Assembly (NCBI RefSeq): GCF_019801465.1
Contig: NZ_JAHVJA010000010.1
Coordinates: forward strand, 1-64,000
Length of the DNA stretch: 64,000 nucleotides
Direction: 5' to 3'
From: Leisingera daeponensis
Lineage (GTDB): Bacteria; Pseudomonadota; Alphaproteobacteria; Rhodobacterales; Rhodobacteraceae
Numbering within the stretch: position 1 is the first letter of the stretch; each line of letters starts with the position of its first letter. The notes below the pieces were generated by a model, which saw nothing but the letters and a program-made list of their open reading frames with translations, was not told where the DNA came from and did no database searches. A program made the translations under genes and the position numbers. Below, piece after piece: positions 1-64,000 of this stretch.

Positions 1-116
1 TTGTCATGGCCGTAGGGCAGCAGGTCGCTGTCCGAAATCCCGATCTTCGCGCCAATCTCCTGGATCGGCTTCTTCTGCGCCTCACGCGCAATCTCGATGT
101 CACTCTTGTAGCTCAT
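1..116 (-). CDS. fhs: Formate--tetrahydrofolate ligase, N-terminal fragment
   Basis: The gene runs off the left edge; only the first 38 codons are present, read leftwards from the ATG at 114-116. The peptide begins [20 protein letters not shown] and continues through [17 protein letters not shown], which I recognise as the conserved Fhs N-terminus. Fhs couples formate to THF with ATP, or runs in reverse to gain ATP. It lies downstream of gmaS on the same strand but is separated from it by a terminator, so it should have its own promoter. In this setting it fits the oxidation of methyl groups released from methylated amines. Confidence 0.88.
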
Positions 117-339
117 GGCCATCTCCCTGCTGCCATCCGTTCCGGTTCACGCCCCGAAGCAAAGCTTCATTACGAGGCAAGATATATTCCTATTACTCAA
201 TTTATTTTCCTGACCGTCAACACCCTGCCGCCCTGTTTTCTGTGTAAAACCGGGCATTTTCCGCATTTCCGCCGCCAATAGGAAACAGCCGGTATTTCAC
301 CCCGGGTGAACACGGCGCATTTGCGGCATGCGCTGCCGC
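117..339 (-). promoter_or_regulatory. fhs upstream region with promoter-like elements and shared motif
   Basis: This is an AT-rich leader compared with its surroundings. On the minus strand there is a TTGACG hexamer (complement of 215-220), followed by AGGAAAATAA (complement of 202-211) and AATAGGAATA. The exact decamer TTATTTTCCT at 202-211 also occurs upstream of mgsA (4824-4833) and amt (6539-6548), which suggests a common regulator. A further AATAGGAAA half-site lies at about 277-285. No gene is seen here; a short plus-strand ORF (6-281) overlaps the fhs start and has no protein-like features. Confidence 0.5.
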
Positions 340-396
340 AAACAAAAGGGCCCGGGCATTGCCCGGGCCGTGCAGGGTCCGGCCTGACGGCCGGAC
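340..396 (-). terminator. Terminator behind gmaS, tandem hairpins
   Basis: Read on the minus strand, two hairpins follow the gmaS stop. The first, distal to a run of Ts, has 9-bp arms at 349-357 and 361-369 (GGCCCGGGC/GCCCGGGCC) around a 3-nt loop, and is followed by TTTTGTTTG (complement of 340-348). The second has 8-bp arms at 377-384 and 389-396 (GTCCGGCC/GGCCGGAC). This is a good intrinsic terminator for the mgsABC-gmaS unit. Confidence 0.75.
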
Positions 397-411
397 AGGG
401 GGAATCAGTGT

Positions 412-1743
412 CTAGATATCCAGCGTGTTATCCTTCTCCCAGCGGGAGAAATGGTTGACGAAGGAATTCCACTCCTGCTGCTTCATCTTCAGGTAAGCAG
501 TGGAGAACTCTTCACCCATCATCGCCTTCAGGCCATCGTCCTTGTCATAGAAACGCAGCGCATCCAGCATGTTGAGCGGCAGTTTCGGCGCATCCGTGAT
601 CTTGTGGCCTTCCGCATACATGTCGATGTCGTGGCGCGGGCCCGGATCAGCCTTGGAACGGACACCCGAGAGGCCGGCCGCGATGATCACGGCCTGCAGC
701 AGATAGGGGTTCACCGCCCCGTCCGGCAGGCGCAGCTCGAACCGGCCCGGGCCGGGGACGCGCACCATATGGGTGCGGTTGTTGCCGGTCCAGGTCACGG
801 TGTTCGGTGCCCAGGTGGCGCCGGACGTGGTGCGCGGCGCATTGATCCGCTTGTAGGAGTTCACCGTCGGGTTGGTGATCGCCGCCAGGGCCGAAGCATG
901 CTTCATGATGCCGCCCAGGAAGTAGCCGCCCTGCTGGGAGAGGCCCAGCTCGGCAATCTGGCCCTCGCCCTTCTCGGCCGCAAAGACGTTGGTGCGGGAA
1001 TCCTTGCCCGGCGCGTCCCAGACCGAGATATGCGCATGGCAGCCGTTGCCGGTGAGGCCCTCAACCGGCTTGGGCATGAAGGTTGCGCGGAAGCCGTGCT
1101 TCTCTGCAACCGATTTCGCCATGAACTTGAAGAAGCTGTGCTTGTCCGCGGTTGCCAGGGCGTCGTCGAAGTCCCAGTTCATCTCCCACTGGCCGTTGGC
1201 GTCCTCGTGGTCGTTCTGGTAGGGGCCCCAGCCCAGCTCCAGCATGTAATCGCAGATCTCGCGGATCACATCGTAGCGGCGCATCATCGCCTGCTGGTCG
1301 TAGCAGGGCTTCTCCGCAGTGTCGTGATCGTCCGAGATTTCCTCGCCGTCCGGGGTCAGCAGGAAGAACTCGGCCTCGATGCCGGTTTTCACATGCAGCC
1401 CTTCGTCGGCGGCTTCCTTGATCAGGCGGCGCAGCACGTTGCGCGGCGCCTGGGCCAGGTCCTTGCCTTCCATCACGCAGTTGGCCGCCACCCAGGCGAC
1501 CTCCGGCTTCCATGGCAGCTGGATCACCGAGGACGGATCCGGCACCGCCAACATGTCCGGGTGCGCCGGGGTGAGGTCAAGCCAGGTGGCAAAACCGGCA
1601 AAGCCGGCCCCGTCTTCCTGCATATCCGCGATCGCCTCTGCCGGCACCAGTTTGGCGCGCTGGCCACCGAACAAATCGGTGAAGGAGATCATGAAGTATT
1701 TGACGCCTTTTTCTTTAGCGAAAGCAGCCAGATCTGTCGTCAT
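412..1743 (-). CDS. gmaS: Gamma-glutamylmethylamide synthetase (glutamine synthetase type III family)
   Basis: GmaS ligates methylamine to glutamate with ATP, giving gamma-glutamylmethylamide, the first step of the N-methylglutamate pathway. The protein has 443 residues with a complete GS fold: an N-terminal beta-grasp part, then the catalytic domain with IEAEFFLL (metal-binding glutamates), GNGCHAHIS, the NSYKRINAPRTTSGA ATP/glutamate region and GPGRFELRLPDGAVNPY. The start is the ATG at 1741-1743 (MTTDLAAF), which has AGGAAG just upstream; an in-frame extension to 1815 lacks such support. It is the last gene after mgsA-B-C. A GS-family enzyme next to mgsABC and far from glnB is the main reason to call GmaS rather than GlnA; a substrate assay would settle it. 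Confidence 0.9.
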   Translation of the reverse strand: MTTDLAAFAKEKGVKYFMISFTDLFGGQRAKLVPAEAIADMQEDGAGFAGFATWLDLTPAHPDMLAVPDPSSVIQLPWKPEVAWVAANCVMEGKDLAQAPRNVLRRLIKEAADEGLHVKTGIEAEFFLLTPDGEEISDDHDTAEKPCYDQQAMMRRYDVIREICDYMLELGWGPYQNDHEDANGQWEMNWDFDDALATADKHSFFKFMAKSVAEKHGFRATFMPKPVEGLTGNGCHAHISVWDAPGKDSRTNVFAAEKGEGQIAELGLSQQGGYFLGGIMKHASALAAITNPTVNSYKRINAPRTTSGATWAPNTVTWTGNNRTHMVRVPGPGRFELRLPDGAVNPYLLQAVIIAAGLSGVRSKADPGPRHDIDMYAEGHKITDAPKLPLNMLDALRFYDKDDGLKAMMGEEFSTAYLKMKQQEWNSFVNHFSRWEKDNTLDI

Positions 1744-1819
1744 GGTCCTACTTCCTTTCCCTGTTGAAGGTGTTTGTTGTGGGACGCGGCACCGCAGGGG
1801 GCCGCGTCCCGGCAATAAC

Positions 1820-3151
1820 TCAGAACCCTGCCTTGCCGGGGTACCAGTCGGTACCGGCCAGCGGCACGCGCGCCATAGCGGCGGCCTCCATGGTCAGGGC
1901 GCACAGGTCCTCGGGCTCGAGGTTGTGCAGGTGGTTGTGGCCGCAGGCACGGGCAATCGTCTGCGCCTCCAGCGTCATCACCTTGAGATAGTTGCGCAGG
2001 CGGCGGCCCGCATCAATGGGGTCCAGACGCTTCATCAGTTCGGCGTCCTGGGTGGTGATCCCGGCCGGGTCCTTGCCCTCGTGCCAGTCATCATAGGCGC
2101 CGGTGGTGGTGCCCAGTTTCTGGTACTCGCTCTCCCATTTGGGATCGTTGTCGCCCAGGGCGATCAGCGCCGCGGTGCCGATAGCGACGGCGTCTGCGCC
2201 CAGCGCCAGCGCCTTGGCCACGTCTGCGCCGGTGCGGATGCCGCCGGACACGACCAGCTGAACCTCACGGTGCATGCCCAGATCCTGAAGCGCCTGAACG
2301 GCAGGCCGGATACAGGCCAGAGTCGGCAGGCCGACATGCTCGATGAACACATCCTGGGTGGCAGCGGTGCCGCCCTGCATGCCGTCCAGGACCACCACGT
2401 CGGCGCCCGCTTTCACCGCCAGAGCAGTGTCATAATAGGGGCGGGTGCCGCCGACCTTCACATAGATCGGCACTTGCCAATCGGTGATTTCGCGCAGCTC
2501 GAGGATCTTGATTTCCAGATCATCCGGCCCCGTCCAGTCGGGGTGGCGGCAGGCGGACCGCTGGTCGATCCCTTTGGGCAGGCAGCGCATTTGCGCGACC
2601 CGGTCGGAAATCTTCTGGCCCAGCAGCATGCCGCCGCCGCCCGGCTTGGCGCCCTGGCCGACCACAACCTCGATCGCATCGGCCTTGCGCAGATCATCAG
2701 GGTTCATGCCGTAACGCGACGGCAGGTACTGGTACACCAGCTTGGAAGAATGGCCGCGCTCTTCCGGGGTCATGCCGCCGTCACCGGTGGTGGTCGAGGT
2801 GCCGGCAGCAGAGGCGCCGCGGCCCAGGGCTTCCTTGGCCGGGCCCGACAGCGCGCCAAAGCTCATGCCGGCGATGGTGATCGGGATGTCCAGCTCGATC
2901 GGCTTCTTGGCAAAGCGGGTGCCAAGAGTCACCTTGGTTTCGCATTTCTCGCGATAGCCTTCCAGCGGGTAGCGCGAGACCGAGGCGCCGAGAAACAGCA
3001 GGTCGTCAAAGTGCGGGACCCGGCGCTTGGCGCCGCCGCCGCGGATGTCATAGATCCCGGAGGCCGCAGCGCGGCGGATTTCCGCGTTGATCGGGTTGGA
3101 GAAGGTCGCCGACTGAATCGGGACCGTGCGGGGGATGTTATTGCTATCCAT
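1820..3151 (-). CDS. mgsC: N-methylglutamate synthase subunit C (FMN-binding glutamate synthase domain)
   Basis: The 443-residue protein corresponds to the FMN-containing central domain of glutamate synthase. Visible features are AGMSFGALSGPAKEALGRGA, GEGG-like GTSTTTGDGGM, PGGGGMLLGQK, VKVGGTRPYYDTALAVKAGAD, the LDGMQGGTAATQD loop and VSGGIRTGADVAKALALGADAVAIG of the TIM barrel. With MgsA and MgsB it forms the enzyme that turns gamma-glutamylmethylamide plus 2-oxoglutarate into N-methylglutamate and glutamate. It is 18 bp from mgsB and 76 bp from gmaS, in one operon. An ordinary split archaeal-type glutamate synthase is the alternative, but the gmaS, tmm and mgd neighbours favour Mgs. Confidence 0.88.
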   Translation of the reverse strand: MDSNNIPRTVPIQSATFSNPINAEIRRAAASGIYDIRGGGAKRRVPHFDDLLFLGASVSRYPLEGYREKCETKVTLGTRFAKKPIELDIPITIAGMSFGALSGPAKEALGRGASAAGTSTTTGDGGMTPEERGHSSKLVYQYLPSRYGMNPDDLRKADAIEVVVGQGAKPGGGGMLLGQKISDRVAQMRCLPKGIDQRSACRHPDWTGPDDLEIKILELREITDWQVPIYVKVGGTRPYYDTALAVKAGADVVVLDGMQGGTAATQDVFIEHVGLPTLACIRPAVQALQDLGMHREVQLVVSGGIRTGADVAKALALGADAVAIGTAALIALGDNDPKWESEYQKLGTTTGAYDDWHEGKDPAGITTQDAELMKRLDPIDAGRRLRNYLKVMTLEAQTIARACGHNHLHNLEPEDLCALTMEAAAMARVPLAGTDWYPGKAGF

Positions 3152-3169
3152 GTCTGTTGATCCCTGTCC

Positions 3170-3853
3170 TTAGTACGCTTGCGCGTTGTCGACGTCGAAG
3201 TTGTAGAGCTTGCGGGCCGAGCCGTAGCGCTTGAACTCTTCCGGTTTGGCATCCGCGCCGGCCCGGGCCAGGAGATCCTTGAGGACCTCGATGTGCTCGG
3301 GGCGCATTTCCTTCTCGATGCAGTCGGCGCCCAGGCTCTTGACCGAGCCGCGCACAAAGAAGCGCGCCTCGTAGCAGCTGTCGCCCAGCGCATCACCGGC
3401 ATCGCCCAGCACCACCAGGTTGCCGGCCTGCCCCATGAAGGCGCACATGTGGCCGATGTTGCCGTGCACGACGATGTCGATGCCCTTCATCGAGATGCCG
3501 CAGCGCGACGAGGCGTTGCCCTTGATCACCAGCAGGCCGCCCTGGCCGGTGGCCCCGGCGTACTGGCTGGCGTCGCCTTCCACGATCACGGTGCCGGACA
3601 TCATGTTTTCCGCCACACCCGGGCCAACCGAGCCTTTGACCGTCACGGTCGCCTGCTGGTTCATGCCGGCGCAGTAGTAGCCGGTGGAGCCCTTGATCGT
3701 CACTTCGGCGGGCGAATTCAAACCCACGGCAATGGCATGGCTGCCCTTGGGGTTGACGATTTCCCAGGCAGTCTTGTCGGAGCTGCCGTTGAGTTCCTGC
3801 AGGGCCGCGTTCAGACCGCGCAGGCCATTTGCTTCAAGGTCGTATGTCTGCAT
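3170..3853 (-). CDS. mgsB: N-methylglutamate synthase subunit B (GXGXG domain)
   Basis: This 227-residue protein is the C-terminal GXGXG beta-helix domain of glutamate synthase as a free subunit. Repeats with the glycine pattern are plain: VEGDASQYAGATGQGGLLVIKG as one coil, GNASSRCGISMKGIDIVVHG as another, and GNIGHMCAFMGQAGNLVVLG. In large glutamate synthases this domain is structural. The gene starts 1 bp after mgsA stops, which indicates translational coupling and fixed stoichiometry. The mgsA-B-C order matches characterised N-methylglutamate synthase operons. Confidence 0.87.
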   Translation of the reverse strand: MQTYDLEANGLRGLNAALQELNGSSDKTAWEIVNPKGSHAIAVGLNSPAEVTIKGSTGYYCAGMNQQATVTVKGSVGPGVAENMMSGTVIVEGDASQYAGATGQGGLLVIKGNASSRCGISMKGIDIVVHGNIGHMCAFMGQAGNLVVLGDAGDALGDSCYEARFFVRGSVKSLGADCIEKEMRPEHIEVLKDLLARAGADAKPEEFKRYGSARKLYNFDVDNAQAY

Positions 3854-3854
3854 C

Positions 3855-4751
3855 TTAGTGGTTCCAGAAGTAAACGGTTGCGGGTTCGGGCTCCCAGACT
3901 TTGGCGTCTTCGATGCCCGGCAGGTTCACCAGCGCGCGGTATTCACTTCCGAAAGCCACATACTGGTCGGTCTCGGCCATAACGGCGGGCTTGCAGGCGA
4001 TCGGGTCGCGGACCACGCCAAAGCCGTCCTTGGTGCCCACAACGAAGTTGAAGAAACCGTCCAGGTCCTCAAGGGTCCCTTCCAGCGCTTCGCCCAGAGT
4101 GGCGCCGTTCTGCATCTTCCAGGTCAGATAAGCGGCACCGACCTCGGTGTCGTTCTGGCTTTCGATGCGCACGCCCTCGCGCTGCAGCCGGCGGCGGAGA
4201 GAGTTATGGTTGGAGAGCGAACCGTTGTGCACCAGGCACTGATCCAGGCCGGTGGAGAACGGGTGCGCGCCCTCGGTGGTCACGGCGGATTCGGTCGCCA
4301 TACGGGTGTGGCCGATGCCATGGGTGCCGCTCATGCCGCGCACGTCAAAGCGCTCCGCGACTTTCTCCGGCAGGCCGACTTCCTTGTAGATCTCGATCGC
4401 TTCGCCTGCGCTCATGACCCGCAGGCCGGGGCGCAGCTCTGCCAGCGCGGTGCGGGCTTCCTCTTCCTTGCCCGCAGGCAGGTTCAGAACCGCGTGGGTA
4501 TCGATCACCCGGATCGACACTTCACCGCCCAGCGCCTCGGCCAGGGCGCTATCCAGCCCGCCGAAAGCCTCGCCGGGCTTATCCGACTGAACAGTAAGCT
4601 TGGTGCGCCCGTCGCTGTTGGCGCCGTAGATGGCGATACCGGCGCTGTCCGGACCGCGGTCCGTCATGGTGATGAGCATATCGGTGAGCATATCGCCCAG
4701 CTTCGGCTCAAGTGATTTGTCTTTCAGAAAAAGACCGACAATCCCGCACAT
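3855..4751 (-). CDS. mgsA: N-methylglutamate synthase subunit A (class II amidotransferase domain)
   Basis: The 298-residue protein starts MCGIVGLF, so after methionine removal Cys2 is the N-terminal nucleophile of a class II glutamine amidotransferase. Other marks are TDRGPDSAGIA, GIGHTRMATESAVTTEGAHPF and LVHNGSLSNHNSLR, which line the glutaminase pocket. In Mgs this subunit should release methylamine or transfer it from gamma-glutamylmethylamide. It is the first gene of mgsA-mgsB-mgsC-gmaS, with an AGGAGG ribosome site 6-12 bases before the ATG. A clear intrinsic terminator separates it from the upstream amt unit, and it has its own promoter. Confidence 0.88.
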   Translation of the reverse strand: MCGIVGLFLKDKSLEPKLGDMLTDMLITMTDRGPDSAGIAIYGANSDGRTKLTVQSDKPGEAFGGLDSALAEALGGEVSIRVIDTHAVLNLPAGKEEEARTALAELRPGLRVMSAGEAIEIYKEVGLPEKVAERFDVRGMSGTHGIGHTRMATESAVTTEGAHPFSTGLDQCLVHNGSLSNHNSLRRRLQREGVRIESQNDTEVGAAYLTWKMQNGATLGEALEGTLEDLDGFFNFVVGTKDGFGVVRDPIACKPAVMAETDQYVAFGSEYRALVNLPGIEDAKVWEPEPATVYFWNH

Positions 4752-4782
4752 GGGTGTGCCTCCTGGTTTTCAACTCGAATCA

Positions 4783-4811
4783 ACGCTAGCAGTTTGCGCT
4801 CACCCGTTCAA
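4783..4811 (-). promoter_or_regulatory. Sigma-70-like promoter for mgsABC-gmaS
   Basis: On the minus strand TTGAAC (complement of 4806-4811) is followed after exactly 17 bases by TAGCGT (complement of 4783-4788). It lies about 30 bases before the mgsA start and directly downstream of the amt-unit terminator, as a promoter for a separate operon should. Confidence 0.55.
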
Positions 4812-4823
4812 CTCTTATGAAAC

Positions 4824-4842
4824 TTATTTTCCTTAGAAGGAA
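4824..4842 (-). promoter_or_regulatory. Candidate operator upstream of the mgsA promoter
   Basis: TTATTTTCCT (4824-4833) is identical to sequences upstream of fhs and amt. It overlaps an inverted repeat, TTCCTTAGAAGGAA (4829-4842), with 6-bp arms and a 2-bp centre. The site is about 12-31 bases upstream of the predicted -35, a position usual for an activator. The binding protein is unknown; the XRE-cupin regulator at 11088-11744 is one candidate. Confidence 0.5.
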
Positions 4843-4874
4843 GAAAAAGGCGCGCCGAGTTGGCGCGCCTTCTT
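4841..4874 (-). terminator. Intrinsic terminator between the amt unit and mgsA
   Basis: Eight-base GC arms GGCGCGCC at 4849-4856 and 4862-4869 surround a 5-nt loop. They are extended by A/T pairs and, on the minus strand, followed by TTTTTCTT. This is a textbook intrinsic terminator ending the amt plus small-protein transcript. Confidence 0.85.
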
Positions 4875-4884
4875 GGGTTTCAAG

Positions 4885-5100
4885 TCAGTACTTCTCAAGC
4901 AAGGAGGTTATTTTCTCCTTGTCTCCTATGTTCTTAGCCTTCTGCAGATGCTCGCCTTCGCGGACAAACTGGATCCTGTGCCAGCCAATCCAGAAGATCA
5001 CGCCGAGAACCACCATCAGACCCTCTGACCCTTGGAAGGGATACACCGCCCCCACCTCTGCCAGGTCCACTGCCCAGCTGTCGTAACCGATCGTAGACAT
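4885..5100 (-). CDS. Small membrane protein of unknown function, downstream of amt
   Basis: The 71-residue protein (MSTIGYDSWAVDLAEVG at the start) has one hydrophobic segment at about residues 28-41 (LMVVLGVIFWIGWH), then a charged tail rich in Lys/Glu, so it is probably a single-pass inner-membrane protein with a cytoplasmic C-terminus. It lies 11 bp after amt, has a strong AAGGAG ribosome site, and is followed by the operon's terminator, so it is real and co-expressed with amt. No family is recognised. Its placement suggests an accessory or regulatory partner of the Amt channel; that is inference only. Confidence 0.75.
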   Translation of the reverse strand: MSTIGYDSWAVDLAEVGAVYPFQGSEGLMVVLGVIFWIGWHRIQFVREGEHLQKAKNIGDKEKITSLLEKY

Positions 5101-5111
5101 TTAAGTTCTCC

Positions 5112-6485
5112 TTATTCTGCCGGAACTTTACCGATGTTCAGCGCAGCCTTGTCGGCTTCGATAATTGCGGCTTTTGCTTCCTCGTAGGCGTGGTGTTCCG
5201 CGTAATCGAGACCTTGAATCTCGACCTCCGCAGGGATTCGCAAAACCCCCATGGCGGCCTGGATCTTCGAGATCACGAAGGCAGGCAGCCAGCCGAGCAC
5301 AAAGAACATGATGACGGCACCAAGGGTCTGGCCGACCGGATTGACGGTTGCATAGCCCTCATAGGGAGAGCTCGGCGCGCCCCACAGCAGGAAGCCTGCG
5401 ATGATCAGCCCGACGATGCCCGAATAACCGTGCACGGCAACGGCCCCGACCGCATCGTCGATCTTGAACGTGCGTTCGACCCAGTAGTGCAGATTGTAGA
5501 CGATCACGACACCAACCGCGCCAACCAGCATCGCCTGGATCGGGTGATACAGATCATTGCCGGCAGAAGCCGTGATGATGCCCGCCAGGCCGCCGGAGAA
5601 GGTCCAGAACGCATCGCCCTTGGAGACCACATAGGCTGCCATCAGGCCGCCGGACAGCGACATCAGGAAGTTGAAGGTGATCGCGGACAGCGAGGTTGGC
5701 GCCAGATAGATATTGGTGGCCGTCCAGGTCTCGCCGGTCAGCAGGCCTCCGATGCCCTCGGGCGAAATCGCCGGGATGTTGCAGGCCGCGTAGAAGCCCC
5801 AGAAACCCGAATAGATCAGGAAGATGCCGATGGTCAGCATCCACGGGTTATGCGGTGGAATATCACGCGGGGTGCCATCGGCGGCAAATTTGCCCAGCCG
5901 CGGCCCCAGCACCATGATGACGCCCAGCGCATAGCCGCCGGCAACCGCGTGGATCACACCCGATGCATAGGCATCGTGATAGCCCAGGTATTTGACCATC
6001 CAGCCCTCGGCATGCCAGCCCCAGGCGGCATCGATGATCCAGAACACCGAGCCGATCATGACCGCGTGCACCCACAGAGCGGATGAGCGGATCCGTTCAA
6101 TGACTGCGCCGGACACGATCGAGGCCGCTGTCCAGGAGAACAGCAGGAACGCTGCCCAGAACACACCGGTGATCCGGTCCGAAAGGTTGGTGCCCATGTT
6201 TTCCGACCACGGCAGGTTCGCCGCGCCGGCTTCATGGTTCAGCCCGCCGAAGAACGGGAAGCTGGGGAAGGCCCAGTAGATCCACCAGCCGAAGAAGAAG
6301 AACGTCACTGTGACCAGCGGAATGATCATGATGTTCTTCATCAATGTGTGCATGTGGTTGCGGTGGCGGCTGGCGCCGACCTCGTACATGCAGAACCCCA
6401 CGTGAATGAGGAACATGAAGACAACGGTCACCCAGTAATAGAACTCGGTGAACACCGTTGTTAACGCGTTCAGATTTCCATCCAA
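5112..6485 (-). CDS. amt: Ammonium/methylammonium transporter (Amt family)
   Basis: The 457-residue polytopic membrane protein belongs to the Amt/Mep/Rh family. Recognisable parts are the helix with GGWxYWAFPSFPFFG, DxxGxxxVHxxGG-like YASGVIHAVAGGYALGVIMV carrying a pore histidine, and VGAVAVHGYSGIVGLIIAG with the second twin histidine. The start codon is TTG (complement of 6483-6485), preceded at 8 bases by a perfect AGGAGG; no better ATG is in frame. It forms a two-gene unit with the small membrane protein. Its place among gmaS and mgs genes points to ammonium or methylammonium recovery during amine catabolism. No glnK lies beside it, unlike many amt operons. Confidence 0.9.
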   Translation of the reverse strand: MDGNLNALTTVFTEFYYWVTVVFMFLIHVGFCMYEVGASRHRNHMHTLMKNIMIIPLVTVTFFFFGWWIYWAFPSFPFFGGLNHEAGAANLPWSENMGTNLSDRITGVFWAAFLLFSWTAASIVSGAVIERIRSSALWVHAVMIGSVFWIIDAAWGWHAEGWMVKYLGYHDAYASGVIHAVAGGYALGVIMVLGPRLGKFAADGTPRDIPPHNPWMLTIGIFLIYSGFWGFYAACNIPAISPEGIGGLLTGETWTATNIYLAPTSLSAITFNFLMSLSGGLMAAYVVSKGDAFWTFSGGLAGIITASAGNDLYHPIQAMLVGAVGVVIVYNLHYWVERTFKIDDAVGAVAVHGYSGIVGLIIAGFLLWGAPSSPYEGYATVNPVGQTLGAVIMFFVLGWLPAFVISKIQAAMGVLRIPAEVEIQGLDYAEHHAYEEAKAAIIEADKAALNIGKVPAE

Positions 6486-6922
6486 TGTTTTGCCCTCCTG
6501 TTGGCACTATCCCGGACACTTTTTGCCTCTTGGGAAAATTATTTTCCTATATTATTGAGTCTCAGCGGGCCGAGCTGTCAATAATCATGTGAAAAATTGT
6601 TACCCTTAGGGAAATCCCCTCCGGCAGGGGCCGGCTCCCTCCGCTCTGCTCCGGTTCCCCTAAACCCCGGACTTCCCAAGGCGAAACGCTGATTACCATG
6701 CGGCAGCTGGCAGCCGCGGGTGACTTGCGGACACTCCCGGCAATCGGGACAAACCAGCGCCTGATTGCGACGGAATCACGCGAATCTCCGGCACGCCCGT
6801 CAGCGATTCTCACTCCGGACGGGTCAAATCAGCCCTCCTGCAACCCCAAGCCGAGACCCAAAAAGACCATTTCAGCCCAGTCCATGCCGCAAAGCCGTTC
6901 GAATCCAGCCTTTTTAGCAAAA
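6486..6922. promoter_or_regulatory. Divergent control region between amt and dmmD, amt side
   Basis: No gene is seen. Close to amt there is a perfect 15-bp palindrome GGAAAATTATTTTCC (6533-6547), which contains the shared decamer TTATTTTCCT (6539-6548). On the minus strand TTGACA (complement of 6576-6581) with TCAATA 17 bases on (complement of 6553-6558) could be the amt promoter. The middle part (about 6600-6900) is GC-rich without convincing signals; a short ORF on each strand here looks like chance. I looked for a glycine riboswitch and saw none. Confidence 0.5.
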
Positions 6923-7029
6923 TCTTTTTCCTGATAGGAATAATCGTTGACAGGAAGCCCCCTCCCTTGGCTAACTGGACCGGACCAAAGGAACCAGATC
7001 AAGAATTTTGGTCCGCACCAAAAGGGAGA
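6923..7029 (+). promoter_or_regulatory. dmmDABC promoter with two operators and ribosome site
   Basis: From left to right: a TTCCTGATAGGAA inverted repeat (6928-6940), a -35 TTGACA (6947-6952), an 18-base spacer and a CTAACT -10 (6971-6976). Site A, TGGACCGGACCA, is at 6976-6987 over the start of transcription. Site B, TTTTGGTCCGCACCAAAA, is at 7006-7023 with 7-bp arms, immediately before the AGGGAG ribosome site. Sites A and B are matched in order and spacing in front of tmm (14391-14440), so one repressor probably controls both. GntR/FadR-type operators resemble this (E. coli FadR: TGGTCNGACCA). Confidence 0.7.
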
Positions 7030-7037
7030 TTTATAAA

Positions 7038-8174
7038 ATGACTGCATCCTGGCGCTTCTCAACCCTTGCTGACCGCCACCGGGCGATGGGTTCCGACCTG
7101 GAAGACTGGAGCGGCATGGGCACCGCCTGGACCTATGACAAGGACCAGACCGAAGAATACATGGCAATCCGCACCAAAGCGGGCTTCATGGATGTGTCCG
7201 GCCTCAAGAAAGTGCACCTGGTCGGCCCGCATGCCAGCCATGTGATCGACCGGGCCACCACCCGCAATCCGGAAAAAATCAAACCCGGCCGCAGCACCTA
7301 TGCCTGCATGCTGAACGACGACGGCAAGTTCATCGACGACTGCGTCATCTACCGCATGGGCCCGAACAGCTGGATGGTCGTGCACGGCTCCGGCCAGGGC
7401 CACGAGACCCTGACCATGGCGGCCCAAGGCCGCGACGTCGACATCCGCTTTGACGACAACCTGCACGACATCTCCCTGCAAGGCCCCGCTGCCGTCGACT
7501 TCCTCGAGGAACAGGGCGTTCCCGGCATCCGTGACGTGGTTTACTTCAGCCACATTCACACCACCCTGTGGGACAAGCCGGTAACCATCTCGCGAACCGG
7601 CTACACCGGCGAGCGCGGCTACGAGATCTTCTGCCGCGGCCAGGACGCGCCGCACATCTGGGACAACCTGGTCGAAAAAGGTGCTCCCAAGGGCATCATC
7701 CCGACCCGTTTCACCACGCTCGACCTGCTGCGGGCGGAAAGCTACCTGCTGTTCTTCCCCTATGACAACTCGGAGATGTACCCCTTCGAGAACGAGAAAT
7801 GCGGTGATACACTGTGGGAGCTTGGCCTCGACTTCACCGTGTCCCCGGGCAAGACCGGCTTCCGCGGCGCCGAGGAGCACTACCGCCTGAAGGGCAAGGA
7901 ACGCTTCAAGATCTACGGCGTCAAGCTGGAAGGCTCAGAGCCGGCCGAAGAGGGCGCGCCGCTGCTGAAGGACGGCAAGCAGGTGGGTGTCGTTACCATC
8001 GGCATGTACTCGCCCCTGAACGAGCACAACGTGGGCATCGCCCGCATGCCGGTCGACTGCGCTGAACCCGGCGTCCAGCTGACCGTCAAGAACTCCACTG
8101 GCGAGATCCCCTGCGTTGCAGCGGAGATGCCGTTCCACGATCCGGAGAAGAAGCGCCGGACCGCAAAAGGCTGA
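7038..8174 (+). CDS. dmmD: DmmD, GcvT-family THF-binding protein of the dimethylamine monooxygenase operon
   Basis: The 378-residue protein belongs to the aminomethyltransferase (GcvT/DmdA-like) family. It has the N-terminal folate-binding lobe ([33 protein letters not shown]) and the C-terminal barrel ([21 protein letters not shown]). The start MTASWRF at 7038 is preceded by AGGGAG; an upstream in-frame codon at 7008 lies inside the operator. In dmmDABC clusters the DmmD partner is thought to take formaldehyde-level carbon from DMA demethylation onto THF. That role is inferred from family and context. The next gene, dmmA, follows after 71 bp. Confidence 0.85.
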
Positions 8175-8245
8175 GCCGAATCCCGGGCGTCCCCAATCCG
8201 GGGGCGCCCGCTTCCGTTCACCCGACTGCAGGAAAAGCGATCCAC

Positions 8246-8857
8246 ATGTCTAAGACCGAATTCCCCCCTTCCATCAAAAGCCGCCCCGTCTACGGCGAGC
8301 TTGAACCGCGGGCCGGCAGCGGCCACCTGATGATTGCCGATGCCGAAGGCGCCGAAGCTATCCTCGGGCTGGCAAAATCCGTTGACCCCGGGTTCTGGGC
8401 CAAGACCCACATCATCTACATCCCCAAGAAAACCGGCACCAAGTACAGCAGCCAGCTGGAGCAGCTGGGCGCCGGCCAGTATTACTGCGGCCCCTCCTAC
8501 GAGGCCGCGCAAAGCCGCATCCGCCGCGCCTTGCAGAACTGCCACATGGGCACCCAGGTCTATCTGACCGGCACCGAGAGCCTGATGGGCCAGGCGATGC
8601 ATGAGGCAGTCACCGCAGGCATTCCGCACACCGCGATCCAAACCGAACACCGCGGCTCGACCGCACGGCGCATGCAGTGCGTGCACTGCAAGGGCATCAC
8701 CGAGGACGTCACCACCGATCCGTTCGAGTGCAGCCACTGCGGCCTGAGCCTGTTCGTGCGCGACCACTACTCGCGCCGCATCGCGGCCTTTCAGGGCGTG
8801 CGGGTGGATGCCGAAGATCCGGGCAACATCCCCGAGAAAGTGGAGCTGTTCAAATGA
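8246..8857 (+). CDS. dmmA: Dimethylamine monooxygenase subunit DmmA
   Basis: The 203-residue protein has an N-terminal alpha/beta part (residues about 1-135) and a C-terminal knuckle with two CxxC pairs: CVHC in MQCVHCKG and CSHC in FECSHCGL (about residues 148-171). Such a rubredoxin-like or zinc-ribbon unit could carry a metal. It is followed by the conserved SLFVRDHYSRR. It belongs to the DmmA family found only beside DmmB and DmmC. It overlaps dmmB by ATGA, which indicates coupled translation. Whether the cysteines bind Zn or Fe cannot be told from sequence. Confidence 0.87.
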   Translation: MSKTEFPPSIKSRPVYGELEPRAGSGHLMIADAEGAEAILGLAKSVDPGFWAKTHIIYIPKKTGTKYSSQLEQLGAGQYYCGPSYEAAQSRIRRALQNCHMGTQVYLTGTESLMGQAMHEAVTAGIPHTAIQTEHRGSTARRMQCVHCKGITEDVTTDPFECSHCGLSLFVRDHYSRRIAAFQGVRVDAEDPGNIPEKVELFK

Positions 8858-9819
8858 GTGCTGGCACCGCAAAACTGAATGTCACCGTGGCCGAGGTCAA
8901 ACCGATCAACGACCTGGTCACCCGTTTCAAATTCGTCCGCACCGGCGGCGGCGACCTGCCCACTTTCTCGGGCGGGGCGCACACCGTGGTTGAGATGCAG
9001 GACGGCGACATCACCCGGCTCAACGCCTATTCGCTGATGTCCAATCCGGCCGACCGCGGCGCCTACACCATTTCGGTGCGCCGCGACGACCAGGGCCGCG
9101 GCGGCTCCAAGTTCATGCACACCAGGGTGATAGAGGGCATGGAGATGGTGATCTCCAACCCGGTGAACTTGTTCTCGCTGGATCTGCGCGCAAAGAAGCA
9201 TCTGATGCTGGCCGGCGGTATCGGCATCACCCCCTTCATGGCGCAGATGCACCAGCTGTCAATGATGGACGGGCATTTCGAGCTTCACTACTCGGTCCGC
9301 ACGGCCTCGCTGGGCACCTACGCCAAGGAGCTGTCTGAGCGTTATCCGGGCAAGGTCCACATCTACCACGACGACCAGAACGAGGCGATCGACCTCAAGA
9401 CCCTGCTCGCCAACCAGCCGCTCGGCACCCATGTCTACGTTTGCGGCCCAAAGGGCATGATCGAATGGGTGCATGGCACCGCAGAGGCTATGGGATGGCC
9501 GCGCGAGGCGGTGCATTCCGAGGAATTCCTGGCGCCTGCCTCCGGCAAGCCTTTCGAGGTCAAATGCGCGGTTTCGAACAAAATCGTCCAGGTCGGCGAG
9601 CACCAGTCATTGCTGGAAGCGCTGGAGGCGGCCGGCATCGACGCCCCCTACCTCTGCCGCGGCGGCGCCTGCGGCCAGTGCGAGACCAATGTCATCGGCT
9701 ACGACGGCAAGTTCCTGCATTACGACCACTGGCTGACCGACGAGCAAAAGGCCGGCGGCAAGCATATCATGCCCTGCGTGTCGCGCTTTGAGGGCAAGAC
9801 CCTGGTTCTGGACCGCTGA
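8854..9819 (+). CDS. dmmB: Dimethylamine monooxygenase reductase subunit DmmB (PDR/VanB type)
   Basis: The 321-residue flavin reductase belongs to the phthalate dioxygenase reductase family. Domains in order: an FMN-binding barrel (RLNAYSLMSNP), an NAD(P) Rossmann part (LMLAGGIGITPFMAQMH and YVCGPKGMIEWV), and a C-terminal plant-type 2Fe-2S ferredoxin with CRGGACGQCETN plus a later Cys in HIMPCVSRFEG. It passes NAD(P)H electrons to the haem subunit DmmC. The start is the ATG at 8854, overlapping the dmmA stop; the longer frame from 8677 lies inside dmmA. Confidence 0.9.
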   Translation: MSAGTAKLNVTVAEVKPINDLVTRFKFVRTGGGDLPTFSGGAHTVVEMQDGDITRLNAYSLMSNPADRGAYTISVRRDDQGRGGSKFMHTRVIEGMEMVISNPVNLFSLDLRAKKHLMLAGGIGITPFMAQMHQLSMMDGHFELHYSVRTASLGTYAKELSERYPGKVHIYHDDQNEAIDLKTLLANQPLGTHVYVCGPKGMIEWVHGTAEAMGWPREAVHSEEFLAPASGKPFEVKCAVSNKIVQVGEHQSLLEALEAAGIDAPYLCRGGACGQCETNVIGYDGKFLHYDHWLTDEQKAGGKHIMPCVSRFEGKTLVLDR

Positions 9820-9830
9820 GGGAGAGAGAA

Positions 9831-10877
9831 ATGACCATTCAATTCAACGACGAAACCTTCCGCGGGGACTTCACTTTCCGCAACTCGGAATGGGCGATCA
9901 AGCGCTTCCCCTTCCCGTTCCACGAAGACAGCTACATGTATTCGGTCAACATGGAGCCGCACACCTCCTACCGGCCCGGCTCCGTGTTCGAGCGCACCTT
10001 CGATGTCGACGAGCACTATGTCTCCGAAATGAAGGACCGCGCCCAGGTACTGGCGGATGACCCGCTGCGCTGCCAGTCGCTGCCGCACATGACGCTGGCA
10101 GGCTGGGATCTGGTCGAACTGATCATGGAAGCCAAGGCGCGCGAATACCCCGACCTGTTCGAGCTGCACAAGAACGGCAACCGCTGGCGCTGGGTGAACA
10201 AGCCGCTGGGCATCGACGACACTTTCACCTTCCTCGACGAAAGCACTCTGCCCTACGGCCCGATGGAATACATCACCCGCCAGACCCAGGGCGACTTCGC
10301 GCTGCTCGACCAGCGCGACGACAACCTGTGGATGGACGCAGGCATGGTCACCACCCAGGCCGACTGGAGCCTGGATTTCGACATCGGCATGAACTTCTTC
10401 GAATGGCATGCCCCGGTGCCGAAGGCCCATGAGATGGGCATTTTCGTGCGCGCCCTCAAGTTCCTTCTGAACATCCAGCAGGGCCAGCCCGCGCGGCGCC
10501 TGAACTGGACCATGACAGTGAACCCGCTGCTCGACACCTCGCCGGAGAACTACCACAAGTGGGGCGAGATGAAGCAGGACCTCACCTTGGAGAACATGGG
10601 CAGCAAGCAGCACCTGCGGGTCGAATTGCAGACCTTCTTCCGTCTGCCGCGCTCCAACGCGCTGGTGTTCCCGATCCGCTGCTACCTGATCAGCTTCGGC
10701 GATCTGGTGACAGTGCCGAAATGGGGCCGCCGCCTGCACCGGGTGATCCGCGACCTGCCGGAGGAGCTCGCAACCTACAAGGGCTTCATCGACAACCGAC
10801 CGATGATGGTGGAATGGCTGTCGCAGTATGATGACGGCAGCCCAACCTCGGACGGCATCTGGCCCGACGACGACTGA
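9831..10877 (+). CDS. dmmC: Dimethylamine monooxygenase haem subunit DmmC (DUF3445 family)
   Basis: The 348-residue protein belongs to the DUF3445 / haem-dependent oxidative N-demethylase alpha-subunit family. It should be the oxygenase that demethylates dimethylamine to methylamine and formaldehyde. Recognisable stretches are PHMTLAGWDLVELIM, TQGDFALLDQRDD, HAPVPKAHEMGIF, RRLNWTMTVNPLLD and LRVELQTFFRLPRSNALVFPIRCYL. A ribosome site GAGAGAGA lies before the ATG and 11 bp separate it from dmmB. It is the last gene of the operon, followed by a terminator. The haem ligand cannot be assigned with certainty from sequence. Confidence 0.88.
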   Translation: MTIQFNDETFRGDFTFRNSEWAIKRFPFPFHEDSYMYSVNMEPHTSYRPGSVFERTFDVDEHYVSEMKDRAQVLADDPLRCQSLPHMTLAGWDLVELIMEAKAREYPDLFELHKNGNRWRWVNKPLGIDDTFTFLDESTLPYGPMEYITRQTQGDFALLDQRDDNLWMDAGMVTTQADWSLDFDIGMNFFEWHAPVPKAHEMGIFVRALKFLLNIQQGQPARRLNWTMTVNPLLDTSPENYHKWGEMKQDLTLENMGSKQHLRVELQTFFRLPRSNALVFPIRCYLISFGDLVTVPKWGRRLHRVIRDLPEELATYKGFIDNRPMMVEWLSQYDDGSPTSDGIWPDDD

Positions 10878-10933
10878 TCCCGAGCGGACTAGCGGGCCGT
10901 CCCTACCCCCTGTCACTTAGGCCCGCTTCACTG

Positions 10934-10969
10934 ACTGCCGTTGCCTCTGGCTTCGGCAGTTTCTTTTTG
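10934..10969 (+). terminator. Terminator of dmmDABC
   Basis: Arms ACTGCCG (10934-10940) and CGGCAGT (10954-10960) enclose a 13-nt loop and are followed by TTCTTTTTG. This is an intrinsic terminator 57 bp after the dmmC stop. Confidence 0.7.
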
Positions 10970-11087
10970 CCCGCAATCCGCAAGGCGGCCCTGGAAAGCA
11001 AAAGCGCCGCGCATCGCGCAGCGCCTGGCCCATCCGTGCATCAGCACCCCGGCTGCCCCGTAATAGGCGGGACGCGCCAGCCGCGCC

Positions 11088-11744
11088 TCAGCTCGATTGC
11101 GGGTAGGAAATGATCGACAGATACCGCGCCGGCAGCTTGACCAGCCCTTCCGGACCGTGCGGCGCATCCGCATCAAAGAACAGCGTGTCCCCCGGCTTCA
11201 GCGAAAACACCTTGTCGCCGTGCCGGTAGTCCACCTCGCCCTCCAGCATATAGAGCATCTCCACACCGTCATGCTGGAAGGTCGGGAAGACATCCGATTC
11301 CTCGGTCAGGGTGATCATATAGGGCTCCACCATGACGCCTGAGGCATTGGCGCCAAGATGCCCCAGAAGCTGATACTGATGGCCTGCCCGGGTACCTGCC
11401 CGTTCGGTTTCCGCCCCTTCGCCGGATTTGGTGTGGACCGCCTCTCGGCTTTCCTCGAAACGCCGGAAGAAGGACGTGATCGGCACGCTCAGCGCATTGG
11501 CCAGAAGCTGCAGCGTTGTCAGCGACGGAGAGGTGTTGCCGTTTTCGATCTTCGACAGCATCCCGATCGACAGCCCGGTCAGGTTGGCCAGATCCGCCAC
11601 GGTGATCCCCTGCTGGCGCCGGAACGACCGCACTTCGCGCCCGATCGCAACTTCCAGAACTTTTTCCGCACCATCGCGGACCCGGTGCGGGTCTTGAGAA
11701 AGGTTATTTGCCACTGCGTCACTGTCATCTTTGAGTTTAGCCAC
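11088..11744 (-). CDS. XRE-family regulator with C-terminal cupin
   Basis: The 218-residue protein has an N-terminal Cro/CI helix-turn-helix (VRSFRRQQGITVADLANLTG then LSIGMLSKIENG, about residues 35-75) and a C-terminal cupin (DGVEMLYMLEGEVDYRHG, LKPGDTLFFDADAPHGPEGL, about 145-205). Such regulators usually sense a small ligand in the cupin; PuuR is the model. The chosen start is GTG at 11742-11744 with AAGGAAG 8 bases upstream; a TTG at 11777 is also in frame and would add 11 residues. It is convergent with dmmDABC and divergent from gntR. It is a candidate regulator for the AGGAAAATAA motif sites. Confidence 0.85.
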   Translation of the reverse strand: MAKLKDDSDAVANNLSQDPHRVRDGAEKVLEVAIGREVRSFRRQQGITVADLANLTGLSIGMLSKIENGNTSPSLTTLQLLANALSVPITSFFRRFEESREAVHTKSGEGAETERAGTRAGHQYQLLGHLGANASGVMVEPYMITLTEESDVFPTFQHDGVEMLYMLEGEVDYRHGDKVFSLKPGDTLFFDADAPHGPEGLVKLPARYLSIISYPQSS

Positions 11745-12256
11745 TGTGTTATCTTCCTTATCGATGGCCTCTGACAAGCGCGCAGCAGCCGATATGTGAA
11801 AACTTTCCCCGACGCAAGGAACGGTGCGAATATTATTTTACTGTCATTACCTGTTTTTCCCAACCCTTTACCGCCAGAGGAAAGAAAATAGTTGCCACGC
11901 CGCGGCAACCGGGGCGCCTGAGCACTGCGTCCCGCGCCAGCCGGAGCCGCTGGCCTGCTACTGCTGGACCAAAAAAGCACCAATTCCAGACCCCACCGAA
12001 CGCTCGGGCCAGCACGTAAAATTAAAATGACGGAAAAACAGATAGCTACGTCTGAATTTCAGAGCCGGCGGAAACACCCAAGCGCAGAACCAATTTGCGC
12101 CCCGTCCTTGCTGAGCGGCGCTGAAACCGCTAATCTGTGTGCCAGTCACCGCTGTGTGAGCCCGTTGCAGCACGGCCGCGATAACCGGCAATTGCAACAC
12201 AGGCACGGCGATCAGGAGCAGGGTTTCCCGCTCATAAGGCCCGGAAAAGACAAAAC
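11745..12256. other. Divergent intergenic region between the XRE-cupin and gntR genes
   Basis: No convincing gene is present in about 510 bases. It holds an ACCAA-rich stretch, TGGACCAAAAAAGCACCAA (11965-11983), reminiscent of the tmm and dmmD operators. It also holds a perfect 13-bp palindrome TCTGAATTTCAGA (12051-12063), repeated at the lysR promoter. The 77-codon frame from 12027 that abuts gntR has neither a protein-like composition nor a ribosome site and is judged spurious. Confidence 0.5.
12051..12063. promoter_or_regulatory. T-N11-A palindrome shared with the lysR promoter
   Basis: TCTGAATTTCAGA is identical to 18605-18617. It has the T-N11-A form and dyad symmetry of LysR-type binding sites and lies 193 bp before gntR. 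It may let the LysR protein at 18626 act on gntR or on the XRE-cupin gene. Confidence 0.5.
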
Positions 12257-12982
12257 ATGAGCTCAGCGGAAGAAACCACTTCGCAAATTCTGACCACCCA
12301 TTCCGTCGGCGCGACGGTGCAGGTGGTGATCGACACGCTGTTCGCCCGGATCAAATCCGGCAGTTACCCCGTGGACACCCGGCTGCCCTCCGAACGCACC
12401 CTGGCGTCCGAGCTGGGCGTGGCCCGCAACACCGTGCGCGAGGCGCTGGATGTGCTGGCCAGCCAGAACGTCATCCACCGCCGGGCCGGGTCTGGCAGCT
12501 TTGTGAAATTCCGGTCCGACCCCAAGCCGGAAGCCTCCTACAGCTCGCTGGCCAACGAAGTCTCACCACTCGACCACCTTGTGGTCCGCGGCATTCTGGA
12601 ACCGGAACTGGTGCGCCTTGCGGTGATCAACATGACCCCGCGCCAGATCGAGGAGCTGGACCAGATCCTGTCCCGGGTCGAGGCCGTGCGCACCGATCCC
12701 GGCGATTTCATCGAGGCCGAGGAGGACCTCTACCGCAAAATCGCCGAAGGCACCGGCAACCCGCTTCTGCATTCCTGCTACGAGCTGACGATCGAGGCCT
12801 GCCGCCTGTCCTACCGCACGGCCCTGCGCCGCCGCCACCTGACACCGCAGCGGATTCAGGACTATCAGAAACGCTACAACACGCTGTTCAACGCCATTGC
12901 CTCGCGCGATGTGGAATCCGCGGTGGAATTCATCAAGCTGCACTTGATCGACGAGCAGAAACTGCTTCTGCAGGAGGTTTGA
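12257..12982 (+). CDS. GntR-family (FadR/FCD) transcriptional regulator
   Basis: The 241-residue protein has an N-terminal winged helix (IKSGSYPVDTRLPSERTLAS then ELGVARNTVREALDVLASQN, residues about 30-80) and an all-helical FCD effector domain (residues about 100-230) with VRGILEPELVRLAV, EEDLYRKIAEGTGNPLLHS and HLIDEQK. FCD proteins commonly bind a carboxylate or amine effector and repress. It lies between dmmDABC and tmm, both of which carry TTGGTCC-type dyads like FadR operators, so it is the best candidate for their repressor; this is inferred. It is convergent with the binding-protein gene, 6 bp away. Confidence 0.87.
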   Translation: MSSAEETTSQILTTHSVGATVQVVIDTLFARIKSGSYPVDTRLPSERTLASELGVARNTVREALDVLASQNVIHRRAGSGSFVKFRSDPKPEASYSSLANEVSPLDHLVVRGILEPELVRLAVINMTPRQIEELDQILSRVEAVRTDPGDFIEAEEDLYRKIAEGTGNPLLHSCYELTIEACRLSYRTALRRRHLTPQRIQDYQKRYNTLFNAIASRDVESAVEFIKLHLIDEQKLLLQEV

Positions 12983-12988
12983 CCGCGC

Positions 12989-14290
12989 CTATCCGTCAAC
13001 CGCGCGGGAGCTGACCTCACTGCCCGGCGCATCGCTTTCCAGCCGCTGGTGCCACAGCTGCCCCAGCGTCTCCATTTCCGATTTCAGCAGGCCGGAGTGC
13101 TCCGCCAGCCAGGCGGGGATTGACTTGAATTCGGCGATCCGCGCCTTGCCCTCCCGGATCGTCACCACCGGCCAATCTCCAACCAAGGCATTGGAAATGC
13201 CGAAAATATCCTCGCCCCACCATTCCGCGTGGCCGAAGGCGTGGGTGACATGGCCAAGCTGCTTCATCGCCGCCAGCACCGATGGCGGCGCAACCGATCC
13301 GGCCTTCTCCACCGCGCTGTGCCAGATATCCAGGATCGCAACATACTCCCAGCTCACAGCCGACCAGCTGCCCGGAAATCGGCGGCTGTACTCCTCAAAG
13401 AACTTATGCGGTCGGTTGAAGAAAAACGCCTTCTCACTCAGCATCGGATCGTCAAAGTCCGGAAACTGGAACACCACCCCTTCCATGAAGTCCACTGACG
13501 TCCGCTCCACCAGCCGGTCGTAGCCATCCATGGTGCAGCTGATGATCTGCCCCCTGAACCCTTTGGCATAGGCATATTCCGTCATCGCGTGCACCATCGG
13601 CGCGTAGGAGGAGCACCAGCACAAGATATCCGCACCGCTCTCCAGCATCGGATCCACCACCGGTGCCGGATCGCTGGAACCGGGATCATACTGCACTTCC
13701 TGCAGAATTTGCTTGTCCGCAGCCTTGAACGCCGCGCGGTAAACCGCTTGCGCCGGCAGTCCGAGCAGATCCGCCTGGCTGCACAGGGCAACCGTCTTCA
13801 GCTCCGGCCTGTTCTCCGCCAGCCAAGCCACACCGGTCACATTCTGGATCGGATGCGCCTCGCTGGGAGCAATCAGATAAGGCGTGTCCGGCGACAAGTC
13901 AGTCGGCAGCAGGGTCGAGGTCAGCACCTTGTTGCGCATCAGGAAATCCCGCACCGGCGCAAAGGTATCACCCCCCAGCATCAGCATGAGCTTGACGTTG
14001 TGCTTTTGAACCAGCTCAACCGCCCCCTCCAGCGCGCGCTCCGGATCATAGCCGCAATCATAGGAGTGGATTCGGATCGGGTAGCGGCGGCCGCCGATCA
14101 GCACTCCCCCGGCCTTGTTCAGCCCGTCCTCCCAGATCCGGCAGCCGTTCAGACCAGGCAAGCCCCAGCTCTCCACCCGGCCGGAAAGCGGCCCCAAAAA
14201 ACCGATATTCACTGATTCTGCCATCCCCACGGACAAGCGGGGCAGCGCTGCACGGGCAGTCAGCTGATGCACAAAACTGGTCGTCTTCAT
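12989..14290 (-). CDS. Type-1 periplasmic-binding-fold protein (AmiC/UrtA-like), no signal peptide
   Basis: The 433-residue protein (411 if it starts at 14224) matches the Leu/Ile/Val- or amide-binding fold: [31 protein letters not shown] then RYPIRI, the [20 protein letters not shown] strand-helix, and [15 protein letters not shown]. The ATG at 14288-14290 has AGGA 8 bases upstream; the ATG at 14222-14224 matches the family's usual start but has no proper ribosome site. Neither start gives a hydrophobic export signal, and no ABC permease or ATPase is nearby. It may therefore be a cytoplasmic ligand sensor like AmiC rather than a transporter part. It is divergent from tmm across a shared control region. 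Confidence 0.75.
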
Positions 14291-14365
14291 GCCCGGAATC
14301 CTACCAAGAAAACAACGTGCTTCCAGTCCAATTGCGCCAAAAATCATTCCGCATGTGAAAAAATG

Positions 14366-14450
14366 TTGACTTTTGGGGGCGAATTTGGACCTAATTGGAC
14401 CAGACCAAATGAACCAAAACCAAATATTGGTCCGAACCAACGGGAGAACC
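14366..14450 (+). promoter_or_regulatory. tmm promoter and paired operators
   Basis: A -35 TTGACT (14366-14371) and a CTAATT near -10 (14391-14396) are followed by site A TTGGACCAGACCAAA (14395-14409), an ACCAA-rich stretch (14412-14424), site B TTGGTCCGAACCAA (14427-14440) and the GGGAG ribosome site (14442-14446). Aligned with the dmmD leader, most of the roughly 55 bases from CTAA to the ribosome site agree, although the genes they precede are unrelated. The placement over the start site and leader suits a repressor. Confidence 0.72.
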
Positions 14451-14452
14451 AC

Positions 14453-15799
14453 ATGACCAAGAAACGCATTGCCATCATCGGCGCCGGCCCCTCTGGCCTG
14501 GCCCAGCTTCGCGCATTTCAATCCGCGGCCAATAAAGGTGAAGAGATCCCGGAAATCGTCTGCTTCGAAAAGCAGGACAACTGGGGCGGCCTGTGGAACT
14601 ACACCTGGCGCACCGGCCTGGATGAAAACGGCGAGCCGGTGCATTGCTCGATGTACCGCTACCTGTGGTCCAACGGCCCCAAGGAAGGCCTGGAATTCGC
14701 CGATTATTCCTTCGAAGAGCATTTCGGCAAGCAGATCGCCTCCTACCCGCCGCGCGCCGTGCTGTTCGACTATATCGAGGGCCGGGTGAAGAAGGCGGAC
14801 GTGCGCAAGTGGATCCGCTTCAACTCCCCGATCCGCTGGGTAGAGTACAACGAGGACAAGGGCAACTTCACCGTCACCGTGCACGACCACGCCAAGGACA
14901 GCACCTATAAGGAAGATTTTGACCACGTGATCTGCGCCTCGGGCCATTTCTCGACCCCGAACGTGCCGTTCTACCCCGGCTTCGACACCTTTAACGGCCG
15001 CGTGCTGCACGCCCATGACTTCCGCGATGCCCGCGAGTTTGCCGGCAAGGACATCCTCCTCCTCGGCGCCTCCTACTCCGCCGAAGACATCGGCTCCCAG
15101 TGCTGGAAATACGGCGCCAAGACAATCACCACCTCCTACCGGACCGCGCCGATGGGCTTCAAATGGCCGGACAACTGGGAGGAAAAACCGGCGCTGGAGT
15201 CGGTTGACGGCAACACCGCAACCTTCGTCGACGGCACCAGCAAGAAGGTCGACGCGATCATTCTCTGCACCGGCTACAAGCATTTCTTCAGCTTCCTGCC
15301 GGACGACCTGCGCCTGAAGACCGCCAACCGCCTGGCCACCGCCGATCTCTACAAGGGCGTGGTCTACGCCCATAACCCCAAGATGTTCTACCTCGGCATG
15401 CAGGACCAGTGGTTCACCTTCAACATGTTCGACGCTCAGGCCTGGTGGGTCCGTGACGCGATCATGGGCAAGATCGAGATCCCGGCGGACAAGGAAACCC
15501 TTCTGGCCGACGTTAAGGAACGCGAAGCGCGCGAAGAAGCGTCGGACGACGTCAAATACGCGATCAAATACCAGGGCGATTATGTGCTGGAGCTGATCGA
15601 GGAAACCGACTACCCGACCTTCGACGTGGCCGGCGCCTGCCAGGCCTTCTATGAATGGAAGGGCCACAAGGCCCAGGACATCATGGCCTTCCGCAACAAC
15701 TCCTACAAATCGGTCATCACCGGCACCATGGCGCCCGTGCACCACACCCCGTGGAAGGACGCCCTGGACGACTCGCTGGAAGTATATCTGCAGAACTAA
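14453..15799 (+). CDS. tmm: Trimethylamine monooxygenase
   Basis: The 448-residue flavin monooxygenase oxidises trimethylamine to its N-oxide with FAD, NADPH and oxygen. Visible motifs: FAD-binding GAGPSG (residues 10-15), the FMO fingerprint [11 protein letters not shown] (about 186-196), NADPH-binding GASYSAED (205-212) with Tyr208 in the place of the Tyr207 reported as important in Roseovarius Tmm, and the C-terminal [15 protein letters not shown] region that lines the substrate pocket. The start MTKKRIAI at 14453 has a GGGAG site; a 62-codon upstream extension runs through the operators and is rejected. It is transcribed alone, with a hairpin after it. Other FMO activities (e.g. on DMS) are possible. 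Confidence 0.93.
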
Positions 15800-15818
15800 C
15801 GGCACACCCCTGCAGATT

Positions 15819-15852
15819 GCCTGCGCCGTTTCCCTTCCTGTACGGCGCAGGC
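15819..15852 (+). terminator. Hairpin after tmm
   Basis: Perfect 11-bp arms GCCTGCGCCGT (15819-15829) and ACGGCGCAGGC (15842-15852) surround a 12-nt loop, 20 bp after the tmm stop. A strong T-run is lacking, so termination may be partial or aided by Rho. Confidence 0.55.
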
Positions 15853-15901
15853 ACCCCTTCGCCGCTGTGCGAATCTCTCTTCGCAAGCTATAATTCACCT
15901 C

Positions 15902-16906
15902 ATGCAGCGCGATAAAACCATGACACTCGGCTTCCTGATTTTCCCCGGCTTTCCAATGGCCTGCCTGACCTCGGCCATCGAACCCCTGCGGGCGGCAAAT
16001 GAAATTGCCGGCTCTGAAACCTTCCGGTGGAAACTGGTGTCCGAAACCGGCAACAGCGTGAATGCCTCGGCCAATGTGGCGTTCCAGCCCGACTGCCCCC
16101 TGGACGCGGCAGAGGACATCGACACCCTGTTTCTCCTGTCCAGCCCTCAAGGCAAATTCGACGACCCCAAGGCCTCCAACGGCAAGCTGCGCCACCTGGC
16201 CCGGCACGGCACCACCATGGGCGCAGTCTCCGGCGGCGTGTTCCCGTTGGCCCGCTCCGGCCTGCTGGACGGCCACAGCTGCTCGGTTCACTGGTGCTAC
16301 AAGGCTGCATTCACTGCGGAATTCCCGTCCCTCACCACCGTTGACGACGTCATTGTGCTGGACCGCCGCCGCTTCACCGCCAGCGGCGCCGCAGCGATGT
16401 TCGACCTGTCGCTGAAGCTGATCGAACGCGCCATGGGCGACGCGGTGATGACTGAGGTCGCCTGCTGGTTCCAGCATCCGATGGTCCGCGCCGAGGGCGT
16501 GCGCCAGAAAATCCCCGCCTTCAAGACCGACAGCACCGCCGACAGCCTGCCGCCGCCGGTCGCCAAGGCGGTTGAGCTGTTTGCCGACAACCTGGAGCAC
16601 CCGGTCTCGATCCGTGACGCGGCCAGCGAAATCGGCGTCTCGCCGCGCCAGCTGGAGCGCAGCTTCAAGGCCGCCACCGGCCAAAGCCCTGCCATCTACT
16701 ACCGCACCCTGCGGATGAACGCGGCACGGCAGCTGGTGATGTATTCGCGCGATTCGATCACCTCGATCGCCAATGCGGTGGGTTATGCCACCTCCTCCAC
16801 CCTGTCGCAGCATTACCGCGAAAGCTTCGGCGTCACCCCGCAGGAGGAACGCCGCAAGGTGAACCTGTTCAGGGTCCAGGATAACCGCCCGATCCCCTCG
16901 GCCTGA
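15902..16906 (+). CDS. GlxA-family (DJ-1/PfpI plus AraC) transcriptional regulator
   Basis: The 334-residue protein has an N-terminal class I glutamine-amidotransferase-like domain (FLIFPGFPMACLTSAIEPLR at the start, residues about 7-190; the nucleophile elbow reads AVSGGVFPLA, without cysteine) and a C-terminal AraC pair of helix-turn-helices (SIRDAASEIGVSPRQLERSF and TSIANAVGYATSSTLSQHY). Regulators of this type include GbdR and CdhR, which respond to glycine betaine and carnitine. A TATAAT at 15888-15893 sits only 8 bases before the ATG, so the mRNA may be nearly leaderless; a second ATG six codons on is possible. Position after tmm suggests quaternary-amine control, but no target is proved. 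Confidence 0.85.
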   Translation: MQRDKTMTLGFLIFPGFPMACLTSAIEPLRAANEIAGSETFRWKLVSETGNSVNASANVAFQPDCPLDAAEDIDTLFLLSSPQGKFDDPKASNGKLRHLARHGTTMGAVSGGVFPLARSGLLDGHSCSVHWCYKAAFTAEFPSLTTVDDVIVLDRRRFTASGAAAMFDLSLKLIERAMGDAVMTEVACWFQHPMVRAEGVRQKIPAFKTDSTADSLPPPVAKAVELFADNLEHPVSIRDAASEIGVSPRQLERSFKAATGQSPAIYYRTLRMNAARQLVMYSRDSITSIANAVGYATSSTLSQHYRESFGVTPQEERRKVNLFRVQDNRPIPSA

Positions 16907-17006
16907 CGCAAACCGGGCAGAGGCGGCGCATCGCCGCACAATCCTGGCATGCATTTTTCGGCTAGGATGGTTTCTCAGAAGAGAGTCCGCCTGCGAGGAA
17001 ACGCCA

Positions 17007-17537
17007 ATGCTGACGGCCATTGCCATCCGCCTGATCCGCCGAGCCGAAATCCGCCTTGGGGTAAAGCTGGATTACATCCGCCAGATTGCCCGGACGGATC
17101 TCGGGCTGCTCCGCCGCTACAACCGCATTTTCGGCTTTCTGGACCCCAACTGCCACGTCCCGGTGGCGGCCTATCACACCGCCAGATTGCGCGGCGCCTT
17201 GGCCGCGGATTGCGGAACCTGCGTCGAGGCCGAGGTCAGCCTGGCCAGGGCGGGCGGACTGGAAGAACATGTGATCGCCGCGGTTCTTGCGTCCGACCTT
17301 GCCGCCCTGCCGCCGGAACTGGCCCCGGTCATCCTGCTCAGCGATGCGGTCACCTCGCAGCGGCAGGACGACCTGGATGCCCGCGCAGCCATCCTCAGCC
17401 GCTACGGCGAAGCAGGGTTGATCGAGCTGTCGTTTGCGATGAACGGCGCCGCGATGCTGCCCGGCATCAAACGCGCCATGGGTCACGCTACAGCCTGCGA
17501 TCTGACCCTGATGCAGCGTCTCCACAACCGTAAATGA
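17007..17537 (+). CDS. CMD/AhpD-like helical protein with a CxxC motif
   Basis: The 176-residue protein resembles the carboxymuconolactone decarboxylase/AhpD superfamily: a helical start, then YHTARLRGALAADCGTCVEA with Cys69 and Cys72, and the later helix LIELSFAMNGAAMLPGIKRA seen in this fold. AhpD enzymes use CxxCxxxH; here the histidine place holds Glu76, so a peroxidase relay is uncertain. GAGGAAAC precedes the ATG. It faces the sterol desaturase gene, with stops 7 bp apart. The assignment rests on motif pattern, not on a search. Confidence 0.55.
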   Translation: MLTAIAIRLIRRAEIRLGVKLDYIRQIARTDLGLLRRYNRIFGFLDPNCHVPVAAYHTARLRGALAADCGTCVEAEVSLARAGGLEEHVIAAVLASDLAALPPELAPVILLSDAVTSQRQDDLDARAAILSRYGEAGLIELSFAMNGAAMLPGIKRAMGHATACDLTLMQRLHNRK

Positions 17538-17544
17538 CACCAGA

Positions 17545-18525
17545 CTAGCCGCCCATGATCCGCTTACGGCGCTTCTTGATCTCCGCATCCGCCTGCACCG
17601 TGCCATCATGGAATGAGCCGAACACCCTGTCCCACGGCACCTCGAGCGAGCCGTAATTGCATTCGAAATACCGGTGATGCATCTGGTGATGGAAGGTGCC
17701 CAGGTTCAATCTGTTACGGTCCTTCATCAGCAGCCCCTCGAACCCGGTGTGGGTGGTCGCCGCTGTCAGCGCGTTGAACTGCAGGTGGTACAGGATATGC
17801 ACCGGATGCGCCGCCACCACCCAGTGGATCAGCACCGACCCCAAGAAGATCACATGCTCCACCGGGTGCATTGACATGCCGGACCAGGGGCCCACGTTAA
17901 TGTTGCGGTGATGCACCGAATGCACGTGCTTGTAGAAGAACGGCATATGCAGCAACCGGTGGATCCAGTAGAAATAGAAGCTTTCCCAGATCGGGATCAG
18001 CCAGAACAGTGCGATGAACGAGAACGGATGCGCCGCCCAGGTGATCATCGGGGCATAGCCGTTGGCCATCGCCCAGAACATCAGCACCTCATAGGCGGTC
18101 CAAAAGAACACGCCGCTGGTCATGGTCCAGAACATGTTGTCGCGGATCTGCCCGCCCAGGGTGAACTGGCGGCCGTTCTTCATCAACGGCCGCGGGTCGT
18201 ATTTCAGGCGCTTCCCCTGCGCGGTGAAACTGTAGAAATACACATGAAGCAGCCCGGCCACCCCACCCATCAGCACCAGGTTGCGCAGGTACATCGGCAG
18301 GATCCAGTCCAGCGCCAAATGCCGGCTCTGCTCCAGCGGCGGCTGAAGCCAGTAGAATGAGATCAGCGCGATACCGGCGATGATCAGTTTCTCCGAGATC
18401 AGAAACCAGCCGCTCAGCCACCATTTCAGCGCCGCCAACGGGCGCGGCGGCCACTGGAACAGCGGCGACGTCTGCAGCGGCAGCGGCGGCAGGTGATTCC
18501 AGCCCTTCAGTTCTTGTTCGCTCAT
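17545..18525 (-). CDS. Sterol desaturase / fatty acid hydroxylase family membrane protein
   Basis: The 326-residue membrane protein has several hydrophobic segments and the eight-histidine diiron pattern of this superfamily: HRLLH with HVHSVHHRN in the middle, HPVEH, and HHQMHHRYFECNYG near the C-terminus. The family oxidises lipid tails or sterol-like rings; the bacterial substrate here is unknown. It is divergent from the lysR gene, with a perfect palindrome between them, so LysR probably controls it. Why it lies between tmm and mgd genes is unclear; membrane lipid remodelling (for example ornithine-lipid hydroxylation) is only a guess. Confidence 0.82.
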   Translation of the reverse strand: MSEQELKGWNHLPPLPLQTSPLFQWPPRPLAALKWWLSGWFLISEKLIIAGIALISFYWLQPPLEQSRHLALDWILPMYLRNLVLMGGVAGLLHVYFYSFTAQGKRLKYDPRPLMKNGRQFTLGGQIRDNMFWTMTSGVFFWTAYEVLMFWAMANGYAPMITWAAHPFSFIALFWLIPIWESFYFYWIHRLLHMPFFYKHVHSVHHRNINVGPWSGMSMHPVEHVIFLGSVLIHWVVAAHPVHILYHLQFNALTAATTHTGFEGLLMKDRNRLNLGTFHHQMHHRYFECNYGSLEVPWDRVFGSFHDGTVQADAEIKKRRKRIMGG

Positions 18526-18602
18526 GAAACCATCCTCTAATGGGTCCAGAGCAGAGTGCCGCGGCCTTACATCTTTATAAAACAGAACTTTTTGCTAATC
18601 TT

Positions 18603-18619
18603 CCTCTGAATTTCAGAGG
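18603..18619. promoter_or_regulatory. LysR operator between lysR and the desaturase gene
   Basis: CCTCTGAATTTCAGAGG is a perfect palindrome with 8-bp arms and one centre base. The inner 13 bases have the T-N11-A form and recur at 12051-12063. It ends 6 bases before the lysR ATG, as expected for an autorepression site. Confidence 0.7.
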
Positions 18620-18625
18620 TAAGAA

Positions 18626-19570
18626 ATGCCCGTCACCCTCAAAGCAATGCGCTATTTCACCACCGCCCTGCGCCACGGCAACATCAGCCGCGCCGCGGAA
18701 GAGCTGCATGTGGCTGCTTCCGCCGTGTCTGCCGCCATCGATCAGGTCGAAGCCCGGTTTCAGCTGCAGCTCGCCACCCGCCACCGCGCCCGCGGCATCG
18801 CGCCGACGCGTGCAGGGCGGGAAATGGCGCGCAAGTTCACCCGCCTGCTGGAGGATTACGACACGGTCCTCGCCGAAGGCGCCGAACTGAAGCAGGAGTT
18901 CAGCGGCAGTTTCCGCCTGGGGTATTATGCCCCGGTGGCGCCGGGTTTCCTGCCTCAGATTCTGACGCCGTTCCTGGCGCCCGGCCAGAAGGTCAGCCTG
19001 GACCTCGAGGAATGCCACAACGACGCCGCCCAGTCGGGCTTGCTGGACGGCCGCTATGACGCGATCCTGTTTGTCCCCGACGGCACCTGCCCGCAGATCG
19101 AATACGAGGTGCTGCTCGAGGCCCCGGCCTATGCCCTGCTTCCCTCCGGCCACCCGCTGGCTGCGCGCAGGGAACTCAGCCTCGCGGATCTTGCCGAAGA
19201 GCGGCTGATCGCGCTGAACCGCCCGATGGTCACCGAATACCAGCAGCGCCTGTTCGAATCCCTGGGCCGCGGTCCCGACACCGTCGTGCAGGCGAATACG
19301 ACCGAAATGGTGCGCTGCCTGGTGGCTGCGGGCCACGGCTGCGCGGTGCTGAACATGCGCCCCGCTACTGACCTCAGTTACGGCGGGCAGCAGTTGACGG
19401 CCCGGCCCTTGCGCGACGCCGGCGCGCCGCTGCAACTGGCCGTCGGTTACAACCGCGAAAATCCGCGCCGCATCGTCAGCGCATTTGCGGACGGCTGCAA
19501 GGCTTGGGCCGCCAGCCCCGGCGCCGCCGGTTTTGTCGTGCTGCCGCCAAACGAAACAGGCGCCCCCTGA
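18626..19570 (+). CDS. LysR-family transcriptional regulator
   Basis: The 314-residue protein has an N-terminal winged helix (LKAMRYFTTALRHGNISRAA then EELHVAASAVSAAIDQVEAR, residues about 4-62) and a LysR substrate-binding domain (from about residue 92: GSFRLGYYAPVAPGFLPQIL onward to VAAGHGCAVLNM). The effector cannot be read from sequence. It is divergent from the desaturase and convergent with the mgd operon. A perfect LysR-type dyad overlaps its own leader. Confidence 0.88.
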   Translation: MPVTLKAMRYFTTALRHGNISRAAEELHVAASAVSAAIDQVEARFQLQLATRHRARGIAPTRAGREMARKFTRLLEDYDTVLAEGAELKQEFSGSFRLGYYAPVAPGFLPQILTPFLAPGQKVSLDLEECHNDAAQSGLLDGRYDAILFVPDGTCPQIEYEVLLEAPAYALLPSGHPLAARRELSLADLAEERLIALNRPMVTEYQQRLFESLGRGPDTVVQANTTEMVRCLVAAGHGCAVLNMRPATDLSYGGQQLTARPLRDAGAPLQLAVGYNRENPRRIVSAFADGCKAWAASPGAAGFVVLPPNETGAP

Positions 19571-19590
19571 ACGGGAGCGCCAGCGCATTT
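19559..19590 (+). terminator. Hairpin at the end of lysR
   Basis: GGCGC (19559-19563) pairs with GCGCC (19577-19581), with an inner CCC/GGG. It overlaps the lysR stop and is followed closely by TTTTCTT (19589-19595). It probably ends the lysR mRNA before the convergent mgdD. Confidence 0.45.
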
Positions 19591-19606
19591 TCTTCGGAGG
19601 GTTTGG

Positions 19607-20188
19607 TCAGATCACCGACTTGGCTGCCGCCACCAGCGCATGGTGCAGCGACCCCGCCGAGGAGCGCGGCCCGATCACCGCATACTTCTGCCCCGGCTCC
19701 TGGCACAGCAGGAAAACACCCAGATGCTCCATTGAGGTCCGGGTGGCATCACCCGCCTTGCCCGCGCGGACATTGGCATTGCACAGCCGCTCTAGCACGT
19801 CAAAACAGCGCGGGCCCTCGATGTCGAAGCGGCACCAGCCGTCGGTCTGCTCCACCACGGATCCAGCGTCACCCACCGCCTGTTTCAAATCGCCCGCCAT
19901 CAGCTCGTGGCTGTCATGCGGTGCCGAAACCATCCACAGGTCCGGCCCCATCCACCAGGCGGCATAGACACCGGCTTCACTCCAGCTGGCCGGTGCGGGC
20001 AGCGCACCGCCCAGATAGGACGCCGCGGCAGATTTTACCGCCTCCTCCTGCCCTTGGCGCGCCGCCAGAGAGGCCAGCGCCCGGTCGGCGACTTCACGGA
20101 TCAGCAGCCCGGTGAAGGCGTCCACCCGCGGTTCATGCCCGCCCAGCGGCGAAATGGCTTTCAGCCCATGATTATCGAACTTACCCAC
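19607..20188 (-). CDS. mgdD: N-methylglutamate dehydrogenase subunit D (sarcosine oxidase gamma type)
   Basis: The 193-residue protein is the small gamma subunit of heterotetrameric sarcosine-oxidase-type enzymes, related to part of the GcvT fold: VADRALASLAARQGQ, DLWMVSAP, GWCRFDIEGPRCFDVLERLC. The start is GTG at 20186-20188, overlapping the end of mgdC by 8 bases, with AAGGGGAG 7 bases upstream. An ATG-like extension to 20230 lies inside mgdC. It is the last gene of mgdA-B-C-D. The choice of N-methylglutamate over sarcosine as substrate comes from the gmaS/mgs context. Confidence 0.82.
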   Translation of the reverse strand: MGKFDNHGLKAISPLGGHEPRVDAFTGLLIREVADRALASLAARQGQEEAVKSAAASYLGGALPAPASWSEAGVYAAWWMGPDLWMVSAPHDSHELMAGDLKQAVGDAGSVVEQTDGWCRFDIEGPRCFDVLERLCNANVRAGKAGDATRTSMEHLGVFLLCQEPGQKYAVIGPRSSAGSLHHALVAAAKSVI

Positions 20189-23100
20189 GGAGACGCTCCC
20201 CTTCCGGATCCACAAAATGCGCGCTGACAACTTCGACCTGGATTTCCTTGCCCTCCAGCGGATTGACCGCGCGGATCACTTCGCCCTTACGGCTGTCGCC
20301 GCTCTTCAAGAAACCGATCCCGATCGAGCAGCCGAGCACGGGCGAATAGGCGGCTGAAGTGATATAGCCCTGATCTGTGGCCGCACTGACCTCGCCATCA
20401 GCGTTCATCAGATGCGCCCCGGCCTGCACCGGATCGGCGGCATTGACCGGCTTGAAGCCGACCAGCTTCAGCGCATCCTCCTGGTTCATGCCTTCCCGTT
20501 CGCTCAGCGTGTTGCCGATGCAGTCCTTTTTCTTGCTGACCATCTTGCCCATGCCAAGGTTCAGCGCCGAGGTGGTGCCGTTCAGCTCATTGCCGGCGGC
20601 ATGGCCCTTCTCGATCCGCATGACGCCCAGCGCCTCGGTGCCGTAAGGCACAGCGCCGAACTCCTCGCCCGCTTCCATCAGCTTGCGGATCATCGCATCG
20701 CCGTAACGGGTCGGGACCGCGATCTCATAGGCCAGCTCGCCCGAGAAGGAGATCCGGAACAGCCGCGCCCGGCATCCGCCCGCCACGGTGATCTCGCCGC
20801 AGCCCATGAAGGGGAACGCCTCGTTCGAAATATCGAACTCGGGGTCCACGACCTTTTGCAGAAGCTTGCGGGCATTCGGACCCGCCACCGCGAACTGCGC
20901 CCAGGCCTCGGTGGTCGAGATCAGCTGCACATCCATGTCAGGGAACAGGCACTGGCGCGCAAATTCCATGTTGCGGTAAACCAGAACTGCGTTGGCGGTG
21001 GTGGTGGTCACCACGAAATGATCCTCGGCAAAACGCGCGGCGGTGCCGTCGTCATAGGCAATGCCATCCTCGCGCAGCATTAGCCCGTAGCGGACCTTGC
21101 CGACCGGCAGCTTGGCGAAGGCATTGGCGTAGATCTTATTCAGGAATTCCGCCGCATCCTTGCCCTGCACGTCGATCTTGCCCAGCGTGGTCACGTCGCA
21201 AATGCCGACCGAATTGCGGGTCTGCAGCACTTCGCGGTCCACCGACTGGCGCCAATGGGTTTCGCCCGCCTTGGGGAACCATTGCGCGCGCAGCCACTGG
21301 CCGACCTCGACAAACACCGCACCCTGCTCCTCGGCCCATTTGTGGCTGGGGGTTTTGCGGGTGGGGCGGAATTCCTCGCCCACCGAGCGGCCTGCCATCA
21401 CGCCGAAGGACACCGGCGTATAGGGCGGACGGAACATGGTGGTGCCGACCTCGGGGATCTGCTTGCCCGCCAGTTCGGCCATGATGGCCAGACCGCCCAT
21501 GTTGGAGGTCTTGCCCTGATCGGTCGCCATGCCCAGCGTGGTGTAGCGCTTCAGGTGCTCGACAGAACGGAAGTTCTCCTGGTGCGCCAGCTTCACGTCC
21601 TTGACGGTGACGTCGTTCTGCTGATCCAGCCAGGCGCGGCCCTTGCCTTCCTTCACGTACCAGAAGGGGGTCACGTTGACGGGCGCGTCCTCGGCCTCGG
21701 GCAGATCACCGGCCTTGGTCTCGATGCCCAGTTCCGACAATGCGGCCACGGCACCCTCGGCACCGGCGCGCAGCGCGGCGGCGGTGGAGAAATCGCCATT
21801 GGCGGCACCGGCCACCGACATGTTCTGCGGCAGTTCGCCCGCAGGGACAAAGGCGGCAATATCCTCGCGCCAGGCCGGACGGCCGCGCTGGTGGCAGGTC
21901 AGATGCACGTTCGGGTTCCAGCCGCCGGAGACCGCCAGCGCGCCGCAAGGCACGTCGCGGGTGGTGCCGTTGGCCAGACGCACGCGCGCCCACTCGAGAC
22001 CCAGCCGCCCCTTGGTGTCGATCACCTGAGCACCGGCAAACAGCTCAGCCCCCTCGACCTTGGGCGCATCCGGGCGGGTGTCGATCACCGCGGTGACTTT
22101 CACCCCCTTGGCGATCAGGTCCGCCGCGGTGCGGTGGCCGTCGTCGTTGTTGGTGAAAACCGCAACGGTCTGATCCGGAGTCACCGCCCAGCGGTTGGCA
22201 TAGGCGCGCACCGCACCGGCCAGCATAACACCCGGACGGTCGTTGTTCTCAAACGCGATCGGCCGCTCGGTGGCGCCCGCCGCCAGCATTGCCCGCTTGG
22301 AGTAGATCCGCCACAGGATCTGCCGCGGCTTGCCCGCTTCCGGCGCCAGCACGTGATCGGAAACCCGCTCCACCGCGCCATAGATGCCGTGGTCAAAGGC
22401 GCCGATGATGGTTGTGCGCGGCATCACCCGCACATTCGGCATCGCCGCCAGCTCCGCCTGCGCCTGCTCAACCCAGGCCGCGCCGGTCAGGTCGCCAACA
22501 CCAAAGGTTTCCGCATTGAGGCGCCCGCCGAGCAGAAAATCCTCATCCGCAATGATCACCTGCGCCCCGGCACGCCCGGCAGTCAGCGCCGCCATTAGGC
22601 CGGTAGGGCCGGCACCGATCACCAGCAGGTCGCAATGCAGGAAGCCCTTGTCATAGGCGTCCGGGTCGGCCTCGAAACTGATGCTGCCCAGGCCCGCCGC
22701 CTTGCGGATGATGGGCTCGTACAGCTTTTCCCAGAACGCCGCAGGCCACATGAAGGTCTTGTAGTAGAACCCGGCTGTCAGGAAGTTCGAGAACCGGTCG
22801 TTGATCGCCATGAAGTCGTGCTGCAGCGACGGCCAGCGGTTCTGCGAATTCGCCTCCAGCCCATCATAGAGCTCGGCCACGGTGGCGCGGGTGTTCGGCT
22901 CCTGCCGCCCGCCGCTGCGCAGCTCGACCAGCGCGTTCGGCTCTTCCGAGCCGGAGGTCAGCACGCCCCGCGGGCGGTGGTATTTGAACGAACGGCCCAT
23001 CAGCCGCACGCCGTTTGCCAGCAGGGCCGAGGCCAGCGTGTCGCCCTCAAACCCCTTGTAGCTCTTGCCGTCAAAGGTGAAGGTCAGCGCCTTGCTGCCC

Positions 23101-23207
23101 TTGATCAGCCCGCCGTCCAGGCGGTTCACCTGCACCCCTTTGCGGGCACCGGTGCTGCCGTCGGCCTGAAAGGCCACGCGGCCGGCATTCATCACTGCAT
23201 CAGTCAT
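20181..23207 (-). CDS. mgdC: N-methylglutamate dehydrogenase subunit C (sarcosine oxidase alpha type)
   Basis: The 1008-residue alpha-type subunit has three parts. Residues about 35-120 are a ferredoxin-like domain without cluster cysteines (KALTFTFDGKSYKGFEGDTL). Residues about 165-600 are a pyridine-nucleotide/FAD oxidoreductase with LLVIGAGPTGLMAALTAGRA and ALAVSGGWNPNVHLTCHQRG. Residues about 610-1000 are a GcvT-like THF-binding domain (CDVTTLGKIDVQGKDAAEFL, RISFSGELAYEIAVP, GYITSAAYSPVLGCSIGIGF). The enzyme oxidises N-methylglutamate to glutamate and hands the methylene group to THF. It overlaps mgdB by ATGA. True sarcosine oxidase is the alternative. Confidence 0.85.
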   Translation of the reverse strand: MTDAVMNAGRVAFQADGSTGARKGVQVNRLDGGLIKGSKALTFTFDGKSYKGFEGDTLASALLANGVRLMGRSFKYHRPRGVLTSGSEEPNALVELRSGGRQEPNTRATVAELYDGLEANSQNRWPSLQHDFMAINDRFSNFLTAGFYYKTFMWPAAFWEKLYEPIIRKAAGLGSISFEADPDAYDKGFLHCDLLVIGAGPTGLMAALTAGRAGAQVIIADEDFLLGGRLNAETFGVGDLTGAAWVEQAQAELAAMPNVRVMPRTTIIGAFDHGIYGAVERVSDHVLAPEAGKPRQILWRIYSKRAMLAAGATERPIAFENNDRPGVMLAGAVRAYANRWAVTPDQTVAVFTNNDDGHRTAADLIAKGVKVTAVIDTRPDAPKVEGAELFAGAQVIDTKGRLGLEWARVRLANGTTRDVPCGALAVSGGWNPNVHLTCHQRGRPAWREDIAAFVPAGELPQNMSVAGAANGDFSTAAALRAGAEGAVAALSELGIETKAGDLPEAEDAPVNVTPFWYVKEGKGRAWLDQQNDVTVKDVKLAHQENFRSVEHLKRYTTLGMATDQGKTSNMGGLAIMAELAGKQIPEVGTTMFRPPYTPVSFGVMAGRSVGEEFRPTRKTPSHKWAEEQGAVFVEVGQWLRAQWFPKAGETHWRQSVDREVLQTRNSVGICDVTTLGKIDVQGKDAAEFLNKIYANAFAKLPVGKVRYGLMLREDGIAYDDGTAARFAEDHFVVTTTTANAVLVYRNMEFARQCLFPDMDVQLISTTEAWAQFAVAGPNARKLLQKVVDPEFDISNEAFPFMGCGEITVAGGCRARLFRISFSGELAYEIAVPTRYGDAMIRKLMEAGEEFGAVPYGTEALGVMRIEKGHAAGNELNGTTSALNLGMGKMVSKKKDCIGNTLSEREGMNQEDALKLVGFKPVNAADPVQAGAHLMNADGEVSAATDQGYITSAAYSPVLGCSIGIGFLKSGDSRKGEVIRAVNPLEGKEIQVEVVSAHFVDPEGERLRG

Positions 23208-23491
23208 TTGCTGCGCCCCCTCGCCCGGGCCACATCGCGGGCCAGTTCGACATTCAGGATTTCATGGGTCACGGTGTTGCGGGTCACCACCAGCCAGGAC
23301 CGGTCGCCCTGCTCGTGGAACCACAGCTCGCGGTGCTCGCCCGCCGGGTTGTCGCGCAGGTACAGATAGTCGTGAAACTGATCCGCGGCATTCTCGGCCT
23401 GCCAGTCGGGACGGTCGATCAGCGCCGCGTCCCCCAGGTAGGTGAACTCCTGGCTGTCCCGCGGCCCGAGGATCGGATGGTTGATAATCAT
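23204..23491 (-). CDS. mgdB: N-methylglutamate dehydrogenase subunit B (sarcosine oxidase delta type), cysteine-free
   Basis: The 95-residue delta-type subunit is recognised by GPRDSQEFTYLGDAALIDRP, FHDYLYLRDNPAGEHRELWF and the closing VTHEILNVELARD. In known sarcosine oxidase delta subunits three cysteines and one histidine bind zinc; here the protein has no cysteine at all and the N-terminal CPxCG is replaced by HPILG. The zinc site therefore seems lost. It lies 16 bp after mgdA and overlaps mgdC, so it is part of the complex. Confidence 0.83.
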   Translation of the reverse strand: MIINHPILGPRDSQEFTYLGDAALIDRPDWQAENAADQFHDYLYLRDNPAGEHRELWFHEQGDRSWLVVTRNTVTHEILNVELARDVARARGRSK

Positions 23492-23507
23492 CGCTGTCTT
23501 CCTTCCC

Positions 23508-24758
23508 TCAGTGCAGGTTCGGCTGGGCGCCCTGGCCCTTTTCGTCGATCATGCAGCCGCGGCGGAACCGGTCGAGCCGGTAGGCCGAGGCCACCTTGTG
23601 CGGCGTGTCCGTCGCCAGCAGATGCGCATAGCACCAGCCCGAGGCCGGGGTCGCCTTGAAGCCGCCGTAGCACCAGCCGCCGTTGAAATAGAGCCCGTCG
23701 ATATGGGTTCTGTCGATGAAGGGGGAGCCGTCCATCGACATGTCCATGATACCGCCCCAGCTGCGCAGCATCCGCACCCGGCCCAGCGCCGGGATCAGCG
23801 CCATGCCGCCTTCCATCACGTCCTCGACCACCGGCAGGTTGCCGCGCTGTGCATAGGAATTGTACATGTCCAGATCACCGCCAAACACCAGCCCGCCCTT
23901 GTCCGACTGGCTGCAGTAGAAGTGGCCCGCGCCAAAGGTGATGACCCCGTCCAGCACCGGCTTTAGCCCCTCGGAAACAAAGGCCTGCAGCACGTGGCTC
24001 TCGATCGGCAGGCGCATGCCCGCCTTCTCCATCACCCGGCTCGACGAACCTGCCACGCAGCTCGCCACCTTGTTGGCGCCGATGAAGCCCTTGGTGGTTT
24101 CCACGCCCAGGCACTTGCCGTTCTCGATCTTGAAGCCGGTCACTTCGCAGTTCTGGATGATGTCGACGCCGCGCAGGTCGGCGCCGCGGGCATAGCCCCA
24201 GGCCACCGCATCATGGCGCACGGTGCCGCCGCGGCGGTGCAGGAGCCCGCCCTTGATCGGGAAGCGCGCGTCGTTGAAGTTCAGGAACGGATACATCGCG
24301 CGGACGCCATCGGTGTCCAGCAGCTCCGCGTCCGACCCGTTCAGGATCATCGCGTTGCCCCGCCGCCGCGCCGCATCGCGCTGCGCATCGGTGTGCACCA
24401 GGTTCAGAATGCCGCGCTGGCTGACCATGGCGTTGTAGTTGAAGTCCTGCTCCAGCCCTTCCCACAGCTGCAGCGACAGCTCATAGAACGGCTCATTGCC
24501 GTCCAGCAGGTAGTTGGAGCGGATGATGGTGGTGTTACGGCCCACATTGCCGCCGCCGATCCAACCCTTTTCGATCACCGCAACATTGGTGATGCCGTGG
24601 TTCTTGGCCAGGTAGTAGGCCGTCGCCAGCCCGTGCCCGCCGCCACCGATGATCACCACATCGTAGCTTTTCTTGGGTTCCGGATCGCGCCAGGTGGGGC
24701 GCCATCCCTTGTGGCCCGTCAGGGCCTCCTTGATCACTTTCAGGCCGGAGTACCGCAT
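23508..24758 (-). CDS. mgdA: N-methylglutamate dehydrogenase subunit A (sarcosine oxidase beta type)
   Basis: The 416-residue DAO-family flavoprotein has the FAD fingerprint VVIIGGGGHGLATAYYLAK (residues about 34-52), GNVGRNTTIIRSNYL and RRGGTVRHDAVAWGYARG. His182 in the last motif is the probable covalent FMN attachment residue by analogy with sarcosine oxidase beta. It should hold the substrate amine site. The start MRYSGLKV at 24758 has GAGGA upstream; a frame from 24806 adds 16 residues without support. It is the first gene of the mgd operon. Confidence 0.87.
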   Translation of the reverse strand: MRYSGLKVIKEALTGHKGWRPTWRDPEPKKSYDVVIIGGGGHGLATAYYLAKNHGITNVAVIEKGWIGGGNVGRNTTIIRSNYLLDGNEPFYELSLQLWEGLEQDFNYNAMVSQRGILNLVHTDAQRDAARRRGNAMILNGSDAELLDTDGVRAMYPFLNFNDARFPIKGGLLHRRGGTVRHDAVAWGYARGADLRGVDIIQNCEVTGFKIENGKCLGVETTKGFIGANKVASCVAGSSSRVMEKAGMRLPIESHVLQAFVSEGLKPVLDGVITFGAGHFYCSQSDKGGLVFGGDLDMYNSYAQRGNLPVVEDVMEGGMALIPALGRVRMLRSWGGIMDMSMDGSPFIDRTHIDGLYFNGGWCYGGFKATPASGWCYAHLLATDTPHKVASAYRLDRFRRGCMIDEKGQGAQPNLH

Positions 24759-25031
24759 GATGTCCTCATCAACTGTCCCCGGCAGATTGAGTGAGAAATG
24801 CGTCACGTCACAGGGGGATTTCGGACATCGGCAGCGCCATATGCGTCACAAGCGGAATATCACCAATGCGGACACAGCACTCAAAGGCATGGCTCCGCGG
24901 GCTCAACATGGATTTATCCGGCTGATATTACTTCAATAATTGCTGAATTTGAGCGAAAGAAGCCGAAAGGCGGGACAAACCCCGTTTGCGTCACGCACCC
25001 CGCCATCCGCGCCAAATGCGGCAGGACCGAC
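24759..25031. other. Leader of mgdABCD
   Basis: There is no gene in this 273-bp stretch, which lies upstream of mgdA and downstream of hpaR. It includes CTGAATTTGAG (24943-24953), a one-mismatch copy of the core of the LysR palindrome, and several TGACG/CGTCA words near 24800-24850. Neither the TTGGTCC nor the TTATTTTCCT motif is present. Confidence 0.4.
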
Positions 25032-25472
25032 TCACTCCGGCATTTCGATCTGATCCAGCTCGTTCAGCAGATCCAGCAGCGCCTCATAGCGCTCCGCGCC
25101 CATCTTCAGGCGGGTCTGCTCCATCAGCTCCAGACTGGCCTCAAGATTGTCGGCAATGACCTTCTCGCCCGCAACCGCAATCTGGACCACCTGCCGGCGG
25201 CGGTCCTCCTTATCGCGCTCCCGGCTGATCAGCTGCTTTTCCTCCAGCTTCTGCAGGATCCGCGTCAGGCTGGGCAGCAGCAGACAGGCCTTGTCGGCAA
25301 TCTGGGTCGGGTCGATCGGCCCGCTCTCCTGCACCACCCGCAGCACGCGCCATTGCTGCTCGGTCAGGCCCGCCCCGCTCAGCAGCGAACGGATCGGACC
25401 CATTACGCGCTCCCGCGCCCTCAGCAGGGCAATCGGCAGCGAACGGTCGGTGGAGGGCATCATCCTGGTCAT
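25032..25472 (-). CDS. hpaR: MarR-family regulator of homoprotocatechuate degradation
   Basis: The 146-residue winged-helix protein of the MarR/HpaR type has GAGLTEQQWRVLRVVQESGP, IADKACLLLPSLTRILQKLE and the wing SRERDKEDRRRQVVQIAVAG. HpaR proteins repress the meta-cleavage operon and are released by 4-hydroxyphenylacetate or related aromatics. It is divergent from hpaF across 114 bp that hold the operon promoter. The ATG at 25470-25472 is used; a second Met three codons on is possible, as no strong ribosome site marks either. Confidence 0.87.
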   Translation of the reverse strand: MTRMMPSTDRSLPIALLRARERVMGPIRSLLSGAGLTEQQWRVLRVVQESGPIDPTQIADKACLLLPSLTRILQKLEEKQLISRERDKEDRRRQVVQIAVAGEKVIADNLEASLELMEQTRLKMGAERYEALLDLLNELDQIEMPE

Positions 25473-25528
25473 ACCCGATTATCACCCCGCTGCCGGCTAA
25501 ACGCAATTGCGGCTTGGGTTTCTTCTGC

Positions 25529-25557
25529 TTGACTCCTGGCATCACAAATGCTACACA
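25529..25557 (+). promoter_or_regulatory. Promoter of the hpa operon
   Basis: TTGACT (25529-25534), 17 bases, then TACACA (25552-25557), 29 bases before hpaF. It lies in the hpaR-hpaF intergenic region, where HpaR would be expected to bind. Confidence 0.55.
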
Positions 25558-25586
25558 TGTTAAGTAATTCAGGAAAGGTAACGCAG

Positions 25587-25978
25587 ATGCCGCACATCAC
25601 GCTGGACTACTCGGCCAATATGGAAGCCCGGACCGACATGGCTGCACTCTGCCGCCACCTGCGGCAGGCCGCAGCAGAGACGGGCGTGTTCCCTCTGGCG
25701 GGCATCCGGGTGCGCGCCTTTGCAGCCAATCATGTCTCCATTGCCGATGGCGATCTGCAGCACGGGTATATCGACATCTCCATCCGGCTGCGCGCAGGCC
25801 GTGACCTTGAAACCCGTAAACGCGCTGCCTTGGCGGTGTTCGACGCTGCCGAGGATTTCCTGAAACCAGCAATGCAGCAGCACTCCATCGCGCTGTCGCT
25901 GGAGATGCGCGACATCGACCCTGAGCTTTCCCCGAAATGCGGCACCATCCGCGACCACATGCAAAAGGCGGACCCGTG

Positions 25979-25979
<1 letters not shown>
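25587..25979 (+). CDS. hpaF: 5-carboxymethyl-2-hydroxymuconate delta-isomerase
   Basis: The 130-residue protein of the tautomerase superfamily starts MPHITLDYS, so Pro2 becomes the catalytic N-terminal proline after methionine removal. GHPVSIADG-like NHVSIADGDLQHGYIDISIRL and LEMRDIDPELSPK match CHMI. It isomerises the product of ring cleavage and dehydrogenation. AGGAAAGG precedes the ATG at 25587; the upstream frame from 25548 would hide Pro2 and is rejected. It overlaps hpaE by ATGA. Confidence 0.88.
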
Positions 25980-27490
<1,511 letters not shown>

Positions 27491-27580
27491 TCCGCTCTTC
27501 AAACGGCTGAAAATTTCCCGGGAAGAGCGAGGGGCCGGCTCCTCGCTCCCGCCTCCGGCCCCAAGTGAAAGGTTCCGAAC

Positions 27581-28561
27581 ATGCCCGTCCCCGCCCCCAA
27601 CCTCTACCCGCCTTTCAACATCGTGCGGCTGTCCCACGTTGAATACGCCGTCACCGACCTCGCCGCCTCCCGCGCTTTTTATGCGGACACGCTGGGCCTG
27701 CAAGTGACCCATGAGGACGACAGCCGCATCTATCTCCGCGCGATGGAGGAACGCGGCCACCATTGCATCGTGCTGGTTCAGGCCGACACGGCCTCCGTCG
27801 GCGTTCTGGGCTTCAAGCTGTACGACGAGCCGGACCTGGACAAGGCTGCGGAATTCTTCACCTCTAAAGGCCTGCCTGTCGAATGGGTGGACCGCCCCCG
27901 CATGGGCCGCACTTTGCGCACCCGCGACCCTTGGGGCATCCCGCTGGAGTTCTATGTAAAAATGGACCGGCTGGAGCCGATCCATCAGAAATACAGGCTC
28001 TATAACGGGGTAAAACCGCTCCGCATCGACCATTTCAACATGTTCTCGGCGGATGTGGATGCCTCCGTCGCCTTCTACAACGAGATGGGCTTCCGCGTCA
28101 CTGAGTTCACCGAGGATGACGAGAGCGGCAAGGTCTGGGCCGCCTGGATGCACCGCAAGGGCGGCGTGCACGACGTGGCCTTCACCAACGGGCTTGGCCC
28201 GCGCCTGCACCACACCGCCTTCTGGGTGCCAACGCCACTCAACATCATCGACCTTTTGGACCTGATGTCGACCACCGGCTACGTCGACAACATCGAGCGC
28301 GGCCCCGGCCGCCACGGGATCTCCAACGCCTTCTTCCTCTATGTGCGCGACCCCGACGGCCACCGGATCGAGATCTACTGCTCCGATTACCAGACCGTCG
28401 ACCCGGATCTGGAGCCGATCAAATGGTCGCTCACCGACCCGCAGCGCCAGACCCTCTGGGGTGCCCCGGCACCGCGCAGCTGGTTCGAGGAAGGCTCGGT
28501 CTTTGCAGGCGCCACTGCGAAACCCAGCACCCTGGACGCGCAGCCGATTATTGCACCGTGA
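27581..28561 (+). CDS. hpaD: 3,4-dihydroxyphenylacetate 2,3-dioxygenase
   Basis: The 326-residue extradiol dioxygenase of the vicinal-oxygen-chelate type has two modules: residues about 15-130 (LSHVEYAVTDLAASRAFYAD) and about 145-270. Metal ligands are read as His151 (LRIDHFNMF), His210 (RLHHTAFWV) and Glu264 (HRIEIYCSDY), close in position to the ligands of the Brevibacterium homoprotocatechuate dioxygenase. The family uses Fe(II) or Mn(II). It is 90 bp after hpaE; this is the type I enzyme, not the unrelated LigB-type HpaD of E. coli. Confidence 0.9.
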   Translation: MPVPAPNLYPPFNIVRLSHVEYAVTDLAASRAFYADTLGLQVTHEDDSRIYLRAMEERGHHCIVLVQADTASVGVLGFKLYDEPDLDKAAEFFTSKGLPVEWVDRPRMGRTLRTRDPWGIPLEFYVKMDRLEPIHQKYRLYNGVKPLRIDHFNMFSADVDASVAFYNEMGFRVTEFTEDDESGKVWAAWMHRKGGVHDVAFTNGLGPRLHHTAFWVPTPLNIIDLLDLMSTTGYVDNIERGPGRHGISNAFFLYVRDPDGHRIEIYCSDYQTVDPDLEPIKWSLTDPQRQTLWGAPAPRSWFEEGSVFAGATAKPSTLDAQPIIAP

Positions 28562-28651
28562 ACCTCGCGGTATCAAAGCTGAGGGGCGCGCCTGCCGGGC
28601 AGAAAATATGGAAATTGAGGACCGCTCCGCGTCCATTGAGAGTATGCACAA

Positions 28652-30064
28652 ATGAAATGGGATGATTTCTCCGAATGGGGCCGCCGGGTCGCAGACTGGA
28701 CGCAGGACTACCACCTGACCGTTGGTGACCGCCCCGTGCGCGCCAGAACCGAGCCCGGTGAAGTGCTGAACGCCCTGCCCCAAACCCCGCCTGAAGATGG
28801 CGAGGGGATGGAGGCGATCTTCCGCGATTTCGAGAACATCGTGATGCCCGGCATCACCCATTGGCAGCACCCGCGTTTCTTTGCCTATTTCACCTCCAAC
28901 GCCGCCGCGCCCTCGGTGCTGGCGGAATTCCTGACCGCCGCCATCGCGCCGCAATGCATGCTGTGGCAGACCTCACCAGCGGCGACAGAGATGGAAACCC
29001 GGATGATGGACTGGCTGCGCCAGGCGCTGGACTTGCCGGTCCAGTTCCAGGGTGCCATCCAGGACTCGGCGTCCTCCGCCACCCTCGCCGCCGTCCTGAC
29101 CATGCGGGAGAAAGCACTGAACTGGCAGGGCAACCAGCAGGGTCTGTTCGGACAGAAAACGCTGCGCATCTACTGCTCCTCCGAAGTCCACACCTCCATC
29201 GACCGCGCCGTCTGGGTTGCGGGCATTGGTCAGCAGAACCTGATCCGCGTGCCGATCAAGGGCGATTGGCGCGGCATGGACCCGGACGCGCTGGAGGCAG
29301 CAATTCAGGCCGATCTCGCCGCAGGCCACCAGCCCGCGGGCGTCATCCTCTGCGTCGGCGGCACCGGCGTTGGCGCCACCGACCCGGTGGACCGCGTGCT
29401 GGATGTGGCCGAAAAGCATGGACTCTACACCCATGTCGACGCCGCTTGGGCCGGCTCTGCCATGATCTGCCCGGAATACCGCCACTACTGGCCGGGAGTG
29501 GAACGCGCCGACAGCATCGTCTTCAACCCGCACAAATGGCTGGGCGTGCAGTTCGACTGCTCCGCCCATTTCCTGAAGAACCCGGATGATCTGGTCCAGA
29601 CCCTCGCCATCAGCCCCGAGTACCTCAAGACCCACGGCCATGACGGCATCATCAACTATTCCGAATGGTCGGTGCCGCTGGGCCGCCGCTTCCGCGCGCT
29701 CAAGATCTGGTTCCTGATCCGCACCTACGGGCTGGAGGGCCTGCGCCAGCGCCTGCGCAACCACATCACGTGGTCGAAACAATTGCACGAAAAGCTCAAG
29801 TTAGAGCCTGATTTTCAGATCACTTCCGCGCCGATGTGGTCGCTCTGGTCCTTCCGCTATGCACCTGAGGCCGCCGCGGATCTGGACGATCTGAACCTGC
29901 GGCTGGTCAACGCCATTAACAACGACGGCCGCATTTACCTGACCCAGACCCGCCTCGACGGCCAGCTGGTGATCCGTTTCCAGGCAGGCCAGTTCGAGAC
30001 CACGGAAGCAGACGTGATGATGGCCTTCGGCGTCATCACCGAAATCGCAAGGAGCCTGCAATGA
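28652..30064 (+). CDS. Aromatic L-amino acid decarboxylase (PLP group II) within the hpa operon
   Basis: The 470-residue group II PLP decarboxylase has TSPAATEMETRMMDWLR, QDSASSATLAAVLTMREKAL, HVDAAWAGSAMICPEYR, the PLP lysine Lys295 in FNPHKWLGVQFDC, and the catalytic loop with Tyr324 (SPEYLKTHGH). Keeping this Tyr argues for amine formation rather than the aldehyde synthase variant with Phe. Likely substrates are tyrosine, DOPA or phenylalanine. It overlaps hpaG by ATGA, so it is truly in the operon. This suggests feeding of the homoprotocatechuate route from aromatic amino acids or amines; an amine oxidase would still be needed. The substrate is not proved. Confidence 0.85.
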   Translation: MKWDDFSEWGRRVADWTQDYHLTVGDRPVRARTEPGEVLNALPQTPPEDGEGMEAIFRDFENIVMPGITHWQHPRFFAYFTSNAAAPSVLAEFLTAAIAPQCMLWQTSPAATEMETRMMDWLRQALDLPVQFQGAIQDSASSATLAAVLTMREKALNWQGNQQGLFGQKTLRIYCSSEVHTSIDRAVWVAGIGQQNLIRVPIKGDWRGMDPDALEAAIQADLAAGHQPAGVILCVGGTGVGATDPVDRVLDVAEKHGLYTHVDAAWAGSAMICPEYRHYWPGVERADSIVFNPHKWLGVQFDCSAHFLKNPDDLVQTLAISPEYLKTHGHDGIINYSEWSVPLGRRFRALKIWFLIRTYGLEGLRQRLRNHITWSKQLHEKLKLEPDFQITSAPMWSLWSFRYAPEAAADLDDLNLRLVNAINNDGRIYLTQTRLDGQLVIRFQAGQFETTEADVMMAFGVITEIARSLQ

Positions 30065-30915
30065 CGCGCTTTGCCACCTACACCGCCGATGGCGAGGTCT
30101 TCTATGGCACGGTCACAGAAGCGGGCATGATCGCCCTCTCGCCGCAGTTCCCGGACTGGCCCACCCTGCGCGAGGTGATCGCGGCAGACGGCCTGCCCGC
30201 GCTGGCCGAAGCCGCCAAAGGCCAGCCGGTCACCCACACAGATTTCACCTACGAGATCCCCATCCCCAACCCGGAAAAGATCCTCTGCGTCGGCGTCAAC
30301 TTTCCCGACCGCAACGCGGAGTACAAGGACGGCTCCGCCCAGCCCAAGCACATGTCCCTGTTCCCCCGCTTCCCGCGCTCCTTCACCGGCGCCGGACGCC
30401 CGCTGATCCGCCCGCCGGAAAACCACACGCTGGATTACGAAGGCGAAGTCGCCGTGGTGATCGGCAAGGCAGGCCGCCGGATCAAACCGGAGGACGCCTA
30501 CGGGCACATCGCGGCGCTGACGCTTTGTAACGAGGGCACCATCCGCGACTGGGTCCGCCACGCCAAGTTCAACGTCACGCAAGGCAAGAACTGGGACAAT
30601 TCCGGCTCTATCGGCCCTTGGCTGGTTCCCTTCACAGATGCTGCCCAGCTGGATGAGGCCCGCATTGTCACCCGCGTGAACGGAGAGGTCCGCCAGGACG
30701 ACGCCCTCAGCCGCATGATGTTCCCGATCCGCGAGGAGATCGCCTATATCTCCACCTTCACCACGCTGCAGCCCGGCGACATCATCATCACTGGCACCCC
30801 CACTGGTGCCGGCGCGCGGTTTGATCCGCCGAAGTACCTGAAGCCCGGCGACGTGGTCGAGGTCGAGGCCACCGGCATCGGCACCTTGCGCAACACGGTC
30901 GAGGACGAGGCATGA
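30061..30915 (+). CDS. hpaG: Fumarylacetoacetate-hydrolase family enzyme of homoprotocatechuate degradation, single domain
   Basis: The 284-residue protein has one FAH domain with KILCVGVNFPDRNAEY, the acidic metal site LDYEGEVAVVIGKAGR, WVRHAKFNVTQGKNWDNSGS and GDIIITGTPTGAGA. In E. coli HpaG two such domains in tandem perform decarboxylation of 5-oxopent-3-ene-1,2,5-tricarboxylate and isomerisation of the product. Here only one copy is present, so it either does both steps or a second gene lies elsewhere. It overlaps the decarboxylase and hpaH, each by ATGA. Confidence 0.85.
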   Translation: MTRFATYTADGEVFYGTVTEAGMIALSPQFPDWPTLREVIAADGLPALAEAAKGQPVTHTDFTYEIPIPNPEKILCVGVNFPDRNAEYKDGSAQPKHMSLFPRFPRSFTGAGRPLIRPPENHTLDYEGEVAVVIGKAGRRIKPEDAYGHIAALTLCNEGTIRDWVRHAKFNVTQGKNWDNSGSIGPWLVPFTDAAQLDEARIVTRVNGEVRQDDALSRMMFPIREEIAYISTFTTLQPGDIIITGTPTGAGARFDPPKYLKPGDVVEVEATGIGTLRNTVEDEA

Positions 30916-31712
30916 CACCGAACCAGCACCAGGAGGCCGCCGAAACCCTGCTGAAAGCCGAGCAAACAGGCCAGCAGTGCGGCCTGCTCTCGCTGGCCTA
31001 TCCCGGCATGACACTGGATGATGCCTATGCCGTGCAACAGGCTCTAATAAGGCAGAAACTAGCCTCCGGCCGCAGAAAAATCGGCTGGAAGATCGGCCTC
31101 ACCAGCCGTGCGATGCAGCAGGCGCTGAACATCACCACGCCCGACAGCGGCGTGCTGCTGGACGACATGGCGTTTGAAAACGGCGCCACCGTCCCCGCAG
31201 GCCGCTTCATCCAGCCGCGGGTGGAGGCCGAGATCGCCTTCGTGATGAAATCCTCCCTCGCAGGAGCCGATTGCAGCCGCGCCGATGTGCTGGCCGCCAC
31301 GGATTATGTGGCGCCTTCGCTGGAGATCCTCGACACCCGCATCCTGCGCGCCGATCCGGCGACGGGCCAGGCCCGCATCATCACCGACACCATCAGCGAC
31401 AACGCTGCCAATGCCGGCGTCGTGCTGGGAGCGGAACGCCACGCGGTGGACGCACACAACCTGCGCTGGGTCGGTGCCATCGTGGCCCGGGGCGGCACGG
31501 TGGAGGAAACCGGCCTCGGCGCGGGCGTGCTGAACGACCCCGTCACCTCGGTCCTCTGGCTGGCGCGGCGGATGGCGGAATATGGACAACGGATCGAGGC
31601 CGGGGATATCGTGCTCTCGGGCTCTTTCATCCGCCCCATCGAATGCCCGCCGGGCACGGAGATCGCCGCCGATTTCGGCCCCTTCGGCTCTGCATCCATC
31701 AACTTTGCCTGA
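30912..31712 (+). CDS. hpaH: 2-oxo-hept-4-ene-1,7-dioate hydratase
   Basis: The 266-residue protein is of normal length for HpaH (MhpD/4-oxalocrotonate decarboxylase fold). Motifs: KIGWKIGLTSRAMQQALNIT, GRFIQPRVEAEIAFVMK with the metal-binding glutamates, YVAPSLEILDTRI and GDIVLSGSFIRPIECPPGTE. It adds water to the 2-oxo-heptenedioate, giving the aldol substrate of HpaI. It overlaps hpaG by ATGA and is 15 bp before hpaI. Confidence 0.9.
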   Translation: MTPNQHQEAAETLLKAEQTGQQCGLLSLAYPGMTLDDAYAVQQALIRQKLASGRRKIGWKIGLTSRAMQQALNITTPDSGVLLDDMAFENGATVPAGRFIQPRVEAEIAFVMKSSLAGADCSRADVLAATDYVAPSLEILDTRILRADPATGQARIITDTISDNAANAGVVLGAERHAVDAHNLRWVGAIVARGGTVEETGLGAGVLNDPVTSVLWLARRMAEYGQRIEAGDIVLSGSFIRPIECPPGTEIAADFGPFGSASINFA

Positions 31713-31727
31713 CAGGAGGCCCTGCCC

Positions 31728-32498
31728 ATGCCGGCACACAGGAACAGCTTCAAACAGGCTCTGTCACAGGGCAAACGCCAGATCGGCTGCTGGATGAGCT
31801 TTGCCGACGGCCAGATTGCCGAGATCATGGGCACCTGCGGCTTCGACTGGCTGGTGATCGACGGCGAGCATGCGCCCAACGACATCCGCTCGATCCGCGA
31901 CCAGCTGATCGCGCTGGCGGCCTCCCCCAGCCACCCGGTGGTGCGGGTGCCGGTGGGCGAAACCTGGATGATCAAGCAGGTGCTGGATGCAGGCGCGCAG
32001 ACGGTGCTGGTGCCGATCGTGGAAAGCGCCGATCAGGCCCGCGAGCTGGTCCGTGCCTGCCACTACCCGCCCATAGGCGTGCGGGGCGTCGGCGCCACGG
32101 CGGCGCGCGCCACCATGTTCGGCACGGTCACCGAGTACATCCAGACCGCCGATCAGGAGGTCTGCCTGCTGGTGCAGGTCGAAAACCGCGCCGGGATGGC
32201 GGCGCTCGATGAGATCCTGCAGGTCGAGGGCATCGACGGCGTGTTCATAGGCCCGGCGGACCTGTCCACCGACATGGGCCACCAAGGCAACTCCGCCCAC
32301 CCGGAAGTGCGCGCGGCCATTGCCGATGCCATCACCCGCATCAAGGCGGCAGGCCTCGCCCCCGGCATCCTCGGCACCACGGATGAGGCCACCCAGGCCT
32401 ACGCGGACATGGGCGCGCAGTTCCTGGCGGTCGGCATCGACGTCATGGTGCTGGCCAAGAACGCCCGCGATCTCGCCGCCAAGTGGAAGACAGACTAG
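31728..32498 (+). CDS. hpaI: 4-hydroxy-2-oxoheptanedioate aldolase
   Basis: The 256-residue class II aldolase of the HpcH/HpaI family has GFDWLVIDGEHAPNDIRSIR, VGETWMIKQVLDAGAQTVLV, RGVGATAARATMFG, the metal ligand Glu in LVQVENRAGM and Asp in GPADLSTDMGHQG. It splits 4-hydroxy-2-oxoheptanedioate to pyruvate and succinate semialdehyde, closing the pathway. AGGAGG precedes the ATG. It is the last gene of the operon and faces the DUF4139 gene. Confidence 0.92.
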   Translation: MPAHRNSFKQALSQGKRQIGCWMSFADGQIAEIMGTCGFDWLVIDGEHAPNDIRSIRDQLIALAASPSHPVVRVPVGETWMIKQVLDAGAQTVLVPIVESADQARELVRACHYPPIGVRGVGATAARATMFGTVTEYIQTADQEVCLLVQVENRAGMAALDEILQVEGIDGVFIGPADLSTDMGHQGNSAHPEVRAAIADAITRIKAAGLAPGILGTTDEATQAYADMGAQFLAVGIDVMVLAKNARDLAAKWKTD

Positions 32499-32576
32499 CC
32501 CCGCCCCGCAAATCGCACAAAGAGCCCTTCGGCGCCCGGCCGCAGCCCAGGCTTTTCCAGCGCAGCGGCAGCGGGT

Positions 32577-32642
32577 TTGGGCACGGCACCGCGCGAAGCG
32601 CGGTGCCGTGCCCAACGGAAGGAAGGTATTTCCAATACCTGA
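32577..32642. repeat. Long perfect palindrome plus second hairpin between hpaI and the DUF4139 gene
   Basis: TTGGGCACGGCACCGCGC (32577-32594) and its exact complement at 32598-32615 form an 18-bp stem around GAA. A second hairpin AGGTATT-TCC-AATACCT follows at 32626-32642. They lie between two convergent genes and may act as a bidirectional terminator, but the length and GC content also suit a dispersed repetitive extragenic palindrome. The rest of this 189-bp gap holds no gene. Confidence 0.7.
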
Positions 32643-32687
32643 CGACGGGCGGGAGCCTTCCCTCCGCCATCAAGCGCGATGCCAAGA

Positions 32688-34346
32688 TCAGCGCAGCACC
32701 ATGCCCTCGGGCCAGCTGAGCGTGGTGTCCAACCGGATGGTGCGGCTCTCGCCTGCCTCCAGCTCGAGGTCCCAGGCCAGGATGCCGCGCTGCTTCTCCA
32801 CGTTCTCTTCCGCGGGCCTCGGGCTGGCGCTCCACTCGATCTCCAGGTCGTCCTGCTGCGAATAGGGCACCCGGTCCAGCACCCGCACCGCCCAGTCCTG
32901 CGCGGTCAGGTTCTCCACGGTAATCTCCACCTTCTGCACCTGCGCGTTGCTGCGCGAGATCAGCCCCTGCTCGCCCTCGCTCTGCCCCAGCACGTCGCGG
33001 CGCAGCTTCAAGCCTTCGATGGGGCCGAAGCCTGCGTCCATCTCCGCCCCCGGCGCCAGCCCGGCAAAATCCTCCACCGTCACCAGCTTGCCATCGACAA
33101 ACCGCGGCACCTCGTCAGAGGCCAGCAGCTGCTCGCCGAATGTGTTGCTGAAAGTCGCCACCCGGTAAGCGGTCCCGTCCTGCAACGGCACGGCAACCGC
33201 CCGCATCTCTGCCTTGGCGGTGAGACTGTCCATCTCCAGCCGCAGCAGATCAGCGCCAGAGGCAATTGACACAGGCATGCCGAACCGGTAGGTGGCCGCC
33301 GCACCGCCCAGATCGGTGCCCCAGCCGCCGCGGGCCTCCTCCGCAAAGACAGGCGCAGCGGCCGGTTCCGCCAGCGCAGACAGTTCCGCCGCATCCTGCC
33401 CCATGGACTTCAGCGCCCGCGGCGGCTGCGGCTCCTCGACCCGGCGCAGCCAGGGGCGCAGTACCGACGGGCTGCCCTGGTCACCCGGTACCGCCGTCGA
33501 CAGCGTCAGCGCCACATCCTGCCAGTTCTCGCCGGTGTCCTGCACCAGCATCACCGCCCGCTTCAGGACAACCTGCTGCTCCGTCACGGTGCTGAGATGC
33601 ATCTCGTAGGACGGCTGCCAGCCGATTCTGCCTTCTCCCGTAGTGTAATAGCTTACCCTGACGGCGCCCTCACCCGCCTGCTCCGCTTCGATATCCACCG
33701 CGATATACAGCCGGTCGTTATCCTCCAGCGTGATCGCAGCCAGCGCCGCCTGCGCCGCTGCCAGCTCCTCCTCGAGGTCCTCCAGCTGCAGCTCAATCCG
33801 GCGCGCCTCCGCCTCTGCCGCCACCGCCGCCTGGCTGGCGCCCGCGGCCTCTTCGGAAATCATCCGGGCAATCGCGCTCAGCGCAGCGGCATCCGCTTCC
33901 GCCAGCCCCTCGTTCGCGCCCAATTGCTGCAGGAAGCCGATCGAAGCCTCCGCCGCCCGCACGCCGGACCGCGCCCGCGCGGCCTCATCCCGCACCGCAG
34001 CCATCCGCAGCTCAACCTCGCGCATCCGCGCTTCTGCGGCCTCCGCCGCGGGATCACCGGCATCGCGCGGCGGCACGTAATTCTCGCGCAGCAGGGTGGC
34101 GACCCGGCGGGCACCAGCTATTTCCACTTGCAAGGTCTCCAGCGCTGCCGTCTTGGGCACGTTCTGCAGGACCAGCCGGTGGCGCCCTTCCGGCAGCATC
34201 AGCGCGGCGCTGCGGGTGACCTCCGCCAGCCCCGGATAGAGCGTCACCTCCGACACCGTGCTGCTCACGGGTATTGTGTCCGCCGCAGCGGCAGCCGCGG
34301 CAAAAGACGTTAAGGCAAAGACCATCAAGGAATATCGCATTGGCAT
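32688..34346 (-). CDS. DUF4139/DUF4140 (MuiA-like) exported protein
   Basis: The 552-residue protein has a signal peptide (MRYSLMVFALTSFAAAAAAA, cleavage near ADT). It is followed by a short beta-rich N-terminal DUF4140 region (VSEVTLYPGLAEVTRSAALM), a coiled-coil of Glu/Ala/Arg at about residues 100-205, and a DUF4139 domain with YYTTGEGRIGWQPSYEMHLS, VQDTGENWQDVALTLSTA and FGEQLLASDEVPRFVDGKLV. The function is unknown; a Sinorhizobium relative affects mucoidy. It is probably periplasmic or surface-bound. The ATG at 34346 or the one two codons later may start it. Confidence 0.8.
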   Translation of the reverse strand: MPMRYSLMVFALTSFAAAAAAADTIPVSSTVSEVTLYPGLAEVTRSAALMLPEGRHRLVLQNVPKTAALETLQVEIAGARRVATLLRENYVPPRDAGDPAAEAAEARMREVELRMAAVRDEAARARSGVRAAEASIGFLQQLGANEGLAEADAAALSAIARMISEEAAGASQAAVAAEAEARRIELQLEDLEEELAAAQAALAAITLEDNDRLYIAVDIEAEQAGEGAVRVSYYTTGEGRIGWQPSYEMHLSTVTEQQVVLKRAVMLVQDTGENWQDVALTLSTAVPGDQGSPSVLRPWLRRVEEPQPPRALKSMGQDAAELSALAEPAAAPVFAEEARGGWGTDLGGAAATYRFGMPVSIASGADLLRLEMDSLTAKAEMRAVAVPLQDGTAYRVATFSNTFGEQLLASDEVPRFVDGKLVTVEDFAGLAPGAEMDAGFGPIEGLKLRRDVLGQSEGEQGLISRSNAQVQKVEITVENLTAQDWAVRVLDRVPYSQQDDLEIEWSASPRPAEENVEKQRGILAWDLELEAGESRTIRLDTTLSWPEGMVLR

Positions 34347-34431
34347 CTCTCAATCAAAATCGGGGCGTCCCCCCGCCAGATGCCATGCTACCCCTGCCAG
34401 AAAGGTCCGGCCAGCCCGGCCGCCGCACTGT

Positions 34432-34764
34432 TCAAACCTGCGGCATAAGACTGCCCAAACGCTGTTCCAGCACCGCCGCCGGAAATCCCAGGAACCGGCA
34501 GGAGCAAATCTCCACATGGCTGTGCATGTCACAGAGCAGCAGGCGCAGCCCGCTGCGGCACAGGTAGAAGCCGTGCTGCTTCAGCCCCTTGCGCAGCTCC
34601 AGCCAGCTTCTGGCGGTCTGAAAGCTTCCCGCCAGAAGCATCCGCAACTGCGCCGCCATCTCCGAATCCAGCCGTTTGTGGATGCGCGCGGTGGCCCAGG
34701 CACTCAGGGCGGATGGGGCGTTCCGGTTCATGAAATCTGCGGCGAACTCCTTAGGCGCCAGCAT
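34432..34764 (-). CDS. Hypothetical protein, 110 residues, Cys-rich C-terminal half
   Basis: Not recognised. The N-terminal half is helical with basic residues (KEFAADFMNRN, ARSWLELRKGLKQHGF). The C-terminal half has four cysteines with His (YLCRSGLRLLLCDMHSHVEI then CSCRFLG), which could bind a metal or form a knuckle. GAGG lies 7 bases before the ATG. It is a single gene between the asd terminator and the DUF4139 gene, on the same strand as both. Codon usage fits its neighbours. Confidence 0.6.
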   Translation of the reverse strand: MLAPKEFAADFMNRNAPSALSAWATARIHKRLDSEMAAQLRMLLAGSFQTARSWLELRKGLKQHGFYLCRSGLRLLLCDMHSHVEICSCRFLGFPAAVLEQRLGSLMPQV

Positions 34765-34832
34765 GGTCTAACCTCAATCACTCTTACGTTCAGGATCAGG
34801 TTAGACCCGGCCCGGCTCCCGGGCAGCCGCGC

Positions 34833-34867
34833 AAAAGAAAAGGGGCCGCCTCTTTCGAAGCAGCCCC
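34833..34867 (-). terminator. Terminator of asd
   Basis: On the minus strand GGGGCTGC (complement of 34860-34867) pairs with GCGGCCCC (complement of 34842-34849) with one G-U, followed by TTTTCTTTT (complement of 34833-34841). Confidence 0.75.
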
Positions 34868-34889
34868 CCTATCCGGAAAGGTAGAAGGC

Positions 34890-35912
34890 TTAGCCTTTCT
34901 TCAGGACCTCTCGGCCCAGCAGTTCGGCAATCTGCACCGCGTTCAGCGCCGCGCCCTTGCGCAGGTTGTCGCTGACACACCACAGGTTCAGGCCGTTCTC
35001 GATGGTCGAATCCTGGCGGATGCGGCTGATGAAGGTCGCGAAATCGCCTGCGCATTCCACCGGCGAGACGTAGCCGCCCGGCTCACGCTTATCGATCACC
35101 ATGATGCCCGGCGCCTCGCGCAGGATATCGCGGGCCTCGTCCTCGTCCAGGAACTCCTCGAACTCGATGTTCACGGCCTCGGAGTGGCCAACGAACACTG
35201 GCACGCGGACGCAGGTCGCTGTGACTTTGATCGACGGGTCGACGATCTTCTTGGTCTCGACAACCATCTTCCACTCTTCCTTGGTCGAGCCGTCTTCCAT
35301 GAAGACGTCGATCTGCGGAATGACGTTGAAGGCGATCTGTTTCTGGAACTTGTTCGGCGGCACATCGGTGGTGGGGTTGTAAACCGCCTTGGTCTGCTCC
35401 CACAGCTCATCCATGCCGTCTTTGCCCGCACCGGACACCGACTGATAGGTCGAGACAACAACGCGCTTGATCTTCGCACGGTCATGCAGCGGCTTCAGCG
35501 CCACCACCATCTGCGCAGTGGAGCAGTTGGGGTTGGCGATGATGTTTTTGTTCTTGTAGCCGTGGATCGCTTCCGGGTTGCACTCCGGCACGATCAGCGG
35601 GATCTCCGGGTCATAACGGTACAGCGAGGAGTTATCGATCACCACGCAGCCCGCGGCCGCGGCCTTGGGGGCATACACTTTGGTCGCCTCGGAACCGACG
35701 GCAAACAGCGCCATGTCCCAGCCGGAGAAATCAAAAGTGTCCAGATCCTTGGTAGTGAGGGTCTTATCGCCAAAGCTGACTTCGGTGCCGAGAGAGCGGC
35801 GGCTGGCCAGCACAGCGATCTCATCCACAGGGAACTGGCGCTCGGCCAGGATGTTCAGCATTTCGCGGCCCACGTTGCCAGTGGCGCCAACGACGACGAT
35901 GCGGTAACCCAT
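34890..35912 (-). CDS. asd: Aspartate-semialdehyde dehydrogenase
   Basis: The 340-residue enzyme reduces aspartyl phosphate with NADPH on the way to lysine, threonine and methionine. It has GATGNVG (residues 9-15) for NADP binding, the nucleophile Cys130 in IANPNCSTAQMV, YQSVSGAGKDGMDEL and CVRVPVFVGHSEAV with the catalytic His. The start has a usual ribosome site and length. It is a single gene with its own terminator. Confidence 0.95.
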   Translation of the reverse strand: MGYRIVVVGATGNVGREMLNILAERQFPVDEIAVLASRRSLGTEVSFGDKTLTTKDLDTFDFSGWDMALFAVGSEATKVYAPKAAAAGCVVIDNSSLYRYDPEIPLIVPECNPEAIHGYKNKNIIANPNCSTAQMVVALKPLHDRAKIKRVVVSTYQSVSGAGKDGMDELWEQTKAVYNPTTDVPPNKFQKQIAFNVIPQIDVFMEDGSTKEEWKMVVETKKIVDPSIKVTATCVRVPVFVGHSEAVNIEFEEFLDEDEARDILREAPGIMVIDKREPGGYVSPVECAGDFATFISRIRQDSTIENGLNLWCVSDNLRKGAALNAVQIAELLGREVLKKG

Positions 35913-35994
35913 TTATCTGTTTCTCCAGTCTTGCCCGGCCTCATGGCCGGCGCCGGTGTGATAAAGCTTCTGCAGACAAGTTTAAAGGGGCGGA

Positions 35995-37167
35995 TCAGTC
36001 CATGCTGTCGCGGCTGAGCAGATAAATCGCGCAGCCGAGCCCAAGAAGCGCCAAAAAGAAGGCGAAAATGCCCGTATAGGGCAAGGATGGGTCCGCTCCG
36101 GCCAGGTTTGAATGGATGCGGCCGGTGGCGAACTGCATGATTCCCACCCCGCCGATGCCGAACAAGTTGAGCAGAGTGACGCCCCGCCCGGCCAGATGCG
36201 GCGGCACAAAAGCCCGCCCGTGCGCCATGATCACCGGGAAGGAGGCGCCGAAGAACCCGACCGCGGCCATCATCGCAACCGGCATCCAGACCGGCGCGCC
36301 GGTGGCCAGGATCAGCCCGCCCAAGCTCACGCAGCCCAACAAGTTGCCGCCCAGGATCACCCATTTGCGGGTGCCCAGCACCCGGTCCAGCGGCCCATAA
36401 GCAAAGGTGCCTGCAATCATCGCCGCCCCCATCACCAGCGTTGCCAGCCCCACCTGCTGGGTGCTTAGCCCGTACAGATCGCTCAGATAGGGCCCGATCC
36501 ACAGCCCCCGCAGTGCGCCGGAGGGCGCATAGGCCACCAGCATCAGCGGAAAAATGGCCCACATCGCCGGCATTTTCAGCAGGTCGAACACAGATCCCTT
36601 GTGCTCGCCGTCCGGCTTGTCCGGGTCGCGCACGGTCAGGAAAATTCCCGCTGCCACTGCAACCGAGACCGCTGCCAGCCCCGCCAGCGTGCCGCGCCAG
36701 CCGAACAGATCCACCGCCAGCGCTGTCGGGTAGGAGGCCACCAGATTGCCGGCCGACCCCACCCCCAGCATCAGCGCCGCCAGGGTGGCAAACCTTGCGG
36801 GCGGATACTGGCGGGCAAAGATGTAGTAGGACGCCATCAGCACCGGCGAACAGCCGATGCCGATCAGGAACATCGCTGCGCCTACATGCCAGGGGGCCGT
36901 GGCAGCGGCGAACAGCGCCGCGCCGCCGCCACCGCCGAGCAGCAGCAGGAGCGACGCACTGCGCCGCGGTCCGACGTGGTCCAGCGCCCAGCCCACCGGC
37001 AGTTGCATCGCCGCGAAGGACAGGAACCACATGCCCGACGCAAACGCCAGATCATCCGGCGCCGCGCCGATATCCTGGCCCAGCACTCCCGACAGGACGG
37101 CCAGAAAGGCGCGGAAAAACTGGCTCAGCACATAGGCCAAGCACAATAAGATCAATCCAGCCTGCAT
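35995..37167 (-). CDS. MFS transporter
   Basis: The 390-residue protein has about 12 membrane segments, starting MQAGLILLCLAYVLSQFFRA. The loop 2-3 motif reads GWALDHVGPRRSA, a variant of the MFS GxxxDrxGrR signature, and GPLDRVLGTRKWVILGGNLL repeats it in the second half. The substrate is unknown. GGAG precedes the ATG at 37165-37167; a frame extending to 37305 has no transporter sequence. It is divergent from the DUF3095 gene. Confidence 0.82.
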   Translation of the reverse strand: MQAGLILLCLAYVLSQFFRAFLAVLSGVLGQDIGAAPDDLAFASGMWFLSFAAMQLPVGWALDHVGPRRSASLLLLLGGGGGAALFAAATAPWHVGAAMFLIGIGCSPVLMASYYIFARQYPPARFATLAALMLGVGSAGNLVASYPTALAVDLFGWRGTLAGLAAVSVAVAAGIFLTVRDPDKPDGEHKGSVFDLLKMPAMWAIFPLMLVAYAPSGALRGLWIGPYLSDLYGLSTQQVGLATLVMGAAMIAGTFAYGPLDRVLGTRKWVILGGNLLGCVSLGGLILATGAPVWMPVAMMAAVGFFGASFPVIMAHGRAFVPPHLAGRGVTLLNLFGIGGVGIMQFATGRIHSNLAGADPSLPYTGIFAFFLALLGLGCAIYLLSRDSMD

Positions 37168-37291
37168 TCTCCGCCCCCAAGATCCGCAAACGTTTTCGTT
37201 GCTGCCGCACAGCTTGCATGTTTGGCGCGGGCGCACAATTTGTTTAGACAGAAACGGCAGGTCACGGGACCGGGTCAGGGGGCTGAGACAA

Positions 37292-38455
37292 ATGACAACG
37301 GACACATTCTATGCCAGCCTGCCCAAGGTCCGCGACTTCAGCGCTCTCTCCGACCCCTCGGTCTTCGCGCCGCTGCCCGGCGACTGGCTCCTGTGCTGCA
37401 CCGACATCGTGAATTCCACCGGGCTGGTGAAGGCCGGCCGCTACAAGACCGTGAACATGGTCGGCGCCGCGGTGATCGCCGCGATGCGCAACGCGCTGGA
37501 GGGGGAGGCGTTTCCTTATGTGTTCGGCGGCGACGGCGCCTCCTTTGCTGTGCCGCCCGGCCGCCGCGGCACGACCCAGCGCGTTCTGGGCTCCCTGCGC
37601 AGCTGGACAGATGCCGAATACGGCGTCTCCCTGCGTGCCGCAGTGCTGCCTGTCAGCCGGATCCGGGCCGAGGGGCTGGATGCGCAGGTCGCCCGCTATG
37701 CGGCCTCAGAGCACGCCGATTTCGCCATGTTCAGCGGCGGCGGCCTGGCCTGGGCCGAAGCGCAGATGAAAGCCGGCGCTTTCGAAGTCGCGCCCGCGCC
37801 GCAGGCCCCGCCGCCCGACCTTGCCGGCCTGTCCTGCCGCTGGAGCAATACGCCCGCACGCCATGGCATCATCCTGTCGGTGGTGGCCCATCCCGCCCCC
37901 GGGGCCAGCCTGCAGGATTTCGCCGGGCTCGCCGCAGAGTTGCTGGAGTTTGCGGCAGAGCTGGAAGACAGCGGCCACCCGGTCCCCGAGTCCGGCCCCA
38001 GGCTGCGCTTCCCGCCCGAAGGGCTGACGCTGGAGGCCAAAGCCTCCCGCGGGAGGCTGCCGCTGTTCCTGCGGCAGCTCTACCTGCTTGGCCATTGCGC
38101 CTTTGCGGCGCTGCTGCTGCTCAGCAAGCGCCCGGCCGGGTCCTTCGATCCGGTGCATTACCTGTCGATGCTGCGGGCGCACTCCGATTTCCGCAAATTC
38201 GACGACGGGCTGAAAATGACGCTGGACTGCACCCCTGCAATCCGCGACCGCATCCGGCATCGCCTGGAACGGGCCGCCGCGGAAGGGCTGGTGCAGTTCG
38301 GCCTGCACGAACAGGACGCCGCCATGGTCACCTGCATCGTGCCCTCCCCGGTCGAGGACGATCACATCCACTTCGTCGACGGGGCAGCAGGCGGCTATAC
38401 GCAAGCAGCCGCCAATCTGGCGGCTGCGTTTGTTTCCGGCAGAAAAACGGCCTGA
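37292..38455 (+). CDS. DUF3095 family protein (nucleotide-cyclase-like N-terminus)
   Basis: The 387-residue protein is of the DUF3095 family. The first half looks like a class III adenylate cyclase catalytic fold: WLLCCTDIVNSTGLVKAGRY with an Asp at the metal position, NMVGAAVIAAMRNAL, and FPYVFGGDGASFAVP. The second half (from about residue 185) is family-specific. Whether it makes cyclic nucleotides is not known. The start MTTDTFY at 37292 matches the family. It is convergent with carbonic anhydrase, with 2 bp between the stops. Confidence 0.75.
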   Translation: MTTDTFYASLPKVRDFSALSDPSVFAPLPGDWLLCCTDIVNSTGLVKAGRYKTVNMVGAAVIAAMRNALEGEAFPYVFGGDGASFAVPPGRRGTTQRVLGSLRSWTDAEYGVSLRAAVLPVSRIRAEGLDAQVARYAASEHADFAMFSGGGLAWAEAQMKAGAFEVAPAPQAPPPDLAGLSCRWSNTPARHGIILSVVAHPAPGASLQDFAGLAAELLEFAAELEDSGHPVPESGPRLRFPPEGLTLEAKASRGRLPLFLRQLYLLGHCAFAALLLLSKRPAGSFDPVHYLSMLRAHSDFRKFDDGLKMTLDCTPAIRDRIRHRLERAAAEGLVQFGLHEQDAAMVTCIVPSPVEDDHIHFVDGAAGGYTQAAANLAAAFVSGRKTA

Positions 38456-38457
38456 CC

Positions 38458-39108
38458 TCAGACCGCCTCGAATGCCCCGGTTTTCGGGTCGTAGCATTCC
38501 AGCCCGCCCTCGCCGATATCGGTCCACAGCCCGTGCAGGCTCAGCTGGCCTGCCTTGACCGCCGATTCGATGAAGGGGAAGGTCATCAGGTTCTCCAGCG
38601 AGGCCACAACCGCCTGGCGCTCGAACTGGCGCGCCTGCTCCACCGGGTCGTCGATATCCGCGACGCCGCCGAACTTGGGCTTCAGGATCTCCATCCAGCG
38701 CCCGACAAAGCTGGTCTTCTCTTCCAGCTGCGGCGCGTTTCCCTTGCACATGTCGATGCAGCCCTGCACGCCGCCGCACTGGGAATGACCCAGCACGATC
38801 AGATGCGACACCTTCAGCGCGGTGACCGCATATTCCACCGCCGCCGAGGTGCCGTGGTGGTCGCCGTCCGGCGCATAGGGCGGCACCAGATTGGCGATGT
38901 TGCGGTGAATGAAGAACTCGCCCTGGTCGGCGCCGAAGATCGACGTCACATGCACCCGGCTGTCGCAGCAGGAGATCACCATCGCCCGCGGCCGCTGGCC
39001 CTCGGTTGCCAGGCGGCGGTACCAGCCCTGGTTTTCTTCATAAGATGTGGCCTTCCAGCCGTGATACCGGGTCACCAGATAACTGGGGAGAGGTTTGGCA
39101 AATTCCAT
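38458..39108 (-). CDS. Beta-class carbonic anhydrase
   Basis: The 216-residue enzyme hydrates CO2 to bicarbonate. Zinc ligands are Cys47 and Asp49 (SCCDSR), His108 and Cys111 (GHSQCGG), as in plant-type beta carbonic anhydrases. EFFIHRNIANLVPPY and GTSAAVEYAVTALKV are also typical. GGAGGA lies 6 bases before the ATG at 39106-39108; long upstream extensions in the same frame are rejected. It lies alone. Confidence 0.93.
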   Translation of the reverse strand: MEFAKPLPSYLVTRYHGWKATSYEENQGWYRRLATEGQRPRAMVISCCDSRVHVTSIFGADQGEFFIHRNIANLVPPYAPDGDHHGTSAAVEYAVTALKVSHLIVLGHSQCGGVQGCIDMCKGNAPQLEEKTSFVGRWMEILKPKFGGVADIDDPVEQARQFERQAVVASLENLMTFPFIESAVKAGQLSLHGLWTDIGEGGLECYDPKTGAFEAV

Positions 39109-39284
39109 TGTCGAATCCTCCATTCGTTGCGCGTTGACGGCCGTATTACCCTGCATTGTCCCTAAATTCGAGAGATTTGATCTTCCCGCGGAAACCTTTT
39201 GAAAACTTATGGCTTTCAAATTGGCAGACGTGCCGTGGGGGTACGAAGAATTGGGTGATTGTGGTGGCCAATATATTGACAGTG

Positions 39285-39644
39285 ATGCACTCCGAGACAG
39301 TGCGATTAGATCCAGACAAGCTGTCCGCGCTGTATGAGCAGCTCGGCGAAGCCGGTGCCGAGGACGTCGTGTGCCGGGCGATTGAGGAAATGGCGGTCCG
39401 CCTGACGCATTGCGAGCGCCTGTGGCGGCAGAACGATATGGTGAACCTGCGCAAAAGCGCCCGGTCGCTGATTGCAATGGCCGAGCAGATCGGCATGACC
39501 GCGCTGGCAACCATTTCCAGGGACGTGACCGAAGCGATCGATGCCGAGGACGCGCCGGCGGTTGCCGCCATCCTGTTCCGCCTGATGCGGGTGGGCGAGC
39601 GCTCTCTGACCGCGGTCTGGGACCAGCAGGACATGACGATCTGA
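39285..39644 (+). CDS. Hypothetical helical protein, resembling an Hpt domain without the histidine
   Basis: The 119-residue, all-helical protein reads LDPDKLSALYEQLGEAGAED and later NLRKSARSLIAMAEQIGMTA, a spacing that recalls histidine phosphotransfer (Hpt) four-helix bundles. The HxLKG histidine is replaced by Ala, so phosphotransfer is unlikely if this match is right. The start is uncertain (ATG 39285, GTG 39282 or further upstream), with no clear ribosome site. It is divergent from carbonic anhydrase. Confidence 0.55.
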   Translation: MHSETVRLDPDKLSALYEQLGEAGAEDVVCRAIEEMAVRLTHCERLWRQNDMVNLRKSARSLIAMAEQIGMTALATISRDVTEAIDAEDAPAVAAILFRLMRVGERSLTAVWDQQDMTI

Positions 39645-39728
39645 CATTTGAGCAGCCCGCAGGGCTTGCAGGCCGCGCGGCGGCGGCTACTCTGGCGCAC
39701 CAGAAGTGATTGCAACCGGAGTATTTCG

Positions 39729-41111
<1,383 letters not shown>

Positions 41112-41115
41112 TCTG

Positions 41116-41940
41116 ATGCCAGACCGCCGCCGCACCCCGGTGAACGACCGTATCGCCGCCGCCCATCTGGACGATGCGCCCGAAGACCTTGAGCGTGCGG
41201 ACGGCAGCGCCGCCCGCATCGGCGTGCCAGTTGCAGATCTCCTGCGCGCCCCGGACGGGTTCCGCGACCGCCAGCTTGTCTACGGCGAGCCGGTCACGGT
41301 CTACGAGGACCGCGAAGGCTGGGCGTTTCTGCAGGCGGCCAAGGATTCCTACGTCGGCTACCTGCCCAGCAGCGCCCTGACCACACCCTTTGAAGCCACC
41401 CACTGGGTCAGCGCCCCGGCCACCCACGCCTATTCCGCCGACGACTTCAAATCGCCGGAATCCCATGCCCTCAGCCACGGCAGCCGGGTGGAGGTCCTGG
41501 GCGGCAGCGGCCGGTTCCTTGAAACCACCCTCGGCTTCATCCCCGCCCGCCACCTGTCGCCGCTGGGGGCCCATGCGGATGATCCGGTGGCAGTGGCGGA
41601 ACTGTTCCTCGGCACCCCTTACCTGTGGGGCGGCAACAGCCGCTTCGGCATCGACTGCTCCGGCCTGGTGCAGGCGGCGCTGCTGGCCTGCGGCACCGCC
41701 TGCCCCGGCGACAGCGACATGCAGGAGGCGGAGCTGGGACAGGATGCCCCCGCCGGAGACTACCAGCGCGGCGACCTGCTGTTCTGGAAGGGCCATGTTG
41801 CCATGGTGCGGGATTCGGGCACCCTGATTCACGCCAATGCCCACGACATGGCAGTGGCGGTTGAGCCCATCGCTGCGGCAATCGAACGGATCGCGGCGCA
41901 GGGCGACGGCCCGGTCACCGCGCACAAGCGGCTGGCGTAA
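41116..41940 (+). CDS. NlpC/P60 family cysteine peptidase with SH3-like regions
   Basis: The 274-residue protein has two SH3-like beta segments (residues about 38-150; VTVYEDREGWAFLQAAKDSY) followed by an NlpC/P60 domain: GTPYLWGGNSRFGIDCSGLV with Cys181, GHVAMVRDSGTLIHA with His227, then His239. Such enzymes cut gamma-D-Glu-diamino acid links of peptidoglycan peptides. No signal peptide is seen, which with the M17 partner suggests recycling of muropeptides in the cytoplasm; that is inferred. Confidence 0.88.
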   Translation: MPDRRRTPVNDRIAAAHLDDAPEDLERADGSAARIGVPVADLLRAPDGFRDRQLVYGEPVTVYEDREGWAFLQAAKDSYVGYLPSSALTTPFEATHWVSAPATHAYSADDFKSPESHALSHGSRVEVLGGSGRFLETTLGFIPARHLSPLGAHADDPVAVAELFLGTPYLWGGNSRFGIDCSGLVQAALLACGTACPGDSDMQEAELGQDAPAGDYQRGDLLFWKGHVAMVRDSGTLIHANAHDMAVAVEPIAAAIERIAAQGDGPVTAHKRLA

Positions 41941-41964
41941 CGCGGCCCCGATGCCGCGGGAAAT

Positions 41965-42008
41965 AATCTTGATAAGATTTTTGACCGGAGTTTTGTGAAA
42001 ATTCCGGT
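41965..42008. terminator. Hairpins between convergent NlpC/P60 and DUF2794 genes
   Basis: AATCTT-GAT-AAGATT (41965-41979) followed by T residues fits an AT-rich terminator for the plus strand. Directly after it, ACCGGAGTTTT (41984-41994) pairs with AAAATTCCGGT (41998-42008) with one G-U around GTG. Confidence 0.5.
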
Positions 42009-42033
42009 CCCCGCTCCGCCGCAGCCCTCGCGG

Positions 42034-42378
42034 CTACTCCACGGAGCGGATCAGCTTGCGCTCCAGCACCCTCAGCACGGTCTTCAGATCCGTCCCGCGC
42101 TTCAGGATATGCCCGTCCATGCCGACCACCGAATACTGCCCCTGCCGGTTGCGCAGCTTGGGGCGCTTTTCGATGCGGTAGAGCGGATGCTCTGCCGTGC
42201 GCCGGAAGACGGAGAATACTGCCAGATCGCGCAAGGAGGATATCCCGTAATCGCGCCATTCCCCGGCGGCCACCATGCGGCCGTACAATGTCATAATGAC
42301 CGACAGTTCCCGCCGGTCAAATGCGACTTGCTGAGGATAGGAAGATCCGGGAAAAGGCTGCACCTGATCAAAGCTCAT
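42034..42378 (-). CDS. DUF2794 family protein
   Basis: The 114-residue protein matches a small alphaproteobacterial family of unknown function: VAFDRRELSVIMTLYGRMVA, GEWRDYGISSLRDLAVFSVF and the ending with RIEKRPKLRNRQGQYSVVG. It is basic and soluble. The start at 42378 (MSFDQVQ) is taken by family length; the ribosome site is weak. Confidence 0.78.
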   Translation of the reverse strand: MSFDQVQPFPGSSYPQQVAFDRRELSVIMTLYGRMVAAGEWRDYGISSLRDLAVFSVFRRTAEHPLYRIEKRPKLRNRQGQYSVVGMDGHILKRGTDLKTVLRVLERKLIRSVE

Positions 42379-42505
42379 AGATAAAAGGTTGCGCCGTTTC
42401 CGCGGCAAATCAAGGCTTTTAACGGTCGAATTTTCGTGTGGTGCAGTATCCGCACAGGTGCGGAACGCGTGTTTCCGCCTGTATCAGAGCCTGTTTCGGC
42501 CCTGT

Positions 42506-43195
42506 TCAGGCCGCCGCCAGCGCGCCGCATCGCAGGTCCAGGATCTGCTCCAGCGCCGCCCGCCCCGGCGCGCTCAGCAGCAGCCCGCGCTTGTGCTTGC
42601 GCCGTTTGACCCAGCCGCTCGCCAGCGTGTGATCCAGGATCTGCCGCCCCATTGGTCCGGCCACATGCAGCTTGCGCTCGGTCCAGTCCAGGCAGGGCCG
42701 GGCAAAGGGCTGGCGGCCGGTCTTTTCCGGCAGCACCACCCCCAGCTTCAGCCACTCCCCGGCCGGCACCGCGCGGAAGGCGCCCTGCTCCTCCACCAGC
42801 ATGCCGCGGTCCAGGAAGGCGCGGGTCATCGCCACCGCCAGCGGCCCCGCCAGATGGTCGTAACAGCTGCGCAGCTGCGCCAGCCCGCCCGCCTTGCGCT
42901 GCTGGGCGCGGTGCAGGCTGTCTGCGGGCGCAATCGCCGCCAGCTGCTCCAGCGCATGGGCCACCTCGGCCCCCGCCAGCCGGTGGTAGACGCAGCGGCC
43001 GCGCTTTTCGGCCACCACCAGCCCGGCATCCTGCAGCAGCCGCAGATGGGCAGAGGCGGTCTGCGGCGTCACCCCGGCAGCCGCTGCCAGCTCCTTGTTG
43101 GTATAGGCGCGGCCCTCCATCAGCTCGCACAGCATCTGCGTGCGGCTGGCGTCGCTGATGGCCTGGCCCAGAATGTCAAACCGCGGTGTGATCAT
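42506..43195 (-). CDS. ArsR-type winged-helix regulator
   Basis: The 229-residue protein has an N-terminal ArsR-like winged helix (ISDASRTQMLCELMEGRAYT, NKELAAAAGVTPQTASAHLR and the wing LVVAEKRGRCVYHRLAG, residues about 13-80). A longer C-terminal part of about 140 residues has no metal-site motif that I can see (Cys is scarce). Relatives often sit near imuB-like or stress genes. The target is unknown. Confidence 0.8.
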   Translation of the reverse strand: MITPRFDILGQAISDASRTQMLCELMEGRAYTNKELAAAAGVTPQTASAHLRLLQDAGLVVAEKRGRCVYHRLAGAEVAHALEQLAAIAPADSLHRAQQRKAGGLAQLRSCYDHLAGPLAVAMTRAFLDRGMLVEEQGAFRAVPAGEWLKLGVVLPEKTGRQPFARPCLDWTERKLHVAGPMGRQILDHTLASGWVKRRKHKRGLLLSAPGRAALEQILDLRCGALAAA

Positions 43196-43271
43196 GGTCC
43201 TACCCTACGCGGTTCCTGCAGCCCGGCCCAAGCAAAACCCTTCGCCGCGCGCCGAACTGTTCCGCTCCGTC

Positions 43272-44945
43272 TCACTCAAACGACCCGTGGCAGAACCAGC
43301 CCGGCGACAGCGCGCCGCCATGGGCAAAGAACAGCCACAGCCGCGTGCCGCACTCCGTCGCCACCACCCAGTAATCGCGCACGCCGCTGCGCCACTCCGG
43401 GTCCTCCAGCCACCATTCCGGCGCAATCCGCTCCGGCCCCTCCGCCTCTGCCAGCGCCCAGTCGCGGCCGCGCCAGCGGAACTGCTGCGGCACCTGCGGC
43501 ACATCCGGCGCATGCACCAGCTCGGGCCGCCACAGCAGCAGCGGCCGCGGCCGCGGCGGCAGCGGCCAGTCGCCGGCGGCAGGCTCCGACCAGGCCGCCG
43601 CCTGCACGGTGAAGGTCTTCTCCGGGATATGGCTCTCTGCCGGGTGGTAGCGGGTGATCGCCTCCAGCCCCAGCCGCGCGCCCAGGCGGCCAATCAGATC
43701 CTCCAGCGCGGCGCCATCCTCCTGCCGCGCCCGCGCCGCGGCCCCCGCTTCGGCATGGCCGGCGGGCGTGCGGGCGTGGATGGCCTCCGCCTGCAGCACC
43801 TCCAGCCGCAGCATGTCGATGCCGTAGCCAGCATCGATCTGCTCCAGCTTCATTTCCAGCAGCGGCCGGATGCGGGCGGGCTCGCGGCTGGCCCGGGCCA
43901 GGCCCAGCGTCACCATCTCCATTTCCTGATCGCAGCGGTGCGCCTCCAGCCGCAGGACCCGCGCGCCCTTGCCGCGCGCCTCCAGCCGGGCACACAGCCG
44001 CGGCAGCATCCGGTCGATCCCGGCCAGCAGATCCTCCATCAGCCCGATCGGCTCCGGCAGGGTCAGCCGCACCGCAAAATGGTCCGGGCTGCGTGCGGGC
44101 GAGACCGGCTCCGGCGCGCTGCCAATCGCCTGGTCCAGCCGCAGCACCAGCCCCTGGCCGAAGCGGCGCGCCAGGCTGGCCCGCGGCTGACCCAAGAGAT
44201 CGCCGACCCGCCGCAGCCCCAGCCGGTTCAGCTGCGCCACCGTGGCGCTGTCCAGCCGCAAGGCCGCCACCGGCAAGGGCGCCAGCGCGCCATAGGCCTG
44301 GCCCGGTTCCGCAATCCGGCCCAGCTGCGGCACCACCGCCTGCAGCTGCGGCGCCGCGCCGCCCCGGATCCAATGGCGCCGCTTGACGCTCTGGCGTTTC
44401 TGCGCCCGCGCACGGGTCGCGCGCGCCTCCTGGTCGATGGCATCGCCCGACCGTTCCGGCGCCGCTTCCTCGCCTGCGTAGCGCGCCAGCGCCCAGGCCG
44501 CGCCCAGGGTGTCGGCCAGCCCCATCCGCACGCTCAGGCCCATCTCCGCGCAATCCTGCCCCGCCGTCTCCATCAGCGCCGCCTCGCTGCCGAACAGATG
44601 CGCGCAGCCGGTGAGGTCGATGGTCAGCCCGTCCTCCCCGGCCTCTGCCACCCAGGGGCTGAACTTGCCCGCCCAGCGCCTGAGCGCCGCCAGGAACGCC
44701 ATCTCCGCCGCCCGGCTGCGCGGCCGCACCACCAGGCCCGCGCACATCGCATGGGCATCGCGCAAGGGCTGGCCAACCTGCAGCCCTTCTGCCGAGGCGG
44801 CCATGTTTAACGCGGAAATAACCTGGGTGTTGGACACTTCCTCGGCAACGGCCAGCGGCCCGGCAATGCCGCCGCGCTCCGCCCGCAAAATGCGTTCGGC
44901 GCCAAGGCGCGGAAACCACAGCGATAGAATGCGGCGATGGGGCAT
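43272..44945 (-). CDS. imuB: ImuB-like Y-family DNA polymerase homologue
   Basis: The 557-residue protein begins MPHRRILSLWFPRLGAERIL, the mark of ImuB. It keeps the Y-family palm/fingers layout (VGQPLRDAHAMCAGLVVRPR, GLTIDLTGCAHLFGSEAAL, MGLADTLGAAWALARYA) and HhH-like LNRLGLRRVGDLLGQPRASL, but not a normal set of catalytic acids. ImuB is the non-catalytic hub of the ImuA-ImuB-DnaE2 mutasome. No imuA precedes it here and no dnaE2 follows; the neighbour upstream is a cytochrome on the other strand. The ATG at 44945 is preferred over a TTG at 44963. Confidence 0.83.
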   Translation of the reverse strand: MPHRRILSLWFPRLGAERILRAERGGIAGPLAVAEEVSNTQVISALNMAASAEGLQVGQPLRDAHAMCAGLVVRPRSRAAEMAFLAALRRWAGKFSPWVAEAGEDGLTIDLTGCAHLFGSEAALMETAGQDCAEMGLSVRMGLADTLGAAWALARYAGEEAAPERSGDAIDQEARATRARAQKRQSVKRRHWIRGGAAPQLQAVVPQLGRIAEPGQAYGALAPLPVAALRLDSATVAQLNRLGLRRVGDLLGQPRASLARRFGQGLVLRLDQAIGSAPEPVSPARSPDHFAVRLTLPEPIGLMEDLLAGIDRMLPRLCARLEARGKGARVLRLEAHRCDQEMEMVTLGLARASREPARIRPLLEMKLEQIDAGYGIDMLRLEVLQAEAIHARTPAGHAEAGAAARARQEDGAALEDLIGRLGARLGLEAITRYHPAESHIPEKTFTVQAAAWSEPAAGDWPLPPRPRPLLLWRPELVHAPDVPQVPQQFRWRGRDWALAEAEGPERIAPEWWLEDPEWRSGVRDYWVVATECGTRLWLFFAHGGALSPGWFCHGSFE

Positions 44946-45057
44946 GGGCAGATCGGGCAGCAAGGGCCGCCAGGCGGCAGGTTACAGGAGACTCACGGCA
45001 GATGTTCCCATTTTGTTCTCAATATGCGATTCGGTCAATCCGCATGAGCACTGCGCC

Positions 45058-45534
45058 ATGACCCTGCGCCTGCTCAAACCTCTTGCCTGTCTTGCCCTGC
45101 TTGCAGCCCTGGCCGCCGGCCCCTCGGCCCCGGTCACGGCAGACAGCGGCCTCAGCAAGCATGTGACCCGCCGCATGGCCCTGATGACCGGGCAGAAGGC
45201 GGCGATGGACGTGCTCACCGGCATGATGGCCGGGCGCGTCATCTTCGACCGGGACAAGGCCCGCAGCGCCCGGCGGCAGCTGATCAAATCCACCGGCAGC
45301 ATCCGCAAGCATTTCAGGAAACCGCAGCTGGACCCGCGCTCCAACGCCCGGCCCCTGATCTGGAACGCCTGGGAGGATTTCAAGACCCGCGCCGGCACTG
45401 CCCAAGCCGCGGCCAGGAACCTCAACACCCGGTCCCTGCCCGGGCTGCGCCGCACCCTCCCCGGCCTGATGCAAAGCTGCCTCAGCTGTCACGAGACCTA
45501 CCGCGACACGCCGAACGGCTTTACCACGCACTAG
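45058..45534 (+). CDS. Cytochrome c' (c-556 type)
   Basis: The 158-residue exported protein has a signal peptide (LKPLACLALLAALAAGPSAP) and a C-terminal haem-binding CLSCH in MQSCLSCHETYRD, as in four-helix cytochromes c'. The middle is helical with MALMTGQKAAMDVLTGMMAG. Such proteins bind NO or serve as small electron carriers in the periplasm. It stands alone, convergent with the tetR gene. Confidence 0.85.
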   Translation: MTLRLLKPLACLALLAALAAGPSAPVTADSGLSKHVTRRMALMTGQKAAMDVLTGMMAGRVIFDRDKARSARRQLIKSTGSIRKHFRKPQLDPRSNARPLIWNAWEDFKTRAGTAQAAARNLNTRSLPGLRRTLPGLMQSCLSCHETYRDTPNGFTTH

Positions 45535-45546
45535 GGGCGGGCAGGC

Positions 45547-46164
45547 TCAGGCGCCGAAGCGCGCCATGAAGGTGTCGATGGCGCCGCTGATCACCCGCTC
45601 GCGTTCCTGTTCGCTGAACTCGGTATCGATCTTGAACAGGAACCGCAGGAAAATATCCGCCTTGCACAGCTCGATGAACTGCGCCGCGGCCAGATCGGCG
45701 TCTTCGATCTTCAGTTCTCCCCGCGCCGCCGCGGCTTCCATATAGGCCTGGATCTCCCCGTGCAGCACCATCGGCCCGCTCTCATAGAACATCGGCCCCA
45801 GATCCGGGAACCGGTCGGCTTCGGCCACGAAGATGCGGAACAGCTGCAGGCTGAAGCCGCCCAGCAGCACCCCGTGCACCCGCTCCGCCGCCGCCCGCAG
45901 CACGTCCCGCGGCCCGCAGCTGCCGGGCGTCAATTCCAGCGATTCATCCGCCTGCTGCACGCAGGCCGACCGCACCACTTCCATGAACAGCACCCGCTTG
46001 TCGGGGAAATAGCTGTAGAGCGTCGCCTTGGAAACGCCCGCCGCCTTGGCGATCTTGTCAACGCTCGCGCCTTCGAACCCGTCCGCCAGGAACACGTCGC
46101 GCGCGCCTTCCAGGACCTGGTCGAATTTCCGGCCGGTGCGCAGGACGCTGGCTTGCTGGTTCAT
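45547..46164 (-). CDS. TetR-family transcriptional regulator
   Basis: The 205-residue protein has an N-terminal TetR helix-turn-helix (DVFLADGFEGASVDKIAKAA then GVSKATLYSYFPDKRVLFME) and a helical C-terminal ligand domain like the AefR/TetR_C group. The ATG at 46162-46164 has GGAG before it; an in-frame ATG seven codons upstream (46185) lacks one. It is divergent from mbfA but has no visible palindrome of its own. Confidence 0.85.
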   Translation of the reverse strand: MNQQASVLRTGRKFDQVLEGARDVFLADGFEGASVDKIAKAAGVSKATLYSYFPDKRVLFMEVVRSACVQQADESLELTPGSCGPRDVLRAAAERVHGVLLGGFSLQLFRIFVAEADRFPDLGPMFYESGPMVLHGEIQAYMEAAAARGELKIEDADLAAAQFIELCKADIFLRFLFKIDTEFSEQERERVISGAIDTFMARFGA

Positions 46165-46271
46165 GCGGGCTCCGTTGGCTGGCATCAGGTTCTGGCCCTA
46201 TTGTAGCCTGCGCCGCTGCATTGCAACAGCTTAACCCGTGCCGTCTTGCGCTCCACCGCGGAACCGCTATG

Positions 46272-46288
46272 TTTAGAATTATTCTAAA
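46272..46288 (+). promoter_or_regulatory. Irr-box (iron control element) before mbfA
   Basis: TTTAGAATTATTCTAAA is a perfect palindrome of 8-bp arms with one centre base, 14 bases before the mbfA ATG. It matches the form of Irr-binding iron control elements in Alphaproteobacteria (TTTAGAA...TTCTAAA). mbfA is a known Irr target in rhizobia and Agrobacterium, so repression under iron limitation is expected. Confidence 0.82.
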
Positions 46289-46302
46289 TCGAGGGGCAGA
46301 AG

Positions 46303-47277
46303 ATGCGTTTTTTCACCCAGCGCAAGCACTTCAGGGATTTGTCGGAGCAGGAAATCCTCGCCCTCGCGATCTCCTCCGAGGAGGATGATGCGCGCATCTA
46401 CCGCGGTTATGCCGCACGGCTGCGCGCCGAATTTCCCGCGTCTGCAGCGATGTTTGACGGCATGGCTGCGGAGGAAGACGATCACCGCGCCCAGCTGATC
46501 GCCCTGCACGAGACGCGCTTCGGCCCGGCGATCCCGCTGATCCGGCGCGAGCACGTGGCCGGATATTACGCCCGCCGCCCCGTCTGGCTGATGGAAAACC
46601 TCAGCCTGGACCGCATCCGCGACGAGGCCCGCGCGATGGAGCACGGCGCCGAACGCTTCTACAGCGCCGCCGCCGCCCGCACCCGCGATGCGGCCACCCG
46701 CAAGCTACTGGGCGACCTGGCCGCTGCCGAGGCAGGCCACCAGGCCCGCGCCGGCGAGCTGCAGGAGGCGCATCTGGACGACGGCACCCGCGCGGACGAG
46801 GACCGCACCGCCCACCGCCAGTTCATTCTGACCTGGGTGCAGCCGGGGCTGGCCGGGCTGATGGACGGCTCGGTCTCCACCCTGGCGCCGATCTTCGCCA
46901 CCGCCTTTGCCACCCAGGACACCTGGACCACCTTCCTGGTCGGCATGGCAGCTTCGGTCGGGGCAGGCATTTCGATGGGCTTCACCGAAGCCGCCTCCGA
47001 CGACGGCGAACTCTCGGGCCGCGGCTCCCCCGTCAAACGCGGGCTGGCCTCCGGCATCATGACCACCGTCGGCGGCCTCGGCCACGCCCTGCCCTACCTG
47101 ATCCCGGAATTCTGGACCGCCACCACCCTGGCGCTGCTGATCGTCTTCGTGGAGCTCTGGGCCATCGCCTGGATCCAAAACAGGTTCATGGAGACCCCGT
47201 TCTGGCGCGCCACGATGCAGGTGGTGCTCGGCGGTGCGCTGGTGCTCGGCGCCGGCATGCTGATCGGGAGCGGTTAG
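46303..47277 (+). CDS. mbfA: Membrane-bound ferritin / iron exporter MbfA
   Basis: The 324-residue protein has an N-terminal ferritin-like domain (residues about 10-160) with diiron-site glutamates in LAISSEEDDARIYRGYAARL, DGMAAEEDDHRAQLIALHET and LAAAEAGHQARAGELQEAHL, and a C-terminal CCC1/VIT1-like membrane domain (from about residue 165: FILTWVQPGLAGLMDGSVST, GISMGFTEAASDDGELSGRG). It exports iron and protects from iron and peroxide stress. A consensus Irr site precedes it. Confidence 0.92.
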   Translation: MRFFTQRKHFRDLSEQEILALAISSEEDDARIYRGYAARLRAEFPASAAMFDGMAAEEDDHRAQLIALHETRFGPAIPLIRREHVAGYYARRPVWLMENLSLDRIRDEARAMEHGAERFYSAAAARTRDAATRKLLGDLAAAEAGHQARAGELQEAHLDDGTRADEDRTAHRQFILTWVQPGLAGLMDGSVSTLAPIFATAFATQDTWTTFLVGMAASVGAGISMGFTEAASDDGELSGRGSPVKRGLASGIMTTVGGLGHALPYLIPEFWTATTLALLIVFVELWAIAWIQNRFMETPFWRATMQVVLGGALVLGAGMLIGSG

Positions 47278-47554
47278 ACGCGCTGCGGGTTGCTCCGCTT
47301 GGCCAAGACAGGGTCAAGGGCAGCACAGCCGCCGCGCGCCAGAGCGGTCTACCCTTGAGGCTGTCTTGGACGATATCACAATTGACCAGGCGCTCTCAGC
47401 AGAACCCCTTGCCCTGTGCGCAGCACGGGGCCACGCCCAACTGCGAAGGGCATTCTTCGAATGACCCTGAACAGGCGGGGGCACACCCCTGCCCGTCCCA
47501 AGCCTGCCCGAAAACAGCCCTTGTCAATTGGTCAGTTCTTGTTACCAATTCCCC

Positions 47555-48478
47555 ATGGCTGACATCTTCTTCCGCACCCTGCCCTTCTTCGCAATCATCG
47601 GCCTCGGCTACTGGGCCGGGCGCAGCCGCTTCTTCACTGAGGAAGCGACCGCCTATCTCACCCGCTTCGTCTTCTACTTCCCCCTGTCGGCGATGATCTT
47701 CGGCTTTGCCGCCAACCTGTCCTTTGCCGAGGTGTTCGATCCCACCCTGATCCTGGGCTATCTGGCAGGCACCCTGGCGGTCTACCTGCTGGTGACAGCC
47801 GTCGCCATGATCCGCGGCCTGGACGTGCCCACCGCAGCGGTGGAGGCGCAATGCGCCGCAATCGGCAATGTCGGCTTCCTGGGCCTGCCGATGATGGCCA
47901 TCCTGTTCGGCCCCGCCTCCGCGGCGCCGATGATGGTGGTGCTCAGCGTTGACCTGGTGGTGTTCTCCTCGCTGATCGTGATCCTGATCAACGCGGGCCG
48001 CGGCCAGGGCCTGGGGCTGGCGACGCTGAAACTTGTCGGCCTGGGCCTGCTGAAGAACCCGATGATCCTGTCCATCGTCGCGGGGCTTGGCTGGTCGGCC
48101 TCGGCGCTGCCGATCCCGGAGCCCGCAAATGATTTCCTCACCATCCTCGGCGGCGCCGCCACCCCCGGCGCACTGTTTGCCATCGGCGCCTCGCTGGCGT
48201 CGAAATCGGCGGAACGGGTGCAGGTCGCGGGCTGGCTCAGCCTTGCCAAGCTGGTGCTGCATCCCGCCTGCGTCGCCGTCGCGGTGCTGTGGCTGATCCC
48301 GGCGGCACCGTTCCCCGCCGCCGTGGCCATCGCCGCCGCGTCCCTGCCGGTGGCGGGCAATGTCTACATGCTGGCGCAGCATTACGGCGTGGCCCCGCAC
48401 CGGGCTTCCGCCGCCATCTTCATCTCCACGGTGGTGTCGATCGTCACCGTGCCGGCGGTGATCGCCTGGGTCTCCTGA
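47555..48478 (+). CDS. AEC-family transporter
   Basis: The 307-residue protein has about ten membrane segments in two five-helix halves, with FFAIIGLGYWAGRSRFFTEE at the start and ITPAAPF-like VLWLIPAAPFPAAVAIAAAS near the end. Conserved mid-segment VEAQCAAIGNVGFLGLPMMA carries the usual N-x-G-F. The family exports or takes up small acids (malonate, malate); the substrate is unknown. About 280 bp upstream hold no gene and no clear signal. Confidence 0.85.
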   Translation: MADIFFRTLPFFAIIGLGYWAGRSRFFTEEATAYLTRFVFYFPLSAMIFGFAANLSFAEVFDPTLILGYLAGTLAVYLLVTAVAMIRGLDVPTAAVEAQCAAIGNVGFLGLPMMAILFGPASAAPMMVVLSVDLVVFSSLIVILINAGRGQGLGLATLKLVGLGLLKNPMILSIVAGLGWSASALPIPEPANDFLTILGGAATPGALFAIGASLASKSAERVQVAGWLSLAKLVLHPACVAVAVLWLIPAAPFPAAVAIAAASLPVAGNVYMLAQHYGVAPHRASAAIFISTVVSIVTVPAVIAWVS

Positions 48479-48487
48479 TCCGGCCTA

Positions 48488-48829
48488 TCAGAGCCGGATC
48501 ACGTAATCCTTGCGGGTGGTCTCGATCACCTCCCAGGTGCCGCTGAAGCCGGGCCGCAGGATGAAACTGTCGCCTGCCGCCAGCGGATATTCCGTGCCGT
48601 CATCACTGGTGATGACAGAGCGCCCCTCCAGAATCCGGCAGTATTCCCACTCTTCATAGGAAATCCGCCATTTGCCCGGCGTCGACTGCCAGATGCCGCA
48701 ATACAGCCCGTCGCGCTCCTCCGCGTTCCAGGTGGTGAACACCGGATCGCCCGCGATCACCTTCGCCGGCGCCGGGCGCTCCACCTCCGCCTCCGCGGCC
48801 TCCGGTGTCAGTCTCAGAAAATCGCCCAT
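48488..48829 (-). CDS. Cupin-domain protein (DUF861-like)
   Basis: The 113-residue single cupin has FTTWNAEERDGLYCGIWQST, EEWEYCRILEGRSVITSDDG and LAAGDSFILRPGFSGTWEV. It is like the small cupin_3 group related to ureidoglycine aminohydrolase, but the metal-site His residues are largely replaced, so catalysis is doubtful. It is convergent with the AEC gene; the stops are 10 bp apart. Confidence 0.8.
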   Translation of the reverse strand: MGDFLRLTPEAAEAEVERPAPAKVIAGDPVFTTWNAEERDGLYCGIWQSTPGKWRISYEEWEYCRILEGRSVITSDDGTEYPLAAGDSFILRPGFSGTWEVIETTRKDYVIRL

Positions 48830-49057
48830 GGCCCTTTGCCTCCCTCTTGCCTTGGCGGCGGACTGTCCCGGTTTTCACCGCCGCTGTCCAGCAGCCTCCT
48901 GCGCAAATGCGGCAGCCGCCGCCCGCCCAAAGCCCCGGATGTTTGCGAAATCGCAAGCCTTGTGCCGCAAAAACCGGCATTGCTGCCGCCCATCCGCTGG
49001 ACCCTGAGGCCGTCAGCAGGTAGCGGTAGGGCTAACAGATTTTGAGGAGCCTCACCC

Positions 49058-49891
49058 ATGGAAACCGTTTCCGAGAACCGCGCCTTTGGCGGCACCCAGG
49101 GCGTCTACAAACACGCCAGCACCGCCACCGGCGGCGACATGACCTTTGGCCTGTTCCTGCCGGAAGAGGCCAAGGACGGCCCGGTGCCGGTGCTGTGGTA
49201 CCTGTCCGGTCTCACCTGCACCCATGAAAACGCCATGACCAAGGCGGGCGCCCAGGCCTGGTGCGCCGAGCAGGGCATCGCCATCGTCTTTCCCGACACC
49301 TCGCCCCGCGGCGAAGGCGTTGCGGACGATGACGCCTATGACCTGGGCCAGGGCGCGGGCTTCTACGTGAACGCAACACAACAGCCTTGGGCGCCGCACT
49401 TCCGCATGTGGGACTATGTGGCTGAGGAACTGCCCGCACTGCTGGGCGAGAACTTCGCCATCGACCTGGACCGCCAGGCGATCACCGGGCATTCGATGGG
49501 CGGCCACGGCGCGCTGACGCTGGCGATGAACCTGCCGGGCCGCTACAAATCGGTTTCCGCCTTTGCGCCGATCTCCAACCCGACAGCGTCGGACTGGGGC
49601 CGCAAGCAGCTGAGCGCCTATCTGGGCGATGACGAGGCTGCATGGGTCAAGCATGACGCCACCCTCATGATGCGGGAGAAAGGGTTCGACGGCCCGATCC
49701 TGATCGACACCGGCACCTCCGACCAGTTCATCGACCTCCTGAAGCCGGAGGCGCTGGCCCAGGCTGCGGCTGAACGCCGCCAGCAGGCCACCCTGCGGAT
49801 GCAGCCGGGCTATGACCACAGCTATTTCTTCGTGTCGACGTTCATGGAGGAGCATGTCTCCTTCCATGCCGACGCGCTGTACCAGAACTAA
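49058..49891 (+). CDS. fghA: S-formylglutathione hydrolase
   Basis: The 277-residue esterase-D-type hydrolase has GLTCTHENAMTKAGAQAWCA, the nucleophile Ser146 in GHSMGGHGAL and the C-terminal GYDHSYFFVSTF with the catalytic His. It cleaves S-formylglutathione to formate and glutathione, completing formaldehyde detoxification. Formaldehyde from dimethylamine demethylation makes this step relevant here. The partner glutathione-dependent formaldehyde dehydrogenase is not in the window. It is 18 bp before sthA. Confidence 0.92.
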   Translation: METVSENRAFGGTQGVYKHASTATGGDMTFGLFLPEEAKDGPVPVLWYLSGLTCTHENAMTKAGAQAWCAEQGIAIVFPDTSPRGEGVADDDAYDLGQGAGFYVNATQQPWAPHFRMWDYVAEELPALLGENFAIDLDRQAITGHSMGGHGALTLAMNLPGRYKSVSAFAPISNPTASDWGRKQLSAYLGDDEAAWVKHDATLMMREKGFDGPILIDTGTSDQFIDLLKPEALAQAAAERRQQATLRMQPGYDHSYFFVSTFMEEHVSFHADALYQN

Positions 49892-49909
49892 GAAACAAAG
49901 GACGCGGCC

Positions 49910-51424
49910 ATGAGTGACGAATTTGATTATGACCTGATCATCATCGGTTCCGGCCCCTCGGGCCGCGCCGCCGCCATCCAGGCGGGCAAACTGCACCGCC
50001 GGGTGCTGGTGATCGACCGCAAGGACCGCCTCGGCGGGGTGTCGGTGCACACCGGCACCATCCCGTCGAAGACCCTGCGCGAAACCGTGCTGAACCTCTC
50101 CGGCTGGCGCGAACGGTCGTTCTACGGCCGCTCCTACCGCGTCAAGGACCAGATCGAAGCGAACGACCTGAAGGCGCGCCTGCACATGACCCTCGATTAC
50201 GAGGTCGACGTGCTGGAGCACCAGTTCAACCGCAACCACGTGGATACCCTGCTGGGCCTGGCGAAATTCATCGGCCCGAATGAGGTCGAGGTGGCCACCG
50301 AGGCCGGCGAGACCACCCGGCTGACGGCTGAGAAATTCCTGATCTCCACCGGCACCCGCACCTACCGCCCGGATTACGTGCCCTTCAACGGCAGGACCGT
50401 GGTGGACGGCGACGAGTTCCTGGAGATGGCAGAGATCCCGCGCTCCCTCACCGTGATCGGCGCCGGCGTGATCGGGGTGGAATACGCCACCATGTTCTCC
50501 GCCCTCGACGTCCGCGTTACCCTGATCGAGCCGCGCGAGACCTTTCTCGACTTCATCGACAAGACCCTGATCCAGGAATTCACCCACCAGATCCGCGAGA
50601 ACGGCGTCGACCTGCGGCTCGGCTCCGCTGTCGAAAGCATCGAGGACCGCGGCGAGCATGTCGAGGTGATCCTCGACAACGGCCGCCACGTGCGCTCCGA
50701 AATGCTGCTGTTTGCGGCCGGCCGCATGGGCGCCACCGCCTCGCTGAACCTCGAGGCCACCGGCCTCGAGACCGACCACCGCGGCCGCCTGTCGGTGGAC
50801 CGCAAGACCTACCAGACCGCGGTGCCGCATATCTACGCCGCCGGCGATGTGATCGGCCACCCGTCGCTGGCCTCCACCTCGCTGCAGCAGGGCCGGGTTG
50901 CCGCCTGCCACGCGCTGGAAACCCCGACCCTGCCGGAAAGCCCCTGGTACCCCTATGGCATCTACTCGGTGCCGGAAATGTCCACCTGCGGCATGTCCGA
51001 GGAAGAGCTGAAGGAGCGCGGCATCCCTTACGAGGTCGGCGTCGCCCGCTTCCGCGAAACCTCGCGCGGCCACATCATGGGGCTGGAGCACGGCATGCTT
51101 AAGATGCTGTTCTCGCTGAAAACCCGCCGGGTGCTGGGCGTGCAGATCGTCGGTGAAGGCGCAACCGAGCTCATTCACATCGCGCAGGCGGTGCTGAACC
51201 TCAAGGGCACGGTGGACTACTTCGTGCAGAACACCTTCAACTACCCGACCCTGGCTGAAGCGTACAAGATCGCCGGTCTCGACGCCTTTAACCGGATGCC
51301 GATCCCGGAAGAGTTCAAGGTGAAGAAGCCCGCCCGCAAGGCCAAGCCCGCCCCCAAGGTCGAAACCAAACCCGAGGCCAAGGCGGAGAAAGCCCCCGCA
51401 GCGGACAAGAAGGCTGCAGAGTGA
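49910..51424 (+). CDS. sthA: Soluble NAD(P)+ transhydrogenase (Si-specific) with charged tail
   Basis: The 504-residue flavoprotein is related to lipoamide dehydrogenase but lacks the redox disulphide: the place reads [17 protein letters not shown]. This is typical of SthA, which exchanges hydride between NADPH and NAD. The FAD site [12 protein letters not shown] is at about residue 12, the NAD site [15 protein letters not shown] at about 184, and [20 protein letters not shown] follows. About 35 residues rich in Lys, Ala and Pro extend past the usual C-terminus. It overlaps the next gene by GTGA. Confidence 0.9.
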
Positions 51425-51879
51425 CCGCCCTTTACATCGACGCTGACGCCTGCCCGGTGAAGCAGGAGGCCGAGCGGGTCGCCACCCGCCACGGCCTGCG
51501 CATGTTCGTGGTCTCCAACGGCGGCCTGCGCCCCTCGCAGAACCCGCTGGTGGAAAATGTGATCGTGGCCGAGGGCGCCGATGTGGCCGACATGTGGATC
51601 GCGGACCGCTGCGGCCCCGGCGATGTGGTGGTGACGGGCGACATCCCGCTCGCCGCCAAATGCATCGAAGCCGGCGCCCGGGTGCTGCGCCACAACGGCG
51701 AGCCTTTCACTGAAGCCAACATCGGCCAGCAGCTGGCCATGCGCGACCTGATGGCCGACCTGCGCGCCGCCAACCCGCTGGGCATGCAAGGCGGCGGCAA
51801 GGGCTTCACCAAGGCCGACCGCTCCCGCTTCCTCGACGCGCTGGAGCGCGAGCTGCGCGCGGCCAAGGCGGGCAGCTAA
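51421..51879 (+). CDS. YaiI/YqxD family protein (DUF188)
   Basis: The 152-residue protein is of the DUF188 family (PIN-like fold): [58 protein letters not shown], and [19 protein letters not shown] at the end. The biochemical role is not established; acidic residues suit a nuclease-like site. It starts with GTG overlapping the sthA stop. Its TAA overlaps the stop of the opposite gene (CTAA at 51876-51879). Confidence 0.9.
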
Positions 51880-52214
51880 GCCATCGCGGCTTTCAAGGGC
51901 GCAATATCCCCTTCCAGGACCGGGCGCAGGAAGGTCCGGTCATAACGCCGGACAATGCCGTTCTCCCAGGCGAACCGGAACGCGGCGAGGCAATCCGCAT
52001 CCTCGAAGCTTTTCGCGCGGTAGTCCTCATAGGCGGCAAGCGAGGGGAAGGAAAACAGCGCCACCGCCAGATCATTGGCGCTTTCATGCGGCAGGAAATA
52101 GCCGTGATGGGTGCCGCCGAACCGCTCAACCAGCGGGATCCAGGCCTTGGCGTAAACCTCAAAGGCCTCGAGCTTGTCCGGGTGAATTTCGTAAGTGATG
52201 TAGCAGGTGATCAT
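51876..52214 (-). CDS. NIPSNAP-like protein
   Basis: The 112-residue ferredoxin-fold protein with [40 protein letters not shown] and [20 protein letters not shown] resembles the NIPSNAP / Dabb dimeric alpha-beta barrel group. The function is unknown. The ATG at 52212-52214 starts the conserved part; a longer frame from 52340 has no similarity and is rejected. Confidence 0.8.
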
Positions 52215-52323
52215 CGCCGCCTCTTTTGCAGGTTCGCTGCCGACCCTAGGCGCCGGCACCCGCCATGCCCAATGACTTTGCGTGATCCCCCTGTTCGCAA
52301 ACGCAAATGCCCGGGCCAAACAG

Positions 52324-52397
52324 GCCTGATCCCGGGGCAAGACTCCGCGCCCGCGGACCGTGCTTGAGCACGGCGTGACCTTGGCGCGGGATCAGGC
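52324..52397. repeat. Composite inverted repeat with inner hairpin
   Basis: The left arm GCCTGATCCCGGGGCAAG (52324-52341) and the right arm at 52380-52397 are complementary over 18 bases with two mismatches. The first 11 bases match perfectly. Inside, CCGTGC-TTGA-GCACGG (52358-52373) forms a second hairpin. The shape is that of an extragenic palindromic unit; copies elsewhere cannot be checked here. Confidence 0.6.
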
Positions 52398-52538
52398 GCT
52401 CCCACACTCGGGCAGGCGCGTTCAGGGGCAGGGCTCCGCCCGTCCGGGCCTGAACCGCTTCTCAGCAAAAAATCCAACCTCTCCCCTGCCCACCGAAACT
52501 CGCGATCTGCACAGCGGATATCCGCCCGGACCTTTGCC

Positions 52539-52559
52539 CGGAAAAATTGCATTTTTCCG
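52539..52559. repeat. Perfect palindrome 70 bp before the DMT transporter gene
   Basis: The 9-base arms CGGAAAAAT and ATTTTTCCG enclose TGC. Unlike its GC-rich surroundings it is AT-rich in the core, which suits an operator for the DMT-HAD-OCD-hydrolase operon. Confidence 0.55.
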
Positions 52560-52630
52560 CCCCCGCCCCATTGCCCGCCTGAGCCAAATCCGCCACTGAT
52601 CAGGGGGCAGGAAACAAGCGGGGCAACGGC

Positions 52631-53593
52631 ATGTCGGCAGAGGTGAAGATCAGCGTCCCCGGCCTGTTTGCCGCGGCCGGCGCAGGCATCGCCTTCTCCG
52701 TCATCGACATGATCTTCAAGTTCCTCTCGGGCGACTACCCGCTGTATGAAATGGTGCTGTTCCGCTCCGTCGTCGCGGTTGCGGTGATGCTCGCCATCAT
52801 CATGCCGCTGGAGGGCGGCTACCACCTGCTGCGCACCCACCAGCCGAAACTGCACCTGCTGCGCTGCCTGGTGGTGTTCTTTGCCAATATCTGCTTCTTC
52901 ACCGGCCTCACCCTGCTGCCGCTGGCCGAGGCGGTGGCGATCGCCTTTGCCACACCGCTGATCGTCACCACCCTGTCGGCGCTGTTCCTGGGCGAACGCC
53001 CCGGCCCCTGGCGCTGGGGCGCGGTGATGGCCGGTTTCCTCGGCGTGCTGATCATCATGCGCCCCGGCGCCGACAGCTTCCAGCCCGCTGCCATCCTGCC
53101 GTTCCTCGGCGCCTGCGGCTATGCCACGCTGCATGTGCTGACCCGGCACGCGGGCGGTTCCGAGGCCGGCGCCACGCTGGCCTTCTACCCGATGATGGGC
53201 TTCCTGGTTCTCAGCGCCCTGGCCGGGCTGATCTTCGGCGACGGCCGTTTTGCCACCGGCGGCAGCCCCGCCCTCGACTTCCTGCTGCGCGCCTGGATCT
53301 GGCCCGCGCCGAAAGACTGGCCGTATCTGATCGGCGTCGGCATCGCGGGCTCGGCCGGCGGCTATCTGGTCAGCCAGGCCTACCGCATGAACGAGGCGGC
53401 GCTGGCGGCCCCATTTGAGTACATCGCGATGCCGATGTCGGTCCTCTGGGGCGTGCTGATCTTCAATGAATGGCCGGACCTGCAGGTCTGGCTCGGCAGC
53501 GCCCTGATCATTGCCTCCGGCCTGGTCTCGGTCTGGCGCGAGACCCGCCGCAACCGCCCCGCCCCGCGGCCCCGCCCGCGCGCAGAAGGATGA
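52631..53593 (+). CDS. DMT-family (EamA) transporter
   Basis: The 320-residue protein has about ten membrane helices in two EamA halves: FAAAGAGIAFSVIDMIFKFL at the start, EAVAIAFATPLIVTTLSALF with FLGERPGPWRWGAVMAGFLG closing the first half, and EYIAMPMSVLWGVLIFNEWP in the second. Drug/metabolite exporters or amino-acid effluxers of this type cannot be assigned a substrate by sequence. It is the first gene of a four-gene operon with HAD, OCD and hydrolase genes. Confidence 0.87.
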   Translation: MSAEVKISVPGLFAAAGAGIAFSVIDMIFKFLSGDYPLYEMVLFRSVVAVAVMLAIIMPLEGGYHLLRTHQPKLHLLRCLVVFFANICFFTGLTLLPLAEAVAIAFATPLIVTTLSALFLGERPGPWRWGAVMAGFLGVLIIMRPGADSFQPAAILPFLGACGYATLHVLTRHAGGSEAGATLAFYPMMGFLVLSALAGLIFGDGRFATGGSPALDFLLRAWIWPAPKDWPYLIGVGIAGSAGGYLVSQAYRMNEAALAAPFEYIAMPMSVLWGVLIFNEWPDLQVWLGSALIIASGLVSVWRETRRNRPAPRPRPRAEG

Positions 53594-53598
53594 ATCCT

Positions 53599-54219
53599 AT
53601 GACCATTGACGCCGTCGTCTTCGACATTGGCCGCGTGCTGATCGAGTGGGAGCCGGAGCGCTTCTACGACAGCCGCATCGGCGCGGCCCGCCGCCAGCAG
53701 CTGTTCGAACAGGTGCCGCTGCACGAGATGAACCTGAACGTCGACCGCGGCCACCCCTTCCGCGAAACCGTCTATGCCCTGGCAGAGCAGCACCCGGAGT
53801 GGCGCGAGGAAATCCGCTGGTGGCACGACTGCTGGCTGCAGATGGTGCCGTGCGGCATTCCCCGCTCCGTCCGGCTGATGCAGGCCCTGCAGGCCAAGGG
53901 CACACCGGTCTTCGCCCTCAGCAACTTCGGCACCGAGACGTTCGAGATTGCCTGCGAAGCCTACCCGGCCCTGCGTGGCTTCGACCGCACATTTGTCTCC
54001 GCGCATCTGAAATGCATCAAGCCAGAGCCGGAGATCTATGCCATTCTCGAACGCGAAACCGGGGTGGCGCCGCAGCATCTGCTGTTCACCGACGACCGCC
54101 CCGAAAACATCGAGGCCGCGGCCGCGCGCGGCTGGCAGACCCACCTGTTCACCGCCCCTGCGCCGTTCGCGGCGCGGCTGGTGCAGGCGGGGCTGCTGAC
54201 AGAACAAGAAGCCGCCTGA
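53599..54219 (+). CDS. HAD-family hydrolase (HAD-IA, YihX-like)
   Basis: The 206-residue HAD phosphatase has motif I VVFDIGRVLIEWEP with nucleophile Asp9, motif II FALSNFGTETF, motif III Lys in LKCIKPEPEIY and motif IV LLFTDDRPENIEAA. Similar proteins dephosphorylate sugar phosphates. The start MTIDAVV at 53599 has AAGGA 7 bases before; an ATG at 53590 overlapping the DMT stop is too close to that site. Confidence 0.88.
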   Translation: MTIDAVVFDIGRVLIEWEPERFYDSRIGAARRQQLFEQVPLHEMNLNVDRGHPFRETVYALAEQHPEWREEIRWWHDCWLQMVPCGIPRSVRLMQALQAKGTPVFALSNFGTETFEIACEAYPALRGFDRTFVSAHLKCIKPEPEIYAILERETGVAPQHLLFTDDRPENIEAAAARGWQTHLFTAPAPFAARLVQAGLLTEQEAA

Positions 54220-54248
54220 GACGGCACACGGAAAAGGAAGACAGGCCC

Positions 54249-55166
54249 ATGACCATCCCGTTCATCAGCTTTGAAGAAGGTGAAGCCCTGCTGGACTGGG
54301 TCAGCTTCGCCCAAGCGCTGGCCGCCAGCCACGACCTGCCCAAGGCAGAGATCGGCGACACCTTCCTCTACCGCGATCCCGACACGCTCCTGAGCCGCTC
54401 CGCCTGGATTGACGGGCTGGGGCTGGCGGTGAAGACCGCCAATATCTTCCCGCGCAACCCCGATGCGGGAAAGCCGATGATCAACGGCTCTGTCTGCCTC
54501 TACTCGGACACGGACGGCACGCTGGAGGCACTGGTGGATTTCCACCTGGTGACCAAGTGGAAGACCGCCGGCGACAGCCTGCTGGGCGCGCTGCGGCTGG
54601 CCAACCCGGACGCACAGGAAGTGCTGATCGTCGGTGCCGGCACCGTCGGCGCCTCCCTGATCGAGGCCTTCGGGGCCGGCTTCCCGCAGGCGCAGATCCG
54701 GGTCTGGAACCGCACCGGCGCTAAGGCGCAGGAACTCTGCAACCAGTACCCCGGCACCCTGCACGCAGCCGATCTGGAACCGGCGGTGCGCGCCGCCGAT
54801 ATCATCGTCACCTGCACCATGTCCTCCGACCCGGTGATCAAGGGCGAGTGGCTGCGCCCCGGCCAGCATCTCAACATGATCGGCGCCTACCGCCCCGACA
54901 TGCGCGAGGCCGACGACGCGGCCCTGAAGCGGGCGCAGATTTACTGCGACAGCTTCGACACCACCCTGGACCACATCGGCGAATTCAAGATCCCGCTCGC
55001 CGCAGGCACCATCCAGCGCAGCGATGTGCTGGCGGATTATTACAACCTTGGCAAATTCCCCTCCTATGACGCGGCGCAGATCACCCTGTTCAAGAACGGC
55101 GGCGGCGCCCATCTCGACCTGATGACCAGCCACCACATCCTGCAGAAGTGGAAGGCCCAGGCATGA
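54249..55166 (+). CDS. Ornithine cyclodeaminase family protein
   Basis: The 305-residue NAD-binding protein of the OCD/mu-crystallin family has LAVKTANIFPRNPDAGKPMI, VLIVGAGTVGASLIEAFGAG and ADIIVTCTMSSDPVIKGEWL with HLNMIGAYRPDMREADDAAL. Members are ornithine cyclodeaminases, ketimine reductases, or alanine or lysine dehydrogenases; the true substrate is open. It overlaps the hydrolase gene by ATGA. Confidence 0.87.
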   Translation: MTIPFISFEEGEALLDWVSFAQALAASHDLPKAEIGDTFLYRDPDTLLSRSAWIDGLGLAVKTANIFPRNPDAGKPMINGSVCLYSDTDGTLEALVDFHLVTKWKTAGDSLLGALRLANPDAQEVLIVGAGTVGASLIEAFGAGFPQAQIRVWNRTGAKAQELCNQYPGTLHAADLEPAVRAADIIVTCTMSSDPVIKGEWLRPGQHLNMIGAYRPDMREADDAALKRAQIYCDSFDTTLDHIGEFKIPLAAGTIQRSDVLADYYNLGKFPSYDAAQITLFKNGGGAHLDLMTSHHILQKWKAQA

Positions 55167-56092
55167 TCTGGCTGCCGGCCCTTGCCGTTCTGGCTATCGC
55201 CCTTGCGCCGTTCCTGCGCGAGCGCCTGCGCAAGCCGATCAACGCCAAGGCCCGGCAAACCGCCCCCGGCGCGCTGGCGCAGCTGCCCGGCGGCTGCACC
55301 CACTACCGCTGGACCGGCCCCCTGCGCGGTCCCGTCGCGGTCTGCGTGCACGGCCTCACCACGCCGTCGTTCGTCTGGAACGGCATCGCCAAGGGGCTGG
55401 GTGCCATGGGCTACCGGGTGCTGACCTACGATCTCTACGGGCGCGGTTACTCGGACCGCCCCGCAGGCCCGCAGGACCGCGCCTTCTTTCTCATCCAGCT
55501 GGAGGAGCTGCTGGAAGATCAGGAAGTGGGCGGGGATGTCACCCTGATCGGCTATTCCATGGGCGGCGCCATCGCCACCGCCTTTGCCGCCGCCCATCCT
55601 GACCGCCTGCGCGAGCTGATCCTGCTGGCGCCGGCCGGCTTCGGCCGCAGCCCGGACCGGGTGACCCGTATCATCCGCCATGTCCCCCTGATCGGCGACT
55701 GGCTGATGCACGCCATCTACCCCGCCCTGCACATCCGCGGCACCGAAGCAGAGCGCAATCTGCCCTCCTCCGTCCCCGGCATCACCGACCTGCAGCAGCA
55801 GGAACTGGGCTACCGGGGCTTCATCCCCGCCGTGCTCGCCTCGCTGCGCGGCATCCTGGACGAGGATTTCACCGAAGAACTGCGCAGTCTGCACCAGAAA
55901 GGCGTGCCCGCGCTGGCGATCTGGGGCGGGGAGGATACGGTGATCCCGCCAAACTCAGCCGGCCGCCTGGCCGAACGCGCCCGCTCTGTCCGGCAGGAGG
56001 AAATCGCCGGCGCCGGCCACGGGCTGCCCTATACCCACACCGAGGAGGTACTGGAGATCATCGCGCAAAACCACCGCCGCGGCCTGATCTGA
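55163..56092 (+). CDS. Alpha/beta hydrolase with N-terminal membrane anchor
   Basis: The 309-residue protein has a hydrophobic N-terminus (MIWLPALAVLAIALAPFL) that may anchor it. An alpha/beta-hydrolase fold follows: VCVHGLTTPSFVWNGIAKGL, nucleophile Ser132 in GYSMGGAIATAFAAAHP, acid in GGEDTVIPPNSAGRLAE and His in GAGHGLPYTHTEEVL. It is an esterase or lipase of unknown substrate, and the last gene of the operon. Confidence 0.87.
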   Translation: MIWLPALAVLAIALAPFLRERLRKPINAKARQTAPGALAQLPGGCTHYRWTGPLRGPVAVCVHGLTTPSFVWNGIAKGLGAMGYRVLTYDLYGRGYSDRPAGPQDRAFFLIQLEELLEDQEVGGDVTLIGYSMGGAIATAFAAAHPDRLRELILLAPAGFGRSPDRVTRIIRHVPLIGDWLMHAIYPALHIRGTEAERNLPSSVPGITDLQQQELGYRGFIPAVLASLRGILDEDFTEELRSLHQKGVPALAIWGGEDTVIPPNSAGRLAERARSVRQEEIAGAGHGLPYTHTEEVLEIIAQNHRRGLI

Positions 56093-56153
56093 CACCCGCG
56101 CCGGGGGCCGGACTTCTTCTTTGGAAACGCGCACCGGGGGCTGCCCGCCGGCG

Positions 56154-57404
56154 TTACGCCGCCACCGGTGCCGCGGCCCGCCCCAGCGGCCGCTCCTTGA
56201 CCGGCAGATGCACAATCGCGCTGAACGCCCCGACCGCCACGCCGACCCACCAGACAAAGGTGTAATCGCCGTAGGCGTCATACATCCGCCCGCCCAGCCA
56301 CACGCCCAGGAAACTGCCAAGCTGGTGGCTGAAGAAGACGATGCCGTAAAGCGTGCCCATGTAGCGCAAGCCATAGATGTGCGCGACCAGACCCGAGGTC
56401 AGCGGCACTGTCGCCAGCCACAGCGACCCCATGGCCACCGAGAAGATGATGACGCTCATCGGCGTGATCGGGAACATGATGAAGGCCGCAGCCGCAATCG
56501 TGCGGCCGGCATAGATTGCCGCCAGCAGGTATTTCTTGGAATAGCGCTTGCCCAGGTAGCCCGCCAGCAGCGTGCCGCCCACATTGGCCGCGCCAATGAG
56601 CGAAATCGCCGCCGCGCCCAGCGCAGACGTGGTGGTGATACCGATCGAATGCAGCGCACCGCCCGGCAGAATCGGCCCGCACATCTCGGTGACAAAGGCC
56701 GGGAAATGCGCGGTGACAAAGGCCAGCTGATAGCCGCAGCTGAAGAAGCCGAGGAAGATCAGCGTGTACGACGGATCCTTGAAGGCCTTCTTCAGGATCG
56801 ACCCCATGCTCTCTTCCAGTTCCATCTTCGACGCCGCCTCAGGCGCCCGCATCAGCGGCAGCAGCGCAATCAGCGCCAGCACCACGCCTGCAAACAGCAG
56901 GAAAATCGTTTGCCAGGGCAGGAAGCCGAGCAGCCACTCTGCTGTCGGCGCGCCGAAAATCTGCCCGGCGGACCCGGCCGCAGTGACAATCGCCAGCGAC
57001 ATAGAGCGGTTTTCATCGGAACTCGCCCGCCCCACAACCGCCAGCACCACGCCGAACCCGGTGCCGGCGATGCCGAAGCCCACCAGCCATTCATAGGACT
57101 GCATCTCGAACGGCGTCGTTGACCAGGCGCTCAGCACCAGCCCCGCGGCATAGACGATGGCCCCCATGATAATCGCCTTGCGGTCGCCGATCTTCTCGGC
57201 AATGGCGCCGAAAACCGGCTGCCCGATGCCCCAGGCCAGGTTCTGGATCGCAATCGCCAGCGAGAATTCCGAGCGCAGCCAGCCGAACTCCTCGGCAATC
57301 GGGATCTGGAAGACGCCAAAGGAGGCGCGCACCGCAAAGCTCACCATGATGATGATGCAGCCCACGATCAGAACGGGGGTAAACAGCGGCGCGGAACGGT
57401 CCAT
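56154..57404 (-). CDS. MFS transporter (OFA-like)
   Basis: The 416-residue protein has about 12 helices: LIVGCIIIMVSFAVRASFGV, GAIAEKIGDRKAIIMGAIVY (loop 2-3 signature) and a long central loop (RAPEAASKMELEESMGSILK). The layout resembles oxalate/formate antiporter-like carriers of monocarboxylates. The ATG at 57402-57404 fits the family start; the in-frame extension to 57596 lacks membrane sequence. It is divergent from the wecE-like gene. Confidence 0.85.
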   Translation of the reverse strand: MDRSAPLFTPVLIVGCIIIMVSFAVRASFGVFQIPIAEEFGWLRSEFSLAIAIQNLAWGIGQPVFGAIAEKIGDRKAIIMGAIVYAAGLVLSAWSTTPFEMQSYEWLVGFGIAGTGFGVVLAVVGRASSDENRSMSLAIVTAAGSAGQIFGAPTAEWLLGFLPWQTIFLLFAGVVLALIALLPLMRAPEAASKMELEESMGSILKKAFKDPSYTLIFLGFFSCGYQLAFVTAHFPAFVTEMCGPILPGGALHSIGITTTSALGAAAISLIGAANVGGTLLAGYLGKRYSKKYLLAAIYAGRTIAAAAFIMFPITPMSVIIFSVAMGSLWLATVPLTSGLVAHIYGLRYMGTLYGIVFFSHQLGSFLGVWLGGRMYDAYGDYTFVWWVGVAVGAFSAIVHLPVKERPLGRAAAPVAA

Positions 57405-57635
57405 TGGGTCTCTCCTGACAGGCTGCGCAACCCTTAAGGAATTTGGCCATCCGGTCAAATCAGGAATTCTGGGCGCATCATTAAGAAATATTGATGTGAG
57501 TGCAGGGCCGCCCCCGGGGCTGCCGGTGCTCTTGCATACAGCCGCCAGTCCGCCGGGCCCCGCATCCGGTTCCCTTGCGGCTTCCGGCAAAGCCAATATA
57601 AAGGTCCGCGAAGATCAAACGAGGCGGGCTGGCAC

Positions 57636-58781
57636 ATGGCCACAGCGAAAATCCCATTCAACAAACCCTCGATGATCGGCGGGGAGCTGGCGCATATCCA
57701 GGAAGCGCTGGAGTTCGGGCAGCTGTCCGGCGACGGCCGCTTTACCCATCTGTGCAACGCCCAGATCGCGGACAAGACCGGCGCCGATGCGGCGCTCCTG
57801 ACCCATTCCTGCACCGCGGCGCTGGAAATGGCGGCTCTGCTCTGCGATCTGCAGCCGGGCGACGAGGTGATCATGCCTTCGTTCACCTTTGTCTCCACCG
57901 CCAATGCCGTGGCGCTGCGCGGCGCGGTGCCGGTGTTTGTCGATATCGACCCCGAAACGCTCAATATTGACCCGGAGAAAGTCTCCGCGGCCATCAGCAC
58001 CCGCACCCGCGCCATCTTTGCGGTGCATTACGCGGGCTTCCCCGCCGACATGGACCGGCTGGCAGAGATCGCCCGCGCTCGCGATCTGGTGCTGGTGGAG
58101 GACGCCGCGCAGGCCTTCGGCTCCACCTACAAGGGCCGTCCGGCGGGGTCGCTGGGGGATATGGCGGCGTTCAGCTTCCATGAGACCAAGAACATCATCA
58201 GCGGCGAGGGCGGCGCGCTGACCCTGACCCGCCCCGACCTGGTGGAACGCGCCGAGATCATCCGCGAGAAGGGCACCAACCGGTCCCGCTTCCTGCGCGG
58301 CCAGGTGGACAAATACACCTGGGTCGACATCGGCTCCTCCTTCCTGCCGGGGGAGCTGATCGCCGCCTTCCTCTATGGCCAGCTGGAGCAGTCGGACGCG
58401 ATCCTGGAAACCCGGCTGGCGCTCTACGACCGCTACTGCGCGGCCTTTGCCGATCTTGGGGCCGCAGGCCGCGTCACCCTGCCCAAGACGCCGCCGGACA
58501 CCACCGGCAACGGCCATATGTTCTATCTCTTGATGCGCGACCTGGACGACCGCGATGCCTTCATCGGCGGCATGCGCGAGGCGGGCATCATCGCCCCGTT
58601 CCACTATGTGCCGCTGCATTCGGCGCCCGCGGGCCTGCGCTACGGGCGCAGCGCCGGCGACCTGCCGGTGACCAACGATATCTCCGCCCGGCTGGTGCGC
58701 CTGCCGATGTTCTTCGCGCTCGGCAGCAGCATCAAAACCGTCATCGAGACAGCCCGCAGCTGGCTGCAGCAGAACCCCTGA
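57636..58781 (+). CDS. wecE: dTDP-4-amino-4,6-dideoxygalactose transaminase-like (DegT/DnrJ/EryC1)
   Basis: The 381-residue PLP aminotransferase is close to WecE/RffA: FNKPSMIGGELAHIQEALEF, the PLP lysine Lys185 in FSFHETKNIISGEGGAL, and REKGTNRSRFLRGQVDKYTW, which is characteristic of this subgroup. It should aminate a dTDP-4-keto-6-deoxyhexose. A 1-base overlap (TGATG) couples it to the acyltransferase gene. No rmlA or rmlB is in the window, so the keto-sugar must come from elsewhere. Confidence 0.88.
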   Translation: MATAKIPFNKPSMIGGELAHIQEALEFGQLSGDGRFTHLCNAQIADKTGADAALLTHSCTAALEMAALLCDLQPGDEVIMPSFTFVSTANAVALRGAVPVFVDIDPETLNIDPEKVSAAISTRTRAIFAVHYAGFPADMDRLAEIARARDLVLVEDAAQAFGSTYKGRPAGSLGDMAAFSFHETKNIISGEGGALTLTRPDLVERAEIIREKGTNRSRFLRGQVDKYTWVDIGSSFLPGELIAAFLYGQLEQSDAILETRLALYDRYCAAFADLGAAGRVTLPKTPPDTTGNGHMFYLLMRDLDDRDAFIGGMREAGIIAPFHYVPLHSAPAGLRYGRSAGDLPVTNDISARLVRLPMFFALGSSIKTVIETARSWLQQNP

Positions 58782-59344
58782 TGGCCTATTACACGCAGGA
58801 CGCCCTGGCGCAGATGGGTTTTGCCTCCCTCGGCCGAAACGTGAAAATCAGCGACAAGGCGTCGCTCTACGAGGTGCACAAGATGCACATCGGCGACAAC
58901 TGCCGGATCGACGATTTCTGCGTGGTCTCGGGCAAGATCAGCCTGGGGCGCAATGTCTATATCGGCCCCTTCTGCCTGCTGGCCGGCGGCACCCCCGGCA
59001 TCACGATGGAGGATTTCGCAACCCTGGCCTACCGGGTGTCGGTGTTTTCACAGTCCGACGACTACAGCGGCGCAACCATGACCAACCCCACGGTTCCTGC
59101 CGCCTACAAGGCGGAAATCAAGGAGCCGGTGCACATCGGCCGCCATTGCATCGTGGGCGCAGGCTCGCTGATCTCGCCCGGCGTGACACTGGCAGAGGGC
59201 TGCTCGGTCGGCTCGGCCTCGCTGGTGCTGAAATCCACCAGCCCCTGGACCATCTACGCAGGCAGCCCGGCGCGGCGGCTGAAAGACCGCAAGCGCGATC
59301 TTCTGGAACTGGAACAGCAGTATCTCGCCGCCGAAGCGGACTAA
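58781..59344 (+). CDS. Left-handed beta-helix acyltransferase
   Basis: The 187-residue hexapeptide-repeat acyltransferase has coils such as KMHIGDNCRIDDFCVVSGKI, SLGRNVYIGPFCLLAGGTPG, HIGRHCIVGAGSLISPGVTL and a C-terminal AGSPARRLKDRKRDLLEL. His and Asp in FSQSDDYSG may serve catalysis. Proteins of this kind beside WecE-type transaminases N-acylate the new amino sugar. It overlaps wecE and is 34 bp from the next gene. Confidence 0.85.
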   Translation: MAYYTQDALAQMGFASLGRNVKISDKASLYEVHKMHIGDNCRIDDFCVVSGKISLGRNVYIGPFCLLAGGTPGITMEDFATLAYRVSVFSQSDDYSGATMTNPTVPAAYKAEIKEPVHIGRHCIVGAGSLISPGVTLAEGCSVGSASLVLKSTSPWTIYAGSPARRLKDRKRDLLELEQQYLAAEAD

Positions 59345-59378
59345 GCTGCCACGCGCCAAGCCATTGACAGGACCTCAG

Positions 59379-60278
59379 ATGACAGAGCGGCCGAACTACA
59401 TCGTTTATGCCCCCGCCTTCGACCCCGACAGCGGCGGCAGCATATTCCTGCATGAGCTGGTCAACACGCTGAACGGTCTGGGCGAGCAGGCCTTCCTGTG
59501 GCCATGGCGCCGCCTGCCGGCCTCCGGTCTGCGGGCAGAGGTGCTGTCGCGGCTGCGACTGCCCGGCTCCCGCTGGGCACGCCCCTACGGCACCAACCCG
59601 GCCCTCGACACCCCGGTGGCCCGGCCTGCCGATTTCACGCAGTCCAGCATCGTCGTCTACCCCGAGGTCACCCTGGGCAATCCGATGCAGGCACGCAACG
59701 TGGCCCGCTGGCTGCTGTATAAACCTGGCGTCGAGAACCCGTATGAGTTCACCGAGGGGGAAATGTTCTTCCGGGCCGGCAGCATCTGCGACATTCCGGA
59801 AATCACTGGCGGGGCCACTGATCTGTTCATGTGGCGGCGCAACCCGGTCTACCACAACCAGAACCGCCCGGACCGCAGCGGCGCCTGTTACATCGTGCGC
59901 AAGGGCGCGCACAAGGACCGCATCCCGGAGACCGAAAACGCCATCCAAATTGACGGCCTCTCGCATGAGGAAATCGCGGACATCTTCAACCGCTGCGACA
60001 CTTTCTATTCCTATGACGAGGCGACTTTCTATTCCCAGTACGCTGCCATCTGCGGCTGCCAGAGCGTGGTGATCCCGGGGATCTACGCCAGCCGTGCGGA
60101 GTGGAACGAGAACCACGCGCCGGGGCGCTACGGCATTGCCTATGGCACCAGCCCGGCTGAACTGGAGCACGCAAAGGCGACCCGGCATCTGGTCGCGGAC
60201 CTGTTGCAGGAGCAGGAGGACCGCGGCAGGCGCACGGTGGAGAATTTCGTGGAACTGACGCGGGAGCGCTTCGGCTGA
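59379..60278 (+). CDS. Putative glycosyltransferase-like protein of the amino-sugar cassette
   Basis: The 299-residue protein begins NYIVYAPAFDPDSGGSIFLH then ELVNTLNGLGEQAFLWP, a GT-B-like N-terminus with a glycine loop. It later has ARWLLYKPGVENPYEFTEGE, YSYDEATFYSQYAAICGCQS and VVIPGIYASRAEW, the last two like the acceptor/donor pocket of GT-B enzymes. No family is firmly recognised; resemblance is to poorly characterised LPS-core or O-antigen proteins. The ATG at 59379 has AGGA 6 bases before; a TTG at 59364 is less likely. Context makes it the transferase of the new sugar. Confidence 0.62.
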   Translation: MTERPNYIVYAPAFDPDSGGSIFLHELVNTLNGLGEQAFLWPWRRLPASGLRAEVLSRLRLPGSRWARPYGTNPALDTPVARPADFTQSSIVVYPEVTLGNPMQARNVARWLLYKPGVENPYEFTEGEMFFRAGSICDIPEITGGATDLFMWRRNPVYHNQNRPDRSGACYIVRKGAHKDRIPETENAIQIDGLSHEEIADIFNRCDTFYSYDEATFYSQYAAICGCQSVVIPGIYASRAEWNENHAPGRYGIAYGTSPAELEHAKATRHLVADLLQEQEDRGRRTVENFVELTRERFG

Positions 60279-60343
60279 ACCGCCGGGCAGCCGCCGCCAA
60301 TCCCCCGCTTCCCATCCCCTGCGCCCCGCGCTATCCCTTTCCT

Positions 60344-61432
60344 ATGACCCATTTGAGCACGCTTTACCGGCAGAAGATCGACGCGGGCGAATTGAAGCCC
60401 GATCCGGCCCAGGAAGCCGTCCTTCCGCATTTCGACCGCATCGCCGAAGGCCTGATGGCGCCGCCGGTGAAGCGCGGCTTCTTCCGCAAGGCGGCTTATG
60501 AGCCGGTCAAGGGGCTATACCTCTGGGGCGGGGTCGGGCGCGGCAAGTCGATGCTGATGGACCTGTTCGTCGACAGCCTCGACGGCATCCCGTCGCGGCG
60601 GGTGCATTTCCATGCCTTCATGCAGGAAATCCACGCCAAAATGCATGAGGCCCGCCAGAACGGAGTTGAGGATGCGCTGGCCCCGGTGGCGGCAGAGGTG
60701 GCTGAGTCGGTGCGGCTGCTGGCCTTTGACGAGATGCAGATCACCGACATCACCGACGCGATGATCGTGGGGCGCCTGTTCGAGGCGCTGTTTGCCGCCG
60801 GCGTCACCGTGATCACCACCTCCAACCGGGTGCCGGACGACCTCTACAAGAACGGCCTCAACCGGCAGCTGTTCCTGCCCTTCATCGATCTGATCAAGGC
60901 GCAGATGGAGGTGCATGAGATGGTCAGCCCCATCGACTACCGCCAGCACCGGCTGACCGGCGCGCAGGTCTATTTCGCCCCGGTGGACGCCGAGGCCCGC
61001 GCCCAGATCCGGGCGATCTGGCAGGATCTCACCGGCGGCGGCGATGCCCCGCCGCTGACGCTGGAGGTGAAGGGCCGCGAAGTGACCCTGCCCGCCTTCC
61101 GCAACGGGGTGGCGCGGGCCACTTTCTATGACCTCTGCGGCAAGATGCTGGGGCCGGGCGACTACCTCGCCCTCGCCGGGGAGGTGAAAGTGCTGATCAT
61201 GGAGGACATTCCCCGCCTCAGCCGCAACAACTTCAACGAGGCCAGACGCTTCGTCACCCTGATCGACGCATTGTATGAGGCCAAGGTGCGGCTGATCTGC
61301 TCCGCCGCGGCCCAGCCCGAGATGCTCTATGTCGAGGGCGAGGGCACGTTCGAGTTCGAACGCACTGCCTCCCGCCTGCGCGAGATGCAGGACAAGGACT
61401 GGGGGAGCGGCGGGGAGAGCGGCGCCCCATGA
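60344..61432 (+). CDS. zapE: Cell division ATPase ZapE (AFG1 family)
   Basis: The 362-residue AAA-type ATPase has the P-loop WGGVGRGKSM (residues 61-70), Walker B LLAFDEMQITDITDAMIVGR, and VTVITTSNRVPDDLYKNGLN. ZapE acts at the constricting Z-ring; the mitochondrial relative AFG1 works on inner-membrane proteins. It overlaps the bestrophin gene by ATGA. Confidence 0.93.
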   Translation: MTHLSTLYRQKIDAGELKPDPAQEAVLPHFDRIAEGLMAPPVKRGFFRKAAYEPVKGLYLWGGVGRGKSMLMDLFVDSLDGIPSRRVHFHAFMQEIHAKMHEARQNGVEDALAPVAAEVAESVRLLAFDEMQITDITDAMIVGRLFEALFAAGVTVITTSNRVPDDLYKNGLNRQLFLPFIDLIKAQMEVHEMVSPIDYRQHRLTGAQVYFAPVDAEARAQIRAIWQDLTGGGDAPPLTLEVKGREVTLPAFRNGVARATFYDLCGKMLGPGDYLALAGEVKVLIMEDIPRLSRNNFNEARRFVTLIDALYEAKVRLICSAAAQPEMLYVEGEGTFEFERTASRLREMQDKDWGSGGESGAP

Positions 61433-62334
61433 TCGTCCGCGACACGCCCCGGCGGCGGGAGATCTTCCTGATCCTGAGCGGATCGGTGGTGCCGCGCATC
61501 CTGCCCAACATCATCGGCGCCGCGCTCTGGGCGCTGCTGGTGCTGGTGCTGGACCGTTATGTCGTTGCGATGCCGCAGATTTCCATCGCCGCGATGGGCG
61601 TCTTCGGCCTGTCTCTGTCGCTGTTTCTCGGCTTCCGCAACAACGCCGCCTATGACCGCTGGTGGGAGGCGCGGCGGATCTGGGGCCGCATGGTCTCCGA
61701 CGTTCGCAGCCTGGCGCAGGAGCTCAGGATCTTTGCGGGCAACGGCCCGGACGAGGAATACATCCTCACCCGCATCCTTGCCTTCCACCACCTGCACCGC
61801 GCCCAGCTGCGCGGCGATGAGGTCGCGGAGACGGTGCGCCATTGGGTCGGGCCGGAGGCGGCAGAGCAGCTGATGCAGACGGAAAACAGCCCCAACGCCG
61901 CCCTGCGCGACATCGCCGCCCGCCTGCGGGAAATGGCAGAGGACGGCCGCATCGACGGTTTCGGCCAGCGCGCCCTGGCCGAACGCCTGGCGGCATTTCC
62001 GGCCGCCCAGGCCGGCAATGAGCGGCTGCTGACCACGCCGCTGCCCTTCGTCTATTCGCTGCTGGTCTGGCGCACCACGTATCTCTACTGCCTGCTCTTG
62101 CCCTTTGCCCTCCTGGACAGCGCCGGCTGGTTCGAGCCGCTGGTGGCGGCGGTGGTGGCCTATGTGTTCTTCGGCCTGGCTGAGGTGACGCACGAACTGG
62201 AGCACCCGTTCCGCAAACAGGCCAATTCGGTGCCGCTCAGCGCCATGTGCCGGGTGATGGAAATCTCGGTCTGCAACGCTCTGGGGCGCGATGTGCCGCC
62301 GAAACTGGAACCGGTGAACTACGTTCTGGACTAG
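61429..62334 (+). CDS. Bestrophin family anion channel-like protein
   Basis: The 301-residue membrane protein of the bestrophin (UPF0187/YneE) family has LPNIIGAALWALLVLVLDRY, LFLGFRNNAAYDRWWEARRI then WGRMV, and FFGLAEVTHELEHPFRKQAN near the end. Bacterial members form pentameric ion channels. It is coupled to zapE by ATGA overlap, which may be only transcriptional. Confidence 0.87.
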   Translation: MIVRDTPRRREIFLILSGSVVPRILPNIIGAALWALLVLVLDRYVVAMPQISIAAMGVFGLSLSLFLGFRNNAAYDRWWEARRIWGRMVSDVRSLAQELRIFAGNGPDEEYILTRILAFHHLHRAQLRGDEVAETVRHWVGPEAAEQLMQTENSPNAALRDIAARLREMAEDGRIDGFGQRALAERLAAFPAAQAGNERLLTTPLPFVYSLLVWRTTYLYCLLLPFALLDSAGWFEPLVAAVVAYVFFGLAEVTHELEHPFRKQANSVPLSAMCRVMEISVCNALGRDVPPKLEPVNYVLD

Positions 62335-62349
62335 CGGCTGGCAGCAGGA

Positions 62350-62407
62350 AGGGGGCGCTGCCCCCTCGGCCTCGCGGCCTCCCCCCCGGAGTATTTCCGG
62401 AAAGATG
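62350..62407. repeat. Rhodobacterales-type intergenic repeat / terminator
   Basis: AGGGGGCGCTGCCCCCT (62350-62366) is a 7-bp-arm hairpin. It is followed by GGCC-TCGC-GGCC and by CCGGAGTATTTCCGG then AAAGATGAAAAG. The last words are a combination I know as frequent between genes of Rhodobacterales. It lies between convergent genes and may end both transcripts. The rest of the 171-bp gap has no gene. Confidence 0.6.
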
Positions 62408-62505
62408 AAAAGCGGCCGCGCCGCGCCAGCGGCGCCTGGCCCAACGGGGTGAGACCGGCAGGTCGAAACCGGGCGGGAGAACCTCCCCCGCCCATGCTGC
62501 AGGGT

Positions 62506-63774
62506 TCAGCCGTTTTCGCGCAGGATATGGCCCGCCAGATAGAGCGAACCGCAGATCAGCACCCGCGCCTGCGGGTCTTTCGCAGCAATCGCCTTCAGCG
62601 CCGCAAGGGTGCTGTCCGCCGTGCCGGCCTCGATGCCGACCGACTTGGCCGCGGCCTCGGTCTCTTCAGCGCTGAGCGTGTTGATCTCATCCGGGATCGA
62701 GATCGCGGTCAGGCTGGCCACATGCGGCGCCAGCGGCGCCATGTAGCCGCTCACGTCCTTGGTGTTCAGCATGCCGCAGATCAGATGCGTCGGGCGCTCC
62801 GGCAGCTTGGCCAGCACATCCGCCAGCGCCACCCCGGCCGCGGCGTTGTGGCCGCCGTCCAGCCACAGCTCTGCCTCCGGCGCGGCCTCGATCAGCGGGC
62901 CGGTTTTCAGCTTCTGCATCCGGGCAGGCCATTCGGCGTTCAGCATGGCGGCCTCGCAGGCGGCCTCGTCGGCGCCCAGGTGGCGCAGCGCCGCCAGCGC
63001 CGCGCCGGCGTTCTGGATCTGATGCGCGCCCAGCAGGGCAGGCAGCGGCAGGTCCAAGAGGCCGTTCTCGTCCTGGAACACCAGGCGGCCGCGTTCCTCA
63101 TAGACGTGCCAGTGCTGGCCATGGGCAATCAGCGGCGCGCCAAGGCGGGCAGCGGTGGCTTCGATCACCTCCATCGCCTCCTCGGGCTGCGGGCCGACCA
63201 CCACCGGCACCCCGCGCTTGATGATGCCTGCCTTCTCCGCGGCGATCTTGGCCAGCGTGTTGCCCAGGAACTGCTCGTGGTCGATGGAGATCGGGGTGAT
63301 CACCGACACCTCGGGCGTGATCACGTTGGTGGCGTCCAGACGCCCGCCCAGACCGACCTCCAGCAGGGTGTAATCCGCGGGCGTGCGCGAAAACGCCAGG
63401 AGACCCGCCACCGTGGTGATCTCGAAATAGGTGATGTTCTCGCCGCCGTTCCTGGCATAGCACTCGTCCAGCACCTCAGTCAGATGCGGCTCGGAGATCA
63501 GCTCGCCCGCCAGCCGGATCCGCTCGTGAAAGCGCGCCAGATGCGGCGAGGTGTAGGCGTGAACGCTCTTGCCCATGCCCTCAAGACCCGCCCGGATCAT
63601 CGCCTGGGTCGAGCCCTTGCCGTTGGTGCCTGCCAGATGGATCACCGGCGGCAGCTTGTCCTGCGGGTTGTCCAGTGCGGCCAGCAGCCGCCAGACCCGG
63701 TCCAGCGTCAGGTCGATGATCTTGGGGTGCAGCGCCATCATGCGGGCGAGGATCGCGTCGGAGGTCTGGGTCAT
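62506..63774 (-). CDS. folC: Folylpolyglutamate synthase / dihydrofolate synthase
   Basis: The 422-residue Mur-ligase-type enzyme has the P-loop HLAGTNGKGSTQAMI (residues about 47-61), SVHAYTSPHLARFHERIRL, LLEVGLGGRLDATNVI, and ISIDHEQFLGNTLAKIAAEK with KAGIIKRG. It adds glutamate to dihydropteroate or folates. The ATG at 63772-63774 follows an AGGACC site; the frame extending to 63873 is from the terminator region. It lies downstream of accD, as in many Alphaproteobacteria. Confidence 0.94.
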   Translation of the reverse strand: MTQTSDAILARMMALHPKIIDLTLDRVWRLLAALDNPQDKLPPVIHLAGTNGKGSTQAMIRAGLEGMGKSVHAYTSPHLARFHERIRLAGELISEPHLTEVLDECYARNGGENITYFEITTVAGLLAFSRTPADYTLLEVGLGGRLDATNVITPEVSVITPISIDHEQFLGNTLAKIAAEKAGIIKRGVPVVVGPQPEEAMEVIEATAARLGAPLIAHGQHWHVYEERGRLVFQDENGLLDLPLPALLGAHQIQNAGAALAALRHLGADEAACEAAMLNAEWPARMQKLKTGPLIEAAPEAELWLDGGHNAAAGVALADVLAKLPERPTHLICGMLNTKDVSGYMAPLAPHVASLTAISIPDEINTLSAEETEAAAKSVGIEAGTADSTLAALKAIAAKDPQARVLICGSLYLAGHILRENG

Positions 63775-63811
63775 CAGCCTGGTCCTGTCAGGTCGGAGTT
63801 TCTTGCGGGGC

Positions 63812-63866
63812 AAAGAACAGCGCCCGCCCTTGAGAGGACGGGCGCGGCCCGGCCGCGCGGCCGGGC
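63812..63866 (-). terminator. Hairpins between accD and folC
   Basis: On the minus strand a perfect 20-bp palindrome (63847-63866, GCCCGGCCGC/GCGGCCGGGC) is followed by a second stem (GCGCCCG at 63820-63826 with CGGGCGC at 63839-63845) and then TTCTTT (complement of 63812-63817). This is a probable terminator, possibly leaky, as folC follows closely. Confidence 0.6.
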
Positions 63867-63884
63867 GAGTCACTATAGGCCGGA

Positions 63885-64000
63885 TTACTCGGCCGCTTCT
63901 TCGCTGACTGCGCCATCCGCCGGCGCGTTTGCGGCCTTGGCGGCGTCTTGCTTCTCCGGCACCGGCAGGTCGCCCACCACCTGCGGCGGCAGGCCCATCA
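63885..64000 (-). CDS. accD: C-terminal end of probable acetyl-CoA carboxylase carboxyltransferase beta subunit
   Basis: Only the last 37-38 codons are present, entering from the right edge: MGLPPQVVGDLPVPEKQD, then a tail rich in Ala, Asp and Glu to the TAA (complement of 63885-63887). The accD-folC order and the GLPP-x-V ending fit AccD, which transfers carboxyl to acetyl-CoA; the fragment is short, so this is tentative. Confidence 0.65.
   Translation of the reverse strand, partial: MGLPPQVVGDLPVPEKQDAAKAANAPADGAVSEEAAE

Follow-up and report, generated by a model that had tools for sequence, protein, structure and literature searches.

The window, i.e., the whole 64,000-nucleotide stretch of DNA analysed from the marine bacterium Leisingera daeponensis, carries genes for the oxidation of TMA and DMA on either side of a regulatory gene. 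The dmm operon, on the forward strand, comprises dmmD (7038..8174; GcvT-like, with family matches under the cut-offs), dmmA (8246..8857; NF041259, over the cut-off), a gene for a reductase-like subunit (8854..9819; reductase and 2Fe-2S family matches under the curated cut-offs), and a final gene assigned by its position only (9831..10877; no NCBIfam match). An XRE-cupin protein is encoded at 11088-11777, between dmm and the candidate tmoR (12257..12982, forward strand). A periplasmic-binding-protein gene on the reverse strand (12989..14290; PF13458) separates the latter from tmm and diverges from it. The tmm gene (14453..15799, forward strand) codes for a flavin-type trimethylamine monooxygenase (NF058570, 834.8 bits for a cut-off of 675) and is followed on the same strand by the gene of an AraC/DJ-1-like regulator, probably TmaR (15902..16906; HTH_18 and DJ-1_PfpI, the nearest NCBIfam family being GbdR, under its cut-off). 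A type III glutamine synthetase gene, a gmaS candidate, is also present in the window.

In Ruegeria pomeroyi DSS-3, TmoR (SPO1553) is a direct repressor of tmm that binds Ptmm and whose effectors are chiefly DMA and also TMAO; the published gene order is tmoR-gene-tmm, and the DNA-binding part of the protein binds Ptmm weakly, with a Kd of 5.1 μM (PMC13390433). The name "putative regulator of tmm" was already given in PMC4744692, and Lidbury et al. 2016 is the work cited for TmoR. The 12257-12982 protein belongs to the GntR family (PF00392 and PF07729, both over the cut-offs), and its gene lies one gene away from tmm, in the order tmoR-PBP-tmm. The domains and the gene order support this protein as the candidate TmoR and proposed repressor of both promoters, in line with the earlier note, which had postulated a common repressor and pointed to the neighbouring FCD-type GntR protein.

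Matched dyads in the tmm and dmmD leaders

A predicted core promoter, two dyads and a ribosome site are arranged in the same order upstream of dmmD and tmm, all on the forward strand. Before dmmD, the core promoter TTGACA-18 bp-CTAACT (6947..6976; TTGACA at 6947-6952, CTAACT at 6971-6976) is preceded by an upstream element, the candidate activator site TTTCCTGATAGGAAT (6927..6941), recognized as a pattern across dmmD leaders. Site A, CTGGACCGGACCAA (6975..6988), overlaps the -10 element together with the expected transcription start, and an additional half-site, ACCAG (6993..6997), lies 9 bp past the ACCAA of site A. Site B, TTGGTCCGCACCAA (7008..7021), extends with its flanks to TTTTGGTCCGCACCAAAA (7006-7023), which bears out the 7-bp arms described in the earlier note, and is followed by the ribosome site GGGAGA (7024..7029) and the ATG at 7038. 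Before tmm, the predicted core promoter, read by eye in the Leisingera leaders, is TTGACT-19 bp-CTAATT (14366..14396; TTGACT at 14366-14371, CTAATT at 14391-14396). Site A, TTGGACCAGACCAA (14395..14408), is again followed at 9 bp by a direct half-site, ACCAA (14413..14417), and then come site B, TTGGTCCGAACCAA (14427..14440), the ribosome site GGGAGA (14442..14447) and the ATG at 14453; both sites are conserved in Leisingera.

Site B follows site A at 33 bp before dmmD and at 32 bp before tmm, and small gaps are therefore needed to align the leaders. Their Smith-Waterman score is 60, whereas 1000 dinucleotide-shuffled pairs averaged 15.8 and reached 31 at most. When the dmm leader was tiled along the window, the best tile outside both leaders scored 32, within dmmD (7105). 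The sequence TTGGTCCGNACCAA has two exact matches in the genome of 4,890,691 bases, solely in the tmm and dmmD leaders. With one mismatch at most, TTGGTN4ACCAA occurs in the 64-kb window at 7008 and 14427, exactly in both cases, and at 14395, with no further dyad; site A of dmmD departs from it by two mismatches. The matched double operator pattern is thus real, as claimed in the earlier note, and it precedes genes with unrelated products, a flavin monooxygenase and a GcvT-like protein. Two one-mismatch matches to TTGGTCCGNACCAA elsewhere in the genome were taken as chance from their position. One sits within an ORF that we take to resemble MsrB, and the other is approximately 335 bp upstream of the nearest plausible ORF to follow, within an opposite-strand ORF of 107 residues.

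Distribution of the dyads among relatives

We scanned 100-bp tmm leaders for TTGGT-N4-ACCAA with at most one mismatch, the presence of TmoR being defined by E values up to 1e-40. The dyad was found in 19/19 Leisingera, in 7 of the 10 other TmoR-bearing genera, and in 39 of 61 TmoR-linked named loci (those among the 68, L155-L222, in which the tmm start could be used; some may duplicate other genomes sampled), while 3 genera and 22 loci failed the test. None of the 19 TmoR-lacking genera had it (19 of 23 leaders used, the locus not having been recovered from 4 genomes), and shuffled tmm leaders passed at 0.1 to 0.4%. The dyad before tmm tracks TmoR-bearing as opposed to TmoR-lacking genera and is therefore very probably the operator of TmoR, with the proviso that its association with tmoR is equally an association with one clade and with the neighbouring genes. 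Upstream of the tmoR match, the dyad was absent from the up to 200 bp inspected in 14 genomes, which gives no sign of autoregulation.

The spacing was determined in 67 distinct non-Leisingera tmm leaders, obtained by removal of identical 60-base ends. The N4 form occurs in 42 of them, for a shuffle maximum of 1; N3 was found in 6/67 and N2 in 1/67. ACCAA is repeated at 9 bp in 36/67, and 16/67 have no dyad at up to two mismatches in the 60 bp next to the start. TTGGT-N12-ACCAA is also frequent (21/67); as read by eye, the leaders with this spacing are mostly without a regular site A. All 19 Leisingera tmm leaders conform to TTGGA[CT]CAGACCAA at site A and to TTGGTC[CT][AG]NACCAA at site B.

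The distribution before dmmD is different. Site A, with the pattern CTAACTGGACC[AG]GACCAA, core promoter included, is present in 20/20 Leisingera, and site B is perfect in 15 of these and imperfect in 5. Among 48 non-Leisingera dmmD leaders, scanned with a looser site A pattern (G440, from the same place as G331, and the truncated L253 were omitted), site A was found in 3, every one a near sister, in which site B is imperfect as judged by eye; it is missing in the other 45, and the dmm site was found in 0/10 of the other TmoR-bearing genera. The expectation of the earlier note that the motif would recur in relatives thus holds before tmm and largely fails before dmm, and with site A in just 3/48 leaders the dmm operator appears to be a lineage-specific feature. 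The upstream element is far more widespread: TTTCC-N4to6-GGAAA with up to two mismatches, which we ourselves define as the common dmm promoter element, precedes dmmD in 20/20 Leisingera and in 31/48 of the other leaders, whose shuffles gave a mean of 4.8 and a maximum of 11. Our guess is that this element, TTTCCTGATAGGAAT in the window, is the TmaR activator site. In Leisingera, the dmmD coding sequence itself exists as two diverged alleles, with a single conserved leader before both. A swap of the entire dmm operon was rejected, as sliding identity shows the difference to be confined to dmmD.

Proposed control of tmm and dmm by TmoR

It is likely, judging from the sequences compared, that the tmm and dmm leaders both carry the operator of the TmoR protein encoded between them and that release by DMA opens both promoters. 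We infer that TmoR contacts the dyads, that it binds the Leisingera dmm leader, and that it acts cooperatively and in dual control with TmaR. In the proposed model, one TmoR dimer would occupy site A, covering the -10 element and the presumed transcription start, and another would occupy site B, some three turns of the helix further on and directly before the ribosome site, with the additional half-site between them. Without methylamines both promoters would be shut; DMA, and more weakly TMAO, would release TmoR and open the two of them, coupling the onset of TMA and DMA oxidation.

Other ways of using the dyads have to be weighed against control by TmoR. Binding by the AraC-type TmaR is unlikely, even though its DNA-binding domain binds both Ptmm and Pdmm of R. 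pomeroyi (Kd of 1.40 and 0.31 μM, respectively; PMC13390433) and the TmaR candidate is encoded directly after tmm. R. pomeroyi TmaR (SPO1584) further binds Ptdm, PgmaS-mgs and Pmgd (PMC13390433), yet the window, with its gmaS candidate, has no more dyads at up to one mismatch; site A is missing from most dmmD leaders outside Leisingera, and the TTTCC-GGAAA element is a better fit to an activator than the dyads. That another regulator uses them, such as the XRE-cupin protein, is very unlikely: its gene is located between dmm and tmoR, but among 80 of the 268 TmoR loci a relative of it was found in 27, counted in loci as fetched with their ends cut, as opposed to 77 for the periplasmic-binding-protein gene. 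Dyad-bearing tmm leaders also occur in loci without an XRE-cupin gene, e.g., L160, although absence from a cut locus is no proof.

The repeats might instead act in the RNA, since site B, once transcribed, could form a hairpin of 5 to 7 bp adjoining GGGAGA. This is highly improbable, as the predicted folds of the leader RNAs from an assumed start are close to those of shuffles (z of -0.48 and -0.41) and differ between the two leaders, site A overlaps the -10 element, and a TTGGT half-site stands, as judged by eye, between -35 and -10 in many relatives. Moreover, changes in the outer arms are often one-sided, as for CTGGT with ACCAA in 8/51. It is also quite unlikely that the dmm sites are a functionless relic of a tmm-like promoter ancestry. 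The likeness does span the entire core promoter and the ribosome site, and the imperfect forms of site B in some Leisingera and in the three sisters would agree with it, but site A has been kept throughout Leisingera despite the two dmmD alleles behind it, and most Leisingera have a perfect site B.

With TmoR as the preferred occupant of the dyads, its operator at tmm would be a common arrangement of TmoR-bearing bacteria, and that at dmm a gain in Leisingera and its nearest sisters. It is possible, though a little short of probable, that this lineage rewired dmm under TmoR through a tmm-like core promoter and operator, in steps, with the dmmD allele exchanged later. Several branch supports in the phylogeny are 59-68, and the 184-base tmm stretch attributed to genome G160 is spurious, as no tmm was found in that genome. 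The older upstream element would have been retained while the core promoter and leader turned TmoR-type, site A arising before a perfect site B, and the leader would have stayed while a foreign allele took the place of the dmmD coding sequence behind it. The dmm leader may be a physical copy of a tmm leader or a product of convergence. The repressor of TMA oxidation, whose inducer is DMA, would thus have come to serve the DMA-removing enzyme as a sensor of its substrate.

The main text of PMC13390433 mentions no binding site, motif, footprint, palindrome or operator for TmoR, and neither a TmoR operator sequence nor TmoR control of dmm was found in the literature searched (preprints and most subscription papers lie outside it). 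The novelty claimed for the operator in the earlier note accordingly appears to stand for its sequence and for dmm as a predicted target, and not for the repression of tmm by TmoR, already known. With the dyad, a concrete candidate operator becomes available for a repressor of TMA oxidation by marine bacteria. On phylogenetic grounds, the locus offers a case in which a neighbouring repressor would have taken over a promoter and a gene been exchanged behind a conserved leader.

Relation to known GntR-type operators and to TmoR of R. pomeroyi

The earlier note had likened the dyads to FadR sites, a likeness that does not extend to the spacing. In PMC4494728, the FadR-subfamily consensus is GT-M-N0-1-K-AC. 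The Leisingera dyads are palindromes of GT and AC half-sites (TTGGT and ACCAA), with N4 rather than 2 to 3 nt in between, and thus depart from the published rule. The E. coli pdhR site, TTGGTAAGACCAA, has similar TTGGT/ACCAA half-sites and an N3 spacer. The base-reading Arg35 and Arg45 of FadR (PMC4494728) align by eye with R47 and R57 of TmoR, which are invariant in 34 sequences. As for the GntR palindromes described there, with half-sites 7 to 12 nt off centre, a weaker half-site lies beside the dyad, but in Leisingera this half-site and a second dyad make a fixed pattern in two operons. NanR, according to PMC8012715, is likewise a GntR-type repressor with a multi-site operator, as proposed here; it binds as three dimers on GGTATA repeats, whereas the leaders described here have inverted dyads and one direct half-site.

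The closest parallel is TmoR of R. pomeroyi, also a GntR regulator encoded next to tmm with a single intervening gene, which represses at the tmm promoter with DMA as main effector; an equivalent is proposed for Leisingera. TmoR of R. pomeroyi was reported, in a test that was induced-only, to leave tdm and the genes downstream of it, including dmm, unaffected (PMC13390433), which fits the absence of the dmm site from the leaders compared outside Leisingera and its sisters. Leisingera dmm bears an operator sequence of the tmm type, predicting a species difference in which TmoR would control dmm in Leisingera and, reportedly, not in R. pomeroyi.

Paired leaders of tmm and dmmD

The upstream regions of tmm (ATG at 14453) and dmmD (ATG at 7038) both read as the earlier note had them, with a matched double operator. 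Their -35 elements are TTGACT (tmm) and TTGACA (dmmD), and their -10 elements are CTAATT and CTAACT, respectively. Site A lies at 14395 before tmm (TTGGACCAGACCAA) and at 6975 before dmmD (CTGGACCGGACCAA). An ACCA-rich link connects it to site B, at 14427 (TTGGTCCGAACCAA) and 7008 (TTGGTCCGCACCAA), respectively, which is followed in both leaders by a GGGAGA ribosome site. Local alignment of the two leaders scored 60 (maximum of 1000 shuffled pairs, 31), and the 14-letter site-B pattern has two exact matches in the whole genome.

The protein encoded at 12257-12982 combines a GntR with an FCD domain. TmoR (SPO1553) of R. pomeroyi DSS-3 is a GntR protein that binds the tmm promoter (Kd of 5.1 μM for its DNA-binding part), and its deletion raises tmm expression about 4.4-fold under TMA; TmoR homologues adjoin tmm in 12 of 13 strains with TmoR, mostly with one gene between them (PMC13390433). 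Because the window has the same gene order, we take the 12257-12982 protein to be TmoR. The intervening gene (12989-14290) encodes a periplasmic binding protein, a relative of which is found in 77 of the 80 TmoR loci surveyed out of 268. Domains, gene order and the distribution of the TmoR-linked dyad thus support the earlier proposal of a common repressor, with this GntR protein as prime candidate. The main text of PMC13390433 mentions no motif, operator, binding site, footprint or palindrome, and as far as our literature searches go, the operator sequence is unrecorded.

Distribution of the sites before tmm and dmm

Among 149 genomes of the family, one per genus and our own included, 34 have tmm, 11 of them together with TmoR. 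We searched 100-bp tmm leaders for TTGGT-N4-ACCAA with at most one mismatch. As the earlier note expected of relatives, the dyad was present in 7 of 10 other TmoR-bearing genera, versus 0 of 19 TmoR-lacking genera; it also occurs in all 19 Leisingera and in 39 of the 61 named loci linked to TmoR. Failure of the test in 3 of the 10 genera and 22 of the 61 loci counts against a TmoR operator. Of 67 distinct non-Leisingera tmm leaders, 42 have N4 spacing (shuffle maximum, 1), 6 have N3 and 36 have a direct ACCAA repeat at 9 bp; N12 spacing, also common (21 of 67), marks a different site A arrangement. Given this distribution across genomes and the N4 counts, we regard the element as a genuine, well-conserved and widespread TmoR-linked operator, very probably that of a known repressor.

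The TmoR loci listed include Roseovarius, Sedimentitalea, Defluviimonas, Mesorhizobium, Aminobacter and Ensifer. Mesorhizobium tmm leaders (L161, L162 and L170) have the ACCAA repeat and lack site B. The pairing of TmoR with tmm extends to Rhizobiales (these three loci, L163 and the Aminobacter and Ensifer loci), and the unit may have been transferred between orders. By eye, the Roseovarius, Aminobacter and Natronohydrobacter tmm leaders have an extra TTGGT half-site about 2 bp 3′ of the -35 TTGACA; the window dmm promoter has none at that position.

Before dmm, the scan of relatives did not bear out the earlier expectation: site A occurs in only 3 of 48 non-Leisingera dmmD leaders, those of the sister genomes G244, G437 and G438, whose TmoR proteins are 88 to 89% identical to that of the window. 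It is absent from the dmmD leaders of MAG loci L156 and L158 (TmoR identity, 83 to 85%). Within Leisingera, site A precedes dmmD in all 20 genomes with this gene, and a perfect site B in 15. Four of the remaining five (G151, G154, G161 and G165) together branch off first in the tree built from dmmABC, tmoR and tmm (support, 90; 62 for the placing of this branch). The fifth, G160, falls outside this branch, and therefore a loss or second gain of site B is needed. In the simplest history, the common ancestor of Leisingera and its sisters saw a single change of the dmm core promoter and leader to TmoR-type, beginning with site A; a tmm leader may have been copied, or the site may have arisen in place.

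Farther upstream, a TTTCC-N4to6-GGAAA element is found in 31 of the 48 non-Leisingera dmmD leaders (shuffle mean, 4.8; maximum, 11), at -93 to -102 in 25 of them, and at -111 in G244 and -113 in G438. By eye, several of the other non-Leisingera dmmD genes are apparently preceded by another gene. All 20 Leisingera have it, at about -111 among those listed (window copy, 6927-6941). It represents a candidate site for TmaR, probably the AraC/DJ-1-like protein encoded at 15902-16906.

Two dmmD alleles behind one leader

Leisingera has two alleles of dmmD (7038-8174), with proteins about 67% identical, between one conserved leader and conserved dmmABC genes. The protein is 96 to 100% identical to the window's in five genomes (window included) and 66 to 68% in 15. 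At the DNA level, dmmD identity to the window is 91 to 94% in the four same-type genomes and 68 to 73% in the other type; for the leader (-92 to -9), it is 89 to 90% and 72 to 95%, respectively. Sliding comparisons of one same-type and two other-type genomes with the window confined identities of 63 to 80% to dmmD, the boundaries lying at its start codon and close to its stop codon; over dmmABC, values were mostly 80 to 99% in all three. In the dmmD tree, the 15 other-type Leisingera and the three sisters cluster together (support, 100). The five window-type genomes (support, 68) are placed elsewhere, next to G089, L156 and L158. As leader identity is kept while dmmD diverges, and the trees disagree, dmmD was probably replaced behind a leader that stayed in place. 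The five window-type genomes are not a single group in the dmmABC, tmoR and tmm tree; thus, there was either more than one exchange or a partial reversal. Three Leisingera loci (L124, L125 and L127) carry about 5.6 kb extra between dmm and tmoR, including a second stretch 66 to 67% similar to the binding-protein gene.

Proposed control and comparison with known systems

We propose that TmoR dimers occupying site A would obstruct RNA polymerase at the -10 element and start point. Site B, 32 to 33 bp away on nearly the same face, could strengthen TmoR binding. DMA would open both promoters, and upstream there may still be a role for an activator, for example TmaR. Binding of the dyads by TmaR itself is less likely, as is their use by the XRE-cupin protein encoded between dmm and tmoR (11088-11777). 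We likewise consider an action through RNA structure less probable than TmoR binding, and the same holds for the idea that the dmm sites are a relic.

Repression and its effectors, DMA and to a lesser extent TMAO, have been published for tmm and in R. pomeroyi only (PMC13390433); for dmm, every element of TmoR control is deduced here from sequence. In the R. pomeroyi TmoR deletion, expression of tdm and downstream genes was comparable (PMC13390433). As we read it, TMA was present in that comparison and could have hidden repression of dmm. The lineage-specific extension of the operator to dmm differs from the sole species studied, R. pomeroyi, and is simple to test. The TmoR-linked dyad also differs from known sites of related regulators: the E. 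coli pdhR site and the FadR-subfamily rule published in PMC4494728 both have a spacing one base shorter than N4. The base-reading arginines of FadR described in that paper align by eye with TmoR R47 and R57.
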